The translations under genes were made by a program, and so were the position numbers. From positions 930,001 to 994,000 of the forward strand of contig NZ_CP046046.1 of the NCBI RefSeq assembly GCF_009676705.1: a stretch of 64,000 nt of DNA, read 5' to 3'. The notes under the pieces are model-generated. The model did not search any database and was not told the DNA's origin. It saw nothing but the letters and a program-made list of their open reading frames with translations. The DNA comes from Spiribacter sp. 2438 (GTDB lineage: Bacteria > Pseudomonadota > Gammaproteobacteria > Nitrococcales > Nitrococcaceae). Positions 1 through 64,000 of the stretch are shown piece after piece. Every line of letters begins with the position of its first letter. The stretch's first letter is position 1.

Positions 1-415
1 TGCGGATATTGGTCAGGCCGAGGCGTCGGAAGAGCTCCCGGCTGCGTTCGTGCAGCGCACGGATTCGCTCGACGGTGTAAACCTGGCCGACCAGCGCCGA
101 GAGCACCGCCGCCTGGTAACCGGATCCGGTGCCGATCTCCAGCACCCGCTGCGGCATCCCGTGGCGAATGACAATCTCGGTCATCCGCGCCACGACGAAT
201 GGCTGGGAGATGGTCTGGCCGTGACCGATTGGCAGGGCGGTGTCTTCGTACGCCCGGGTAGCGAGGGCTTCGTCCACAAAAAGATGCCGGGGAATGTGCC
301 GAATGACGTTAAGCACATGCACGCTGCGGATACCGGCATCCCCAAGGCGCCCGGCCAGTCGCTCCCGGGTGCGGTCCGATGTCATCCCGATGCCGCCCAG
401 GCCATTGCTGTTCAC
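1..415 (-). CDS. pcm: Protein-L-isoaspartate O-methyltransferase, 3' part beyond window
   Basis: Translating the minus strand from a GTG at 415 gives the N-terminal 138 residues of a PCMT-family protein, which methylates isoaspartyl residues in damaged proteins using SAM. Visible family features are the segment [16 protein letters not shown], the [11 protein letters not shown] motif and the SAM-binding loop [13 protein letters not shown]. The GTG overlaps the TGA of surE as GTGA, so the two are translationally coupled. The order surE-pcm is conserved in gammaproteobacteria, where both serve in stationary-phase repair. The C-terminal third lies outside the window, so integrity cannot be judged. 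Confidence 0.93.
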
Positions 416-1164
416 CGCTCGATTCCTCCTATCCAGCCAGAGATCTGGTCAAGCGCAGGATAGCGGGTCAGATCGACCTCGATGGGTGTGACGGAGACAA
501 AATGGCGGCGCACGGCGTCGAAATCCGTGCCGGCGCCGGCGTCCTGCTCGGCACCGGGTGGGCCAATCCAGTACACCGGCCGCCCGCGGGGATCCTGCAT
601 GGCAATCGCCGCTTCGGCGCGATGACGCTGTCCAAGTCGGGTGGCTTCGAATCCCCTGACCTGATCCCAGGGAATATCGGGGACATTGATGTTGAGAATG
701 GTGTCCGCCGGCAGTGGATCATCCCGCAGTCGTCGAATCATCCGCCGGGCCACCTCGGCACCGGTCTGATAATGGGTTGGGTCGGGGCCCACCAGCGAGA
801 TGGCGATGGCCGGCAGCCCCAGGGACCGTCCCTCCATGGCGGCGGCCACAGTGCCGCTGTAGAGCACATCGTCACCAAGATTGCCGCCGGCATTGATCCC
901 CGAAACCACCATGTCCGGAACCTCGTCCAGCAACCCGGTGATCGCCAGATGGACGCAGTCTGTCGGCGTGCCATCGACCCGGTAGATCCCTTCACTCATT
1001 TCCACGGCGCGGATCGGGTATTCGAGGGTCAGCGAGTTACTGGCGCCGCTGCGATCACGTGACGGTGCTACCAGCACCACACCGTCTTTTTCGAGCAATG
1101 TGTCTCGAAGGGTTCGTATACCGCGGGAATCAAACCCGTCATCGTTGCTGACCAGAATCCTCAT
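412..1164 (-). CDS. surE: 5'/3'-nucleotidase SurE
   Basis: This 250-residue protein starts [16 protein letters not shown], with the paired aspartates (D8, D9) that bind the divalent metal in Sur[15 protein letters not shown] and [18 protein letters not shown] supply the remaining active-site serine and asparagine. The family dephosphorylates nucleoside monophosphates and short polyphosphates and is linked to stationary-phase survival. The length is normal. It lies upstream of and overlaps pcm. A purine-rich AGAGAG precedes the ATG. The divergent Smr gene shares its promoter region. Confidence 0.96.
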
Positions 1165-1234
1165 ATCGCTCTCTTGTCGAACTGTGTATTAGCCCGTGTA
1201 CTATACCGATCAATGCGCTTTGCGGGAGCCAGCC
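1165..1234. promoter_or_regulatory. Divergent promoter region surE / Smr gene
   Basis: On the minus strand TTGATC (1208-1213) and TAATAC (1186-1191) are separated by 16 bases and fit a sigma70-type promoter for surE-pcm. On the plus strand TTGTCG and TACTAT are 19 bases apart, a weaker candidate for the Smr gene. The elements overlap, so the two promoters would compete. Read by eye only. Confidence 0.4.
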
Positions 1235-1771
1235 ATGCACGATGAAGATCCGGACACCGCTTTGTTCCGGGCGGCCATGTCCGACGTGCGGCCACTTCGG
1301 CATCGTCAGCGCGCGGAGCTGAGGCGGCGCCGTCCGCCACCGATTCCCGGGCAGCGGCATGCCGATGATCGGGCCGTGCTCCGGGAACTGGCGGAGGGCG
1401 AACGCGACGGCAGTGCCCTGGGCGCGGAAATGGGGGAAGCCCTGGCCTATGCGCAACCCGGCCTTCAGAAACGCACGCTAAAGCGTCTCCGCCGGGGTGA
1501 ATTCAGCGTCATGGCCGAGCTGGATCTTCATGGCCAGACGGTGGAGCCGGCCCGCCGCCTGCTCCATGATTTCCTCAATGAGTGTCGTCAGCGCCATCTC
1601 GGCTGTGTTCGGGTGATTCATGGCAAGGGACGCCGCTCCAGCAATGCAGGCCCCGTGCTCAAGGGCCAGGTCGATCGGTGGCTGCGCCAGCGGGATGACG
1701 TGCTGGCCTTTTGCTCGGCCCGCCCGGTAGATGGCGGTACCGGCGCGCTGTACGTGCTACTCCGGCGCTGA
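1235..1771 (+). CDS. Smr-domain protein (SmrA/YdaL-like)
   Basis: This protein of 178 residues has an Arg-rich N-terminal half and a C-terminal Smr domain with the signatures ELDLHGQTVEPAR and VRVIHGKGRRSS. Smr domains are nucleic-acid binding or cleaving modules found at the end of MutS2 and as small stand-alone proteins; E. coli SmrB cleaves mRNA at collided ribosomes. Which substrate applies here is not visible. ATG 1235 was chosen over an earlier in-frame start because GGGAG lies just upstream and the extension resembles no family member. Its 3' end overlaps convergent truD by 15 bases. Confidence 0.85.
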   Translation: MHDEDPDTALFRAAMSDVRPLRHRQRAELRRRRPPPIPGQRHADDRAVLRELAEGERDGSALGAEMGEALAYAQPGLQKRTLKRLRRGEFSVMAELDLHGQTVEPARRLLHDFLNECRQRHLGCVRVIHGKGRRSSNAGPVLKGQVDRWLRQRDDVLAFCSARPVDGGTGALYVLLRR

Positions 1772-2818
1772 CCAGTTCACCACTTCCCGGAGCACCGTGG
1801 TGGCGTAGCCACCCGGTGGCAGGGTGAACTCCAGCACCAGCTGGTCGGGCTCGGGTTGATGCCAGCAAAGACCGCTTGGCAAAAGGCGCAGCGAGCGGCG
1901 GCTGGCCTCCAGCTTCATTTCGGCAAGCCAAGCGGGGACGTCCCTCATGGCGCCCAGCGCCTGCGCCTCGTGCTCCATCAGCGATGGCTGGAGTTCCATA
2001 TTGCCGCCGGGACGACCCGGCAGCGGCCCGGTGGCATGCAGCTCGAGGCCCGCGGCGCGACGCTGCAGCCGTCCCGGTGATTCCCGCGTTGCCGGGAATA
2101 CGCTACCGCGTCCGTCGAGAATCACGACGTCATCCCCGGCGGGCCGGTTCCAGGACCGGTCTGCCACCCGTGCGGCCAACACGCGGTTGAAGCACTCACT
2201 GCGCAACGTCGAGAGCAGCATCCCCCGTTCGCTGCGTCCGCGCGGCCGTGCTCGCGGGTCACCATGACTCCAGGCCATGGCGCGTTCCAGGTTGCGGCCA
2301 TCCCGCCCGAATCGTTGCGGCCCGAAGTAATTGGGGACCCCCTGAAAGGCAATGCACTTCAGCCGCTGCTCGAGGGCTTTCCCCGAGACTTCCAGATCCC
2401 GCAACACCAGCCGGAACCGATTGCCGACATGAGCACCCACCCGCAACTTGCGCCGGTGCCTGGCTACAGCCAGCAGGTGCATTCCTTCCTCCACCGCCCC
2501 CACCGGCGGGAGGCTGGCATCCTCGGGCCACGGCAAGGTCAGCCACTGGCGTGTCACGGCCTGACGATCCTTGCGACCGGCATAACCGATATTTTTCGGG
2601 GAGACCCCCCAATAACGGGCAAGGCGCCGAATCGCCTCGGCGGTGGCGAGATCGCGCTTTTCTACGTGGATCAGCAGATGCGGGCCATCGCCGGTGGCCC
2701 TGAAGCCGAGCTGTTCATGAACCTGGAAGTCGGCGGGCGTGGACGCCACCACCGCGGTGCCCAGGGGCGCCCCCCAGGCCCGCAGCCCCTTAATGGGTGA
2801 TATCGGCGGGGCGCTCAC
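1757..2818 (-). CDS. truD: tRNA pseudouridine(13) synthase TruD
   Basis: This 353-residue enzyme makes pseudouridine 13 in tRNA-Glu. The motif NIGYAGRKDRQAVTRQ contains the catalytic Asp of the TruD family, and NYFGPQRFGRDGRNLERA is the characteristic TRUD-domain segment. A start at 2899 would add 27 low-complexity residues; GTG 2818 fits the family length (about 350) and overlaps the ispF stop as GTGA. It belongs to the ispD-ispF-truD-surE-pcm string seen in E. coli. Confidence 0.95.
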   Translation of the reverse strand: MSAPPISPIKGLRAWGAPLGTAVVASTPADFQVHEQLGFRATGDGPHLLIHVEKRDLATAEAIRRLARYWGVSPKNIGYAGRKDRQAVTRQWLTLPWPEDASLPPVGAVEEGMHLLAVARHRRKLRVGAHVGNRFRLVLRDLEVSGKALEQRLKCIAFQGVPNYFGPQRFGRDGRNLERAMAWSHGDPRARPRGRSERGMLLSTLRSECFNRVLAARVADRSWNRPAGDDVVILDGRGSVFPATRESPGRLQRRAAGLELHATGPLPGRPGGNMELQPSLMEHEAQALGAMRDVPAWLAEMKLEASRRSLRLLPSGLCWHQPEPDQLVLEFTLPPGGYATTVLREVVNWSAPE

Positions 2819-3309
2819 GCCCGGTCCGCGGCGGGTCGGTCCACCATGATCACGGCCATGGCGGCGATGCCTTCCTCCCGACCGGTAAACCCCATCCATT
2901 CCAGGGTGGTGGCCTTGACGTTAACCGCCTCCGACCCAAGCGCCAGATCACTGGCCATATTGGCCATCATCGCCGGCAGAAAGCTCTGCAGTTTCGGGCG
3001 CTGGGCAATGAGTGTGGCATCCACATTCACGACCACCGCCCCCTGCTGTCGAACCATTGCCACCACCCGACGCAGCAGGTCACGGCTATCCGCACCGCGC
3101 CAGGCGGCATCCGTGTCCGGAAAATGCTGGCCAATGTCACCGAGGCCCATGGCACCCAGCAAGGCATCGGTAACGGCATGCAGCAACACGTCACCATCGG
3201 AATGGGCGGCCAATCCGCGCTCGAAGGGGATATCCACGCCGCCCAGTATCAGCCGGTGACCCCCCTCCAGGCGGTGCGCGTCGACCCCCTGCCCGATTCG
3301 CAGACTCAC
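2815..3309 (-). CDS. ispF: 2-C-methyl-D-erythritol 2,4-cyclodiphosphate synthase
   Basis: IspF cyclises CDP-methylerythritol phosphate in the MEP isoprenoid pathway. This 164-residue protein has the zinc ligands in GQGVDAHRL (Asp and His) and in AHSDGDVLLHAVTDALLG, plus the C-terminal GFTGREEGIAAMA. The GTG at 3309 overlaps the ispD TGA; the longer frame adds 14 residues that do not match the family. The product of the preceding gene (IspD) feeds the pathway one step earlier, with IspE between them encoded elsewhere. Confidence 0.96.
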   Translation of the reverse strand: MSLRIGQGVDAHRLEGGHRLILGGVDIPFERGLAAHSDGDVLLHAVTDALLGAMGLGDIGQHFPDTDAAWRGADSRDLLRRVVAMVRQQGAVVVNVDATLIAQRPKLQSFLPAMMANMASDLALGSEAVNVKATTLEWMGFTGREEGIAAMAVIMVDRPAADRA

Positions 3310-4025
3310 CGGTGTTCCCCGGCGTTGCACCCCAGGATGGTCTCCAGCCATCGGCGATCACTCTCCCAAGTGTATTTGATATTGGTCATCGGTGACTGAA
3401 CCAGCAGGGGGCTCGCCCCCATTTGCTCCATGGCCTGGGATTCATCGGTGACCTCCGTCTGCTGGCGTTGACTGAACTCCAGGGCGTCAATGAGGCGTCC
3501 GAGGGGGAATAGCTGCGGCGTCATGGCCTGCCAGAGCGATGCCCGGGAAACCGTGTCGGCCACCCGGCCCCGGTCATCGGCCCGCTTCAGGGTGTCGCGC
3601 ACCGGGACGGCGAGCAGCCCGCCGTCGGGATTGTCATCCACCGCCTCCACCAACCGAACGATATCCGCGGTCTGCACCGCCGGCCGGGCGGCATCATGGA
3701 CCAGCACCCGATCCTGATCGGTCGCACCCAGGTCTCGGAGTGCCCGCAGCCCGGCGCTGACTGAATCCACCCGGGTGGCGCCACCGATGCAGCCATGGAC
3801 TCGGGGGTCCCAGGTCCCGTCAAGCTGCCCCCCTCCGGCATCCGATTGGGCGGTCACCACCATGACGCCCTGCAACGCCGGCACCGCCAGCACAGCGCGA
3901 AGCGACCAGTCCAGAACCCTCTGACCGGCCAGTTCGTGGTGCTGTTTGGGTAAATTGCCGCCCATCCGTTGCCCGGCGCCGGCGGCGGCGATCAGGCCCC
4001 AGAGCCGGCTACCGGGCGTCTTCAT
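3306..4025 (-). CDS. ispD: 2-C-methyl-D-erythritol 4-phosphate cytidylyltransferase
   Basis: IspD transfers CMP from CTP to MEP. The N-terminal nucleotidyl-transfer loop LIAAAGAGQRMGGNLPKQ contains the conserved Arg and Lys. VLVHDAARP is the second family signature. At 239 residues the length is typical. The ATG lies 17 bases inside the 3' end of ftsB, and the 3' end overlaps ispF. The order ftsB-ispD-ispF is conserved in gammaproteobacteria. Confidence 0.96.
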   Translation of the reverse strand: MKTPGSRLWGLIAAAGAGQRMGGNLPKQHHELAGQRVLDWSLRAVLAVPALQGVMVVTAQSDAGGGQLDGTWDPRVHGCIGGATRVDSVSAGLRALRDLGATDQDRVLVHDAARPAVQTADIVRLVEAVDDNPDGGLLAVPVRDTLKRADDRGRVADTVSRASLWQAMTPQLFPLGRLIDALEFSQRQQTEVTDESQAMEQMGASPLLVQSPMTNIKYTWESDRRWLETILGCNAGEHR

Positions 4026-4290
4026 CGATCACCAGGTAAAAACGCTCCTCCGGGCCGATAAGCCCCAGGTCGCGCCGTGCGCGTTCCTCGATACTGCCCT
4101 GCCCGCGGCGCAGATCCGCCACGTCCGCGGCCAGGGCCCGGTTGCGCTCGTCCAGCTGCTGGTTGGCCTGACGCTGCTCGGCGACCTCGGCATGCAGGCC
4201 GATGGCCACCGGGATGCTGCCATCGCCGGTCCACAAACGCGTCTGCAGAAGGAGAAGCAACAGCAGCAGTCCGGCGCCGGCCCAGCGCAT
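4009..4290 (-). CDS. ftsB: Cell division protein FtsB
   Basis: This 93-residue bitopic protein has a leucine-run membrane segment at about residues 7-15, followed by a heptad-rich stretch (LHAEVAEQRQANQQLDERN) expected to form the coiled coil with FtsL, and a C-terminal DLGLIGPEERFYLVID region typical of FtsB/DivIC. It acts in the FtsQLB divisome complex. It follows eno with no gap, as in E. coli. Confidence 0.93.
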   Translation of the reverse strand: MRWAGAGLLLLLLLLQTRLWTGDGSIPVAIGLHAEVAEQRQANQQLDERNRALAADVADLRRGQGSIEERARRDLGLIGPEERFYLVIDEDAR

Positions 4291-8189
<3,899 letters not shown>

Positions 8190-9569
8190 CTAAGCGTTTG
8201 GGAGGGGCGGCGGAGAGCCTGGCCAGTGCCAGTCCGGCCCGTCGACGCGCCCCGCGGGCCGCCAGTCAAGTCGCAGCCTGGGCTCGCTGGGGGGTGCCAG
8301 TCCCGCCTGCGTGACGCCGATACCCGGCACCGCGATGGTCTCCCCGGCTGCATTGATAATCACCGGCCAGCGGTCGCGCCACCAGGGGGGCACCCCGGCC
8401 TCACGAAAATACTCCCGCAACAGGCGGGAGGGGCGACCTGATAGCCGGACCCGTTCCCCCGGCGCCGCCGGCCGAATCCACAGCGGTTGCTGAAGGATTT
8501 CCCGGGATACTCCCGGTGTCCCGTCAGCGGGGCTTGCGACGATCGACCCCGCATCCCGCCATGGAAACGCGCCGTCGGCCTGTCGCGAGTCGGGCCCCAG
8601 GCGCGTCTGTTGAGGCCGATCCGGCAGGACCGCGGGCAGCCGATAGAGCCAGCCGTCGTGTCGCGCAACCCGGCCCTCGGGCCATTCAATAACGGGATGA
8701 CGATCGACTCCCGCCCCCAGGAGCGCATCCAGTCCGGCGATTAATCGACGCCGCCCGGGGGGGCGCTGCCCGCCTTTTCGGATCCAGTGCCGCAGAAGTC
8801 CCTGCTGCACGAACCCGGGGAGCGTCTTCAGAATATCCACCGACAGGCCATCGTGTCCGTCGCCGGTGGCCCTCTCCAGCTGGGCGTCCATTAACCACGC
8901 CCTCAAATCCCGCTCGTCGGCGGCGGCAGCGGCGAGACGACTCAGCGAGTCGACAAGATTCGGGGTCTCCCGGGTCAGCGCAGGGATCGTCCGTGACCGC
9001 AGACGGCTGCGCTGATAACGCTCCCCCGCATTGGCCGGATCCTCTACCCAGCGAAGTCCCTCCGACCGGGCAAAGGCCTCGATCTCATCGCGACGGGCGT
9101 CCAGTAACGGCCGGACGAGCCATCCACCCCCAAAACGGGTGGAGCGAGGAATCCCGCTCAGGCCATCCACTCCGGTGCCGCGCAACAGGCGCAGCAGAAC
9201 CGTTTCTGCCTGATCATCGGCGTGGTGAGCGGTCGCCAGCACCTCATCGGTGGCCAGGGCTTTGTCCATGGCGGAATAGCGGGCGGCCCGGGCGCCCGCC
9301 TGCACCCCACCGGAGCGCACGTCCGGGGCCACATGGGCGACCATCAGTGGGATGCCGAGCCGGCCGCACTCGACCTGGCAGTGCTCCACCCATGCATCGG
9401 CGTCATCCGACAGGCCGTGATGGACATGAATGGCGCGGAGCGGCAATCCGGCTCGGGCAGCCAGGTGCAGAAGGACGGTGGAGTCGAGACCGCCGCTGAA
9501 CGCGATCAGCCATCCAGCGGCTCCGGACGGTTGCCAGGCCGACCAGTCATCCGAAGTCGGCAATGCCAT
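8190..9569 (-). CDS. tilS: tRNA(Ile)-lysidine synthase
   Basis: TilS attaches lysine to C34 of the AUA-reading tRNA-Ile and is essential. The 459-residue protein has the PP-loop FSGGLDSTVLLHLAA at about residues 24-38, HHADDQAETVLLRLLRGTG, and an all-helical middle followed by the C-terminal TilS domains (SREILQQPLWIRPAAPGERVRL start by position about 360). It follows accA by 10 bases, the same order as in E. coli. Confidence 0.95.
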   Translation of the reverse strand: MALPTSDDWSAWQPSGAAGWLIAFSGGLDSTVLLHLAARAGLPLRAIHVHHGLSDDADAWVEHCQVECGRLGIPLMVAHVAPDVRSGGVQAGARAARYSAMDKALATDEVLATAHHADDQAETVLLRLLRGTGVDGLSGIPRSTRFGGGWLVRPLLDARRDEIEAFARSEGLRWVEDPANAGERYQRSRLRSRTIPALTRETPNLVDSLSRLAAAAADERDLRAWLMDAQLERATGDGHDGLSVDILKTLPGFVQQGLLRHWIRKGGQRPPGRRRLIAGLDALLGAGVDRHPVIEWPEGRVARHDGWLYRLPAVLPDRPQQTRLGPDSRQADGAFPWRDAGSIVASPADGTPGVSREILQQPLWIRPAAPGERVRLSGRPSRLLREYFREAGVPPWWRDRWPVIINAAGETIAVPGIGVTQAGLAPPSEPRLRLDWRPAGRVDGPDWHWPGSPPPLPNA

Positions 9570-9579
9570 CGTCGCGCCG

Positions 9580-10545
9580 TTATTCGCGGAAGTGACCGAG
9601 CTCCATCAACCGCTGATAGCGCTGCTCAAGACGGGTCTCGGTGTTCAGGTCAGTCACATCCGCAAGGTGATTGCGAAGCGCCTCGGCCACGCGGCTGGCT
9701 GCGGTTTTCCAGTCTCGGTGGGCTCCCCCCAGTGGCTCGTCGATGACCTGGTCCACGAGCCCGAGCTCGGAGAGTTTCTCGGCGGTGATGCCCATGGCCT
9801 CGGCGGCGTCGGCGGCTTTATCCGCGCTTTTCCAGAGGATGGAGGCGCAGCCTTCCGGCGAGATCACCGAGTAGGTGCTGTACTGGAGCATCAACAGCCG
9901 GTCCCCCACTCCAATGGCCAGGGCGCCACCGGAACCGCCCTCTCCAGTGACCAGGCAGATCACCGGAATACGAAGCCGAGACATCACCGCCAGATTGCGG
10001 GCGATAGCCTCGCTCTGGCCGCGCTCTTCGGCGCCGACGCCGGGGTAGGCACCGGGGGTATCGATGAAGGTAATGAGCGGCATCGAAAAGCGCTCCGCAA
10101 GTTCCATCAGCCTTTTGGCCTTGCGGTACCCCTCGGGTCGGGGCATGCCGAAGTTGCGGTGGATTTTCTCCCGGGTATCGCGCCCCTTCTGCTGGCCGAT
10201 CACCACGATGGGTGCGCCATCAAACCGGGCCAAACCACCGACGATGGCGGCATCATCGGCAAACGCCCGATCACCGTGAAGTTCCTCGAAATCAGTGAAC
10301 AGCGCGTCGATGTAGTCCTGTGCGTAGGGACGCTGCGGGTGACGTGCCAGCTGAGAGACCTGCCAGGGGGTCAGGTCCCGGAAGATCTGTTCGGTGAGTT
10401 GACGGCTTTTCGCCTGAAGCCGCGACAGCTCATCGCCAATGCTGACATCGGCGTCGGAGCTGACATGTCTGAGTTCGTCGATCTTGGCTTCAAGCTCGGC
10501 GATGGGCCGTTCGAACTCCAGAAAATTCATGTCGTCGGAGGCCAA
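9580..10545 (-). CDS. accA: Acetyl-CoA carboxylase carboxyltransferase subunit alpha
   Basis: AccA with AccD transfers the carboxyl group from biotin to acetyl-CoA, the first committed step of fatty acid synthesis. Clear family stretches are [54 protein letters not shown] and [19 protein letters not shown]. There are two possible starts. TTG at 10545 has GGGAG eight bases upstream. ATG at 10530 ([18 protein letters not shown]) matches the E. coli N terminus but lacks a visible ribosome site. The longer form, 321 residues, is given; the choice is uncertain. Confidence 0.95.
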
Positions 10546-10607
10546 TCTTCACGCTCCCTGCCCGTTGAGGCGGTGATTCTACCATGGCAGTGCCGCGACA
10601 CTGCCGA

Positions 10608-13600
10608 TCATCGTCGGTAGTCGACCCGCCACTGACCGGTGGGCATCAAGGTCTCCAGGCGGGCCAGCAGATCGGGCTCGGGACGGACTCGCCAGTCACT
10701 GCCCAACCGAAGCCGGGCCTGCGCGCCGCCCCCCTCATAGTCAATGCAGACCGTGCACTCTCCGGGCTGGTAAGGCTCGAGCGCCGCTTTCAGGCCGGGG
10801 ATGAAGCCGTTGCCGGCCTGGCTGGATTTCACCTTCAGGACCAGGCGCCGAGCGAATGCCAGGCGTGCCCCGGCCAGGTCATGGACCCGTTCCGCGGACA
10901 TTCGATATCCGTCATTGAACTCGTCGTAGCCCAGTTCCCCTTCCACAACAATTAGCCGGTCTTTTTCGAGCAGATGCCGAAAGCGCTGATAGACATCACC
11001 GAACAGAATCACCTCCAGCCGGGCGGTTCGGTCATCCAGAGTCACAAATCCGAGGCGCCGGCCACTCTGGGTAATGCGACTCCGCGAGGCCACCACGAAC
11101 CCTGCCAGCACGGCCGGACGATCTCCGTCGCGACGGCCGGACCCGCCTGAACGGTCCGTTGCGCCGCCGCTGGCGGCCTGATTGAGGCGGCAGGTGAGAA
11201 ACTGCTCGAGCTCGGCTTCGTACTCGCTGATGGGATGCCCGGTCAGATAGAGCCCCAAAGTCTCCTTCTCGGCCGTCAGGCGCTCGCTCTCGCTCCACTC
11301 CGGCACCGTTTCGCCTTCCCGGGAAACCACCGACACCGGCACGGCATCCAGCCCGAAGAGGTCATCCTGACCCAGCTCGGAATCGCGCGATCGCTGTTCG
11401 GCGGCTCTCAGTGCCGACGGCAGCGTCTCCATGGCGGTTGCGCGATTGACCGTAATGCTATCCAGGCTGCCGGAGCGAATCAGCGCCTCGAGAACACGGC
11501 GGTTGACCCGACGCAGGTCAACTCGTCGGCACAAGTCGTGCAGATCCTCGAAAGCACCGTCTTGACGGCGCGCTTCCACCAGGGCCTCCACCGCCGAATG
11601 GCCGACCCCTTTGACCGCGCCGAGGCCGTAAATCACGCGGTGGTCATCCGCCGCCTGGAACATCCAGTCGGACTGATTCACGTCCGGCGGGTCCACCGCC
11701 AGATTCATCTCGCGGCATTCCTCGATCAGCGTTACCACCTTGTCGGTGTTGTCCATGTCCGAGGACAGCACCGCCGCCATGAAAGCCGACGGGTAATGCG
11801 CCTTGAGCCAGGCGGTCTGATAGGACAGCAGCGCGTACGCCGCGGAATGGGATTTGTTGAACCCATAGCCCGCGAACTTCTCCATCAGGTCGAACAGACC
11901 TTCGGCATGCCGCCGCTGGAGCCCCTGCTGAATGGCTCCTTCGATGAAAATGCCCCGCTGGCGCGCCATTTCCTCGGGTTTTTTCTTGCCCATGGCACGG
12001 CGGAGCAGATCCGCTGCACCGAGACTGTAGCCACCTACCGCCTGGGCGATCTGCATGACCTGTTCCTGGTAAAGGATCACCCCGTAGGTGGGTTTGAGTA
12101 TCGGCTTGAGGGCATCGTGGTGCAGCTCCGGGGTGGGGTACGCCACCGCCTTGCGCCCGTGCTTGCGGTCGATGAAGTCTTCCACCATGCCGGATTGCAG
12201 CGGCCCGGGCCGGAACAGGGCCACCAGCGCCACGATGTCCTCAAAAGAATCCGGGCGCAGCCGCCGGATCAGGTCTTTCATGCCCCGGGATTCCAGCTGG
12301 AAAACCGCCGTGGTCTGGCAGGCCCGCAGTCGCTCGAAGGTGGCCGCGTCGTCCAGCGGAATGGCACTGATGTCCAGCAGTTCTTCGTGGCGAGCGCCGC
12401 GCAGGGCGTTCACGGCTCGGACCGTCCAGTCGATAATGGTCAGCGTCCGTAGACCCAGAAAATCGAACTTCACCAGGCCGACGGCTTCGGCGTCGTCCTT
12501 GTCGAACTGAGTGGCGAGCCCGCCCCCGTTGGGCTCGCAGTAAAGTGGAGCAAAATCCGTGAGATCGGATGGCGCGATGACAACGCCGCCGGCGTGTTTG
12601 CCGACATTTCGCGACAGGCCCTCGAGACGCGCCGCCAGATCCAGCAGAAAGGCCACCTCCTCGTCCTGGTCACGAAGCTCCCTGAGGTCACTCTCCTGCG
12701 CCAGCGCCTTGTCCAGGGTCATGCCCAGCTCAAAGGGGATCATCTTGGCGATACGGTCGACATACCCGTAGCCGTGCCCCAGCACCCGACCGACATCCCG
12801 AACCACGGCCCGTGCGGCCATGGTGCCGTGGGTGGCGATCTGCGAAACCTTCTCGCGGCCGTAGAGCCCGGCGACGTATTCGATGACGCGATCGCGCTTT
12901 TCCATGCAGAAGTCAACGTCGAAATCGGGCATGGAAACCCGCTCCGGATTCAGAAACCGCTCGAACAGCAGGTCATACCGGAGTGGGTCCAGATCGGTGA
13001 TATCGAGGGCATAGGCCACCAGCGAGCCGGCTCCCGAGCCCCGCCCCGGCCCCACTGGAATGTCCTGGGTTTTGGCCCAGCGGATGAAGTCCGCAACAAT
13101 CAGGAAGTAACCGGGAAAGCCCATGCCCTCGATCACCTCGAGCTCATGCTCCAGACGCGCCTGGTAATCCTCACGCTCACCCCCCGGCGTGCCAAGATGC
13201 CGGATTCGGCGCTCGAGGCCTGCCTGGGCCTCGATTCTCAGGTGTTCTTCAATGGTCCGCCCGTCGGGGACCGGGAAGTCCGGCAGGGCGTTCTGGCCGA
13301 GGGTCAGGGAGAGGTTGCATCGACGGGCGATGGCAACGCTGTTCTCCAGCGCCTCCGGCAGGTCGCTGAACAGCGCGGCCATCTCCTGTGGCGAGCGCAG
13401 GTACTGGGCATCGGAATAGTCCCGGGGGCGCTGGTCATCGTGCAGGATCCGTCCCTGGTGGATACAGACCCGTGCCTCGTGGGCCTCGAAGTCGTCCTGT
13501 TCGAGAAACCGGACATCATTCGTGGCCACCACCGGGCACTGGGAGTCAGTGGCCAGCCCAACCGCCGCGTGAACATGAGCTTCGTCGCCGGGCCGTCCGG

Positions 13601-14111
13601 TCCGCTGCAGCTCCAGGTAATAACGATCGCCGAATCGGTCCTGCCAGAAAGCCATGCGCCGGCGGGCCAGTGATTCATCGCCCCGCACAAGAGCCTCGCC
13701 CACATCACCCCGAGCACCACCGGAGAGAACAATCAATCCTTCGTTCCAGCGGTCGAGCCAGCTCCGGTCCACCAGCGGCAGCCCGCTGGCCTGCCCTTCC
13801 AGATAGCTGGCGGTGATCAGTCGGGTGAGCGACGCATAGCCCTGATCATTCATGCAAAGACAGGTGACGATGTGGTGTCCCCCGGCGTCCTCCGTGGCGA
13901 TCCGCAGATCCGCGCCGATGAGGGGCTTTACGCCGGCCTGCATGGCCGCCTCGTAAAACTTCACCATGCCGAACAGATTGCCCTGATCGGTGACCGCCAC
14001 CGCCGGCATGCCCATGGCCCGGGCCGCCTGCACCAGCGGTTTGATTCGCACCGTGCCGTCGACCAGCGAAAACTCGGTGTGGAGGTGAAGATGAACGAAG
14101 CCCGGCGTCAT
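10608..14111 (-). CDS. dnaE: DNA polymerase III subunit alpha
   Basis: The replicative polymerase, 1167 residues. It starts with the PHP domain (FVHLHLHTEFSLVDGTV). The catalytic palm contains GPGRGSGAGSLVAYAL at about residue 345 and the metal-binding PDFDVDFCMEKRDRVIEYV at about residue 395. The helix-hairpin-helix and OB-fold regions follow (VLAGFVVASRSRITQSGRRLGFVTLDD). An AAGGA site precedes the ATG. In E. coli it directly follows rnhB; here three plus-strand lipid A genes lie between them. Confidence 0.98.
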   Translation of the reverse strand: MTPGFVHLHLHTEFSLVDGTVRIKPLVQAARAMGMPAVAVTDQGNLFGMVKFYEAAMQAGVKPLIGADLRIATEDAGGHHIVTCLCMNDQGYASLTRLITASYLEGQASGLPLVDRSWLDRWNEGLIVLSGGARGDVGEALVRGDESLARRRMAFWQDRFGDRYYLELQRTGRPGDEAHVHAAVGLATDSQCPVVATNDVRFLEQDDFEAHEARVCIHQGRILHDDQRPRDYSDAQYLRSPQEMAALFSDLPEALENSVAIARRCNLSLTLGQNALPDFPVPDGRTIEEHLRIEAQAGLERRIRHLGTPGGEREDYQARLEHELEVIEGMGFPGYFLIVADFIRWAKTQDIPVGPGRGSGAGSLVAYALDITDLDPLRYDLLFERFLNPERVSMPDFDVDFCMEKRDRVIEYVAGLYGREKVSQIATHGTMAARAVVRDVGRVLGHGYGYVDRIAKMIPFELGMTLDKALAQESDLRELRDQDEEVAFLLDLAARLEGLSRNVGKHAGGVVIAPSDLTDFAPLYCEPNGGGLATQFDKDDAEAVGLVKFDFLGLRTLTIIDWTVRAVNALRGARHEELLDISAIPLDDAATFERLRACQTTAVFQLESRGMKDLIRRLRPDSFEDIVALVALFRPGPLQSGMVEDFIDRKHGRKAVAYPTPELHHDALKPILKPTYGVILYQEQVMQIAQAVGGYSLGAADLLRRAMGKKKPEEMARQRGIFIEGAIQQGLQRRHAEGLFDLMEKFAGYGFNKSHSAAYALLSYQTAWLKAHYPSAFMAAVLSSDMDNTDKVVTLIEECREMNLAVDPPDVNQSDWMFQAADDHRVIYGLGAVKGVGHSAVEALVEARRQDGAFEDLHDLCRRVDLRRVNRRVLEALIRSGSLDSITVNRATAMETLPSALRAAEQRSRDSELGQDDLFGLDAVPVSVVSREGETVPEWSESERLTAEKETLGLYLTGHPISEYEAELEQFLTCRLNQAASGGATDRSGGSGRRDGDRPAVLAGFVVASRSRITQSGRRLGFVTLDDRTARLEVILFGDVYQRFRHLLEKDRLIVVEGELGYDEFNDGYRMSAERVHDLAGARLAFARRLVLKVKSSQAGNGFIPGLKAALEPYQPGECTVCIDYEGGGAQARLRLGSDWRVRPEPDLLARLETLMPTGQWRVDYRR

Positions 14112-14213
14112 GAAAATGTCCTTTCTGGAGGGTTGTCATGCTACCGCTGAATGACCGGCGGCGGGTAGTCATCCACTGGTGGTCGAAGCGAGTTTCCGAC
14201 ATCATGGCGCCCC

Positions 14214-14999
14214 ATGATCAGCACGCAAATCCACCCCACGGCGATCGTCGATGCCAGTGCCCGACTCGGGACCGGCGTGTCCATTGGTCCGTTCGCGGTC
14301 ATCGGGCCTGCCGTGGACATTGGGGATGGCTGTGACATTGGTGCCCACGCCGTGCTGGAGGGACCGCTCTCCCTGGGCGCGGGCAATCAGGTCGGCCCCC
14401 ATGTGGTGCTGGGCCGGGCGCCGCAGGATCTGAGCTACAACGGCGAGCCAACCCGGCTCGAAATCGGCGCCAACAACACGTTTCGCGAATTCTTCACGGC
14501 CCATCGCGCCAGCACCAAGGAAGACGGTGTCACACGGATTGGTAGCCGCAACCTCCTGATGGCTTACTGCCATGTCGGACATGACTGCCAGCTGGGCAAC
14601 GACATCGTCATCGCCAATGCGACTCAGCTCGGCGGCCATATCCACGTGGCCGATCAGGTTTTCATTGCCGGCCTGGTGGGCATGCATCAGTTCATCCGCA
14701 TCGGCCGACTCGCCATGCTGGGCGGCGGTGCCATGGTGCCCCAGGACGTTGCCCCGTTCTGCACTGTGGCCGGGGACCGCGCCAGCCTTCGGGGCATGAA
14801 CAGCCGCGGCATGCAGCGCGCCGGCCTGGACAGTGCAGCGCGCCGGGCGGTGCGCCGGGCTCACGATCAGTTTTTTCGGGCCGGACTCCCGGCGCAGGAT
14901 GCGCTGGCGGCCATCGAAGCCGATACGGCGCTGCAAACCCCAGAAGTGGCGGACTTCGTGAGCTTCATTCGGGGCAGTCAACGCGGAATCGTGCGATGA
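14214..14999 (+). CDS. lpxA: LpxA-type acyltransferase, GnnAB-linked paralog
   Basis: A 261-residue left-handed beta-helix acyltransferase of the LpxA family with HPTAIVDASARLG at the start and repeated hexapeptides. The catalytic His is retained (H123 in YCHVGHDCQLGN), as are H120, H142 and H158. It differs from canonical LpxA at nucleotide-contact positions: E. coli K76 is Ser (S74, QDLSYNGEPT) and E200 is Arg (R198). The acyl-length position equivalent to E. coli G173 is Gly (G171). Because gnnA and gnnB follow with overlapping codons, it is inferred to acylate UDP-GlcNAc3N, as the Acidithiobacillus enzyme does. A second, canonical lpxA lies at 18764. No good ribosome site is visible. Confidence 0.85.
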   Translation: MISTQIHPTAIVDASARLGTGVSIGPFAVIGPAVDIGDGCDIGAHAVLEGPLSLGAGNQVGPHVVLGRAPQDLSYNGEPTRLEIGANNTFREFFTAHRASTKEDGVTRIGSRNLLMAYCHVGHDCQLGNDIVIANATQLGGHIHVADQVFIAGLVGMHQFIRIGRLAMLGGGAMVPQDVAPFCTVAGDRASLRGMNSRGMQRAGLDSAARRAVRRAHDQFFRAGLPAQDALAAIEADTALQTPEVADFVSFIRGSQRGIVR

Positions 15000-15943
15000 C
15001 CCGGCTCCGAACGGCGGTGCTCGGCGCCGGCTATCTGGGACGATTTCATGCCCAGAAATATGCCGCTCATCCCCGCTGTGAGCTGGTCGCCGTGGTGGAC
15101 AGCGATGCCGACCGCGCCGCGGCGGTGGCGGCGGAGCTCCATTGCGAAGCCTGGTCGGATCCCGCGCTTCTCACCGAGCGTGTCGACGCGGTGAGTGTGG
15201 CCGCACCCACCCGGCTGCACCATGAACTGGCCCTGCCCTTGCTGCAGTCCGGGGTGCACCTGCTGATCGAGAAACCGATGACCACCACGCTGGCCGAGGC
15301 GGATGCGTTGATCGAAGCGGCCTCGGCGGCTGGCTGCGTCTTGCAGGTCGGGCACCTGGAGCGCTTCAATCCCGCCATGGTCGAGGCGGCGGGGGAGATT
15401 ACCGCCCCACGCTTTATCGAATCCCACCGGATCGCGCCCTTCAACCCCCGCGGAGCCGATGTGAGCGTGGTGCTGGACCTGATGATCCACGACATCGACC
15501 TGATACTCGAGCTGGTGGATGCGCCCCTGGAGCGGATGGACGCCAGCGGTGCCGCGGTGATTTCTAACGACATCGACATCGCCAATGCTCGGCTCAATTT
15601 TGCGGATGGGTGCGTGGCGAATGTCACCGCCAGTCGAGTGAGCCCCAAGGCAGAGCGGCGCCTGCGCATTTTTCAGTCCCAGGCCTACTTTGCGCTTGAT
15701 TTGCAGGCGGGTATCCTCGACATCCAGCGTCGGGATCCGGCCTCCAGCGGTCCACCGGACATGGCCCAGATTCTTCGTGAACAGCGCTGCCCCGGGCGCC
15801 GTGACGCGCTCGCGGATGAAATCGATGCCTTCGTCACCGCGGTGATCGACGGTCAGGCACCCTTGGTCAGCGGTGCCGATGGCCGCCGCGCCCTGTCCGC
15901 TGCCATCGAAATTGGCCGTCAGCTCAACAGGAATTGGAAATGA
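14996..15943 (+). CDS. gnnA: Gfo/Idh/MocA oxidoreductase, probable UDP-GlcNAc 3-dehydrogenase
   Basis: A 315-residue NAD(P)-dependent oxidoreductase with the Rossmann motif VLGAGYLGRFHAQKYA at the N terminus and the family LLIEKPMTTT motif near residue 95, followed by GCVLQVGHLERFNP. GnnA of Acidithiobacillus ferrooxidans oxidises the 3-hydroxyl of UDP-GlcNAc, and its gene sits with gnnB beside lpxA. The same three-gene arrangement here (ATGA overlaps on both sides) is the main reason for the call. The alternative is a WlbA/WbpB-type enzyme of O-antigen synthesis, but no uronic-acid dehydrogenase or short acetyltransferase gene is nearby. Confidence 0.78.
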   Translation: MTRLRTAVLGAGYLGRFHAQKYAAHPRCELVAVVDSDADRAAAVAAELHCEAWSDPALLTERVDAVSVAAPTRLHHELALPLLQSGVHLLIEKPMTTTLAEADALIEAASAAGCVLQVGHLERFNPAMVEAAGEITAPRFIESHRIAPFNPRGADVSVVLDLMIHDIDLILELVDAPLERMDASGAAVISNDIDIANARLNFADGCVANVTASRVSPKAERRLRIFQSQAYFALDLQAGILDIQRRDPASSGPPDMAQILREQRCPGRRDALADEIDAFVTAVIDGQAPLVSGADGRRALSAAIEIGRQLNRNWK

Positions 15944-17067
15944 GTCAGCAAAAGACAGCGGCCATCCCAATGGTCGATCTGACCGCCCAGTACCCCTTGA
16001 TTCGAGCAGATATTGAAGCGGGCCTGCAGGCGGCTCTCAGCGAGGCCCGTTTCATCCTGGGGCCGAATGTGCAGGCGCTGGAGGCGGAGATCGCCGCCTA
16101 CCTCGGGGTTGAGCACTGCGTCTCCGTGGCGTCCGGTACCGATGCCCTACACCTGGCCCTGCGCGCCGCCGGTGTCGGTGAAGGCGATGAAGTCATCACC
16201 ACGCCGTTCAGCTTCATCTCCACCGCCGAAGCCATTTGCTACGTCGGTGCGCGGCCGGTTTTCGTGGACATCGATCCTCGCACCTTCAACGTCGATCCGG
16301 CCGCGGTAGAGGCGGCGATCACGCCGGCCACCCGAGCAATCATGCCGGTCCACCTGTTTGGCCAGCCAGCGAACATCCCGGCGCTTCGCGACATTGCCGG
16401 CCGCCATGATCTGATCCTGATCGAAGACTGCGCGCAGTCATTCGGTGCGGCGGTGGATGGCAGGATGACGGGTAGCCTGGGTCATGCCGGGGCGTTCAGC
16501 TTCTTCCCCAGTAAGAATCTGGGCGGCTATGGCGATGGCGGCCTGATAAGCACCGACGACGACAGGCTGGCCGCCGAGGCGAAAACCCTACGCAATCACG
16601 GCAGTCGCCAGCGCTATTACCATGACGTGGTGGGTTACAACAGCCGGCTTGATGAACTCCAGGCGGTGATCCTGCGGGCCAAGCTCCCCCACATTGACGA
16701 CTTCAATGAGCACCGTCGCTCGGTGGCCAGGCGCTACACGGAGGCGCTTCAGGGGGTGGCCGGCCTCACGACTCCCCACGAAGACGGCGTCGGGCGGCAT
16801 GTCTATCACCAGTACACCCTGCTCTGTGAGGACGAAGCCCATCGAGACCGGCTAATGGCGGAGCTGGCAGCGGACAATATCGCCTCGGCGGTTTACTATC
16901 CGGTGCCACTGCATCAGCAGGCGGCCTTTAGCGACCTTCATGACGGATCGGCGGTCCCTGCCCTGCCGGTGGCCGAAGACACGGCAAAACGCTGTCTGTC
17001 CCTGCCCATCTATCCGGAGCTGGCGCTCACGGATGTGGATCGAATAGCGGCGGTTCTCCGACGCTGA
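15940..17067 (+). CDS. gnnB: DegT/DnrJ/EryC1 aminotransferase, probable UDP-3-keto-GlcNAc aminotransferase
   Basis: A 375-residue PLP sugar aminotransferase. Family marks are [32 protein letters not shown], the aspartate in [13 protein letters not shown], and the PLP lysine in [16 protein letters not shown]. Predicted to place an amino group at C3 of the GnnA product, giving UDP-GlcNAc3N for the adjacent LpxA. ATG 15940 overlaps the gnnA TGA and has AGGA eight bases upstream; an upstream TTG at 15934 was rejected. Its last 41 bases overlap convergent rnhB. Confidence 0.8.
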
Positions 17068-17632
17068 GGACCGCCCGCACCGGTGCGAATGACCGCCGGT
17101 GGGCGGGGCACGGCCCCAGACTCTCCAGGCGCTGACGGTGCAGGGCGGTTGGGTACCCCATATGCTGGTCAAAGCCGTAATCCGGATAGCGGGCGTGGAG
17201 TTCATGCATCCCCGCATCGCGATGCACCTTGGCGATGATGGATGCCGCCGAAATGGCGGCGACCGAGCCGTCGCCGCCGACAATCGCCTCACCCGGGCAG
17301 GGCAGCGTCGGCAGATCGCGGCCATCCACCAGGGCGGACCGCGGAGCGGGTTCCAGGGCTTCCACCGCCTCGCGCATGGCCAACAAGGCGGCCTGGCGAA
17401 TATTCAGCCGATCAATGGACTCGACATCGACCTCGGCAATCGCAAATCCAATGGCTTCGGTTCGTATTTGCATGGCCAGCTGCTCCCGGCGGGCGGCGGT
17501 CAACCGCTTGGAGTCCCGCAGCGCCGACCAGTCCCTGGCGGGATCCAGGATCACGGCGGCTGCCACCACCGGTCCCGCGATGGGACCGCGCCCGACCTCG
17601 TCCACACCGGCACAGAAGTGATCAATCTCCAT
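17027..17632 (-). CDS. rnhB: Ribonuclease HII
   Basis: RNase HII removes ribonucleotides from DNA hybrids. The 201-residue protein has the N-terminal [19 protein letters not shown] with the catalytic Asp-Glu pair, the [11 protein letters not shown] motif, and the [21 protein letters not shown] region. ATG 17632 is chosen because it fits the family length and has GGGAG upstream; it overlaps lpxB by 11 bases, as in E. coli. The 3' end runs 41 bases into gnnB on the other strand. Confidence 0.95.
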
Positions 17633-18755
17633 CCAGCATCTCCCGGATGGCCCGGGCGGACTCGGCGCTCGCATCCTTCTGAAGTACGCCGTGCAACTCT
17701 CGGAATTTCCGGCGAATAACATCCCTCTGGCCGCGATCATCCAGCAGCTGCTGCAACGCCGGTGCCAGGGCCTCCGGACTCGCCTTTTCCTGAACATACT
17801 CCGGCATGATCATTTCACCGGCCATCAGGTTGGGCATGGCGAAATACGGCACCCGAATGACCCGGCGGCCGATGGCCGCCGTCATCCGGTTGACGCGGTA
17901 GGCCATCAGGGACGGGCACCCCAACAGCATGGCTTCCAGGGTGGCGGTTCCGGAGGCGATCAGGCCGGCGTCAGCGGCTGCCAGGGTCGAATGGGCACCG
18001 CCGGTGCTCACGCTGACCGGTATGGATTCGTGATCCTTCAGGATGTCGCGGATGCGGTGCTCCAGCGTTGAGGTCGCCGCCGGAATGGCAAAACGGATGG
18101 CCGGATGGCTCAGCATCACCCGCCTGGCGACTTCGAGGAACAGCGGCAAAAGGTGATCAACTTCGCTGGTCCGACTCCCGGGCAGTAGCGCCACCAGGGA
18201 TTGATCGGCGGCTAAGCCGAGCTCCTGGCGGGCGTCCTGATGGTCGACCTCCAGAGGAATGTCATCGGCCAGGGGGTGGCCGACAAAGCGGGACGGGACA
18301 TCCCGATGACGATAAAAATCATGCTCGAAGGGATAGATGCAGAGCACTCGATCCACGGCCTGGCGGATGCTGCGAACTCGCCCCTCCCGCCAGGCCCAGA
18401 CCGTTGGGCTGACGTACTGCACCGTGGGTATGCCGGCCTGGCGAAGGGAGCGAGCCAGGCCCAGGTTGAAGTCGGGAGCATCAACACCGATGAAGACATC
18501 CGGCGGGTCGGCGAGCCAGCGTCGCCGAAGCGCTCGTCGTATGCCCAGCAATCGCGGCAGGTGCCGAAGCACCTCCACCAGGCCCATGACCGAGAGTTCG
18601 TGGAGCGGGTAGTAGGAATGTAGCCCGGCGGCGATCATGTGCTGGCCGCCGATGCCCTCAAAGCTTGCTTCGGGGAAGTGCTGCTTCAATGCCTGAATCA
18701 GGCCACCGCCGAGATAGTCACCGGACGGTTCACCGGCGATAAGCGCGATCCGCAT
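17622..18755 (-). CDS. lpxB: Lipid-A-disaccharide synthase
   Basis: LpxB joins UDP-2,3-diacylglucosamine and lipid X into the disaccharide. The 377-residue protein begins [17 protein letters not shown] and has the [46 protein letters not shown] and [11 protein letters not shown] motifs of the family. The long frame to 19028 is rejected because the extension lies inside lpxA on another frame. If GlcN3N units are made by GnnAB, this enzyme must also accept amide-linked 3-acyl donors. Confidence 0.96.
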
Positions 18756-18763
18756 GCCGCGCC

Positions 18764-19540
18764 CTAGCGCACGATGCCCCGTTCGGAGTGAGTCACGAAC
18801 TCCACCAACTCCAGGATGGCGGCGTCCTCGCCGGCTTCGCTTTCCAGCGCTCTGAGCGCCTCCTGAAGACGCAAGCCCTTTTTGTACAAGGTTCGGTAAG
18901 CGTTGCGAAGTCTCATCTGCGCCTCGCTTTCGTATCCCAGCCGCCGAAGCCCCTCGGTGTTGATGCCGTGGGGCCGAGCCGGGTCTCCCGCCACCATCAC
19001 CCAGGGCGGCACGTCCCGGCGTATGCAACTGCCCATCGAGGAAAAACTGCCCCGCCCGAGGCGGCAGAACTGATGCACCAGGGTGAATCCACCCAGGGTG
19101 GCTCCATCCCCGATCGTGACATGGCCGGCCAGCGACGCGCCGTTGGCGAACACCGCCTGATTGCCCACGATGCAGTCATGGGCGATGTGGACATAGGCCA
19201 TAATCCAGTTGCCGTCGCCGATCCGGGTGACACCACCGCCTTCCTCGGTCCCGCGGTTGATCGTGACGAACTCCCGAATCGTGTTGTCCCGACCGATTTC
19301 CAGCCGGCTGGCTTCTCCGCGGTACTTTTTGTCCTGCGGAATTTCGCCCACCGAAGCGAACTGGAAAACCCGCGTACCGGCCCCGATATGCGTCTCGCCG
19401 CGGATCACCGCATGGGGTCCAACCACGCAACCGGACTCCAGCGTGACACCGGCGTCAATCACGGCGTAGGGCCCCACTTCGACGTCGCTGGCCAGCGACG
19501 CCCCCGGGTCCACCGACGCGGTCGGATCGACACCCGTCAC
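18764..19540 (-). CDS. lpxA: UDP-N-acetylglucosamine acyltransferase, canonical operon copy
   Basis: A 258-residue LpxA in the normal lpxD-fabZ-lpxA-lpxB position. Catalytic H121 (VHIAHDCIVGN), H118, H140 and H156 are present, as are the Lys (K72, QDKKYRGE) and Glu (E196, GINTEGLRR) that match E. coli K76 and E200. The acyl-length position is Met (M169 in SFSSMGSCIRRDV), aligning with Met169 of Pseudomonas aeruginosa LpxA, which selects 3-hydroxydecanoyl-ACP. A C10 preference is inferred. It overlaps fabZ by ATGA. Compare the second LpxA at 14214, which has Gly there. Confidence 0.96.
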   Translation of the reverse strand: MTGVDPTASVDPGASLASDVEVGPYAVIDAGVTLESGCVVGPHAVIRGETHIGAGTRVFQFASVGEIPQDKKYRGEASRLEIGRDNTIREFVTINRGTEEGGGVTRIGDGNWIMAYVHIAHDCIVGNQAVFANGASLAGHVTIGDGATLGGFTLVHQFCRLGRGSFSSMGSCIRRDVPPWVMVAGDPARPHGINTEGLRRLGYESEAQMRLRNAYRTLYKKGLRLQEALRALESEAGEDAAILELVEFVTHSERGIVR

Positions 19541-20004
19541 GATTCCCTCATGGTGCAGCGGATACCGGCACTCGCCGCGACCACGTCATCCACGCGGGTC
19601 TCGGCCTGAAAAAGCCAGATACCTCGGACCACCCGCTCCAGGGTAGCGGTCATTCGAGCGGTTTCTCCCGGCTCTAGTGGGCGCTTGAAGCGCGCGTTGT
19701 CCACCCCCACCAGGTAGAAAAGCGGCGCCTCCGGTGGCAACTCAGCATTGGGATCCGCTTCCCGGGTGACGAATGCCAGCAGCCCACAGCACTGGGCCAT
19801 GGACTCCACCAGCAGCACGCCGGGCATGATGGCCTTGACCGGAAAATGACCCGTGACCCAGGGCTCATTGGCGGTGACCTGTTTGATGCCCACCAGGCGC
19901 TCGCCGGGCTCGTAATCGACAACCCGGTCCACCAGCAGGAATGGATAGCGGTGGGGTAACCGCCGCCGGATGTCTTCCAGATCAAGGGTTCGATTCTGAC
20001 TCAT
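19537..20004 (-). CDS. fabZ: 3-hydroxyacyl-[ACP] dehydratase FabZ
   Basis: A hot-dog fold dehydratase of 155 residues. The LPHRYPFLLVDRVVDYEPG motif and the catalytic His/Glu pair (GHFPVKAIMPGVLLVESMAQ) are present. It works on the same 3-hydroxyacyl-ACP pool that LpxA and LpxD draw on, which explains its place in the lpx cluster. Its 5' end overlaps lpxD by 23 bases. Confidence 0.96.
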   Translation of the reverse strand: MSQNRTLDLEDIRRRLPHRYPFLLVDRVVDYEPGERLVGIKQVTANEPWVTGHFPVKAIMPGVLLVESMAQCCGLLAFVTREADPNAELPPEAPLFYLVGVDNARFKRPLEPGETARMTATLERVVRGIWLFQAETRVDDVVAASAGIRCTMRES

Positions 20005-21052
20005 TCATCATCCTTTCAAGCGCCTTCTCGAGGGCATCAATCCGTTTTGCCATGGCATCCAGCTGACGGAAGCGGACCGCGTTGCGCCGCCATTCCCGGG
20101 CCGGCATCGCCGGAATACCCGAGGAATAGACTCCCGATTCGGACACATTGCCGGTGACCATGGCCATGCCCGTGAAAGTCGTCCCCGGAGCAATATCCAG
20201 ATGCCCTGCCATCCCCACAGCGCCCGCGATGGTACAGCAACGGCCGATACGAGTGCTCCCGGCGATGCCGGAACAGGCGGCGATGACGGTGTGCTCCCCC
20301 AGTTGGACGTTATGAGCGATCTGAACCAGGTTGTCGATCTTGCAGCCGTCGCCAATGACGGTGTCGCTCTGGGCGCCCCGGTCAATGGTGGTGTTGGAGC
20401 CGATATCCACGTCGTCACCAATCACCACTCGTCCGAGCTGCGGGACGGCCTCCCAACGCTCGCCGTCCGGCGCAAAGCCGAAGCCTTCGCCGCCAATCAC
20501 CACACCGGGATTGATCCGTACTCGGGCCCCCAGCTGGCTGGCCGCCCGAATGCAGGCATTGGCCCCGATTCGGCAGTTGGAGCCGATCTGGACGTCCGCC
20601 TCCACCACGACGCCGGGATCGAGAATGCAGCCTTCACCGATCCGGGCTCCGGCGCCGACATGGACACCGGGAGAAATTTCCGCCGTGGGGTGGATAACGG
20701 CGGTGGCATGCACGTCGGCACTGCCGCTGACCCCGGCAACCGCCTGTCGGGGCGGATGAAGCACCCACACGGCACGCGCGAAGGCGAGATAGGGATTGTC
20801 CGTAAACAGCGCCGCCACCCCGGCTGGCATCCCCTCGATATCCGGGGGCACAAAAACGCCGGCGGCCCGAGTGGTGGCCAGGGCCGGATAATACCTGGGG
20901 TTGGCCAGAAAACTGACCGCGTCGGGTCCGGCCTCATCCAGTGGTGCCACTCGGGTGACGGGGAGATCCGGGTTACCGTCCAGACGACTGCCGGTTACTT
21001 CCGCAATCTCCCTCAGCGAACGAGTGTGACGAGGCGTTGGCTGGCTCACCAT
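19982..21052 (-). CDS. lpxD: UDP-3-O-acylglucosamine N-acyltransferase
   Basis: LpxD adds the second 3-hydroxyacyl chain to the 2-amino group. The 356-residue protein has the N-terminal uridine-binding domain (SLREIAEVTGSRL), then many hexapeptide repeats, the NTTIDRGAQSDTVIGDGCKIDNLVQIAHNV segment with the catalytic His at about residue 242, and a C-terminal helix. The start codon forms TAATG with the skp stop. Confidence 0.97.
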   Translation of the reverse strand: MVSQPTPRHTRSLREIAEVTGSRLDGNPDLPVTRVAPLDEAGPDAVSFLANPRYYPALATTRAAGVFVPPDIEGMPAGVAALFTDNPYLAFARAVWVLHPPRQAVAGVSGSADVHATAVIHPTAEISPGVHVGAGARIGEGCILDPGVVVEADVQIGSNCRIGANACIRAASQLGARVRINPGVVIGGEGFGFAPDGERWEAVPQLGRVVIGDDVDIGSNTTIDRGAQSDTVIGDGCKIDNLVQIAHNVQLGEHTVIAACSGIAGSTRIGRCCTIAGAVGMAGHLDIAPGTTFTGMAMVTGNVSESGVYSSGIPAMPAREWRRNAVRFRQLDAMAKRIDALEKALERMMNESESNP

Positions 21053-21639
21053 TAGCCGCCATTGTCCTGCTGCTGCTCGTACTGCAGCCTCAGCCGTTCA
21101 ATGATGCGATCGGTAATGTTGATCGCGTCACTGGCAAAGACCACGCCATCACTCACCACCAGGTCGAAATTGTTCTCTTCGGCAAACTCTTCCACGGTCC
21201 GCAGAATCCGGCGCTGAAGCTGTCCCAGCGACTCATTGCGTCGCATGTTGAAGTCTTCGCGAAAGGCATCCTGCTGACGTTGGATCTGGCGTCGCCGGGT
21301 GACGATTTCCCGCTGCAGTTCCTGCTGGATGTCCTGATCGAGGGTCAACCGTTGCTCAGCGAGGCGATCCTCCAGCCGGCGAAGCTCGTCCTGCATCTCG
21401 ACGATGGCCTCATCCCGCGGCGCGAACTCCTCCTGCAGACGTTCTCTGGCCGCATCCGCCTGCGGGGCTTCGTCGGAGACCCGTCCCGGGTTGACATAGC
21501 CGATGGTAATCGAGTCCCTCTCTTCCGTGGCGAGGACCGTGGTGGGCAGGCTCAATCCCAGAGCCAACCCCGCAGCGATGAGGCCAGCCACCCAACGGGC
21601 TGGCCCTCCACCGGCAATCAGGGTCCGGGCGATCATCAT
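21052..21639 (-). CDS. skp: Periplasmic chaperone Skp/OmpH
   Basis: A 195-residue secreted protein: signal peptide through about residue 38 (LIAAGLALGLSLPTTVLA), then a short beta region (ITIGYVNPGRV), then a long charged coiled-coil (ERLQEEFAPRDEAIVEMQDE onward) and a C-terminal ANNFDLVVSDGVVF-like return strand, the OmpH architecture. Skp carries outer-membrane proteins to BamA, whose gene directly precedes it with no intergenic base. Confidence 0.92.
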   Translation of the reverse strand: MMIARTLIAGGGPARWVAGLIAAGLALGLSLPTTVLATEERDSITIGYVNPGRVSDEAPQADAARERLQEEFAPRDEAIVEMQDELRRLEDRLAEQRLTLDQDIQQELQREIVTRRRQIQRQQDAFREDFNMRRNESLGQLQRRILRTVEEFAEENNFDLVVSDGVVFASDAINITDRIIERLRLQYEQQQDNGG

Positions 21640-23931
21640 CTAGAAAAATGCTCCGATGGTGAATTGGAAGAACTGGGTGTCATCGCCGGACTCGGCGTTC
21701 AGGGGTTCCGCAATGCTCATCGTCAGCGGCCCGACGGGAGAATAGTAAATCAGGCCCAGGCCGGCCGCGAATCGCATGTCACTGACGGAAACGCTGTCGA
21801 ATTCGTCAACCGTCGATCGATCCAGATCCCACACCTGGCCGCCATCAATGAAAACACTGGCCCGCAGGTTGCCACCGTCGTCCTCCATTGAGAACGGGAA
21901 GCGCAATTCCGAGCGGCCAAGAATCCGGAAATTGCCGCCGACGGACTCGTTATCCTCATCCTTAGGTCCCAGGGAGTTGCGGCGGTAACCCCGCACGGTA
22001 CGAATGCCGCCGGCAAAGAAGTTCTCGTAGAAGGGCATGACCTCGGTGCCGCCGTAGCCACTGCCGTAGGACAGATCACCGTCCAGCACCAGTGTGAAGC
22101 GATCGCTCAGGGCAAAATAGCGTGCCTGCTCGTAACTCGCCCGGTAGTAAGTCAGGTCGGAGACCTCCGGGAGGGCAACATCAAACCGCAGTCGCTGACG
22201 GGCACCGTCGGTGGCGAATATGGCCCGGTCCCGTGTATCCCGGGTCCAGAACACGCTGGTTCGAATGGCCCGATTGCGGGAGCCCTCACGGTCAATTTCG
22301 TTGCGCAGGTAAGCGGTGGCGTCCGAAGGCAGATCGATATCGGTTTCGTCAAACTCCAGGTCCGCACCCACCCGATCATTGCTGGTCACCGGAATGCGAT
22401 AACCGTAGCTGAAAGTGGCCTGTTGGAGCCCATAGTCGGTGAGGTCGCGCTCACCCGCATCCCGGTCGCGGTAGGCCAGTGCAAAGCGCCGGTCAATGCC
22501 GCTTCGGGTGTGGTTGCGATCCAGGTAGCTGATCCGGTAGAGCGTGTCGGAGTCGTCGCTGTTGGCCACGAACTCCGCCCGGTCCCCCGTGCCCAGGACA
22601 TTATCCTGCTGGAGACCCAGGTTGAGGATCACGCCCTGATCACTGCCGAAGCCAACACCGGCGGTCAGGCTCCCGGAGAGCCGTTCAGTGGTCTCAACCT
22701 CCACATCGACCTGATCGTCGGTGCCGGGCACCTGGGGCGTACTGATTCGCACATCCCCGAAAAAGCCGGTCCTCCCCAGGCGTCGTTCCGATTCTCTGAG
22801 GTCGGTGGTGGAGAGCCAGCTCCCCTCAAGCTGGCGCATTTCGGTTCGGATGACGTCATCCCGAGTGGTCTCGTTGCCGGTGATACGGACCCGGCGGACA
22901 TAGACCCGGCTGGCGGGGTCAACGAAGAAGGTCAGGTCCACCGCCCGATCCGCTTCGCGGATTTCGGGGACCGGGTTGATTCTCGCGAACGCATAGCCCT
23001 GTTCGCCCAGCTTGTCGCGAAGGGCTGACACCGTCCGGGTGATGCCCCGCTGGGTGTAAATGTCGCCTGACCGGACCTCCAGCAGCTCGCGAAGCTCCGC
23101 CTCACTGAAAATGAGTTCACCGGCCAGCGACACGTCGCCCACGGTGTACTGCGGCCCCTCATCCACGTTGACCGTGATATGGATGCGCTGTCGATCTGGA
23201 CTGATCGTTACCTGAGTGGTCTCGATGTCAAAACCGGCATAACCCCGGTCCCGATAGAAGGCCCGCAGGCTGTCCAAATCCGCAGAAAGTCTCTCGCGGG
23301 AGTAGCGATCGCGATCGGAGAGGAACGCCCACCAGGGACGCGGGCCCATGCGGAACTGATCACGCAGGATTTCGTCCGAGAAACTCTCGTTGCCAATAAA
23401 GCGGATCGGCTGGACCGAAGCCGGCTCACCCTCTTCAATATCGATGCGGATGCTGACGCGGTTGCGTGGCAGCGGCGACACGGTACTTTCGATGGAGACA
23501 TCGTAATAGCCACGGGCGAAGTACTGCTGCTCCAGCTCCCGTTCAATGCGCTCCAGCAGCGGCCGCTCGAAGCTCTGACCCTCCCCCAGGCCCGTGTCTC
23601 GAAGGCCCTCCCTCAAGCGGTCACTGTCGAGTTCGTCGTTGCCGGTAAACTCAATCTGGGAAATGGCCGGGCGTTCCTCCACGGCGATGATGAGCGTATT
23701 GCCGTCCCGCAGCACCCGAACATCATCAAAAAAACCGGTATCGAACAGCGAGCTGACTGCATCCGCCGTGGCGGCTGCGTCGACCTCATCGCCGGGCTCC
23801 AGCGGCAGGTAGTTGAGAACGGTGCCCTCGGCAATCCGCTCCAGCCCCCGAATCCGGATTTCTTCGACGGTGAACGCATCGGCCACCGTGGCAACGGCCA
23901 GAAGCGCCAGGCCCGCTAATGTTTTTCGCAT
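21640..23931 (-). CDS. bamA: Outer membrane protein assembly factor BamA
   Basis: BamA is the core of the BAM insertase. The 763-residue protein has a signal peptide ending near residue 19 (VADA), five POTRA domains over roughly residues 20-420, and a C-terminal 16-strand barrel with NSLGPKDEDNESVGGN and the terminal beta-signal FQFTIGAFF. The order rseP-bamA-skp-lpxD is conserved. The barrel loops are strongly acidic, in keeping with a saline habitat (inference). Confidence 0.97.
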   Translation of the reverse strand: MRKTLAGLALLAVATVADAFTVEEIRIRGLERIAEGTVLNYLPLEPGDEVDAAATADAVSSLFDTGFFDDVRVLRDGNTLIIAVEERPAISQIEFTGNDELDSDRLREGLRDTGLGEGQSFERPLLERIERELEQQYFARGYYDVSIESTVSPLPRNRVSIRIDIEEGEPASVQPIRFIGNESFSDEILRDQFRMGPRPWWAFLSDRDRYSRERLSADLDSLRAFYRDRGYAGFDIETTQVTISPDRQRIHITVNVDEGPQYTVGDVSLAGELIFSEAELRELLEVRSGDIYTQRGITRTVSALRDKLGEQGYAFARINPVPEIREADRAVDLTFFVDPASRVYVRRVRITGNETTRDDVIRTEMRQLEGSWLSTTDLRESERRLGRTGFFGDVRISTPQVPGTDDQVDVEVETTERLSGSLTAGVGFGSDQGVILNLGLQQDNVLGTGDRAEFVANSDDSDTLYRISYLDRNHTRSGIDRRFALAYRDRDAGERDLTDYGLQQATFSYGYRIPVTSNDRVGADLEFDETDIDLPSDATAYLRNEIDREGSRNRAIRTSVFWTRDTRDRAIFATDGARQRLRFDVALPEVSDLTYYRASYEQARYFALSDRFTLVLDGDLSYGSGYGGTEVMPFYENFFAGGIRTVRGYRRNSLGPKDEDNESVGGNFRILGRSELRFPFSMEDDGGNLRASVFIDGGQVWDLDRSTVDEFDSVSVSDMRFAAGLGLIYYSPVGPLTMSIAEPLNAESGDDTQFFQFTIGAFF

Positions 23932-23944
23932 GTGCTGCTGGTCT

Positions 23945-25312
23945 CTATCCCCCGCTGGTAAGCAGACGGAGGATATCGTTATAGAACGCCAGCGTCATCA
24001 ACATTAATAGCAGGGCGATACCGATCTGCTGGCCAAACGCCTGAGCCGCCTCTGAAAGCGGACGTCCCCGCACCCACTCAATGAGGTTGTAGAGCAGATG
24101 CCCGCCGTCCAGAACCGGGATGGGCAACAGATTGATGATCCCGAGGCTGATGCTCACGATGGCGAGGAACTTGAGAAAGGGGTTGATCCCCAGGGAGACC
24201 GTTTCTCCGGCGTACTGGGCGATGTTGATCGGGCCACTGAGATTGCGGACCGACGCCTCGCCGATCACCATTTTGGTCAGCACTTCGACGGTCAGAGCCC
24301 CCGCCTGCCAGCTGGAGTCCAGAGCTCGAGGGATCGCGGCGAGGGGACCATGCCGCACCTCCCGGCGCATGTCCTCGAAGGTCCCCTCGGGGATGTCCGG
24401 TGTGACACCCAGCACACCCCGCCGCGCTGCTCCGTCACCGCGGGCCTGCAGGGTAACGGTAACCGTGCGCTCGCCCCTAACCCCGGTAACCACCACTGGC
24501 ACTTCCTCGCCGGGGCGATCGCCAACCGCCTCCACCAAATCCGCCCAGTCCGTGGTGGGCTCGCCGGCGACGCTGAGAATCCGCTCGCCCGACTGCAGGC
24601 CGGCTTCGGCGGCGGCACCGCCCGGCACCAGCTCGTCAATCACCGGGGGGATCTGGGGACGCCACGGCTGGAAGCCGATTCGCTGCAGGGCTTCGCCTTC
24701 CTCATCCAGCAACCGCGCCTGCGACAGGTCCAGAACCCGCTCAAGACGCCGCCCGTCAGGGCGTTCCACAGCCACTTCGACGGCATCCCCGTCCGCCGAG
24801 CGGATAAGAGAAATAATGGCCTGATCCCATGCCTCGACCGTCCGACCATTGACCGCCAGGATCTCGTCGCCCTCCTCGAATCCCGCGGCTTCGGCCGGCG
24901 TGTCCGAGATCACCGGCCCAATCACCGGCTTCATTTCCACGGAGCCCGCCACGGCGATGACCCAGTACGCCAGGATGGCGAGTGCGAAGTTGAACACCGG
25001 GCCCGCCAGAATGATGGCGTTGCGGGCCCAGAGGGGCTTCTGGTTGAAGGCCATGTGACTTTCCGTCGAGGGCACCTCGGACTCGCGCTCATCCAGCATT
25101 TTGACGTAACCGCCCAGCGGAATGGACGCCACCACATATTCGGTGCCGTCCTTGCCAACCCGCTGGATCAGCGGCTTGCCAAAGCCGATGGAGAACCGGA
25201 GCACTTTCACGCCAACGCGGCGGGCCACCCAGAAATGTCCGAATTCGTGAACCGCCACGAGGATCCCGATGGCGAGGAGGAAACCGAGGATATTGATGAG
25301 CCAGCCGATCAT
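23945..25312 (-). CDS. rseP: Site-2 intramembrane metalloprotease RseP
   Basis: RseP cuts anti-sigma factor RseA in the membrane to release sigma-E. The 455-residue protein has HEFGH (H22-H26) in the first membrane helix, GFGKPLIQRVGKDGTEY, two PDZ domains (about residues 125-210 and 220-300) and the C-terminal metal motif PIPVLDGGHLLYNL. Overlaps dxr by ATGA. Confidence 0.96.
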   Translation of the reverse strand: MIGWLINILGFLLAIGILVAVHEFGHFWVARRVGVKVLRFSIGFGKPLIQRVGKDGTEYVVASIPLGGYVKMLDERESEVPSTESHMAFNQKPLWARNAIILAGPVFNFALAILAYWVIAVAGSVEMKPVIGPVISDTPAEAAGFEEGDEILAVNGRTVEAWDQAIISLIRSADGDAVEVAVERPDGRRLERVLDLSQARLLDEEGEALQRIGFQPWRPQIPPVIDELVPGGAAAEAGLQSGERILSVAGEPTTDWADLVEAVGDRPGEEVPVVVTGVRGERTVTVTLQARGDGAARRGVLGVTPDIPEGTFEDMRREVRHGPLAAIPRALDSSWQAGALTVEVLTKMVIGEASVRNLSGPINIAQYAGETVSLGINPFLKFLAIVSISLGIINLLPIPVLDGGHLLYNLIEWVRGRPLSEAAQAFGQQIGIALLLMLMTLAFYNDILRLLTSGG

Positions 25313-26499
25313 GAGTGGTATTGCTCCAGAATGGCCGCCGCCCGCCGACGGGCCGTTTGCTCGTGGGCGATCAGCGAATCCAGATCGTCAAGAGAGTCCT
25401 GGTTCATAGACCCCAGGGTCTCCTCGATGATTCCGGCAATCCGATCGAATGCCAGCCTGTTCGCCAGAAAGGCATCAACGGCCACCTCATTGGCGGCATT
25501 CAGGGCGGCCGTACAGGCCGCCCCGGCAGAAAGCGCCTGTCGCGCCAGGTCCAGGCACGGGAAGCGCGCCGGATCCGGCGCCTCGAATTCCAGCGCTCCC
25601 AACTGCGCAAGATCCAATTCGGCCACACCGGCATCGATCCGATCGGGCCAGGCGAGTGCGTGGGCAATCGGCGTTCGCATATCCGGTAGCCCAAGTTGCG
25701 CCAGCAGCGAGCCATCGCAATAGCGGACCAGGGCGTGAACCAGGCTCTGTGGGTGAACCAGGACCTCAACCCGTTTACCGGAAATACCAAAAAGCCGTGC
25801 GGCCTCAATGACTTCCAGTCCCTTATTCATCATTGTTGCCGAGTCGACGGAAATCTTCCGTCCCATCGACCAGGTGGGGTGGGCGCAGGCTTCATCGACG
25901 GTCACATTCGCCAGCGTGTCCACCGGCCGGGTTCGGAACGGGCCGCCAGAGGCGGTCAGAACCAGCGCGGCAACGCCCTCCAGACTTCGCTGCGCGCCGC
26001 CGGCGCTCCCGAGGCACTGAAACAGCCCATTGTGTTCGCTATCGATGGGCAGCAGGGTCGCACCACTCTCTCTGGCGGCGGCAATGACCAGATCACCCGC
26101 CACCACCAGCGCTTCCTTGTTGGCAATCAGCACCCGTTTTCCGGCACTGGCAGCGGCTAGACAAGACGCCAGCCCGGCGGCGCCGACGATCCCCGCCACC
26201 ACGGTGTCCACCGCGTCACTGGCGGCCACCTCGGCAATGCAGCGCGACCCGGCGAGAACCTCAATGGAGGCACTGGCGCCCAGCGCCGCCTCGAGCTCCC
26301 GCGCGGCCGCCTCGTCAGCCATCACGGCAATTCGGGGCTGGAACTGGTGGCAGAGGGCCGCCATTTTTTGAGTGTTGCCATTGGCGGTCAGCGCCGTGAC
26401 CCGGTAACGCTCCGGGTGTCGCTGCACCACGTCGAGCGTACTTTCGCCGATGGATCCGGTGGCACCCAGAATCGCCAGCCTTTGCAATGGCGCACTCAC
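25309..26499 (-). CDS. dxr: 1-deoxy-D-xylulose 5-phosphate reductoisomerase
   Basis: Dxr makes MEP from DXP using NADPH. The 396-residue protein has the NADPH loop ILGATGSIGESTLDVV at the N terminus, LIANKEALVVAGDL, the substrate segment LLPIDSEHNGLFQCL and the conserved MGRKISVDSATMMNKGLEVIEA. It overlaps cdsA by ATGA. It supplies the substrate used by IspD, encoded at 3306. Confidence 0.97.
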   Translation of the reverse strand: MSAPLQRLAILGATGSIGESTLDVVQRHPERYRVTALTANGNTQKMAALCHQFQPRIAVMADEAAARELEAALGASASIEVLAGSRCIAEVAASDAVDTVVAGIVGAAGLASCLAAASAGKRVLIANKEALVVAGDLVIAAARESGATLLPIDSEHNGLFQCLGSAGGAQRSLEGVAALVLTASGGPFRTRPVDTLANVTVDEACAHPTWSMGRKISVDSATMMNKGLEVIEAARLFGISGKRVEVLVHPQSLVHALVRYCDGSLLAQLGLPDMRTPIAHALAWPDRIDAGVAELDLAQLGALEFEAPDPARFPCLDLARQALSAGAACTAALNAANEVAVDAFLANRLAFDRIAGIIEETLGSMNQDSLDDLDSLIAHEQTARRRAAAILEQYHS

Positions 26500-27329
26500 C
26501 CTTCCAGCACCATGACACCGATCGCCATCACCGGTGCCCCCGCCAGCAGCGCATCAACACGATCAAGGATACCGCCATGACCTGGCAGAACCTGGCCGCT
26601 GTCCTTGGCACCGGCCCATCGCTTGAGGAGGCTCTCGGTCAGGTCACCCACCACCGAAGCGGCTACCACGATGACCCCCAGGAGCATGAGTGCCGGCGTT
26701 GAGGGCAATACCAGGCCCATCCCTCGACCCAGTCCCACGAGGAGCACCAGCAGGCCGACGGCGAGCAAAGCCCCACCGGCCACCCCCTCCCAGGTCTTTT
26801 TCGGGCTCAATGCCGGGGCCAGGGGAACGCGTCCAAAATGCCGGCCGGCGAAGAAAGCGCCGATATCAGCGCCCCAGACCAGCAGGAAACACAGCGTCAG
26901 CCAGAACGGCCCGCTATCCGGTTGGCCATGCAACGCCACCAGACCCAGCCATGCCAGCACCAGCGTGACGGCGCCACTGCCCAATCGGACGTTGCGGCTG
27001 GGGGCTGCCAGATCCGGCTGGCGGGACCGCACCGTGAGCACCGCGAGCATACCGAGCCACCAGGCGCCGGCCGGCAGGGCCCAGGCTTCGATGCCCGCCG
27101 GCCGAGCGGCGCCCAGTGTCCACAAAACCCCGAGGAGCGCACCCACGGCAGCCGCAAAAATAGCCTGGTCATTGCGACGTTTCAGGCCACTGAGCGCTGC
27201 CCACTCCCAGGCGGCCCAGGCACTGATCACGGCCAGGAGCAGCCCCAGCCAGGCGGTTGGTAGTGTCCAGACCAGCAGCAATGCCACCGCAGCCAGTGGA
27301 ACCGCCGTAAGAACCCGCTTTTTAAGCAT
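26496..27329 (-). CDS. cdsA: Phosphatidate cytidylyltransferase
   Basis: CdsA makes CDP-diacylglycerol. This 277-residue polytopic membrane protein has seven or eight hydrophobic segments and the family C-terminal signature KRWAGAKDSGQVLPGHGGILDRVDAL. ATG 27329 (MLKKRVLTAVPLAAVALLL) overlaps the uppS stop by eight bases; the upstream frame to 27602 is antisense-like sequence inside uppS and is not used. Confidence 0.95.
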   Translation of the reverse strand: MLKKRVLTAVPLAAVALLLVWTLPTAWLGLLLAVISAWAAWEWAALSGLKRRNDQAIFAAAVGALLGVLWTLGAARPAGIEAWALPAGAWWLGMLAVLTVRSRQPDLAAPSRNVRLGSGAVTLVLAWLGLVALHGQPDSGPFWLTLCFLLVWGADIGAFFAGRHFGRVPLAPALSPKKTWEGVAGGALLAVGLLVLLVGLGRGMGLVLPSTPALMLLGVIVVAASVVGDLTESLLKRWAGAKDSGQVLPGHGGILDRVDALLAGAPVMAIGVMVLEG

Positions 27330-28065
27330 CGTGCTGGAGATCGTCGGCAGCCCGAACGCCACCGAAACGGCGTTGCCGTCCGGCAAACCACTCAAGGGCC
27401 GCCCGCATTTCGTCCGCGCGAAACGCCGGCCAGAGCACCGGAGTGAAATACATTTCAGTGTAAGCCAGATGCCACAGGAGGAAGTTGCTGATCCGCTGCT
27501 CGCCGCCGGTCCGGATGAAAAGATCCGGGTCGGGCAGATCCCCGAGGCAGATCCCGGACTGCAGCGTCGCTTCGTCAATATCCTCGGGGTCCATGTCGCC
27601 ACGCAGACACGCCTGCGCCAGATGCTTTGCTGCCTGGGTCAGATCCCAGCGGCCGCCGTAGCTGGCCGCGATGTTCAGCTGCATTCGCTGGTTGGAACGG
27701 GTGACCTGCTCAGCCCTGGCACAACGCTCTCGGAGCCGCTCGGAGAGGCGGCTGCGGTCTCCTATGACCTTGAGTCGGATGTCATTTTTGTGGAGGCGAC
27801 CGGTTTCGCGATCCAGCATGCGCATGAACAACTCCATGAGCATGCCCACCTCTGATGGAGGGCGTTGCCAGTTCTCACTGCTGAAGGCAAAAAGCGTCAG
27901 CGCCCTGACCCCTTCCCGGGCACAGGTTTCCACCACCTCCCGGACGGACTCCGCGCCCACTCGGTGCCCCTGGTGCCGGGGTTCACCGTGTTCCTCGGCC
28001 CAGCGCCCATTGCCGTCCATGATGATGGCGACATGCGCGGGGACGGAATTGGTCGTCTCAGTCAT
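27322..28065 (-). CDS. uppS: Undecaprenyl diphosphate synthase
   Basis: UppS builds the C55 carrier lipid for peptidoglycan and LPS. The catalytic Asp is in AIIMDGNGRWAEEHG, followed by HRVGAESVR, FAFSSENWQRP and the C-terminal DLFIRTGGEQRISNFLLWH. ATG 28065 has GGGGTG six bases upstream and gives 247 residues; an in-frame GTG at 28074 lacks room for a ribosome site. Confidence 0.96.
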   Translation of the reverse strand: MTETTNSVPAHVAIIMDGNGRWAEEHGEPRHQGHRVGAESVREVVETCAREGVRALTLFAFSSENWQRPPSEVGMLMELFMRMLDRETGRLHKNDIRLKVIGDRSRLSERLRERCARAEQVTRSNQRMQLNIAASYGGRWDLTQAAKHLAQACLRGDMDPEDIDEATLQSGICLGDLPDPDLFIRTGGEQRISNFLLWHLAYTEMYFTPVLWPAFRADEMRAALEWFAGRQRRFGGVRAADDLQHDA

Positions 28066-28092
28066 GTGGTTCACCCCGAGAGCGGATGACCC

Positions 28093-28650
28093 TCACACGG
28101 ACATCAACTCGTCTTCCTTGGCGGCAAGCAGATCATCGATGGCGGCGACGTTCTTGTCGGTCAGTTTCTGGATCCGGTCTTCGCCCTGCTTCTGCTCATC
28201 TTCCGTAATTTCTTTTTCCTTGAGCAACTGCTTGAAGTCGCTATTGGCATCCCGGCGTATATTGCGCACGGCCACCTTGGCCTGTTCACCCTCGGCGCGT
28301 ACGACCTTTACCAGATCCCGGCGCCGTTCCTCCGTCAGCGGAGGGAGCGGGATGCGGATCGTGGTGCCCGCCGTATTGGGGGTGAGCCCGAGGTTCGATT
28401 CGAGAATGGCCTTTTCGACGGTCTGAATCATGCTCTTCTCGAACGGGGTCACCAGCAGGGTGCGAGAGTCACCCACCGCCACCGAGGCCGCCTGGTTCAG
28501 GGGCACTTCGGTGCCATAATAGCTGACGGTTACCTGATCCAGCAGGCTGGTCTGGGCCCGGCCGGTGCGGATTTTCTGAAGATCCTGATTGAGGCTCTCC
28601 ACGCTTTTCTGCATCCGCTGATCGGCATCTTTTGCGATTTCTTCAATCAT
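28093..28650 (-). CDS. frr: Ribosome recycling factor
   Basis: RRF splits post-termination ribosomes together with EF-G. The 185-residue protein has the two-domain pattern: long helices at each end ([19 protein letters not shown] and the C-terminal [19 protein letters not shown]) and the family segments LRTGRA-like [29 protein letters not shown] and RNIRRDAN. Lies between pyrH and uppS, the standard order. Confidence 0.97.
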
Positions 28651-28656
28651 GGGCAG

Positions 28657-29376
28657 TTATCCCCGATCCACCCGGGTACCGACGCTCTCGCCTTCGACGA
28701 TGCGCCCGAGCACCCCGGGCTGGTTAATGTCAAAAACCACAATCGGCATGTTTTGATCCCGGCACATGACAATGGCGGTGGCATCCATCACGGACAGGCG
28801 GTCATCCAGGACCTGATCGTAACTCAGACGATCATAGCGCCGGGCGTTGGGATCCAGCACCGGATCCGCGGAATAGACTCCGTCCACTTTGGTGGCCTTG
28901 AGCATGAGATCCGCGCCGATTTCCACGGCCCGCAGACTGGCCGCCGAGTCGGTGGTGAAAAACGGGTTGCCGGTGCCGGCCGCCAGAATGACCACCCGCC
29001 CTTTCTCGAGGTGTCTGACCGCCCGGCGGCGGATGTAATCCTCGCAGACCTGGTTGATCTTGATGGCGGACATCACCCGGGTGAAGACCCCTTCGCGCTC
29101 CAGGGCATCCTGCATGGCGAGACCATTCATGACCGTGGCCAGCATGCCCATGTGGTCTGCGCTGATGCGGTCCATGCCGGCGGCGGCCAGCCCCGCCCCG
29201 CGGAAAATGTTGCCGCCCCCGATGACCAGCGAAACCTGGACACCGCGGTCCACCAGCGCCCGAACCTCCGCGGCCAAACGCCGCAGCACTTCCGGATCGA
29301 TGCCGTAGTCGGCGGTGCCCAGCAGGGCTTCACCGCTGAGCTTGAGCAGAATGCGCTGGTAGACCGGATCAGCCAT
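28657..29376 (-). CDS. pyrH: UMP kinase
   Basis: PyrH phosphorylates UMP to UDP. The 239-residue protein starts [13 protein letters not shown], with the nucleotide segments [31 protein letters not shown] and the [13 protein letters not shown] motif of the amino acid kinase fold. It follows tsf by nine bases. Confidence 0.97.
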
Positions 29377-29385
29377 GGCCAGAAC

Positions 29386-30270
29386 TCAGCCGCCCTTGAT
29401 GGTTGCGGCCACTTCCTCCGCGAAGTTCTCTTCCCGCTTCTCGATGCCCTCGCCCACTTCCAGGCGAGCGAACCGGACAACCCGAGCGCCGCGATCCTTG
29501 AGCAGGGCCTCGACGGTCTGGTCGGGATCCTTCACGAACGGCTGGCCCAGCAGGGTGATTTCCGCGAGCCACTTCCGTAGCCGCCCTTCCACCATTTTCT
29601 CGATGATTTCCTGAGGCTTGCCGGATTCCTGTGCCTGCGCGATGAGGATCTCCCGCTCCTTGGCGGCGCGGTCCTCGGGCACGTCGTCAACACTGACGCA
29701 CACCGGCCGGGAAGCTGCGATGTGCATGCACAGGTCCCGTCCCAGGGACTCATCGCCACCTTCCAGCTCGATTAGCACACCAATGCGGCTGCCATGCAGG
29801 TAATGATGGATCTGGCCGGCTTCGCAGGCATAGCGCTGAAAACGCCGCACCTGGATGTTTTCACCAATGCGGGCCACCAGTTCTTTCTGGGCGGTCTGAA
29901 TGTCTTCGCCGCCCGGCTCCAGCGGCATCGCCAGCAACGCACCGATGTCGGTGGGGTCATCCTCGAGAATGCGGGCCACGACCCTGCCGGCAAATTCCTG
30001 GAAATCGTCGCCGTTGGCGACAAAGTCCGTCTCACTGTTGATCTCGACAATGGCCCCGGTGCGGCCATCTTCACCGATGGATGCCACGACGGCGCCTTCG
30101 GCGGCCACGCGATCAGCCTTCTTGTCGGCCTTGGCGAGGCCACGCTTCCTCATGAATTCGACCGCGGCGTCCATGTCGCCTTCGGTCTCAACCAGCGCCT
30201 TCTTGCACTCCATCATGCCGGCGCCGGTGCGCTCACGCAGCGTTTTAACGTCTTGTGCGGTAATCGCCAT
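29386..30270 (-). CDS. tsf: Elongation factor Ts
   Basis: EF-Ts reloads EF-Tu with GTP. The 294-residue protein has [21 protein letters not shown] at the N terminus and the Tu-binding [15 protein letters not shown]. It is separated from rpsB by 32 bases, as in the usual rpsB-tsf operon. Confidence 0.98.
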
Positions 30271-30302
30271 GAATCAATATTCCTCTGTCCTTTGCGGATC
30301 GA

Positions 30303-31148
30303 CTAGCCGTTCGTCTTCGGCGCCTCGGCGGCACTGTCGGCCGGCGCACTGGCTTCCGGGGCTTCAGGAGCCTCGGCTTTGGTCGCGGTCTCCGATTCGG
30401 TGTCGGCGGCGGCTTCATCGGCGGACAGCTCCACGAACTCGTCATCAGCGCCGGTGGCCTGTGAAGTCGCCATGCGGGCATCGACGATGGCATCCGAGGC
30501 ACCGCGGAGGTAAAGCTGGATGGCCCGAATGGCGTCATCATTACCGGGAATCACGTAATCCACTTCGCGAGGACTGTTGTTGGTGTCCACCACAGCAACC
30601 ACCGGAATGCCCAGTTTGCGGGCTTCCTGGACGGCGATTTTCTCGTAGCCGACATCGATGACAAATAGCGCGTCTGGCGGTGTTTCCATGTCGACGATGC
30701 CGCCGAATGCCCGCTCCAGCTTGTCCATCTCCCGCTGCAGGGACAGCACCTCGCGCTTGCCCAGTTTGTCGAAGGTGCCGTCGTTCTTCTGCTCCTGGAG
30801 TTCTTTGAACCGCCGAATGGAGCGCTTCACCGTCCGGAAGTTGGTGAGCATGCCGCCGAGCCAGCGGTGGTTCACGTAGGGCATGCGGCAACGCTGTGCC
30901 TCGTCACGGACCGCATCCCGGGCAGCCCGCTTGGTGCCCACAAACATGATTCGGCCGCCATTGGCCGCCAGACTGCCGAGGTAGTTCAGCGCTTCCTGAT
31001 AGAGCGGCAGGCTCTTTTCCAGATTGACGATGTGGATCTTGTTGCGCTCGCCGAAGATGTAAGGCGCCATCTTCGGGTCCCAGTAACGGGTCTGGTGGCC
31101 GAAATGAACGCCGGCCTCCAGCATCTGTCGCATGGTCACTTTGGCCAT
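30303..31148 (-). CDS. rpsB: 30S ribosomal protein S2
   Basis: S2 of 281 residues, starting [19 protein letters not shown] with [20 protein letters not shown]. The last 40 residues are an acidic, Ala-rich tail ([18 protein letters not shown]) longer than in E. coli S2, a common feature of S2 in proteobacteria with acidic proteomes. ATG 31148 has AAGGAG upstream; the longer frame is leader RNA. Confidence 0.97.
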
Positions 31149-31159
31149 GGTTGAAGTCT

Positions 31160-31260
31160 CCTTGTATCGGGTTAGGCCTCCATGCACCCGCAGTCGACAA
31201 CCCCCTGGGGGGCACCCCGCCAACCGTGTCGGTGCATGTGTGGAATTTTGATTGCATTGC
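31160..31260 (-). promoter_or_regulatory. Structured rpsB leader, possible S2 autoregulatory site
   Basis: The leader between the promoter and the rpsB ATG folds into a long hairpin on the minus strand: an 8-bp perfect outer stem CATGCACC (31231-31238) with GGTGCATG (31181-31188), a GACA/TGTC pair inside, and a G-run facing a C-run near the loop. In E. coli, S2 represses its own mRNA through a structured leader; a similar role is inferred here from position and structure only. Confidence 0.5.
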
Positions 31261-31275
31261 CCTAAGGGCGCCGCG

Positions 31276-31304
31276 TTTATACCATAGCGGGCTTGCGTGA
31301 ACAA
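31276..31304 (-). promoter_or_regulatory. Predicted sigma70 promoter of rpsB operon
   Basis: On the minus strand TTGTTC (31299-31304) and TATAAA (31276-31281) are separated by exactly 17 bases. It would start a leader of about 120 bases and drive rpsB-tsf and perhaps the whole run to rnhB. Confidence 0.6.
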
Positions 31305-31362
31305 TTTGCGAGCGCGGCGGCTTCACTGCCCAAACCCTTTTCCAAGGCGACTGACTGGCATC

Positions 31363-32121
31363 ATGACCATCTCCCTCAAAACCCCCGACGAAATCGAGGC
31401 AATCCGTGCCGCCGGCCAGCGGGCCGCCGCCGTGCTCGACATGATTGGCGAGCACGTTCGCCCGGGGGTCACCACCGGCGAGCTGGACCGGCTATGCCAT
31501 GAGTACATCGATTCCCTGGGCTGTACACCGGCGCCCCTGAACTACCGCGGTTTCCCAAAGGCCACCTGCATTTCGGTCAACCACGTCATCTGCCACGGGA
31601 TTCCGGGCTCGAAAAAGCTCAAGCGCGGAGACATTCTGAACATTGATGTCACGGTCATCTTCGAGGGCTGGCACGGTGACACCAGCCGCATGTACTACGC
31701 TGGCGAGCCTGGAATCCAGGCACGGCGGGTGGCCGAGGTGGCGCGCGAAGCCATGCAGGCCGGCATTCGGGCTGTGCAACCCGGCGCTCACCTGGGGGAT
31801 ATCGGCCATGCCATTCAAAGCCTCGCCGAGGGGGCGGGCTTTTCCGTCGTCCGCGAGTACTGTGGACACGGCATCGGCCAGGGCTTCCACGAGGAACCTC
31901 AGATCCTGCACTACGGACGGCCGGGGACCGGCATTGAGTTAAAGCCCGGCATGACCTTCACGGTGGAGCCGATGATCAACGCCGGCAAACCTCAGACCCG
32001 CCTGCTGGGAGACCAGTGGACCGTGGTGACCAAGGATCACAGCCTGTCCGCTCAGTGGGAGCATACGGTGGCGGTCACGGCAGGCGGGGTCGACATTCTG
32101 ACCCTGAGCGCTGATCACTGA
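31363..32121 (+). CDS. map: Methionine aminopeptidase, type I
   Basis: Map removes the N-terminal methionine. The 252-residue protein has the metal ligands in ILNIDVTVIFEGWHGDTSR (two Asp), HGIGQGFHEEP (His), FTVEPMIN (Glu) and the final WEHTVAVT (Glu). ATG 31363 fits the family start (MTISLKTPDEIEAIR). Divergent from rpsB and one base upstream of glnD. Confidence 0.97.
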   Translation: MTISLKTPDEIEAIRAAGQRAAAVLDMIGEHVRPGVTTGELDRLCHEYIDSLGCTPAPLNYRGFPKATCISVNHVICHGIPGSKKLKRGDILNIDVTVIFEGWHGDTSRMYYAGEPGIQARRVAEVAREAMQAGIRAVQPGAHLGDIGHAIQSLAEGAGFSVVREYCGHGIGQGFHEEPQILHYGRPGTGIELKPGMTFTVEPMINAGKPQTRLLGDQWTVVTKDHSLSAQWEHTVAVTAGGVDILTLSADH

Positions 32122-32122
32122 C

Positions 32123-34834
32123 GTGGCAACGCTCCCTTCCGAAACCCAGACCTCGCCCATCGACCGGCAACTGCTGGATCTAATCGATCTTGATCACCGT
32201 CTGGCGGCGGGCGCCGATATTACCGAAGCCCTCCGCGGCGCCCTGTCCGAGGCCGATGAAACCCTCGCAGCGCGTTTCCTGGAGGGCACGCCGGCGGCGA
32301 CACTGGTCCCCCAACGGGCGGCGGTCATGGACGCCATCGTCATCCGACTCTGGCGTCACACCACCGGCTCGGCGGGTCAACGCGCTGCGGTCGTGGCCGT
32401 GGGCGGTTATGGCCGCGGCGAATTGCACCCTGCCTCAGACACCGACCTGATGGTACTGGTACCCGAGGTCGCCGATGCAGACCTGGAGGACCGCCTTCGC
32501 GACTTCATTACTTCTCTCTGGGACGTGGGGGTGGAAGTCGGACACAGTGTTCGCACCGGCGAGGAATGTCGCGTTGAGGCCGAAAAAGACATCACCGTGG
32601 CGACCAACCTGATGGAGGCCCGACTGCTGGCGGGCAACGAAGCGTTGTTTCATGACATGGAGGCCGCCACCAGTCCGTTCCAGGTCTGGCCCGGTCCCGC
32701 CTTCTTCGAAGCGAAATGGGCCGAGCAGCAGGCCCGGCACCAGCGCTACCACGACACTGCCTACAACCTGGAACCGAACCTCAAGGAAAGCCCCGGCGGG
32801 CTTCGCGATATTCACATGATCGGCTGGGTGGCCAAGCGGCATTTCAACGTCGCCTCACTAGCCGGGCTGGTGGAACTGGGGTTTCTCAGCGAGACGGAAT
32901 TCGAAGCGCTGCGACATGGCACCCACTTCCTCTGGGACGTGCGTTTCGCCCTTCATCTGCAGGCCGGGCGCCGGGAAGACCGGCTGCTCTTCGAGCATCA
33001 GACCGACCTCGCCCGTCAGTTCGGTTACAAGGACACCGAGCACACCCTGGCGGTCGAGCAGTTCATGCAGCGCTACTACCGCACGATCATGCACCTCAAT
33101 CGACTTAACGAGATGCTGCTACAGCTCTACCAGGAGTCGATTCTGTATGCCGATGACGGCGAGAAACCGCGACTGATCAACAAGCGCTTTCAGGTCAAGC
33201 GCGGTTTTATTGAGGTCACCCATCGAAGTATCTTCAACCGCTATCCCTTTGCCATGCTTGAGCTTTTTCTGCTCATGCAGCAACACCCCGAGATCCGGGG
33301 GATTCGGGCTTCAACCGTGCGGCTGCTGCGGGAGAATCGGGATCGGATCAATGTCGATTTCCGGTCGGACCTGAGGGTCCGCAGCCTGTTCATGGAGATA
33401 TTCCGCCAACCTTTGGGCATTACTCACGCGCTTCGCCGCATGCACGGCCACGGCATCCTGGGGCGCTATATTCCGGCGTTCGCGGAGATCACCGGACGCA
33501 TGCAGTACGACCTCTTTCACGTCTACACCGTCGATACCCACACACTGATGGTGATTCGCAACCTGCGTCGCTTCGCGCTGGCGCTGGATGGCGAAGACAG
33601 TCGGCTGCTTGAACAGATTCATGCACGGCTTCCGAAACCGGAGCTGGTGTATCTGGCCGGCCTGTTCCACGACATCGCCAAGGGGCGGGGCGGCGACCAC
33701 TCCGAGTTGGGTGCCGAGGATGCCTACCAGTTCTGCCTGGAGCACGGACTCTCGCGGTACGACTGCCGGCTGGTGGCCTGGCTGGTGCGCAAACACCTGC
33801 GCATGTCGATGACGGCCCAGCGCCGGGATATCAGCGACCCGGACGTGATCGAGGCGTTCGCCGCGGAAATGGGCGATCACACCCATCTGGACTATCTCTA
33901 CCTGCTGACCGTTGCCGATATCCGGGCGACGGATCCGAAGCTCTGGAACAGCTGGCGCTCGGCCCTGCTGAGAGAGCTCTACAGCCGCACCAGCCGGGCG
34001 CTGCGCCGGGGCCTCGGGGAGTCCGTGGATCAGGATGAGTTGATTGAAGAAGCCCAGGCCCGGGCGCGAGTGCTGTTACGGCGGGACGGCCTGCACCATA
34101 TGACCGTGCGCTCCATCTGGCGGCATTTCACCCCGGATTATTTCCTCCGCTATACCCCGGAGGAAGTGGCCTGGCACACCGCGGCGATTCACTCGGCGGG
34201 CAGCGCGGCCCATGAGCCCCTGATCCTGATCGAGCCGGGCACCCGCCGGGGCGGCACGGAGGTGTTCATCTACACCCGCGATCAGGCCAACATCTTTGCC
34301 CTTGCCGTGTCAGCGTTTGACCAGTTGGGCCTGGACATTCAGGACGCGCGGATCATCACCACCACCAATGGATACACGCTGGACAGTTTCCTGGTGCTCG
34401 ATGAGCGGTTGGCCGACGACACCATGGATGATGATCGTCTAACCACAATCCGTGCCACCCTCACCGACAACCTGCAGCGCTCAGCGCCCCAGGAGCCGGC
34501 CAATCGGGGCTTGCCGCGACGGCTTCGGCACTTCAGCACCGATACGCAGTTGGACTTTGCGGACACTGACAGCAGTGGGCGGACCCCGCTGGAAATGATC
34601 ACCGGTGACCAGCCCGGCTTGCTGGCGCGGGTGGGCCAGGTATTTGCCCGCCACGGAGTCCGGGTTCAGAACGCCAAGATCGCGACCATTGGCGAGCGCG
34701 CCGAAGACGTTTTCTTCCTCACCGATGCCGAGAGCCAGCCCCTGTCGCGGGGACTGCGCCAGCAACTTCGGGGCGATCTCCTGGCGCTTTTCGAGGACGA
34801 CGCCGATGTCATGCGCCGCGGGGACGGTGTCTAG
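32123..34834 (+). CDS. glnD: [Protein-PII] uridylyltransferase / uridylyl-removing enzyme
   Basis: GlnD is the cell's glutamine sensor that modifies PII. The 903-residue protein has the nucleotidyltransferase motif VAVGGYGRGELHPASDTDL at about residues 92-110, the HD hydrolase motif LFHDIAKGRGGDHSELG at about residue 515, and two ACT domains at the C terminus (the second beginning EMITGDQPGLLARVGQV at about residue 820) for glutamine binding. The start is GTG, one base after the map stop. The order map-glnD-dapC-dapD is common in gammaproteobacteria. Confidence 0.97.
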   Translation: MATLPSETQTSPIDRQLLDLIDLDHRLAAGADITEALRGALSEADETLAARFLEGTPAATLVPQRAAVMDAIVIRLWRHTTGSAGQRAAVVAVGGYGRGELHPASDTDLMVLVPEVADADLEDRLRDFITSLWDVGVEVGHSVRTGEECRVEAEKDITVATNLMEARLLAGNEALFHDMEAATSPFQVWPGPAFFEAKWAEQQARHQRYHDTAYNLEPNLKESPGGLRDIHMIGWVAKRHFNVASLAGLVELGFLSETEFEALRHGTHFLWDVRFALHLQAGRREDRLLFEHQTDLARQFGYKDTEHTLAVEQFMQRYYRTIMHLNRLNEMLLQLYQESILYADDGEKPRLINKRFQVKRGFIEVTHRSIFNRYPFAMLELFLLMQQHPEIRGIRASTVRLLRENRDRINVDFRSDLRVRSLFMEIFRQPLGITHALRRMHGHGILGRYIPAFAEITGRMQYDLFHVYTVDTHTLMVIRNLRRFALALDGEDSRLLEQIHARLPKPELVYLAGLFHDIAKGRGGDHSELGAEDAYQFCLEHGLSRYDCRLVAWLVRKHLRMSMTAQRRDISDPDVIEAFAAEMGDHTHLDYLYLLTVADIRATDPKLWNSWRSALLRELYSRTSRALRRGLGESVDQDELIEEAQARARVLLRRDGLHHMTVRSIWRHFTPDYFLRYTPEEVAWHTAAIHSAGSAAHEPLILIEPGTRRGGTEVFIYTRDQANIFALAVSAFDQLGLDIQDARIITTTNGYTLDSFLVLDERLADDTMDDDRLTTIRATLTDNLQRSAPQEPANRGLPRRLRHFSTDTQLDFADTDSSGRTPLEMITGDQPGLLARVGQVFARHGVRVQNAKIATIGERAEDVFFLTDAESQPLSRGLRQQLRGDLLALFEDDADVMRRGDGV

Positions 34835-34836
34835 TC

Positions 34837-36054
34837 ATGGCCGTGATCGGTAACCCCGGCCTGGCCGAACTGGCGCCCTATCCCTTCGAACGGCTGAGGG
34901 CGCTGCTGGCGGACACCAAGCCCCCCGCCGACCTTGAGCCGGTGCGTCTGTCCATTGGCGAGCCCCAGCACCCGGTGCCCCCCCTGATTACCGACGCGCT
35001 GAAAACCGGTGTGGCGGAAAGCCTCGGCCGCTACCCGGCCTCCGCCGGCAGCGGCGAGCTCAGGGAAACCATCGCCAGCTGGATTCGTCAACGATATGCC
35101 CTGCCCGATCAGGCGATGTGCGCCGAGCGGCATGTGCTGCCAGTGGCCGGCACCCGGGAAGCCCTGTTTGCGGTGACACAGGCCCTGCTGGATCCCGCCC
35201 GTCGCCCGCTGGTGCTGATGCCCAACCCGTTCTATCAGATTTATGAGGGCGCTGCCTGGCTGGCCGGTGGCGCGCCGGTGTACTTGAACACCTGGGCCGA
35301 TGGACAAGGGCTCCCGGATCTCGATGCCGTCAGTGAGTGCACGTGGGCGCGATGTGGCCTCATATATCTCTGCAGCCCGGGTAACCCCGGCGGACAAGTC
35401 ATTCCGCTGGGCTTCTGGAAACGTCTGTTTGCGCTACAGGATCGGCATGGCTTCGTGATCGCCGCGGACGAGTGCTACAGCGAACTTTATCGGGATGAAA
35501 ACCAGCCGCCGTTGGGATTGCTGGAAGCCTGCCGGCAGTCGGGCCGTGATGACTTCAACGGTTGCCTGGTCTTTCATAGCCTTTCCAAGCGATCCAATGC
35601 GCCCGGTCTACGGGCCGGCTTCGTCGCCGGCGACGCCCGGTTGATCAGCCATTTTGCGCGCTACCGGACTTATCAGGGCTGCGCCCTGCCGCTCCATAGC
35701 CAGGACGCCGCGATGGCCGCCTGGCGCGATGAGGCCCATGTGCTTGCCAATCGTGACGCCTATCGGGAGAAATTCCGGCTGGCGTCCGCCCGGCTTCAAG
35801 GCATCGCGCCCTATGAAGAGCCCGCCGCGGGTTTCTACGTCTGGCTGCCGGTGCCGGGGGGTGACGAGGAGGACTTCACCCGTCGGCTGTATGCGGCCCG
35901 GGGGGTCACCGTGCTTCCGGGCCGGTATCTGTCTCGACCCACCGAGCAGGGCGACCCGGGAGCCGGGCATGTCCGGCTCGCACTGGTGGCGCCGTTGGGC
36001 ATCTGCGAGGATGCCTTGAACAGAATTCGCGATTTTCTGACCCATCAATATTGA
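34837..36054 (+). CDS. dapC: Succinyldiaminopimelate transaminase
   Basis: A class I PLP aminotransferase of 405 residues. It has [31 protein letters not shown], the [14 protein letters not shown] segment and the PLP lysine in [17 protein letters not shown]. Its place directly upstream of dapD and dapE supports the lysine-pathway role; in E. coli ArgD does this step. It starts two bases after the glnD stop. Confidence 0.92.
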
Positions 36055-36068
36055 CGGAGAAATGCTGC

Positions 36069-36887
36069 ATGACCTCGCCCCAGGCCGTTATCGAACAAGC
36101 CTTTGAACGCCGGACGGAGCTGACCCCTGAGAATGTTGCCCCGGAAATACGGGAAGCGGTGGAGGCGGCTCTGTCCCAGCTGGATCGGGGCGAGGCCCGA
36201 GTCGCGGAGAAAAAAGAGGGGCAGTGGCAGGTCAATCAGTGGCTCAAAAAGGCCGTGCTGCTCTCCTTTCGACTCACCGCCAATCAGCGCCTGCGGGGCG
36301 GTGAGACGGACTACTTCGACAAGGTTGCTCTGAAGTACGCGGATTACAACAGCCAGGACTTTGAGGCCGACGGCGTTCGCGTGGTGCCGCCCGCGGCGGC
36401 CCGCCGGGGCTCCTATATCGCCCCCGGCGTGGTGTTGATGCCCTCGTATGTCAACATCGGCGCGTATGTCGACACCGGTACCATGGTGGACACCTGGGCC
36501 ACCGTGGGTTCCTGCGCCCAGATTGGGCGTAACGTCCACCTGTCCGGCGGAGCCGGAATCGGTGGCGTGCTTGAGCCGCTGCAGGCCGGCCCGACGATTA
36601 TCGAGGACGATTGCTTTATCGGTGCCCGCTCGGAGATTGTCGAAGGGGTCATCGTCCGGGAAGGCGCGGTGATTTCCATGGGCGTGTTCATTGGCCAGAG
36701 TACCAAGATCTACAACCGCGAAACCGGTGAAGTGACATTTGGTGAGGTTCCGCCAGGGGCGGTGGTGGTGCCTGGCAGCCTGCCCTCCACCGACGGCAGC
36801 TACAGCCTGTCCTGCGCCGTCATTATTAAACAGGTGGATGCCAAAACCCGCAGCAAAGTCGGGCTGAATGAGCTCCTGCGGCCGTGA
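36069..36887 (+). CDS. dapD: Tetrahydrodipicolinate N-succinyltransferase
   Basis: DapD succinylates tetrahydrodipicolinate. The 272-residue hexapeptide-repeat protein has [11 protein letters not shown], the [20 protein letters not shown] repeats, [21 protein letters not shown] and [19 protein letters not shown] 36069 has GGAG eight bases upstream; an earlier TTG is rejected. Confidence 0.97.
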
Positions 36888-38062
36888 TTCCCGCGGGTGA
36901 TGTCCTCGGCCTGACCGAGGCACTGGTCCGTCGAGCATCCGTGACCCCCCGGGATGAGGGCTGCCAGGCCCTCATCGGTGAGCGCCTGGAATCGGTGGGA
37001 TTCCGCCTCCATGACCTCTCCCGGGGAGCCGTCAGCAACCTGCTCGCCCTGCGAGAAGCGGATGCGGCGTCAGATGCCGCTACAGGTCCGGTGCCGCTGC
37101 TGCTGTTCCTTGGGCACACCGATGTGGTGCCTCCCGGCCCCCTCGAGCAGTGGCAGACACCACCCTTTGAGCCAACACACCGAAACGGGATGCTCCACGG
37201 ACGCGGCACCGCGGACATGAAAGGCAGTGTCGCCGCATGGGTCACCGCCTGTGAGCGGTACCTGACCGCCACCTCCTCGTGTCCTCTCAGGCTCGGGGTG
37301 CTTCTCACCAGTGATGAGGAAGGCCCGGCGCAGGATGGCATTCGGGCCGTGGCGCCCGCCCTGCCCGATCTGGTGGGCGAAGTGGACTGGTGCCTGGTCG
37401 GGGAACCGAGCAGCCACCAGCGAATCGCGGACACCATTCGAGTGGGCCGGCGGGGCTCGCTCAGCGGGGCCATACGCGTTCCCGGCCGTCAGGGTCATGT
37501 CGCTTACCCGGAGCAGGCAGACAATCCCATTCATCGACTGGCGCCTTTTCTGGCAGCACTCGGCGCCGAGGTCTGGGATGCCGGTACGGAGCTGTTCCCC
37601 CCCACCAGTCTTCAGATCACCGGCATCGATGCGGACACCGACGCGGGTAATGTCATCCCGGGCGGCGCCAGCGCCCGTTTCAACATTCGATTTTCCCCGG
37701 CGCTGGATGCCGAGGCCATCCAGAGGCGGATCGAAGCCATCCGACTGGCCGAGGCACCCGCGGCTTCCATTGACTGGCACCTGTCGGCGGAACCCTTTGA
37801 GAGCCAGCCCGGACCGCTCCGGCAGGCGGTGGAGGAGGAAGTGGCAGACTGCCTGGGCGCTAGCCCCCACGCCAACACCGCCGGCGGGACCTCCGATGGC
37901 CGTTTCATCGCACCACTGGGCGCAGAAGTCGTCGAGCTGGGACCCGTGAACGCCACCATCCATCAAATCGACGAGCGGGTGGCCGCGGCAGACCTGGAGA
38001 CCCTGACCCGCCTTTATGAAGGGATTATCAAAAGACTGTCGAGTGTTTCCCCGCCCGAGTGA
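36884..38062 (+). CDS. dapE: Succinyl-diaminopimelate desuccinylase
   Basis: DapE, a dizinc M20 peptidase-family enzyme of 392 residues, releases L,L-diaminopimelate. The metal ligands are in [28 protein letters not shown] and [13 protein letters not shown]; the C terminus has [11 protein letters not shown]. Starts with GTG in a GTGA overlap with dapD. Its last 35 bases overlap the convergent oxidoreductase gene. Confidence 0.95.
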
Positions 38063-39017
38063 CGAGCTGTCGGGCGGCGGCGCGGCCGCTGTGCCAGGCC
38101 CCTTCAACCCGGCCATCGGCAACCCAGTCGCCGGCGCAGAGGATGTCATCACTTTCAATGAAACCCGCTGAATCGCCCAGCGGATTCCGGGCCTGGGCAA
38201 ACCGCCAGCGATGCGCAATGCGCTCCTTGACGGACGGGGACCGCCGGATCAATTCGGAAAATGCCTCGGCCAGAAACTCCCCGGCGGCCTCCGGCGACCA
38301 TTCGATGTTGGCTTCACTCCAGGCAGGGGTCGCATGCAGGGTCCAGATCTCGGGGCTATGAGGCCGCTGCGGCCGCGACCCCGCCCGTGCTATCCATCGA
38401 AGCGGCCCGCTGCTGGGGAAACCGGCGTCGACATCAATGTCCAGCGGGGTCTCCAGCACCAACCCCACGGACCAGCAGGGCTGCATGCGGGCAGTGCCCG
38501 CCGCGGTGGCCAGCATTGGCGTGGGCTCGGCCAGCAATGACTGGGCCTGTGGAGCCGGCGCCGTGACGATAACCGCGTCGAACTCGCCCAGGGTTTTGCC
38601 ATGGCGCTCCCGCAGAACCCAACCGCCCAGCTCCCGGGTGATTTCACTGATCTGCACACCGGTTTCGAGGTAAAGCCCCTCTGCCATATGACGCGCCAGA
38701 GCGGACATCCGCGGCACTGCCACCAGGCGGATTTCCGGGCGGGCCGGCTGCCGCTCTGGCAGGACCATGGGCGTCACAGACCAGGGCGCGATGACTCCGG
38801 CGGATTGCCACTCGCTGACGGCCTCGCGGAAAGCCGGATCCCGCGCGGTGAAGTACTGCGCGCCAAGGTCCATCGGGCCGTGGGGAGTGCGCTTGCTCCC
38901 GAACCGCCCACCGGGGCCACGGGCCTTGTCGTACACGGTCACCGGCATGTCCGCCGCTTGTAGCTCGCGCGCGGCGGCCAGACCGGCAATTCCCGCTCCG
39001 ATGATGGCGATGCGCAT
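38028..39017 (-). CDS. FAD-dependent NAD(P)-binding oxidoreductase, renalase-like
   Basis: A 329-residue flavoprotein with the dinucleotide-binding motif IAIIGAGIAGLAAARELQAA, the VYDKARGPGGRFGSKR extension typical of the amine-oxidase/renalase group, and a C-terminal FAD motif DDILCAGDWVADGRVEGAW. The natural substrate is unknown for these bacterial proteins. It sits between dapE (convergent, overlapping) and dapB (same strand, 18 bases upstream), but nothing ties it to lysine synthesis. Confidence 0.82.
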   Translation of the reverse strand: MRIAIIGAGIAGLAAARELQAADMPVTVYDKARGPGGRFGSKRTPHGPMDLGAQYFTARDPAFREAVSEWQSAGVIAPWSVTPMVLPERQPARPEIRLVAVPRMSALARHMAEGLYLETGVQISEITRELGGWVLRERHGKTLGEFDAVIVTAPAPQAQSLLAEPTPMLATAAGTARMQPCWSVGLVLETPLDIDVDAGFPSSGPLRWIARAGSRPQRPHSPEIWTLHATPAWSEANIEWSPEAAGEFLAEAFSELIRRSPSVKERIAHRWRFAQARNPLGDSAGFIESDDILCAGDWVADGRVEGAWHSGRAAARQLVTRAGKHSTVF

Positions 39018-39035
39018 GAATGACTCCCTGCCTGC

Positions 39036-39851
39036 TCAGCGCACGGAATGGCGCAGGCCCAGCACATCCTCCATGTTGTAGAGGCCGGGCTTCTGCCCCA
39101 TGAGCCAGCGTGCCGCTCGCAGTGCGCCCATGGCGAATGTGTCTCGACTCGAGGCCCGGTGAGTCAGCTCGATGCGCTCGCCCTCACCCGCCAGCATCAC
39201 CGTGTGCTCACCGACAATATCGCCGCCTCTCAGGGTCTGAAAGCCAATGTCGCCGGGCTGCCGCGCGCCGGTGATGCCATCTCGACTTCTCACTCCACGA
39301 GTGTCCAGTGACACATTCCGCACCGCGGCTGCCGTCTCGCCCAATGCCAGGGCGGTGCCCGAGGGCGCATCCTGCTTGTGACGATGATGGGCCTCGACAA
39401 TTTCGACATCGTAATCCTCGCCAAGTGCCCCGGCGGCCATGGCGACCAGTCGATGCATCAGCGTGATGCCGCTGCTGTAATTGGCGGCCTGAACCAGCGG
39501 CACCACCTCGCTCGCCTGCTGAATCGCGGCCTGCTGTGACCCGTTCAGTCCGGTGGTGCCGATCACCAGGGACACCCCCTCGGCCACTGCCGCGGCGAGG
39601 TTGGCATCCAGCGCCTCCGGCAGGGTGAAGTCGATGAGCACCGCACATTGCCGGGCGGCCTCCCGGGGGCCGTCAATGAGCGCGATCCCCGCACTGCCTG
39701 CGCCGGCGACCTCGCCGGCATCGTCTCCCACCCGCTCGCTGCCGGGCGGTACCACGGCGGCGCCCAGCTCTAGATCCGCTTCGTCCGCCAGTCTGCGAAT
39801 GAGCGCCCGGCCCATTCTGCCGTCCGCTCCGAGAATGCCTACGCTAGTCAT
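39036..39851 (-). CDS. dapB: 4-hydroxy-tetrahydrodipicolinate reductase
   Basis: DapB of 271 residues, with the nucleotide loop [27 protein letters not shown] and the catalytic His/Lys segment [18 protein letters not shown]. It completes the dap genes of this window (dapB, C, D, E), although it lies on the other strand from the rest. Its ATG overlaps the dnaJ stop by eight bases. Confidence 0.96.
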
Positions 39852-41001
39852 TGCCGAACTTCATCCCTTCAAAGAACTTTCGGACCGAATCCAGCCAGGA
39901 GCTGCCTCGGGGATTATGGTGCTCGCCATTCTTCTCAAGGGTGTCAGCGAGTTCCTCAAGCAGCTCCTTCTGCCGCTCGGTCAGGTTGACCGGTGTCTCC
40001 ACCAGTACCCGGCAGAGCAGATCCCCCTGGGCGCCGCCACGCACCGGTTTCACGCCCTTGCCGCGGACCCGGAATACCTTGCCGGACTGGGTACCGGGAG
40101 GGATGCGCAGACTCACGCGTCCGTCCAGCGTTGGCACTTCAATCTCGCCGCCCAAAGCGGCGGTGGTCACACTCACCGGGATTTCGCACCGCAAATCGGC
40201 GCCATCCCGCGTGAAAATGGGATGCGAGCGCACGCTGACCTCCACATAAAGGTCACCGGCCGGTCCGCCATTCTCGCCGGGCTCGCCCTCGCCAGCGAGC
40301 CGGATGCGGTCTCCGGTATCAACACCCGCAGGAATTCGCACCTGCAGAGTTTTCTGATCGGGCACCATGCCGTCGCCACCACACTGACGGCAGGGATCGG
40401 AAATGATCTGACCGCTGCCGCCGCAGCGCGGGCACGTCTGCTGGATAGAGAAAAAACCCTGCTGGACCCTGACATCGCCATGGCCCTGACAGGTGGGGCA
40501 GGTTTCCGGCGTGCTGCCCGGGGCTGCCCCGCTGCCGTCACAGGCGGAACAGCGCACCTGGGTGGGAATGCGGATCTCGCGCTCCACGCCCTGCACCGCC
40601 TCTTCCAGGGTCACCTCCATGCGATAGCGCAGATCCGCGCCGCGAAAGGCCCGGGAGCCGCCACCCCGGCCGCCACCACCGCCAAAGATGTCCCCAAAGA
40701 CGTCCGAAAAGATATCCGAGAAATCGGCACCGCCACGACCGAAACCGCCGCCGCCCGGGCCGCCGCCCGCACTCTGGTCCACACCGGCGTGACCAAACTG
40801 GTCGTAAGCGGCGCGTTTTTGCGGATCGCTGAGGACCTCGTAGGCTTCCTTGGCCTCCTTGAACTGCGTTTCCGCCTGTTCATCCCCGGGATTACGGTCC
40901 GGGTGATATTTCATGGCAAGCCGTCGGTACGCCTTTTTCAGATCGCTTTCCGAGGCGTTCTGAGAGACTCCGAGAATGTCGTAATAATCGCGTTTCGCCA
41001 T
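39844..41001 (-). CDS. dnaJ: Chaperone DnaJ
   Basis: A full-length Hsp40 of 385 residues: J domain with YHPDRN, a Gly/Phe-rich linker ([13 protein letters not shown]), four CxxCxGxG zinc motifs ([32 protein letters not shown]) and the substrate-binding C-terminal domains. It stimulates DnaK, encoded upstream. Confidence 0.97.
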
Positions 41002-41057
41002 GGTGCCCGTTCTGATGAGTTCTGCTGCAGGGTACCGGCCCCGTATTCAACGGCAAA

Positions 41058-41109
41058 GGCGCAGCGCCGTCGGGTCCGGCAAGGACCAGGCCCGACAGCC
41101 GGCTGCGCC
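41058..41109 (-). terminator. Long hairpin in the dnaK-dnaJ gap
   Basis: The 141-base gap contains a GC-rich inverted repeat: GGCGCAGC (41058-41065) pairs with GCTGCGCC (41102-41109), with further partial pairing inside around GTCGGG/CCCGAC. No T-run follows on the minus strand, so it may be a processing or attenuation structure that lowers dnaJ relative to dnaK and not a true terminator. Confidence 0.5.
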
Positions 41110-41142
41110 CGGCGCGGTGACTTCGCTGGATGCGATCCGGAA

Positions 41143-43083
41143 TTACTTCCGGTCGTCGTCCTTGTCGTTGTCGCGGACCTCTTCGAATTCCGCGTCCACC
41201 ACGTCATCCTGCCTGGATGACTGGCCGTCACCGGCCGACTCGCCATCGGCCGCTCCGCCGGAAGAGGCGTCCTGGTAGAGCTTCTCGGCCAATTTGCCGG
41301 AGGCTTCCGCCAGAGACTGGGTCTTGGCGTCAATGGCGTCCTTGTCACTGCCCTTCATGGCCTCCTCGACCTCGGCAATGGCGTCTTCCACGGCCTTTTT
41401 CTCGTCCGCGGAGGCCTTGTCGCCGACCTCGTCCAGGCTCTTGCGGGCCGCGTGCACCAGGTTGTCTGCCTGGTTGCGCGCCTCCACCAGTTCCCGCGCC
41501 TTGCGATCCTCTTCGGCATGGGATTCGGCATCCGAGACCATGCGCTCGATTTCGTCCTCGGACAGACCGCTGGAGGCCCGAATCTGGATGGACTGCTCCT
41601 TGCCGGTGCCCTTGTCCCGTGCCGTGACATGAAGAATGCCGTTGGCATCGATGTCGAAGGTCACCTCGATCTGGGGGACGCCGCGGGGAGCCGGCGGGAT
41701 GTCCTTGAGATCGAATTTACCCAGTGACTTGTTGTCCGCCGCCATCTCGCGCTCGCCCTGCAGGACGTGCACGGTGACTGCGCTCTGATTGTCTTCGGCG
41801 GTGGAGAACACCTGATTCGCCTTGGTGGGAATGGTGGTGTTCTTCTCGATGAGCTTGGTCATCACGCCACCCAGGGTTTCGATACCCAGAGAGAGGGGCG
41901 TGACGTCCAGCAGCAGCACATCCTTGACGTCACCGCCAAGCACGCCACCCTGAATCGCCGCACCGATGGCCACGGCCTCATCCGGGTTGACGTCGCGGCG
42001 CGGCTCCTTGCCAAAGAAATCCTTCACGGCTTCCTGAACCTTGGGGGTCCGGGTCTGACCACCCACCAGGATGACTTCATCGATTTCGCCGGCCTTGAGC
42101 CCGGCATCATTGAGGGCCACTTCGCAGGGCTTGATGGTCCGCTTGACCAGCCCCTCCACCAGGCTCTCGAGCTTGGCGCGGGTGAGCTTGAGGTTAAGGT
42201 GCTTGGGACCGGCCTGATCCGCCGTGATATAGGGCAGGTTGATCTCCGTCTGCTGCGCCGAAGACAGCTCAATCTTGGCCTTCTCCGCGGCTTCTTTCAG
42301 GCGCTGCAGCGCCAGTCGGTCGCCGGAGAGATCAATTCCCTGATCCTTCTTGAATTCCGCAATCAGATAATCGATGACGGCCCGGTCGAAGTCTTCACCA
42401 CCCAGGAACGTGTCACCATTGGTGGACAACACCTCGAACTGGTGCTCGCCTTCCACCTCGGCGATTTCGATAATGGAAACGTCGAAGGTGCCGCCGCCAA
42501 GATCGTAGACCGCCACTTTGCGATCACCGCCCTTTTTATCCAGCCCGTAGGCCAGGGCGGCCGCGGTGGGCTCATTAATGATCCGCTTGACCTCAAGGCC
42601 GGCAATTCGGCCCGCGTCCTTGGTGGCCTGTCGCTGGGAGTCGTTGAAATAGGCGGGAACGGTAATCACCGCCTCCGTGATTTCCTCGCCCAGATAGTCT
42701 TCGACGGTGCTCTTCATTTTCTGAAGCACCCGCGCCGAGATTTCCGGCGGCGCCATTTTCTTGCCGCGGACTTCAACCCAGGCGTCGCTGTTGTCCGCCT
42801 TGACGATGCTGTAAGGCATCTCGCGCACATCGCGCTGCACCACGTCTTCCTCGAACTTGCGCCCGATCAGACGCTTGATGGCGTGGAGGGTGTTTTCCGG
42901 ATTGGTGACCGCCTGCCGTTTGGCCGCCGCCCCCACCAGGACTTCGCCGTCCTCGGTGAATGCCACCGTCGATGGCGTCGTGCGATCGCCCTCGGCGTTT
43001 TCGATCACGCGGGACGAACCGCCTTCCATAACGGCGACGCAGGAATTGGTGGTTCCCAGGTCAATGCCGATAATCTTTGCCAT
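41143..43083 (-). CDS. dnaK: Chaperone DnaK (Hsp70)
   Basis: Hsp70 of 646 residues. ATPase domain signatures are [31 protein letters not shown] and [14 protein letters not shown]; the substrate domain and helical lid follow, ending in the acidic tail [19 protein letters not shown]. It works with GrpE and DnaJ encoded on either side. Confidence 0.98.
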
Positions 43084-43146
43084 GGTGTCAAGCTCCTGTT
43101 CGAATCAAATTGAGTTGCTCGAAGACCTTTAGGCGCCCGGCGCGCT

Positions 43147-43153
43147 TTTCAAG
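43147..43153 (-). promoter_or_regulatory. Possible sigma32 -35 element before dnaK
   Basis: In the 90-base grpE-dnaK gap the minus strand reads CTTGAAA, the consensus -35 of heat-shock sigma32 promoters. The expected CCCCAT-type -10 about 13 bases on is poor (CGCCTAAA). Suggestive only. Confidence 0.3.
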
Positions 43154-43173
43154 GCCTGAATCAAAATCCGCGG

Positions 43174-43785
43174 TTAAGAATCCGCTGGCGCCTTCGCCAC
43201 GATGACCATCGCCGGCCGCAGCAGCCGGTCTCCCATGCGATAGCCCTTCTGGACCACCGTCAGCACGGTGTTGGGCTCGGCATCCGTGGACTCCTGGGCC
43301 GCCATCGCTTCATGTTTTACGGGATCGAAGCGCTCGCCCTCGGGATTGATCGGCTCGATGCTGAATTTCTCCAGCGCCTGATCAAACATCCGCAGAGTCA
43401 GCTCGGAGCCCTCCGCCAGCTTTTCCACGGTGGCCTCCTCACCGCGAGCCGCCTGCACGCCCATCTCCAGACTGTCTTTGACCGCCAGCAGCTCCCCCGC
43501 CAGCTTTTCCAGCGCCTGCTGCCGGGCTTGCGCCACGTCTTTTTCGGCCCGCCGGCGCTGATTCTCCATTTCCGCCCGGGCCCGCAGGAACTGATTCCAG
43601 TTCTCCTCGGCACGGGCTTTTGCCTCATCAAGAGCAGCCTGCAGCGAATCGCTTTCGTTTTCGGCCGTCTCGTCCGTCTCCGCCGGGTCGATGGCTCCCG
43701 GCCGCTCAGTGGCATCCGCCGCGGATGATTCGGCTGCCTCCTCGCCCTCCGGTTTTTTCTTGCGATCGTCCTCGTTTTCGGTCAT
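43174..43785 (-). CDS. grpE: Nucleotide exchange factor GrpE
   Basis: A 203-residue GrpE with an acidic, disordered N terminus (about 60 residues), a long helix (NQFLRARAEMENQRRRAEKD) and the C-terminal beta domain with the signature VLTVVQKGYRMGDRLLRPAMVIVAK. ATG 43785 has GGAG eight bases upstream. Drives ADP release from DnaK. Confidence 0.96.
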   Translation of the reverse strand: MTENEDDRKKKPEGEEAAESSAADATERPGAIDPAETDETAENESDSLQAALDEAKARAEENWNQFLRARAEMENQRRRAEKDVAQARQQALEKLAGELLAVKDSLEMGVQAARGEEATVEKLAEGSELTLRMFDQALEKFSIEPINPEGERFDPVKHEAMAAQESTDAEPNTVLTVVQKGYRMGDRLLRPAMVIVAKAPADS

Positions 43786-43864
43786 GTCCAATCTCCATGG
43801 CAATCCGGGCAGGCCAAAGCGGCACCTGCCCGTAAGCATTTCGTCTATCGAGAGAACTGGGGAA

Positions 43865-44920
43865 TCAATGCTCGGATTTCAAGGCGTGTCCGAGCAATCG
43901 CGCTGTCACGTCCACGATGGGAATCACCCGGTCATATTCCATGCGCGTGGGTCCGATCACGCCCAGCACGCCCAACACCTGGTCATCGGTCTGATAGGTG
44001 GAGGTCACCAGGCTGACGCCGTCGAAGGCTTTGTAGCCGGATTCCTGGCCAATAAAGATCTGCACGCCGTCGGCGGAGAGACAGCGGTCCAGCAGATGCA
44101 ATATGTCGCGTTTGCGCCCGAAGGCCTCGAAGAGCTCCTTGAGTTTTTCGACACTGGAGAGCTCGGCAAACGTCATCAGATTGGTCTCGCCGGCCATGAC
44201 GAAATCGTCGCTGTCGGCATCGCCCTCGCGAAAGAGTTCATTGGCCACCTGGATCGCGGACGTCATTAATACGTTCATGTGCTGCTGATCCGCCTGCATG
44301 GCATCCAGCAGCCCCCGCCGCACGTCGCTGACGCTTTTGCCCGCAAATTCTGCGCTCAGGTAATTCGACACCTGCTGGAGCTCCGACTGGCTGTAATTCC
44401 GGTCGGTTTCGATCACCCGGTTCTGAACCTCGTGGTCGTTGAGCACCACGATGGAGAGAATCCGTTGCTCGGATAGCGGCAGGAACTCGATATGACGAAT
44501 CGATCCGTAATCCCGCTTCGGCAGAGTCACCACACCCGCCAGATGGGTTAGCCCGGACAGCAGATTGGAGGCGGAGTCCACCAGTTCGCCCGCGTCCCTG
44601 CCTGCATCAAGACGGATCCGCAGCGCATCCGGGTCGAGCCCCTGTTCCGAGCGCACGTTGAGCAGCGAGTCCACGAAAAACCGGTAACCGCGATCGGTGG
44701 GAATCCGTCCGGCGGAGGTGTGAGGCGCCTGAATATAGCCCGCCTCCTCGAGATCCGCCATGACATTGCGGACCGATGCGGCGCTCAAGTCGAGGCCGGC
44801 TTCCCGGGTCAGGGCCCGAGACCCCACGGGCTGACCGTCGCGGATGTGACGATGCACCAGCGCCCGCAACAGGTATTGCGCCCGCTCGCTCAGTGGCTCA
44901 TCGCCGGTTTGCCGAACCAT
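43865..44920 (-). CDS. hrcA: Heat-inducible transcription repressor HrcA
   Basis: HrcA of 351 residues, with the N-terminal winged helix (PVGSRALTREAGLDLSAASVRNVMADLEEAGYI) and the family segments TSAGRIPTDRGYRFFVD and GVIGPTRMEYDRVIPIVD. It represses heat-shock operons by binding CIRCE, and a CIRCE element lies just upstream of its own start. HrcA is missing from enterobacteria and present in only some gammaproteobacteria. A GGAGG ribosome site precedes the ATG. Confidence 0.97.
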   Translation of the reverse strand: MVRQTGDEPLSERAQYLLRALVHRHIRDGQPVGSRALTREAGLDLSAASVRNVMADLEEAGYIQAPHTSAGRIPTDRGYRFFVDSLLNVRSEQGLDPDALRIRLDAGRDAGELVDSASNLLSGLTHLAGVVTLPKRDYGSIRHIEFLPLSEQRILSIVVLNDHEVQNRVIETDRNYSQSELQQVSNYLSAEFAGKSVSDVRRGLLDAMQADQQHMNVLMTSAIQVANELFREGDADSDDFVMAGETNLMTFAELSSVEKLKELFEAFGRKRDILHLLDRCLSADGVQIFIGQESGYKAFDGVSLVTSTYQTDDQVLGVLGVIGPTRMEYDRVIPIVDVTARLLGHALKSEH

Positions 44921-44936
44921 TCAGTCCTCCAAGGTA

Positions 44937-44963
44937 TTGGCACTCGTGCCGGTAGAGTGCTAA
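44937..44963 (-). promoter_or_regulatory. CIRCE operator
   Basis: Inverted repeat TTGGCACTC (44937-44945), nine-base spacer, GAGTGCTAA (44955-44963). It differs from the consensus TTAGCACTC-N9-GAGTGCTAA by one base. It is placed just downstream of a predicted promoter and 16 bases from the hrcA ATG, so HrcA would block hrcA-grpE-dnaK-dnaJ initiation. Confidence 0.93.
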
Positions 44964-44966
44964 TTG

Positions 44967-44995
44967 ACGCTAACAACGCCCCTCGAAGCTGTCAA
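44967..44995 (-). promoter_or_regulatory. Predicted sigma70 promoter of hrcA operon
   Basis: On the minus strand a perfect TTGACA (44990-44995) is followed after exactly 17 bases by TAGCGT (44967-44972). The start site would fall at the edge of or within CIRCE. Confidence 0.55.
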
Positions 44996-45042
44996 TTTGT
45001 CACCTTCGTGCTAACTTGAAGGACACGGTAAAGGGAGCCCCA

Positions 45043-45921
45043 ATGCAGCCGTTCCGTCATATCGCCATTACCGGCAAGCCCAATGATACCGCCGTGATCG
45101 AGACGATATCCGGCCTGGTCACGCATCTTGAAAATCGCGGCTGCACGGTGCATCTCGATGCAGGCATGGGCACCGGCATTACCGGAGTCCCGGCCCACGC
45201 TTCATTGGAGCAACTCACCGAAACCATCGATCTGCTCATTGTGGTCGGCGGGGATGGCACGTTCCTGCACGCGGCCCGGCGCATCGCCACGGCTGACATT
45301 CCCATGCTGGGGATCAATCGTGGCCGTTTGGGATTTCTGGTGGACGTGTCGCCGGATCGCTTCGATGAAATTGACGCGGTCATCGACGGCCGGGCTCAGA
45401 TCGATGAACGGCTGATGCTCGAAGCCCGGGTCATGCACCGGGATGAAGTGGTTGCCCGATCCCTGGCGCTGAATGACGTCGTCCTGCAGAAGTGGAACAC
45501 CTCCCGGATGATCGAATTCGATACCTGGGTCAACGGTGAGCCCTGTAACCAGCACCGCTCGGACGGGCTCATCATCACCACTCCAACCGGTTCCACGGCC
45601 TACTCCCTGTCCGGTGGCGGGCCGATCATGCATCCCGGCATCCATGCCCTCGCCATGGTCCCGATTTGCCCTCACACGCTGAGCAATCGCCCTCTGGTCG
45701 TCAGTGCCGACTGCGTCATTCAGGTCCGGGTGCAGTCCGCCGAGGTTGAGCATGTCCACATGAGTTGCGACGGTCAGACCAACCTGCCGCTGACCGAGGA
45801 AGGCTGTGTGGAAATTCGAGCGGCGTCTCACCAACTGCGACTTATGCACCCCCCGGGCCACCGCTACTTCGATATCCTTCGGGCCAAGCTGCACTGGGGG
45901 GATAGCTCGCGCCCATGCTGA
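45043..45921 (+). CDS. nadK: NAD kinase
   Basis: NadK makes NADP from NAD. The 292-residue protein has the GGDG motif (residues 69-72, IVVGGDGTFLHAAR), NRGRLGFLVD, and the NAD-binding TPTGSTAYSLSGGGP. ATG 45043 has AAGGGAG upstream, so an earlier TTG is rejected. Divergent from hrcA; overlaps recN by seven bases. Confidence 0.97.
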   Translation: MQPFRHIAITGKPNDTAVIETISGLVTHLENRGCTVHLDAGMGTGITGVPAHASLEQLTETIDLLIVVGGDGTFLHAARRIATADIPMLGINRGRLGFLVDVSPDRFDEIDAVIDGRAQIDERLMLEARVMHRDEVVARSLALNDVVLQKWNTSRMIEFDTWVNGEPCNQHRSDGLIITTPTGSTAYSLSGGGPIMHPGIHALAMVPICPHTLSNRPLVVSADCVIQVRVQSAEVEHVHMSCDGQTNLPLTEEGCVEIRAASHQLRLMHPPGHRYFDILRAKLHWGDSSRPC

Positions 45922-47585
45922 CTCACATCGGAATCCTCGACTTTGCCATTATTGAACGCTTGGAGATCGAGCTCGAATCGGGGCTGACGGTACTCACCGG
46001 CGAGACCGGCGCCGGCAAATCCATTCTCCTCGACGCACTGGGACTCTGCCTCGGTGACCGGGCGGACAAGTCCATGGTGCCCACGGATGCCGAGCGCAGC
46101 GAAGTGCAGGTGAGCTTCGACGTGGTTGATTGCCCGGCGGCCCGAGCCTGGCTCGACGAGGAAGCCATGGCGGAGGACGACCAGTGCCTGCTGCGTCGTG
46201 TGGTACAGGCCAATGGACGCTCCCAGGCGTGGATCAACGGCCGTCCGGTGACCCGCGGCCAGCTGAGCGCCATTGGTCAGCATCTGGTGGGCATCCATGG
46301 TCAGCATGCCCACCAGGCCCTCGCTCGTCCCGAGGCTCAGCGCCAGAAGCTGGACGCCTATGCCGATCATGGTTCGCTGCTGCATCAGGTGGCCCAACTG
46401 CATGCCCAGTGGCAGGACTTGATGGCCGAAAAAGCGTCTCTGGCCGGAGGCGCCGAGGATCACACGGATCGAATGACGCTGCTTCGCTACCAGCTGGATG
46501 AGCTGGATCACGCCGCCGTCAGCGCCGATGAGCTCACGGATCTGGAGCGCGAACAAAAGCGCCTCGCCGGGGCCGAAGCAATTCTGGCTGCGTGTCAGCG
46601 GAGCCTCGAGGCGGTTTATGACGGTGACGCGGCGGCTCAGGAACTGCTGGTCGCTGCCGAGCGGGAAATCGCCCCGTATTCCGACACCGATCCGGCCATT
46701 GCCGACACCCTCGAAATGTTTGCCAATGCCCAGGTCCAGATTCAGGAAGGGTGTCAATCATTGCGGGGCTTCGCCGACGGGCTCGAGATGAATCCGGAAC
46801 GACTGGCCGAGGTGGAGTCCCGGTTAACCACTCTGCATGACCTGGCCCGTAAACATCGAGTCGAGCCCGAAGCTTTAATGGAGCACACCGAGGCATTGCG
46901 CTCCGAACTGGAGCGTCTCGAATCCGCGGACACCCGACTGCTGGAAATCGACGCCGAGGAAGCCCGACTGCGATCCGACTTCCGGGAAGCGGCGTCCGCC
47001 CTTTCCGCCTCGCGCATTGACGCCGCGACCCGGCTGACGGACGCCGTCAATGGACTGCTGGCGGAACTGGGGCTTCCGGGCGCGTCGCTTTTTATTCGAG
47101 TGGAGCATGATTCGGAGTCCGATCCATCGGCTCAGGGGCTTGATCGGATCCGCTTTGAAGTGCGCACCAACCCCGACCAGTCACCGGGGCCACTGGCAAA
47201 GATTGCCTCAGGGGGCGAGCTATCGCGGATCGGGCTGGCGCTGGAAGTCGCCACGGCCCGGACCGCGGAACTGCCATCATTAATTTTTGATGAGGCCGAC
47301 ACGGGTATCGGCGGCGCCGTGGCAGAAGTGGTTGGACGCAAGCTTCGCGAACTGTCCGGTCACCACCAGGTCCTCTGTATTACCCATCTGCCCCAGGTGG
47401 CGGCTCAGGGGCATCATCAGCTGCAGATCGAAAAGAGCCAGAACGACGCCGGACGCACACTGACGCGGGTGGAAAGCCTGGATGAGGCCGAGCGGGCTGA
47501 AGAGATCGCCCGCATGCTCGGAGGCGTGGAAATCACCGAGCGCACCCTCAGTCACGCCCGGGAAATGCTGGAGCGAGCCGGTTGA
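45915..47585 (+). CDS. recN: DNA repair protein RecN
   Basis: An SMC-like ATPase of 556 residues: Walker A in LTGETGAGKSILLDALG at about residue 30, long coiled coil in the middle, and the ABC signature ASGGELSRIGLALE with Walker B LIFDEADTGIGG near the C terminus. It acts in double-strand-break repair. Its stop is three bases from the stop of convergent fur. Confidence 0.97.
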   Translation: MLTHIGILDFAIIERLEIELESGLTVLTGETGAGKSILLDALGLCLGDRADKSMVPTDAERSEVQVSFDVVDCPAARAWLDEEAMAEDDQCLLRRVVQANGRSQAWINGRPVTRGQLSAIGQHLVGIHGQHAHQALARPEAQRQKLDAYADHGSLLHQVAQLHAQWQDLMAEKASLAGGAEDHTDRMTLLRYQLDELDHAAVSADELTDLEREQKRLAGAEAILAACQRSLEAVYDGDAAAQELLVAAEREIAPYSDTDPAIADTLEMFANAQVQIQEGCQSLRGFADGLEMNPERLAEVESRLTTLHDLARKHRVEPEALMEHTEALRSELERLESADTRLLEIDAEEARLRSDFREAASALSASRIDAATRLTDAVNGLLAELGLPGASLFIRVEHDSESDPSAQGLDRIRFEVRTNPDQSPGPLAKIASGGELSRIGLALEVATARTAELPSLIFDEADTGIGGAVAEVVGRKLRELSGHHQVLCITHLPQVAAQGHHQLQIEKSQNDAGRTLTRVESLDEAERAEEIARMLGGVEITERTLSHAREMLERAG

Positions 47586-47588
47586 CGG

Positions 47589-48083
47589 TTAAAAGCTGCC
47601 GGTCTTGATTCGCTGGGATTTGGCGCACTCGGGGCAGCGCCCATAGAGAATGTGGGAATGGCTCACCAGTTCGTAACCCGCCACCGCGGCCACATCCGCC
47701 TCGCGTTTCTCAATTACCCGGTCCTTGAACTCCTCGACCTTACCGCAACTGATGCAGACCAGATGATCGTGCTGAATGCCCGTGTTGAGCTCAAATACCG
47801 CCCGATCGGCATCGAAGTTATGTCGAATGACGATATCGGCCTCGGCAAACTGCGTGAGCACGCGGTAAACCGTGGCCAGGGCAATATCCTCGCCCTGCTC
47901 TCTCAACCGCTGGTAAACCTCCTCGGCGGAGAGGTGCTCCCGCTCCCGGCCCGCGAGCATCCTTAAAACCTTGATACGCGGGAGGGTGACCTTGAGACCG
48001 GCCCGCCGGAGTTCATCCGATTCCTGACCAATCTCGCCGGGTACCTGTGCCGTCTGTCTGGGCTGGGTTACCATATCCGCCAT
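47589..48083 (-). CDS. fur: Ferric uptake regulator Fur
   Basis: Fur of 164 residues with the winged-helix N-terminal half (RRAGLKVTLPRIKVLRML, LATVYRVLTQFAEADIV) and the metal-binding C-terminal half (HDHLVCISCGKVEEF, then GRCPEC). It carries about 17 extra N-terminal residues compared with E. coli Fur; a second in-frame ATG at 48074 is possible. Divergent from bamE with only 27 bases between start codons, so promoters must overlap coding sequence. Confidence 0.94.
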   Translation of the reverse strand: MADMVTQPRQTAQVPGEIGQESDELRRAGLKVTLPRIKVLRMLAGREREHLSAEEVYQRLREQGEDIALATVYRVLTQFAEADIVIRHNFDADRAVFELNTGIQHDHLVCISCGKVEEFKDRVIEKREADVAAVAGYELVSHSHILYGRCPECAKSQRIKTGSF

Positions 48084-48110
48084 TCCAATGCCTGCGATGG
48101 ACTCTTTGTA

Positions 48111-48506
48111 ATGATTTCAGTATATACCCGTGCCCGATTGACTGCATTGGTGATCAGCCTGTCCCTGATCGCTGGTTGCGCCAGCACGGTGGAGAGTCTA
48201 CCCATCGTCTTCAAGCCGGAGGTCCGGCAAGGCACGGAGTTCGACGAAGCGGATGTCCGGCAGCTGGAACCCGGCATGAGCGAACGGCAGGTGCGGGCGA
48301 TTCTGGGTCCACCCACTTTCAATGATCCATTTAGCAGTGACCGCTGGGATTACGCCTACTCCGTCGACCCGCGCAGCACTGACCTGGAGCCCGTGTCCCG
48401 GCGGCTGACGGTGTTCTTTGAAAACGGAACCGTGGTCAGCGCTCGTGGCACGGGTATTGAAGCCGGCCACCCACTGTATGCGGAGGCGGTCAGCAGCACC
48501 CGCTGA
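48111..48506 (+). CDS. bamE: Outer membrane protein assembly factor BamE (SmpA/OmlA lipoprotein)
   Basis: A 131-residue lipoprotein: signal peptide with lipobox LIAGC (lipidated Cys23), then the OmlA/SmpA domain with VRQLEPGMSERQVRAILGPP and WDYAYSVDPRS, ending RRLTVFFENGTVV. BamE is an accessory part of the BAM complex, whose core (bamA) is at 21640. The divergent fur-bamE pairing is conserved. No clear ribosome site precedes the ATG. Confidence 0.92.
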   Translation: MISVYTRARLTALVISLSLIAGCASTVESLPIVFKPEVRQGTEFDEADVRQLEPGMSERQVRAILGPPTFNDPFSSDRWDYAYSVDPRSTDLEPVSRRLTVFFENGTVVSARGTGIEAGHPLYAEAVSSTR

Positions 48507-48513
48507 TCCGCAG

Positions 48514-48840
48514 CTAGCGCTGCCCGCCCGTGTGACCCTCGGCTTTCTGTGCCCGGGCCCGTTGCCGCCTCTGCTCTTTGGGGTCCACGTTGAGTGGCCG
48601 ATATATTTCCACCCGATCCCCATGCTCCAGCGGCGTATCCAGTGTGATCGGCCGGGAAAACACCCCCAAATCCAAGTCTTTGCCCGCGATTTCGGGAAAT
48701 GCTTCCAGCAGGCCCGAGCGGATCACGGCCTCCCGTGCGGTGGAACCGGCAGCCAGCGCAAGCGGCACCAGCCGCTGGACATCGGCGCGGGCATAAGCCA
48801 CCTCAACCCGAATCTCGGCGGGGTGATCAGCGCTTTCCAT
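48514..48840 (-). CDS. rnfH: RnfH family protein
   Basis: A 108-residue ubiquitin-fold protein (UPF0125/RnfH), with the segments IRVEVAYARADVQRLVPLAL, GSTAREAVIRSGLLE and DRVEIYRPLNVDPKEQRRQRA characteristic of the family. Function is not established; it is almost always paired with ratA, as here (14-base overlap). Confidence 0.88.
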   Translation of the reverse strand: MESADHPAEIRVEVAYARADVQRLVPLALAAGSTAREAVIRSGLLEAFPEIAGKDLDLGVFSRPITLDTPLEHGDRVEIYRPLNVDPKEQRRQRARAQKAEGHTGGQR

Positions 48841-49264
48841 AGACTTCGTGGGCCCGTTTCACGAACGAATCCACCAGCGTTCCCGCCACCTGGGTAAAGA
48901 CCCGGCCGAAGGCGGCCGACAGCAGCCGATTGGAGAATTCAAACTCCAGGTCCACCGACACCTTGCAGGCTCTCTCTCCCAGCGAGTCGAACCGCCAGAA
49001 CCCCTCCAACTGGCGAAACGGCCCCTCTACCAGCCGAATCTCGATCATTTTGCCCGGCTGACGGCGGTTGCGGGTCACGAAGGATTTCTCGAAGCCGGCC
49101 TTGGCAAAGAGCAGCTCACCGCAAACCATGTCCGCGTTGCGTTCCAGCTCCCGGGATCGCTTCACCCAGGGCAGAAATTCCTGATAATCCCGAACATTGT
49201 CCACCAGCTCGAACATTTCGTTGGCGGAATATCGCACCAGTGCGGACCGGGAGACGGTGGTCAT
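48827..49264 (-). CDS. ratA: RatA family START-domain protein (Coq10-like)
   Basis: A 145-residue START/Coq10-fold protein with VRYSANEMFELVDNVRDYQEFLPWVKRS near the N terminus and LEFEFSNRLLSAAFGRVF towards the end. In E. coli RatA was described as a toxin acting on 70S ribosome formation; Coq10 homologs bind ubiquinone. Which applies here is unknown. The ratA-rnfH pair is convergent with bamE and divergent from smpB. Confidence 0.88.
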   Translation of the reverse strand: MTTVSRSALVRYSANEMFELVDNVRDYQEFLPWVKRSRELERNADMVCGELLFAKAGFEKSFVTRNRRQPGKMIEIRLVEGPFRQLEGFWRFDSLGERACKVSVDLEFEFSNRLLSAAFGRVFTQVAGTLVDSFVKRAHEVYGKR

Positions 49265-49350
49265 GGGGTTAGGGTTCCTGCTCAGTCAAGAGAACAGCCG
49301 CGGATGTTACCAGAGACGCCCGTGCTGCTCATCGCTGATAAACTGGACGG

Positions 49351-49839
49351 ATGAGCAAGAAAGCCGGAAAAAGAAAGGCGGGTCACGACAGCGCCACCAT
49401 TGCCGTCAACCGCAAGGCGCGCTTCGAGTACTTCATCGAAGAACGCATGGAAGCGGGTCTCGTCCTTCATGGATGGGAGGTGAAGAGTCTGCGCGCCGGC
49501 CGAATCAACCTCACCGAGGCGTACGTGTTGCTGCGCAACGGCGAAGCGTACCTGATCGGGTGCAACATTCCGCCATTGCCCACCGCCTCAACCCATGTCA
49601 ACCCCGACCCCACCCGCACCCGCAAGCTGCTACTGCACAGAAGCGAGCTAGCGAAGCTGGTGGGCGCCACCGAGCAGCGGGGCTACACCATTGTTCCCCT
49701 GGACATGCACTGGTCCCGGGGCAACGCCAAGGTCGGAATCGGCCTGGCAAAGGGCAAAAAGCAGCACGACAAACGCGCCGACAAGAAGGAGCGGGACTGG
49801 CAGCGGGAGAAGTCGCGACTGCTCAAACATCAGGCCTGA
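49351..49839 (+). CDS. smpB: SsrA-binding protein SmpB
   Basis: SmpB of 162 residues carries tmRNA to stalled ribosomes. Family motifs are [36 protein letters not shown], the HxxRxRKLLLHR region and the basic C-terminal tail [20 protein letters not shown]. Its partner RNA gene ssrA begins 49 bases downstream. Confidence 0.97.
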
Positions 49840-49888
49840 CGGCTTCCTCGGGAACCAAACGCGGTGTATCCTTTCTAATTGGTTACTT

Positions 49889-50246
49889 GGGGACGACATG
49901 GCTTCGACGAAGCTCGCGAAACCTCAGGTGCATGCCGAGGACGTCACTTACCTCGTAAATCATGTGGCAAAAAAGATAGTTGCCAACGACGACAACTACG
50001 CACTCGCGGCCTAAACACCCGTGAGCTGTCCACACCTGATCGCCTGTGGTCGGTGTTCGGACAGGCATATTACACAGGCTAGCCCCGCGGAGAGCCCGGA
50101 TCCGCGCGGCGAATCCTTAACGGGATCGCGGTTGCCAGACCCTGGTCGTCGGGTCGGTCGCTGCTAAAACTAAAGACGGCGCTAAGCATGTAGACCCTGT
50201 GGCGGAGGTGCTTCGGACGCGGGTTCGATTCCCGCCGTCTCCACCA
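49889..50246 (+). ncRNA. ssrA: Transfer-messenger RNA (tmRNA), tag ANDDNYALAA
   Basis: The 5' end GGGGACG pairs with CGTCTCC just before the 3' ACCA, forming the tRNA-like acceptor stem. The T-arm GGTTCGATTCC is intact. The GCATGCCGAGG region after the 5' end is typical. The tag reading frame encodes ANDDNYALAA and ends TAA at 50014, close to E. coli ANDENYALAA. Together with SmpB it rescues stalled ribosomes and tags the product for proteolysis. A one-piece tmRNA of about 358 bases. Confidence 0.96.
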
Positions 50247-50256
50247 AAACACTTCG

Positions 50257-50282
50257 AACCCCGCTCCGGCGGGGTTTTTTAT
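50257..50282 (+). terminator. Rho-independent terminator of ssrA
   Basis: CCCCGC (50259-50264) and GCGGGG (50269-50274) form a perfect six-base stem with a four-base loop, followed by TTTTTT. Confidence 0.9.
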
Positions 50283-50329
50283 TCTTCCCGTTGCGTACGC
50301 TCCGGTTGGGGCTGATGTCAAAATAGTGA

Positions 50330-51685
50330 TCAGGAACGGGTAGCCATATCACCCACCGGGATCTGGAGGTCATCAAACCAGGCCGCGCGATCGCGCCCGT
50401 TGGCCTTGGCGTAATAAAGCGCCTGATCCGCCTCTCGAAGCAGTTGCTCACCCTCAATCGGCTTATCCATGTCGAACCGCGTCAGCCCAAGGCTGGCACC
50501 CACCTGTGCACGCTCCCCGTTTTTTCCGACCGGGATCGGTTCTTTGATCAGGGATAGCAAACGATCAAAGACCTGCATTTCGCTCTGACAATGACAGAGC
50601 AGTATCACGAACTCGTCACCGCCAAGCCGAGCAACCATGTCTTCTTCACGAACGCTGCCGGAGAGTCGTCTCGCCACCTCGCAAAGCACCTCGTCACCGG
50701 CGTCGTGACCAAACCGGTCGTTAATCGCCTTGAATCGGTCGAGATCGAGCATGCCCAGAACGAAGGGCTCCCCCGAGAAACGAGTTCGCCGGATCGACTG
50801 CGCCAGCCGATCCGAGAGCATGCGCCGATTCGCCATACCGGTTAACGGATCGTAATTCGCCTGTTGCCGCAATTCTTTCTCACGCCTCACCCGTGGGGTG
50901 ATATCCCGGCAAATGGCGACATGGCGATCAGGGGCCCGGGCATCGGTCCTGATGGTGGAGATTATGGCCTGGACAAATACCGGCTGGTCTGTCGCGGTGC
51001 GTAACTTCAGTTGCCCACTCCACCGCCCCTCGGGGGCGCCGAGCGAAGCGATGATTTCCTGCGCCAGGTTCTCGGAATCCCCGTTTAGCAGAGTTGCCGA
51101 AGCCGGCTGTCCCAACAGGCTGTGTTCGGTGACCCCGAGCATCAGTGCAAATGCCTCGTTCACCTCATCGATACGATGGAACTCGTCCGTAATAAGGATG
51201 CCGTCCTGCGATGCCTCAAGGATGCAAGCCGCCTGCTGTAATTTCTCGTGAGCCCGCTGGGTCACGGTGACGTCCTCGAGGTATCCGTGCCAGGTCGTCC
51301 CCCCGTCAGTGTCTCTGGCGGGCGTTGAGCGCCCGTGAAGCCATCGCAAACCTTTTACCGGATGCTGGATGCGATAAGTTTCTTCCCACGGGGTCATCGT
51401 AGCGCGAGAAGTCTCCATGGTGCTCATCACGTGCTGACGGTCGTCGGGTTCCATCAACGAGAAAACCGCTTCGGCGTCCTGCATGGCCTCGCTGGCGCTG
51501 CAGCCATGACATTCGGCCAGTCCCTCAGACATGAACGGAAACCACATTTGTCCGTCAGGATCCACCCGGAACTGGTAGACCACGCCGGGTACATTCTCAA
51601 CGAAATCCCTGAAGCGGACTAACCACTCCCGATCCGCCTCAGCGACCCCCTGGAATCGTGAGGTACAGTCGGTATTCTCGTCCAT
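50330..51685 (-). CDS. Diguanylate cyclase with two PAS domains
   Basis: A 451-residue signalling protein. Two PAS-like sensor domains occupy about residues 20-140 (FVENVPGVVYQFRVDPDGQ, then WHGYLEDVTVTQ) and 150-270 (LEASQDGILITDEFHRIDEVN, then VAICRDITPRVRREKEL). The GGDEF domain follows (NYDPLTGMANRRMLSDRL) with an intact GGDEF active site and an RxxD inhibitory site (REED) five residues before it. It is predicted to make c-di-GMP with product inhibition. No membrane segment is seen, so it is probably cytoplasmic. ATG 51685 is preferred (AGGG upstream); GTG at 51724 would add 13 residues. Confidence 0.9.
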   Translation of the reverse strand: MDENTDCTSRFQGVAEADREWLVRFRDFVENVPGVVYQFRVDPDGQMWFPFMSEGLAECHGCSASEAMQDAEAVFSLMEPDDRQHVMSTMETSRATMTPWEETYRIQHPVKGLRWLHGRSTPARDTDGGTTWHGYLEDVTVTQRAHEKLQQAACILEASQDGILITDEFHRIDEVNEAFALMLGVTEHSLLGQPASATLLNGDSENLAQEIIASLGAPEGRWSGQLKLRTATDQPVFVQAIISTIRTDARAPDRHVAICRDITPRVRREKELRQQANYDPLTGMANRRMLSDRLAQSIRRTRFSGEPFVLGMLDLDRFKAINDRFGHDAGDEVLCEVARRLSGSVREEDMVARLGGDEFVILLCHCQSEMQVFDRLLSLIKEPIPVGKNGERAQVGASLGLTRFDMDKPIEGEQLLREADQALYYAKANGRDRAAWFDDLQIPVGDMATRS

Positions 51686-51826
51686 GATTGGCCCTGCGAG
51701 CTGTTGTGCCAAGGCGCCGGCCACCCAACGTCAGTGTTTATCTGTTATGCGAAATTACATGAGCAAACACTCTTGAAAACAGCGATTTCTCCGCTGAACC
51801 TAACGCGTTAAATTCACCATTTATTT

Positions 51827-52567
51827 TTATAAGTGGAAGACTTCTTTCCAGTCAGCAAACTCACGGACGTCATCGGTGATGACACCGGTCACGCCCCACG
51901 CCCGGAGATCGGTAACCTCCTCCGCCCGGTTTGGTGTGTAGGCATAGAGCTCATAGCCCGCCTCCAGAACCGCCTGGGCCCTGGCGGCGGTCAGTGATCG
52001 GTACTCAGGGTGGAAGCTGGCCAGGCGAAGTTCGTCAGCAATTGCCTGCCAGTCCGGTGGAATACCCGCGCACAGGTAGCCAAGGTCCCAATCTGTCTGC
52101 TGCTCGCGCACCTGCTCGAGGGCTCGATGCTCAAAGCTGGAAATCAGCAATGACCCGCCATCGTCAGCATGCTTCCGCAATAAGGGCAAGGCGGCCTCTA
52201 CCAGCGCATCGCCCTCCCCGTCGTGGATTTTCAGCTCGAGATTAAGGCTCAGGCCGAGACGATGGATTTCCTGCAAAGCCTCATCCAGCCGCGGGATGGC
52301 GGTGAGTGCCGGGTCGCCGTCCCAGGGCAGGTGCGACCGCCAGTGCCGAACCTCGGCCCACTCCGCCTCACGCACCTTTCGCGACGGCCCGATGGTGCGT
52401 TCAAAGGTGTGATCGTGAAAAAGGATCGGCGTGCCGTCGCCGAGCAGGCAGACATCGGTCTCTATCCACTGCGCTCCCATGGCAGCCGCCCGGCGAAAGG
52501 CCGCCACCGTGTTTTCCGGGGCGTGATATGCACCCCCTCGATGTGCAATGACGCGTCGACTGAACAT
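51827..52567 (-). CDS. Glycerophosphodiester phosphodiesterase (cytoplasmic GlpQ/UgpQ type)
   Basis: A 246-residue GDPD-family TIM barrel with IAHRGGAYHAPENTVAAF, WIETDVCLLGDGTPILFHDHTFERT (Glu, Asp and His of the active site) and LNLELKIHDGEGD. There is no signal peptide, so it acts in the cytoplasm, splitting glycerophosphodiesters to glycerol 3-phosphate. Its first eight codons and its 5' flank form copy 1 of a 43-bp direct repeat; the second copy lies at 58485 beyond the cys cassette. The gene was therefore once next to the betaine-type binding-protein gene. Confidence 0.93.
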   Translation of the reverse strand: MFSRRVIAHRGGAYHAPENTVAAFRRAAAMGAQWIETDVCLLGDGTPILFHDHTFERTIGPSRKVREAEWAEVRHWRSHLPWDGDPALTAIPRLDEALQEIHRLGLSLNLELKIHDGEGDALVEAALPLLRKHADDGGSLLISSFEHRALEQVREQQTDWDLGYLCAGIPPDWQAIADELRLASFHPEYRSLTAARAQAVLEAGYELYAYTPNRAEEVTDLRAWGVTGVITDDVREFADWKEVFHL

Positions 52568-52588
52568 ATAAAGAAACGCCGGGGCGGG
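52546..52588. repeat. 43-bp direct repeat, copy 1
   Basis: Identical over 43 bases to 58485-58527; it begins CAATGACGCGTCGACTGAAC and ends CGCCGGGGCGGG. On the minus strand it comprises the start codon and first codons of the phosphodiesterase gene, its T-rich upstream flank and half of a terminator stem. This copy is intact as a gene start but has lost the other half of the hairpin. Confidence 0.97.
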
Positions 52589-52589
52589 G

Positions 52590-52751
52590 GATTACCGCTA
52601 CGCCGAGGCCGTCCGGGCGGCCGAGCAACGCTTCATTGAGGCGGGCGTCAGTGCCGTGCCCGGTTTTGTGATCGACGGACGCTATCTGATTTCGCGCGCT
52701 CAGCCGGCCAGCAGCCTCGTCGATGCGATCCGACAGATTGCCGAGATCTAA
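52590..52751 (+). pseudogene. 3' fragment of a DsbA-family (FrnE-like) oxidoreductase gene
   Basis: The plus strand encodes 53 residues ending at TAA 52749: DYRYAEAVRAAEQRFIEAG, SAVPGFVIDGRYLISRAQP, and AIRQIAEI. This is the C-terminal end of DsbA-family thioredoxin-fold proteins of the FrnE / 2-hydroxychromene-2-carboxylate isomerase group, including the cis-Pro (VPGFVIDG). The frame runs back into the 43-bp repeat and hits a stop at 52569 with no start, so the N-terminal part and the CxxC site are gone. The break coincides exactly with the end of the repeat. It converges on cysH with a four-base overlap of stop codons. Confidence 0.82.
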
Positions 52752-53437
52752 CGATGCAGCCCGCATTCCCGGAAATACCCACCAAACCGCAGATCTTCGG
52801 AATCGGTGATCTCGCCGACGGCACGGGTCGTATGCCAGTCTCCAATAGAAATGTAACCGGCCTCCCGAAGCGGGTGATATGGCAAGGCATAACGCGTCAG
52901 GTACTGGTGGACGTCATAATCGCTCCAGTCGGCGAGCGGATGCAGCTTTTCAACGCCCCATCGCGATTCCCGGAACGCGATACCCGAACGTGAAGCCGAC
53001 TGCACACGTCGCAGGCCACTGATCCAGACCCCCGCCTGCAATTCATCCAGCGCTCGCTGCATCGGTTCGACCTTGTTCTCATCGTTGTAGCGGCGTAAGG
53101 CGTCCTCGCCCTGCTCCCAGCGTTTACCGTCTATCGTTTCCTGCCAGGCAGCGCTGCGCGCTGCCGAGAAGACGTGCAAATTGAGATCCAACCGCTTGGT
53201 CAGTTGCTCGACGAACCGATAGGTCTCGGCGAAATGGTAGCCCGTGTCAATGAACACAACCGGTATATCGGCCTGAATGGAGGTAGTCATGTGCAGCAGA
53301 ACAGCCGCCTGATTACCGAAGCTGGAACTCAGAACGGCTCGCCCGGGCAGTGTCTCAAGACCCCATCGGACCCGATCGGTGGCGCTCATCTCCGCTAATG
53401 CGGCACCCTGTTGACCCCTATCGATCCTGTTCACCAT
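52748..53437 (-). CDS. cysH: Phosphoadenylyl-sulfate (PAPS) reductase
   Basis: CysH reduces PAPS to sulfite with thioredoxin. The 229-residue protein has the PP-loop-like AVLSSSFGNQAAVLLHM, FIDTGYHFAETYRFVEQL, the LHPLADWSDYDVHQYL segment and the C-terminal ECGLHR with the catalytic cysteine (C225). C225 is the only cysteine in the protein: the paired cysteines that hold the iron-sulfur cluster in APS reductases are absent (WISGLRRVQSASR in that place), so the PAPS-specific type is expected. Its ATG overlaps the cysI TAA as TAATG in reverse order of transcription cysJ-cysI-cysH. Confidence 0.95.
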   Translation of the reverse strand: MVNRIDRGQQGAALAEMSATDRVRWGLETLPGRAVLSSSFGNQAAVLLHMTTSIQADIPVVFIDTGYHFAETYRFVEQLTKRLDLNLHVFSAARSAAWQETIDGKRWEQGEDALRRYNDENKVEPMQRALDELQAGVWISGLRRVQSASRSGIAFRESRWGVEKLHPLADWSDYDVHQYLTRYALPYHPLREAGYISIGDWHTTRAVGEITDSEDLRFGGYFRECGLHR

Positions 53438-55128
53438 TAGTCGCTCCGCAACTCGTTTGTCTCGCTGCCATGAACGGTGGCGGAAATCGTCCCGGAACGA
53501 ATGAGGTAATCGCCGAATGCCTCATCAACTTCACGATTCTGTGCAAAAGCCGCGAATAGCTGATCAATGATTTCAAGGATTGTCGGCTCGTCGATATTCT
53601 CGCGATGAATTCGATTGAGCCTCGAGCCATCGAAGGCCGCACCGAGATACATGTTGTATCGTCCCGGTGCACGGCCAACGAAACCAATTTCTCCGAGATA
53701 GGGCCGTGAGCAGCCGTTCGGGCAACCCGACATGCGGATCGTCATGGGAACATCGCCAATTCCGTGACGAACCGCGATTTCGTCAATGGACGCCAGCAAT
53801 GTCGGGAGATATCGCTCGGACTCCGCCATTGCCAGGCCGCAGGTCGGGAAGGCAACACACGCCATCGAATGACGCTGGCGCACCGAGACCGATTCATCAT
53901 CCAGACCTGCATCACGCAGACGCGTATCGACCGACTCACAGTCAGACGGCCGGATACCGCTGAGAATTAGGTTGTGATTGGGTGTGATGCGAACATCCTC
54001 GCTGTAATCACGGACAATGCGCTCGAGCGCCTCACGTGTCTCACCAGTGAGTCGCCCGCCTTCAACGAAGACCGTTCGGTGATATCGCTCATCAACAGCT
54101 TTATGCCACCCGAATCGATCTCCATTGCCGTTGAACGCGACCGGGATGGGATGATCGAGCGTAACGCCGCTCCGTGTCGCGACTTCCTTTGCAAGCCATT
54201 CGATCCCGCGGTCGTCAACGGTGTATTTAAAGCGAGCATGGCGGCGATTCTCGCGATCCCCGTAATCGCGCTGAATGGTGACAATCGCCTCGCAGACAGC
54301 GACTACATCCTCGGTCCGGACAAATCCGAGCGATTCTGCGAGCCGCGGAAATGTGCTTGAATCACCCTGACTGCAGCCCAGGCCGCCACCCGCCAGCACG
54401 TTAAACCCGATAAGGCAATCATTACGCTCGATCGCGATCAGGCCGATATCCTGACTGTAGACATCAACGTCATTAACCGGCGGCAGAGCAATCCCTATCT
54501 TGAATTTCCTTGGAAGATACGTCCGGCCGTAAAGCGGGTCCGGAGTCGGCTCAATCTCCCTGGTATCGACTTTATCGCCGTCAACCCAAATCTCCCGCCA
54601 TGCATCCGTCCGTGGCGTCAGATGCGCGCTGATTTCCCGCGCGATGCGCGACGTCTCGGCGTGGAGAGGGCCCGCCTCAGGCTGGACATGACACATGACA
54701 TTCCGATTGACATCCCCGCATCCGGCCAGCGAGTCCATGAGAACCGCGTCAAGCCGCCCCATCAGGTCCGGCAGATTCTCTTTCGCAACCCCGTGGAATT
54801 GCACGGCTTGGCGGGTTGTTAAACGCAGACTGCCACCGCCAAGCTGACGGGCCGTCTCATTCAGGGCCGACCACTGTTGAGGCGTTGCCACACCACCGGG
54901 CACACGCACTCTGATCATGAACCGATAATCAGGTTCAAGCCTCGCCTCGCGGCGCTCACGGCGGCTCTCCCGGTTGTCCTGCTGGTAGATGCCGTGGAAT
55001 TTTGTAATCGCCGTGTCCTCTGGATGGACAGCGCCCGTGGTCTCGTCATCCAGGCTTGAGACCAGCGTTCCACGCAGATTTCGGCTTCGCGCCTTGATTT
55101 TTTCGACGTCGAGGTTTTCAGCCATCAA
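53437..55128 (-). CDS. cysI: Sulfite reductase (NADPH) hemoprotein beta subunit
   Basis: CysI, 563 residues, carries siroheme and a 4Fe-4S cluster and reduces sulfite to sulfide. The four cluster cysteines are in ACVAFPTCGLAMAESERYLP and SGCPNGCSRPYLGEIGFVG. N-terminal landmarks are FHGIYQQDNRESRRERREA and IRVRVPGGVATPQQW. It overlaps cysJ by four bases and cysH by one. Siroheme for it is made by CysG, encoded in the same cassette. Confidence 0.97.
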   Translation of the reverse strand: MMAENLDVEKIKARSRNLRGTLVSSLDDETTGAVHPEDTAITKFHGIYQQDNRESRRERREARLEPDYRFMIRVRVPGGVATPQQWSALNETARQLGGGSLRLTTRQAVQFHGVAKENLPDLMGRLDAVLMDSLAGCGDVNRNVMCHVQPEAGPLHAETSRIAREISAHLTPRTDAWREIWVDGDKVDTREIEPTPDPLYGRTYLPRKFKIGIALPPVNDVDVYSQDIGLIAIERNDCLIGFNVLAGGGLGCSQGDSSTFPRLAESLGFVRTEDVVAVCEAIVTIQRDYGDRENRRHARFKYTVDDRGIEWLAKEVATRSGVTLDHPIPVAFNGNGDRFGWHKAVDERYHRTVFVEGGRLTGETREALERIVRDYSEDVRITPNHNLILSGIRPSDCESVDTRLRDAGLDDESVSVRQRHSMACVAFPTCGLAMAESERYLPTLLASIDEIAVRHGIGDVPMTIRMSGCPNGCSRPYLGEIGFVGRAPGRYNMYLGAAFDGSRLNRIHRENIDEPTILEIIDQLFAAFAQNREVDEAFGDYLIRSGTISATVHGSETNELRSD

Positions 55129-56915
55129 TATACATCCTTCTGGTAGCGACCCTCACGCTTGAGCAGGTCGATTGCCTGTTGTGCTTGCTCATCAGTCAAT
55201 CGACGCTCTGTGGCGATAATCGTTTTCAGCGCGTCTTCAACGGCCTGTGCCATCCCCCGGCCGTTACCGCAGACGTAGAAGTGCGCACCGCGCTCGAGCC
55301 ATTCATTCACGTCGGTGCCCTCCTCAAGAATCCGATGCTGTACATACGTTCGCTCTGCCCCATCCCGGGAAAAGGCGACGGATAGCCGGTTGAGCCAACC
55401 GGTTTCATGCCAGTATTGCCAATCGAGCTGATAGAGGAAGTCTGTCCGGCGGTGCTGTTCACCAAAGAACAACCAGTTGTCTCCCGTTGCACCGGTTGCC
55501 TCACGGTGCTGCATAAAGGCCCGAAACGGCGCGACGCCGGTGCCAGGACCGACCATGATAATGGGGGTGGCACCCGAATCCGGCGGTTTGAAACGCGGAT
55601 TCGGTTCGACGTAAACCGGGGCCGTATCACCGACCTGGAGACGCTCGAGTAGATAACCCGAAGCCGCACCGGTCCGGATACGATCGTCGTGATCGCCGGT
55701 TTCGAGCCGGACTGTCAGATGCACCTCATCCTCGGCCACTTCGGGGCTTGAGGCGATTGAATAAAGCCGAGGCGCGCACTTGCGCAGGGCGCCCACCAGC
55801 TGATCAGCCGTCACCTCGCCGGGATAGGCGCGGATAACGTCAACCGTCTGACGCGTGGTCAGCCAGCCGCGCAAACGCTCCCGGTCGTCGACAATTGCGT
55901 TCAGTGCGTCATGACCGGTCAGAGCTGCCCATTCTTTCAGAAATGGCACAACGACCTGCGTGAGTTCCAGGCGCTCGGTCGCGGCCGCCCGCAACGTCAG
56001 CCTCGAGTCATCGAAGACCACCTCCTCGTCACCAGACAGCCCGGTCAGTTGCAACAGCTCGTCCACCAGAGCATCGTCGTTGCGCGGCTGGATACCCAGT
56101 GAATCCCCAGGCGCATACTCGATACCGCTATCCTCCAGCGAGAGCACCACGTGGCCCACGCGCTTGCCGGACGGCGGAACCGTCAGTGGCGCGCGTTCGA
56201 GCACCTCCGCGTGGTATGGATTCCGACGATCATGCTGTAACGGTGTTGACGCTACCGACGGTACTGACGTCACCGAATGGGACTGCGAAGCAGACTCGAG
56301 CCGTTCAAACAGCGCAGTGGCCCACTGTGCTTCCTCCGCATCGAACTCAACGTCACAGTCGATGCGCTGGATCAGTGGCTTCGCGCCCAGCGCCTGCAGA
56401 CGCTCATCGACATTCTTGCCCGCCTCGCAGAAATCGGGATAGGAGGAATCACCAAGCGCGAGCACGCTGTACTCGAGATCATCGAGCCTTGGCGCGTTGT
56501 CGCCATGCAAGAACTGGTGAAATGCCTCTGCGGTCTCCGGCGGTTCGCCATCACCATGGGTGCTCATGACCAGCGCGAGCAGTTCTTTTTTACGGATCTG
56601 GCGCGGGTTGACCTGTGCCAGGTCGGACATCTCCACATCGATGCCACGCGCTTGCGCCTGTTGTTTGAGCCGTTCAGCGACACCCCGCGCATTCCCCGTC
56701 TCAGTGCCGTACCAGATCGTCAGGGTTTGCGCCGGTAGCGCTGTTGGCGCGATTGCCGCGGATCCATCCACCGGCTGCGCCGACGCTCCCTGCTCGGCCG
56801 CCGCTAGTCCGGCCGTATACCCCGACACCCAGAGCAGTTCATCCCGATCGGCGGTTGATACCAGTGCGCGGAGGCGCTCTTCCAATGCGGTATTCAGATG
56901 ACCTGAACTTGGCAT
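55125..56915 (-). CDS. cysJ: Sulfite reductase (NADPH) flavoprotein alpha subunit
   Basis: CysJ, 596 residues, passes electrons from NADPH through FAD and FMN to CysI. An N-terminal flavodoxin domain (IWYGTETGNARGVAERLKQ, ALGDSSYPDFCEAGK) is joined by a variable Ser/Val linker at about residues 205-225 to an FAD/NADPH reductase domain (PRLYSIASSP, VHLTVRLETG, MVGPGTGVAPFRAFMQHRE) and ends in the invariant REGRYQKDVY. First gene of the cysJ-cysI-cysH operon, divergent from cysG. Confidence 0.97.
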   Translation of the reverse strand: MPSSGHLNTALEERLRALVSTADRDELLWVSGYTAGLAAAEQGASAQPVDGSAAIAPTALPAQTLTIWYGTETGNARGVAERLKQQAQARGIDVEMSDLAQVNPRQIRKKELLALVMSTHGDGEPPETAEAFHQFLHGDNAPRLDDLEYSVLALGDSSYPDFCEAGKNVDERLQALGAKPLIQRIDCDVEFDAEEAQWATALFERLESASQSHSVTSVPSVASTPLQHDRRNPYHAEVLERAPLTVPPSGKRVGHVVLSLEDSGIEYAPGDSLGIQPRNDDALVDELLQLTGLSGDEEVVFDDSRLTLRAAATERLELTQVVVPFLKEWAALTGHDALNAIVDDRERLRGWLTTRQTVDVIRAYPGEVTADQLVGALRKCAPRLYSIASSPEVAEDEVHLTVRLETGDHDDRIRTGAASGYLLERLQVGDTAPVYVEPNPRFKPPDSGATPIIMVGPGTGVAPFRAFMQHREATGATGDNWLFFGEQHRRTDFLYQLDWQYWHETGWLNRLSVAFSRDGAERTYVQHRILEEGTDVNEWLERGAHFYVCGNGRGMAQAVEDALKTIIATERRLTDEQAQQAIDLLKREGRYQKDVY

Positions 56916-57047
56916 ACATCGACTCGTCTATGATTGATTTTTTCCAAGTCTAGGCATGACTGCCGCAATCCAAAAAAGAATTTTCGGGAATATTCATATA
57001 AAGCAATGTTGTTTTTCATACGTTTGCAAACTCGCTACTTTCAGTTC
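56916..57047. promoter_or_regulatory. Divergent cysJ / cysG control region
   Basis: A 132-base gap, clearly A+T-rich compared with the rest of the window (runs such as GATTTTTTCC, CCAAAAAAGAATTTT, ATTCATATAAAG). It must hold promoters for both units. Candidate -10-like elements are present but no pair with convincing -35 spacing could be chosen, and no CysB-type site could be assigned by eye. Confidence 0.45.
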
Positions 57048-58442
57048 ATGAGCGTTTCGAAAAACAATACCGGATCCCCTTTCTACCCAATCTTTCTGCG
57101 ATTAAGACGGCGTCAGGTGTTGGTGATTGGAGGGAATATCGAGGCAGAGCGCAAGGTCCGTCGCCTGAATAGGGCCGGTGCCCGGATCACCGTGATCGCC
57201 GATGCGCTCACCGAGGGTCTCGAGGCGTTCGCGGTGGATGAGTCAATCGACTGGATTTCACCGCCGGTTGAGCCGGCGCATCTCGGCAACAAGCACTTGA
57301 TCGTTATCGCGGATGCGGCGCCGGCGACGCTGGACTGGGTTCGTGATCAAGCCGAGCGAGACGGCATACCGTTCAACGCCGTCGATCAGCTCGAGCAGTG
57401 CAGCGCGATTGTACCGTCTGTTGTGGATCGGTCGCCGCTGATGGTTGCTGTCAGCTCCGCCGGGACCGCTCCAGAGCTGGCTAGGATGACACGCAGTCGG
57501 ATCGAGCGAATGCTGCGTCCGGGATCCGGGCGCCTCGCCACTCTGCTAAGTGAGCTACGCGTGCCAATTCGCACACGCTACCCGGATATCCCGAGGCGCC
57601 GCCAATTCCTCAATTGGGCAATGACAGGCCCTCCCGCTGACGCTGCGGATCAGGGCGATAGCGAAGCGGCCGAGAATTATATCCGAGAATCTCTGGCAGA
57701 TGAGCGCCAGACGCCAACCGGTGAGGTCATGCTTGTCGGCGCCGGCCCCGGCGACCCGGAATTGCTGACACTCCGCGCGTTGCGTGCAATACAGAGCGCT
57801 GATGTCATCGCGTATGACGGTCTCATCGATTCGTCGATACTCGATTACGCGCGACGTGATGCGAAGTTACTCAGCGTCGCCAAGCGAGCGGGCGACAAGG
57901 GCATTCATCAGACGGAGATCTGCGAACTGCTTGTCGAGCATGCAAGCGATGGTGCGCGCGTTGTTCGCCTTAAAGGAGGCGATCCGCTGATCTTCGGCCG
58001 CGCCGGCGAGGAGATCGATGCGCTCCGAGCCGCTGATGTACACTTTTCCATCATTCCCGGTGTAACGGCAGCGTCGGGGGCGGCTGCAGCCCTTAAAATG
58101 CCCCTGACACAGCGGGATCGATCGCAGTCTGTCCGCTTGGTCACCGCGCACTGCGCCAGAGGGATCGATTGCATTGATTGGGCAGCGCTCGCGACCGAGA
58201 AACAGACGCTAGCGTTTTATATGGGGATTGCCACCCTCGACCAGGTCGAGTGCAATCTCATCGCACATGGCCGTTCACCTGAGACACCGGTCGCAATCGT
58301 CGAGAACGCCAGTCAACCGACGCAGCGGCGGATCACTGGGCAGCTGGGGACGCTCTCAGTCCTCGCGCGTGAGCATCAACTGGTCTCGCCCGCTATAACG
58401 TTTATTGGTGAGGTGGCGGCTTCTGTCACTGTGCCGGCGTAA
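57048..58442 (+). CDS. cysG: Siroheme synthase CysG (dehydrogenase/ferrochelatase + uroporphyrinogen-III C-methyltransferase)
   Basis: A 464-residue two-domain enzyme that turns uroporphyrinogen III into siroheme. The N-terminal CysG-B domain has VLVIGGNIEAERKVRRL (usual GGG changed to GGN), the catalytic Asp in NAVD (E. coli D104) and VAVSSAGTAP (E. coli S128). The usual TDD stretch is replaced by DAAP. The C-terminal CysG-A domain has VMLVGAGPGDPELLTLRAL, YDGLIDSSIL, VAKRAGDKG, VVRLKGGDPLIFGRAGEE and the methionine of FYMGI. ATG 57048 (MSVSKNNTGSPFYP) gives the normal length; a start at 56934 would add 38 unrelated residues. Confidence 0.95.
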   Translation: MSVSKNNTGSPFYPIFLRLRRRQVLVIGGNIEAERKVRRLNRAGARITVIADALTEGLEAFAVDESIDWISPPVEPAHLGNKHLIVIADAAPATLDWVRDQAERDGIPFNAVDQLEQCSAIVPSVVDRSPLMVAVSSAGTAPELARMTRSRIERMLRPGSGRLATLLSELRVPIRTRYPDIPRRRQFLNWAMTGPPADAADQGDSEAAENYIRESLADERQTPTGEVMLVGAGPGDPELLTLRALRAIQSADVIAYDGLIDSSILDYARRDAKLLSVAKRAGDKGIHQTEICELLVEHASDGARVVRLKGGDPLIFGRAGEEIDALRAADVHFSIIPGVTAASGAAAALKMPLTQRDRSQSVRLVTAHCARGIDCIDWAALATEKQTLAFYMGIATLDQVECNLIAHGRSPETPVAIVENASQPTQRRITGQLGTLSVLAREHQLVSPAITFIGEVAASVTVPA

Positions 58443-58450
58443 GACGGTAT

Positions 58451-58484
58451 GGTAATCCCCCCATTTATAAACGGGGGGATTACC
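58451..58484 (+). terminator. 12-bp perfect hairpin after cysG, at the cassette edge
   Basis: GGTAATCCCCCC (58451-58462) and GGGGGGATTACC (58473-58484) form a perfect 12-bp stem around ATTTATAAAC. No T-run follows. It lies eight bases after the cysG stop and directly abuts repeat copy 2. A further copy of one arm, GGGGGATTACC, is found at 52586-52596 at the other cassette edge. Confidence 0.7.
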
Positions 58485-58527
58485 CAATGACGCGTCGACT
58501 GAACATATAAAGAAACGCCGGGGCGGG
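58485..58527. repeat. 43-bp direct repeat, copy 2
   Basis: Identical to 52546-52588. Here it is a stranded duplicate: on the minus strand it contains an ATG and seven codons of the phosphodiesterase reading frame (MFSRRVI) that then run into the cassette, and it completes the terminator of the binding-protein gene. Confidence 0.97.
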
Positions 58528-58540
58528 CCCCGGCGTCGTT
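58509..58540 (-). terminator. Rho-independent terminator of the binding-protein gene
   Basis: On the minus strand GACGCCGGGGC, a short CC(G) loop and GCCCCGGCGTTTCTTT form a strong stem followed by a T-rich tail, 20-odd bases after the stop codon at 58562. Part of it lies in repeat copy 2. Confidence 0.85.
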
Positions 58541-58561
58541 GCTCAATTAACCGAGCTCCGG

Positions 58562-59524
58562 TTAGAGCATGTCCTGCAGGTTTGCGCGTGCGTCCTCACT
58601 CAACCAGGACATCCACATGTCCGGTCGATTCTGCAGAAAATGCACCACCGCTTCATCCACCGTGGCGTTGTTGTCCGAGTGCCATGCCAGCAGCTCATTC
58701 ATTTCGCTGTTGTCGAAGCTGAGCCGCTGCATCAGCTCGAACACCGCCGGCTCGCGTTCGGCCAGGTCCGTGGTGACCACGTTGTAGACTGGTGAGGAGG
58801 GCCAGGCCGTCTTGCCAATGTCGTCGCAATCTACATCCAGATTGCACTCATAGGTTTCCTGGTCAACGGGACCCATATCCACGCTGACGAGATCGTACTT
58901 GCCAAGCGGCGCCGTCGGCCCCCAGTAGTAGCCAAAGTACGGCTCGCCGCTCTCGTACGCGGAGACCAGTGCAGCCATCAACGTCTCACCGGAGCCGTGA
59001 TGAAAAACTTCAATGCCATGGCTCTCGAAGTCATAGGCTTCGACTAGTGCGTCATTGGCATTTCGGCACCCCCAGCCATCAGGACAGCTGTGGAAGCGCC
59101 CGCCCACGAGTTCCGGGTTCTCAAGAATCCCCTCTATCGTGGCGAGTTCCGGATGCTCCTCCACCAGATAGGAGGGAACCAGCCAATGCTCGGTACCACC
59201 GGCACTGAACGCATCCGAGGCCTTGACTACCCGCCCCTCTTCCTCGAGACGGAAATACGCCGGCGCTCCGTTCGGCCAGAGCTCCGGTATGACATCCGGT
59301 TCGTTGTTCTCCGCCAGGGAGGTCACCGCTGTGGTGGTGGCGGAGGGGACCACCACCACATCGCAGCCATACCCTTGCTCCATGAGAAACGCCGCTACAC
59401 CAGTGATGATCCGGCCGGACGTCCAGTTCATTTCGGCGACGGAGACGGTACCGCAATCGGCTTTCGCACTGAGAGGCGCCATCAGCCCCGCCAGTGCCAC
59501 GGCCAGTACACAACGTTTACGCAT
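58562..59524 (-). CDS. Glycine betaine/choline-type ABC transporter substrate-binding protein (ProX/OpuAC family)
   Basis: A 320-residue periplasmic protein with a signal peptide (MRKRCVLAVALAGLMAPLSAKA) and the OpuAC fold: VAEMNWTSGRIITGVAAFLM, NEPDVIPELWPNGAPAYF, and aromatic residues such as GYYWGPTAPLGKYDL expected to cage a quaternary ammonium group. Highly acidic. ATG 59524 has GGAG upstream; a start at 59575 would disrupt the signal peptide. No permease or ATPase gene of its type lies in the window, so the gene is an orphan here and its partner transporter is unknown. A compatible solute as ligand is inference. Confidence 0.87.
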   Translation of the reverse strand: MRKRCVLAVALAGLMAPLSAKADCGTVSVAEMNWTSGRIITGVAAFLMEQGYGCDVVVVPSATTTAVTSLAENNEPDVIPELWPNGAPAYFRLEEEGRVVKASDAFSAGGTEHWLVPSYLVEEHPELATIEGILENPELVGGRFHSCPDGWGCRNANDALVEAYDFESHGIEVFHHGSGETLMAALVSAYESGEPYFGYYWGPTAPLGKYDLVSVDMGPVDQETYECNLDVDCDDIGKTAWPSSPVYNVVTTDLAEREPAVFELMQRLSFDNSEMNELLAWHSDNNATVDEAVVHFLQNRPDMWMSWLSEDARANLQDML

Positions 59525-59613
59525 AAAATGCTCCACTTTTGCTTTGGCATATCGCCACATTTGATAGTAGATCAATTTTCTTGATGATTCGAACCCGCCC
59601 CATCCACCGCGCC

Positions 59614-59642
59614 TTGACAGAACGCCTACCCCATGGGCTAAT
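59614..59642 (+). promoter_or_regulatory. Predicted promoter of pcp-ABC operon
   Basis: Perfect TTGACA (59614-59619), 17 bases, then GCTAAT (59637-59642); TAATAC two bases later is an alternative -10. About 60 bases upstream of the pcp ATG. Confidence 0.55.
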
Positions 59643-59650
59643 ACCGATGA

Positions 59651-59662
59651 TTTATCGATAAA
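59651..59662. promoter_or_regulatory. Palindrome, candidate operator
   Basis: TTTATCGATAAA is a perfect 12-bp palindrome located just downstream of the expected transcription start of the pcp operon. No regulator gene is adjacent. Position suggests repression; the binding protein is unknown. Confidence 0.35.
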
Positions 59663-59704
59663 ACGGCGCGATAAACGTAAAACGCGGCGTTGGGAAGGGC
59701 CTGG

Positions 59705-60355
59705 ATGATTCTTCTGACTGGATTCGGAGGCTACGGGGGACAGGGCAGTAACCCCTCCTCGCTACTGGCGGACAGACTTGATGGCAGCCGGATCGGTGGC
59801 CATGAAGTTGTCGGCCGGATCCTGCCGGTGGGGCTTGGTGCCGTGAGGCGGGATGTCCCAACGCTTCTGGACGAGTTACAGCCGGATCTGGTTCTGTCGC
59901 TTGGCCTTTGGCCCGGCGAGCCCGTCATCCGGCTGGAGCGTCTGGCGACGAACCACTGTGACTTCGAAATCCCGGACATGGGCGACGCCTGGCACAAGGG
60001 TCCCGTGCGACCGGGACGACCGGATGCCTACCTGACCGCATTGCCCATGGACCTGATGCAGCGAAGCATCCGTGACATGGGAGTTCCCTGTCGGACGTCG
60101 ATGTCCGCGGGCACTTACCTCTGTAATGCGTTGTATTATCTGTTCAGTGATGAGTGCCAAAGCCGCTCCACCCGCGCCGTCGGCTTCATGCATTTGCCCT
60201 ACCTGCCGTCCCAGGTGGCCGCCCTGATGGACGATGTCCTCGCAGACCCGGCGCTGGAACTGCATCAGCGCAGCGATCTCGCCTCAATGGCCCTGGCCGA
60301 CATGGAACGGGCCATTCACGCCGGCCTCAGTTGCGCGCTGGAGGAAATCGCTTGA
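59705..60355 (+). CDS. pcp: Pyroglutamyl-peptidase I (C15 family)
   Basis: A 216-residue cysteine peptidase that removes N-terminal pyroglutamate. The start MILLTGFGGYGGQGSNPSSL corresponds to the family's TGFxPFG..xNPS. The catalytic triad is visible: E79 (IRLERLATN), C140 (SAGTYLCNALYY) and H163 (GFMHLPYLPSQ). ATG 59705 has GGAAGGG seven bases upstream. It overlaps the ABC ATPase gene by four bases, so products are likely co-made; this suggests a peptide, pyroglutamate or gamma-glutamyl link to the transporter (inference). Confidence 0.93.
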   Translation: MILLTGFGGYGGQGSNPSSLLADRLDGSRIGGHEVVGRILPVGLGAVRRDVPTLLDELQPDLVLSLGLWPGEPVIRLERLATNHCDFEIPDMGDAWHKGPVRPGRPDAYLTALPMDLMQRSIRDMGVPCRTSMSAGTYLCNALYYLFSDECQSRSTRAVGFMHLPYLPSQVAALMDDVLADPALELHQRSDLASMALADMERAIHAGLSCALEEIA

Positions 60356-61419
60356 CCGATACGCCGATTCTCAGCCTCCGGCACCTCTGCAAGACCTACG
60401 GCACTACCGTCCCGGCTCGGGACTTCTCCATTGACATCGCCCGCGGCGAGTTTTTCACCATGCTGGGCCCCAGCGGCTCGGGAAAGTCCACGATACTGCG
60501 ACTCATCGCCGGGCTGGAGCAGCCCGATCAGGGCGAGATCATCATCGATGGCAAAGACATGACCGCAACCCCGCCCTGGGAGCGGCGTCTGGGCATGGTG
60601 TTTCAGCACTATGCGGTCTTCCCGCACATGGATGTCGCGCGCAATGTCGGTTATGGCCTGCGTCGCGATGGTCTCTCCCGGACAGCCATGGCCGCGCGAA
60701 TCTCCGAGCTCCTGACACTGGTTGGACTGGCGGGGTTCGAGGCGCGGCGGGTTCATCAGCTCTCGGGCGGAGAGCAGCAACGCGTTGCCATCGCCCGCGC
60801 CCTCGCGCAGCGCCCGGACATCCTGCTGCTGGATGAGCCGCTGTCGGCACTGGACGAGAAGATTCGGCGGGAAATGCAGTCCGAGCTGACCGGGATACAG
60901 AAGCAGACCGGCACGACGTTTATCTACGTCACCCATGATCAGGAAGAGGCACTGACCATGAGTGACCGCATTGCCGTTCTCAACGATGGGCGGTACGTGC
61001 AGTGCGGGGCCCCCGAGGCTATCTTTCGAGCACCGGCAACACCATTTGTCGCTGAATTCTTTCGCGGCGCCAATGTCCTGACCGCCAGCATTGAGGCGGT
61101 ATCCGAGACGCTGGCCCGAGTGAGCTTCGGTGACCGCGATCTGCAGGTTCCCCGTCAATCCCGGACCGGCGATGCCCAGCGGGTGGCGATTCGCGGCGAG
61201 GCCATCGAGTTGGGCGCGCAGGCCACTGAGTCCGAGGTGACCCTTCAGGCTCAAGTCGTCCGCATCACCTATCGCGGGCTCTACACCGCCGTGGAACTGC
61301 GCCTGCCTGACCGGCAGACACTGACCGCCATTCATCGCGGCGCCGTCCCGCTGGAAGAAGGCGAAAAAACCCCAATCGGTCTGAAAATCAGCGATATTGT
61401 CCTGCTGGACAATGATTGA
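60352..61419 (+). CDS. Polyamine-type ABC transporter ATP-binding protein (PotA-like)
   Basis: A 355-residue ATPase: Walker A LGPSGSGKSTILRLI, Q-loop VFQHYAVFPHM, signature LSGGEQQRVAIARAL, Walker B ILLLDEPLSALD and the switch YVTHDQEEALTM, then a C-terminal TOBE domain from about residue 275. The start is TTG 60352, overlapping the pcp TGA and preceded by GGAGG at seven bases; no ATG fits. Energises the permeases encoded downstream. Confidence 0.93.
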   Translation: MTDTPILSLRHLCKTYGTTVPARDFSIDIARGEFFTMLGPSGSGKSTILRLIAGLEQPDQGEIIIDGKDMTATPPWERRLGMVFQHYAVFPHMDVARNVGYGLRRDGLSRTAMAARISELLTLVGLAGFEARRVHQLSGGEQQRVAIARALAQRPDILLLDEPLSALDEKIRREMQSELTGIQKQTGTTFIYVTHDQEEALTMSDRIAVLNDGRYVQCGAPEAIFRAPATPFVAEFFRGANVLTASIEAVSETLARVSFGDRDLQVPRQSRTGDAQRVAIRGEAIELGAQATESEVTLQAQVVRITYRGLYTAVELRLPDRQTLTAIHRGAVPLEEGEKTPIGLKISDIVLLDND

Positions 61420-61452
61420 ACCCCCAACCCTGACGAAGCGCGGAGAACAACA

Positions 61453-62625
61453 ATGAATCGGAATTTTGCACGCATGAATCGCCGGCAGTTTCTGGGCACA
61501 GGCGCGGCGCTTGGCGCCGGGCTGCTGACCGCCGGCCTGCCCGGCACTCTCCTGGCTCAGAACCGCCTGGGCGTCACCATGGCCGACATCGGCGTGGGTG
61601 ACCCGGGCGACTGGAGCCGCCTCGAGGGCCTTATCAACGCTGACATCAACGTAGTAGCCATTGGCAACAGCCCATCCGCGGTGGTCAACCAGCTGGTGGC
61701 TGGCGGTGGTCGCCGGGCATTTGACGTCATCAATATCGTCGGCGGCATGCAGCAACCGCTGGTGGATGCCGATCTGATTCTGCCCATCGAGGTTGATCGC
61801 CTGAGTCACTGGGATGCCAACCACTACATCGCCGACTTTCTGGCGCCGGGTACCCCCGGGTTTGATTTCATCGGCTATCAGGACACCGTTTACGGCGTTC
61901 CCACCGTCCTGCAGGCGGACAGCTTTGCCTACCTGCCCGACGAAACCGGTGAGCTGGACAGCCTCGGGGCGCTTTTTGACCCGCGCTTCCGCGGGTTCGT
62001 CGCCCTCGAGGATAACTACACCACCGCGGGACAGAAGACGGCGCTGTATCTCCAGCAAAGTGGCCTCGCCGATATCGACGATCCGTCCAATCTCACGCCG
62101 GGCGAGCTCCGGACGGTGATCGACTTCCTCATCGAGAAAAAACAGGAGGGGCAGTTCCGTCTGCTCTGGTCGAGCTTCGAGCAGGCGGTGCAGCTGCTGG
62201 TCAGCAAGGAAGTGCACGTCATGGACTGCTGGGAGCCCATGGTCATCGTGGCCAACCAGCAGGGTGCCAACGTGCGCTACGCGCAGCCCTCGGAGGGCTA
62301 TCTGCTGTGGGCTATGGCGGCCTACATCGTCAATAACCCCACCCGCAGCGAAGAGCAGCTGGAGGCGACCTACCAGATGCTCGATTTCATGCTCGGCCCC
62401 TGGTACGGCGCGACCATCACGGACATGCGCGGCTACATGACCAACCCGCTGGCCGCCGACTTCGCCCGGGAGAGCGACGCATTCGACCAAGCCACCGCCG
62501 AGCGGGTGGCCGCCATCGATGAAGAAGTGAAAGAGAAGTTCGAGTTCGGCGGCACCTGGCAGAACCGCTGGCCGGATGAGGTCGACCTCTATGAGGAAGA
62601 GTGGCAGCGGTTCAAGTCGGCCTGA
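61453..62625 (+). CDS. Polyamine-type ABC substrate-binding protein, Tat-exported (PotD-like)
   Basis: A 390-residue periplasmic binding protein. The N terminus MNRRQFLGTGAALGAGLL is a twin-arginine signal, so it is exported folded. The body has the PotD/PotF pattern: FDVINIVGGMQQPLVDADLI, GVPTVLQADSFAYL, AGQKTALYLQ, VHVMDCWEPMVIVAN. A GGAG site precedes the ATG. True ligand unknown: spermidine/putrescine or another cationic or amino-acid-like compound. Confidence 0.88.
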   Translation: MNRNFARMNRRQFLGTGAALGAGLLTAGLPGTLLAQNRLGVTMADIGVGDPGDWSRLEGLINADINVVAIGNSPSAVVNQLVAGGGRRAFDVINIVGGMQQPLVDADLILPIEVDRLSHWDANHYIADFLAPGTPGFDFIGYQDTVYGVPTVLQADSFAYLPDETGELDSLGALFDPRFRGFVALEDNYTTAGQKTALYLQQSGLADIDDPSNLTPGELRTVIDFLIEKKQEGQFRLLWSSFEQAVQLLVSKEVHVMDCWEPMVIVANQQGANVRYAQPSEGYLLWAMAAYIVNNPTRSEEQLEATYQMLDFMLGPWYGATITDMRGYMTNPLAADFARESDAFDQATAERVAAIDEEVKEKFEFGGTWQNRWPDEVDLYEEEWQRFKSA

Positions 62626-62642
62626 GGCGGTAGATCCCGCCC

Positions 62643-63530
62643 ATGCCGAGGCAAGCCGCCAGACCCGTGATTACCCGCCTGCTGCAGCGGGGCCTCTACG
62701 GAGCCCCGCTGGCGGCGGTGGCGACCCTCGTGGTGGGGCCACTGGCCGTGATGGTGATGGTCAGTTTCTGGACGCGGACAGGCTTCAGCATGACGCCGGA
62801 TTTCAGCCTTGCGGCGTATTCCACCTTTCTGGGCAGCACCCGGCTGGACATCCTCTTCCGCAGTCTTTGGGTGGCCGCCAGCGCTACCCTGATCATGCTG
62901 CTCATTGCCTATCCGGCGGCGTTCCTGATTGCCCGTCGCGTGCGCACCGATGCCGTCCGCACGGTGCTTTTCCTGTTTGCGGTGCCCTTTCTGGTCAACT
63001 ATGTGGTTCGCACCTTTGCATGGACGGAGATTCTTGGCCGTTCCGGCTGGGTCAACACAATGCTGCTCAATCTGGGAGTGATCGGGGCACCCCTGGACTG
63101 GCTGCTGTATAGCCAGTTTTCGGTGTATCTGGGGCTCATTACGGCTTACATGCCCTTCATGGTTTTCCCCATCTGGCTCTCCCTGTCCGCCATCGACCCA
63201 CGCCTTGAGCAGGCCAGCTGGATGCTTGGAGAGACCCCCCGGCAGACTTTCTGGCGGATCACCCTGCCGCTGTCCCTGCCCGGGGTTTTCGCCGCCGCCT
63301 TGTTCGGATTCGTGGGAGCGTTTGGTGAATTCGCGATCTCCACGGTATTGGGTGGCACGGGTTATCAGCTGTTGGGCAACTCCGTCATCAGTGCCCTGAA
63401 CGTGATCAATTATCCGCTTGCTGCGGCGATATCCACATTCTCGGTGGGGGTGATGGGCGTGCTGCTGCTGATCTGGTTCAGGGTATTCGACCTGCGACTG
63501 TTTCTTGGCAAGATCATGGGGCGCACATGA
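62643..63530 (+). CDS. Polyamine-type ABC transporter permease (PotB-like)
   Basis: A 295-residue integral membrane protein with six hydrophobic segments and the cytoplasmic coupling motif EQASWMLGETPRQTFWRITLPLSLPGVF at about residues 190-217. PotB/PotC permeases form a heterodimer; the second is encoded next, sharing ATGA with this gene. Confidence 0.92.
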   Translation: MPRQAARPVITRLLQRGLYGAPLAAVATLVVGPLAVMVMVSFWTRTGFSMTPDFSLAAYSTFLGSTRLDILFRSLWVAASATLIMLLIAYPAAFLIARRVRTDAVRTVLFLFAVPFLVNYVVRTFAWTEILGRSGWVNTMLLNLGVIGAPLDWLLYSQFSVYLGLITAYMPFMVFPIWLSLSAIDPRLEQASWMLGETPRQTFWRITLPLSLPGVFAAALFGFVGAFGEFAISTVLGGTGYQLLGNSVISALNVINYPLAAAISTFSVGVMGVLLLIWFRVFDLRLFLGKIMGRT

Positions 63531-64000
63531 CTCGCGGTGTGTGGCTATTCCTGGGCGCAGTCCTCGGTGTGCTCTATCTCCCGCTGATCCCGCCAGTGCT
63601 GGAGTCGTTCCGGGCCGGCGATGGCTTTATCGCGAACTACACCGGTATCGCGGCGAACGCCGTGTTAATGGAGGGCATTCGCAACACCGCCGTGCTCGGG
63701 CTGACCGTCGCGGTGATCACGCCCCTGATCGCGCTTAGCGTCGCCCAGACCCTGCGGGCCTGGGGCCGGGCGCGACTGATCCTGGGATTGATCCTGCTGC
63801 CCCTGTTCGTCCCCGGCGTTTCCATGGGCCTTGCCACCGCGCTGGTCTTTCAGGTGATCGGACTGGAGGCTTCCATGGTCTCAATGGCCCTGGTGCAGAT
63901 CCTTTGGGCCCTGCCATTTGCCACCCTGCTGCTGCTCACGGTCATGGCCGGTTTCGATCGAGCCTATCTGGAGGCGGCCCACATGCTTGGCGCCCACCCG
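63527..64000 (+). CDS. Polyamine-type ABC transporter permease (PotC-like), 3' end beyond window
   Basis: The ATG at 63527 overlaps the preceding TGA. The visible 158 residues (MTRGVWLFLGAVLGVLYLPL onward) contain four hydrophobic segments and break off inside the coupling loop YLEAAHMLGAHP, the EAA motif. It pairs with the preceding permease. The last two or so membrane helices lie outside the window. Confidence 0.9.
   Translation, partial: MTRGVWLFLGAVLGVLYLPLIPPVLESFRAGDGFIANYTGIAANAVLMEGIRNTAVLGLTVAVITPLIALSVAQTLRAWGRARLILGLILLPLFVPGVSMGLATALVFQVIGLEASMVSMALVQILWALPFATLLLLTVMAGFDRAYLEAAHMLGAHP

Follow-up and report, generated by a model that had tools for sequence, protein, structure and literature searches.

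The window, a stretch of 64,000 nucleotides from Spiribacter sp. 2438 (contig NZ_CP046046.1, positions 930,001 to 994,000), contains a block of sulfur-assimilation genes that is bracketed by two copies of a 43-bp direct repeat and lies between the genes for a glycerophosphodiester phosphodiesterase (GDPD) and a ProX-like binding protein. The features of this region are as follows:

51827-52567, minus strand: GDPD, the target gene (Pfam PF03009), reading frame intact
52546-52588, no strand assigned: left copy of the 43-bp repeat, comprising GDPD codons 1-7, the 5' leader and the terminator loop with one arm; exact repeat
52586-52596, minus strand: left insertion sequence (IS) terminus remnant, GGGGGATTACC, 11 bp, of which 52589-52596 lie outside the repeat
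52597-52751, plus strand: 3' fragment of frnE (DsbA-like), stop codon at 52749-52751, 5' side cut by the IS terminus
52748-53437, minus strand: cysH, phosphoadenylyl-sulfate (PAPS) reductase (NCBIfam PRK02090, 256.6 bits, cut-off 154)
53437-55128, minus strand: cysI, assimilatory NADPH-sulfite reductase hemoprotein (NCBIfam PRK13504, 731.3 bits, cut-off 457)
55125-56915, minus strand: cysJ, NADPH-sulfite reductase flavoprotein (NCBIfam TIGR01931, 660.8 bits, slightly below the curated cut-off of 668.15)
57048-58442, plus strand: cysG, siroheme synthase (NCBIfam PRK10637, 530.2 bits, cut-off 400)
58451-58484, minus strand: right collapsed element, by sequence of the IS3 family, 34 bp, both termini and no body
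58485-58527, no strand assigned: right copy of the 43-bp repeat, starting at the IS terminus and reaching to the final base of the loop in the ProX terminator
58514-58537, minus strand: terminator hairpin of the ProX-like gene, loop at 58524-58527, complete at the right copy only
58562-59530, minus strand: ProX-like glycine betaine/choline binding protein, right flank (Pfam OpuAC)

The two repeat copies are identical, and a whole-genome BLAST search with the 43 bp returned matches at these two places only (E <= 0.001). The first-pass annotation had noticed the repeats bracketing cysH, cysI, cysJ, cysG and a gene remnant, which the exact match confirms, and had considered that they might belong to a family dispersed over many unrelated sites; such a family was rejected, as the genome holds two copies only. 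No exact match was found in viral contigs searched with 28 bases of the repeat. Read on the minus strand, the repeat opens with part of the terminator of the ProX-like gene, namely the loop and one arm, and runs on into codons 1-7 of the open reading frame (ORF) of the phosphodiesterase. This dissection had already been proposed and is borne out by the positions of the hairpin and the ORF; the hairpin itself has a z score of -3.69, and one of 200 shuffled sequences folded equally well. The proposed pre-insertion order of ProX-like gene, terminator and phosphodiesterase follows from the sequence, and the view that the block between the repeats is an insertion is supported. The tmRNA (49889-50246) stops 2.3 kb short of the repeat and does not include it, and an integrase-borne or tmRNA-targeted island is not supported, as no integrase family was found among the four cassette genes scanned.

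Comparison was made with 14 genomes of the genus, nine of them at least 90% complete. DNA similar to the ProX-like gene is found in 13 of the 14, and a relative of GDPD (E <= 1e-20) in Spiribacter sp. 2438 itself and in none of the 13 others. In the 14 genomes, neither an uninterrupted site nor an intermediate was found, and no GDPD gene lies beside the ProX-like matches at 20 loci (L008-L027, up to about 1.5 kb on each side). In Spiribacter sp. 2438, GDPD is now an open frame of 246 codons with a good family match.

Within the cassette, cysH, cysI and cysJ are all encoded on the minus strand, divergently from cysG. CysI also matches TIGR02041 with 699.8 bits, below the cut-off of 756.55. For CysD, the model cut-off is reached in none of the 14 genus genomes, and the sole weaker match in Spiribacter sp. 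2438 falls inside cysH itself; the same model finds a match in 10 of 14 control genomes, above the cut-off in four of them. An NCBIfam scan of the four full genes that the repeats enclose detected no integrase or transposase family, and the 34-bp remnant is too small to accommodate OrfA/OrfB.

Both edges of the block carry IS termini, of just 11 bp on the left and 34 bp on the right. The remnants are IS-derived but are themselves no IS. All 11 bases of the terminal inverted repeat are present three times, once at the left edge and once at each end of the right remnant, and a BLASTN search with the IS detects the right-edge remnant independently (58451-58480, 93%, E 2.3e-5). The motif GGTAATCCCCC has seven exact copies in the genome, compared to none for the reversed control; three of the seven lie at the cassette edges and two form the opposed ends of a 1,111-bp IS3-type element with HTH_Tnp_1 and rve domains. 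Within the window, and with one mismatch allowed, five matches were counted against 1.41 expected, a number reached by 2 of 100 shuffles. The right IS terminus abuts the repeat exactly, so that the first base of the right copy is the first base outside the IS; the left outer IS end is missing, and the 11 bp left there are too short to tell which IS end they represent. These termini, just inside both copies, had been missed by the first-pass annotation. An internal deletion modeled by joining the IS ends at a 5-bp CGGGG match predicts a 34-bp remnant that agrees with the observed one in 33 of 34 bases. The 34-mer is near-palindromic, and two joined right ends were also judged possible by eye (unscored).

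On sequence grounds, the edges are identified as termini of an ISXac2-like insertion sequence of the IS3 family. Its termini, GGTAATCCCCC...GGGGGATTACC, are common to the relatives, the genomic copy and the cassette edges, although the cassette, in contrast to the full elements, keeps the termini alone. Compared with the 25 plasmid copies listed, several of which carry an ISXac2 family annotation, the copy at G000:1815408 shows 72.6-79.9% identity across 99% of its length. Aligned with relatives of 1,194-1,200 bp, the 1,111-bp element, which is the best IS copy that the genome yielded, has a gap of 90 columns in its transposase gene and so lacks about 90 bp of it. All three full-length plasmid relatives fetched, which have the same termini, are flanked by 4-bp target duplications (CTAC, CATC, and CCTT). 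The copy at G000:1815408 shows no 4-bp duplication (GCCC/GTAT), and a copy in another genus member, G005, matches in three of four bases (TGTC/TCTC). Because all three plasmid relatives exhibit 4-bp duplications, 43 bp would not be the normal product of this IS.

The gene remnant represents the 3' portion of frnE, and its protein sequence is 76-90% identical to frnE of five other genus members. Exactly the terminal 8 bases of the IS separate the left repeat from frnE, and the frnE similarity begins no more than one base from them. No match to the 5' part of frnE was detected in the Spiribacter sp. 2438 genome in a DNA search with the frnE locus of G004, only the 3' part being present, and thus no source scar is seen. 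In one of the five other genus members with frnE (G002), a scrap of cysH, from its 3' end, lies directly behind the gene (17 of 19 bases, counted by eye) and is part of a 74/85-bp match spanning the frnE stop codon; the protein-level match of this scrap, at 9 of 14 residues (E 0.13), is weak. Since a cysH scrap still lies behind frnE in G002, frnE-cysH is probably an old neighborhood of the genus that has moved since. A sulfur-assimilation locus can thereby be traced in a genus of small genomes, as a cysH scrap in one species and relocated in another.

The following course of events is proposed. A segment of an older frnE-cysHIJ-cysG neighborhood within the same genus would have been bracketed by two copies of the ISXac2-like element, one inside frnE and the other 8 bp past the cysG stop codon, and transferred, either within a composite transposon or on an IS-linked circle, to the codon 7/8 boundary of the GDPD gene downstream of the proX-like gene. 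This move would first have given an ordinary 4-bp duplication, CAAT, the sequence that starts the right copy at the IS terminus and is common to both sides inside the 43-bp repeat. An aborted excision may then have involved slippage from CAAT on the left to its counterpart on the right, upon which 39 bases of the right flank would have been copied up to the terminator hairpin loop, before copying returned to the left side through a 3-bp GGG match in the inner end of the left IS and so replaced the left IS body. Alternatively, repair from an uninterrupted allele may have replaced it. In either case, the outcome would be a repeat of 4 + 39 = 43 bp and a restored GDPD start, and the right IS would have collapsed to 34 bp in a separate event. 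That a whole left IS once existed, and in which orientation, is deduced from an 11-bp remnant, and the 39-bp step from the coincidence of boundaries. A 4-bp ordinary duplication with 39 bp re-copied or repaired would fit the observations best, and we consider an IS-bracketed move followed by a secondary origin of the 39 bases, rather than aborted excision alone, fairly probable.

The rival closest to this proposal keeps the IS-bracketed cassette and differs in the second step alone: repair from an intact allele, in incoming DNA or a sister chromosome, would have removed the left IS, given GDPD its start back and left 43 bp duplicated, by homologous exchange within GDPD on one side and a 3-bp GGG joint in the inner end of the left IS on the other. 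One short-homology joint would suffice, and the open 246-codon GDPD is what selection for a working gene would leave. However, a second allele is required and none was observed, and the exact stop of the copy at the end of the terminator loop is left unexplained; this version is regarded as unlikely, if worth keeping in mind. The 43 bp could also be a one-step target duplication, generated by one-ended transposition or capture in a target with two staggered breaks, in which the transposase would have joined only the right IS terminus, at CAAT, and the other end would have been made by copying from a 3' end at the terminator loop. Such an origin agrees with a right junction that lies exactly at the IS terminus and a left junction that does not, and in Pseudomonas fluorescens an IS is reported at the center of a large duplication that lacks target duplications of any length (PMC11708052). 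Yet it needs breaks 43 bases apart, and no such case appears in the titles or opening abstract lines of the literature searched; it is considered rather improbable. The more general proposition that IS3-family elements can move multi-gene segments one-endedly, by transposase at one terminus and short-homology copying from a target break at the other, is a shade more doubtful still; if true, duplications of tens of bases would mimic an unknown integrase.

The perfect 43-bp repeat would also suit an element, site-specific or otherwise, that makes long target duplications, such as an unrecognized integrase or an IS family making very long duplications. Against this, the edges consist of IS3-family termini, and relatives of this IS make duplications of 4 bp; the four full cassette genes match cys families and none an integrase or transposase, and the genome has no third copy of the 43 bp. 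This explanation is very improbable. The chance is smaller still, and close to negligible, that the repeat is unrelated to the insertion, as a product of coincidence or of an older tandem duplication: no point in its favor was found, and both copies abut bases of IS termini. Chance in particular was rejected, as an exact 43-bp match with two genomic copies is placed precisely at both edges. Of the two readings offered in the first-pass annotation, the decayed element was right, while an unrecognized mode of insertion is unsupported, with IS3-family termini at the edges and the IS elsewhere in the genome. Its picture of a module inserted in an unrecognized way without a recombinase does not hold: no transposase or integrase was found among the cassette genes scanned, but IS termini lie inside both copies. 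The 43-bp repeat was probably left behind by transposition of a known type, to which a copying error or repair was added later; the case is ordinary in kind, and the 39 extra bases are its unusual part.

Two published systems are related. The ISApl1-mcr-1-ISApl1 unit Tn6330 is an example of the decayed composite transposons, in which, as proposed here, one IS brackets a passenger segment and IS copies are lost later; its ISApl1 duplications measure 2 bp as opposed to the 43-bp outer repeats described here, where the passenger is a sulfur pathway (PMC5821093). The Dup-IS-Dup rearrangement of P. fluorescens SBW25 also places an IS between two target copies far longer than a normal duplication, but there the length is 59,943 bp and the IS a single full IS481 element, whereas the present locus has 43 bp, carries a passenger segment and keeps only decayed ends of its IS (PMC11708052). 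The locus illustrates that shrinkage of the IS copies, here to 11 and 34 bp, can make a metabolic block look as if no recombinase had brought it in. The IS came to light in a genome search with the edge motif; in genome scans, long target repeats should have their inner edges checked for IS termini.

As to the origin of the passenger, cysI was found in none of the other 13 genus genomes searched, and CysI is without a close relative: identities range from 45 to 55%, with 54% for the best full-length match, 55% for one partial match, and 53% for the best match within the order. Plasmid records matching CysI at E <= 1e-5 number 98, every one below 60% identity. Where the first-pass annotation had suggested a phylogeny of CysHIJG, a tree of CysI was made (24 rows, L041 and L042 left out), in which CysI forms a long branch and no donor is picked out. 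Grouping with one set of order members was not rejected (p-AU 0.062) and grouping with another set was (p-AU 0.006), the groups having been named after the tree was seen and the p values serving as a guide only. Three genus members (G001, G004, and G012) were rejected as holders of an orthologous sulfite reductase, their matches reaching only 25-28%. In G004, where the genes were named (those in G001 and G012 being matched by sequence only), these matches lie in a NirA-type reductase cluster, which also encodes uroporphyrinogen-III synthase and a formate/nitrite transporter.

The sulfur cassette of Spiribacter sp. 2438 was most likely put in place by an ordinary insertion sequence that is now almost erased, and insertion as such is well supported on sequence grounds. 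The genome consists of one contig of 1,900,931 bases, of which the window covers bases 930001-994000, and the elements at issue are arranged as follows:

52546-52588, left copy of the 43-bp direct repeat
52586-52596, left-edge remnant (11 bp) of an ISXac2-like insertion sequence of the IS3 family (the IS)
between the repeat copies, minus strand, cysH, cysI and cysJ (NCBIfam models)
between the repeat copies, plus strand, cysG (NCBIfam model)
58451-58484, right-edge remnant (34 bp) of the IS
58485-58527, right copy of the 43-bp direct repeat

The first-pass annotation had described the two copies as identical, which is exactly the case, and a whole-genome search returned these two copies and no third, so that the repeat is not a family found at many sites. 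Read on the minus strand, a ProX-like gene precedes the right copy, which takes part in a strong hairpin (58514-58537, loop 58524-58527) followed by a T-rich run (fold z -3.69). From this terminator hairpin the repeat takes in the loop and a single arm; it further comprises a leader and codons 1-7 of the glycerophosphodiester phosphodiesterase (GDPD) gene. The body of the GDPD ORF adjoins the left copy, which is without the second hairpin arm and folds at shuffle level (z -0.01). Since a hairpin arm and GDPD codons 1-7 both lie within the repeat, the order before the event was proX, terminator, GDPD, and the earlier claim that this order can be rebuilt from the repeat copies holds. Among the 14 genus genomes, a GDPD relative (E <= 1e-20) was found in one, the source genome itself. 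DNA similar to proX is present in 13 of the 14. Just left of the cassette region lies a tmRNA gene (49889-50246; tag ANDDNYALAA), to the right of which genes are mostly non-collinear among the compared stretches of five relatives, possibly marking a variable region.

The first-pass annotation had seen no recombinase and suggested an unrecognised mode of insertion or a decayed element. Between the left copy and the frnE gene fragment there are eight bases, GGATTACC, and directly inside the right copy lies the hairpin GGTAATCCCCCC-ATTTATAAAC-GGGGGGATTACC. The motif GGTAATCCCCC occurs seven times in the genome (reversed control: 0). Three copies form the cassette edges and two bound, in opposite orientation, a 1,111-bp element (1815408-1816518) encoding OrfA (HTH_Tnp_1) and OrfB (rve integrase core); the sixth stands at the head of a 263-bp match to this element, and the seventh, isolated in other sequence, may be due to chance. 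With the 1,111-bp element as query, blastn detects the right-edge remnant on its own (30 bases, 93%, E 2.3e-5). A modelled fusion of the right and left IS ends at their common CGGGG yields a 34-mer with one mismatch in 34 to this remnant. The 34-mer is close to a palindrome, so that a fusion of two right ends would, as judged by eye, likewise differ by one base; given its short length, the left remnant cannot be assigned to either IS end.

Plasmid records matching the IS numbered 1,245, of which 383 had at least 80% coverage; plasmid relatives carry the annotation IS3 family, in several cases ISXac2 family. Three full-length relatives (Halomonas sp. KG2, Marinobacter nauticus VT8 and Massilia forsythiae) were compared, against which the transposase gene of the source genome's own IS copy is short by about 90 bp. 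Their termini are identical to the IS termini at issue and their flanking duplications, CTAC, CATC and CCTT, are 4 bp each; 43 bp is therefore not the usual product of the IS. Of two IS copies examined in the genus, one has flanks without such a repeat (GCCC/GTAT) and the other has flanks agreeing at three of four bases (TGTC/TCTC). The IS has spread in the genus: genome G005 carries twelve matches on several contigs, including one copy with 617 bp separating two matching parts.

The unusual remainder is the 39-bp excess over a normal duplication. CAAT starts the right copy directly at the IS terminus and also starts the left copy, where it is now followed by 39 more right-flank bases; at GGG the sequence then switches to the inner end of the left IS, and the 39-base stretch finishes exactly where the terminator loop ends. 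A composite element would have landed first with a 4-bp CAAT duplication, splitting GDPD at the boundary of codons 7 and 8, and an aborted excision with slippage may have followed, its start set by the 4-bp repeat and its stop by the hairpin. Such slippage accounts for both limits of the 39 bases. Repair with an intact allele as template would explain the restored GDPD equally well, but leaves the hairpin limit unexplained, while one-ended joining could have produced the repeat, with its precise right and imprecise left end, in a single step. The data do not discriminate between these three mechanisms. A laboratory population of Pseudomonas fluorescens SBW25 has yielded a Dup-IS-Dup structure (PMC11708052), and the loss of IS copies from the mcr-1 composite transposon has been described (PMC5821093).

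Only the 3' part of frnE is present in the source genome; its full-length counterpart in genome G004 encodes a DsbA-like protein (PF01323). A search with the 54-residue fragment found frnE in six of the 14 genus genomes including the source, the other five at 76-90% protein identity (in G001 over 39 residues only). At the DNA level, the fragment shares 90% identity with G004 over 152 bases and, over its first 115 bases, 92% with G001; towards the 3' end the G001 gene (L077) differs from the rest and is possibly truncated there as well. Past the frnE stop of genome G002, 17 of 19 bases (by eye) match the 3' end of the cassette cysH, which points to frnE and cysH as former neighbours. The alignment of G002 and cassette across the stop agrees at 74 of 85 positions. 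In the 12-base stretch that starts at the stop, G002 has 11 bases in common with the cassette, against 1 to 5 in the five others compared. A protein search for the scrap gave a weak match (E 0.13), and cysI was not found in G002. From these alignments, frnE and cysH most likely stood side by side, convergently, in an ancestor common to these species or in a gene pool that they shared; G002 most likely retained only the cysH scrap, and the source genome has the block at another place. At the G002 locus (L074), the roughly 20 bp of cysH 3' sequence beside frnE are a likely trace of a lost sulfur locus.

As judged from the matched families and textbook pathway knowledge, the cassette would convert PAPS to sulfite and sulfide and provide its own siroheme. 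For each of CysH, CysI and CysG, at least one fitting NCBIfam model is matched above its curated cut-off, and CysJ falls slightly under that of its best model. CysD, one route to activated sulfate, exceeded the curated cut-off in none of the 14 genus genomes, a cut-off passed in only four of 14 control genomes. The G+C content of the cassette is 59.2%, compared with 63.8% for window bases 1-50000.

No hit in the searches exceeded 55% identity to CysI (plasmid matches by their band under 60%, the first row at 48.9%), and CysI sits on a long branch in its tree, in which one grouping with order members was rejected (p-AU 0.006) and another was not (p-AU 0.062). With the source genome included in each count, one of 14 genus genomes has a close CysI match; at E <= 1e-50 the family set has CysI in 9 of its 23 members, and at E <= 1e-100 the order set has it in 12 of 54. 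G004 carries what looks like a nitrite-assimilation cluster (L058, 12306-19510), easily confused with sulfite reductase: genes for siroheme synthase, uroporphyrinogen-III synthase, a NirA-type reductase and a PRK06214 flavoprotein are followed by one for a transporter of the formate/nitrite family.
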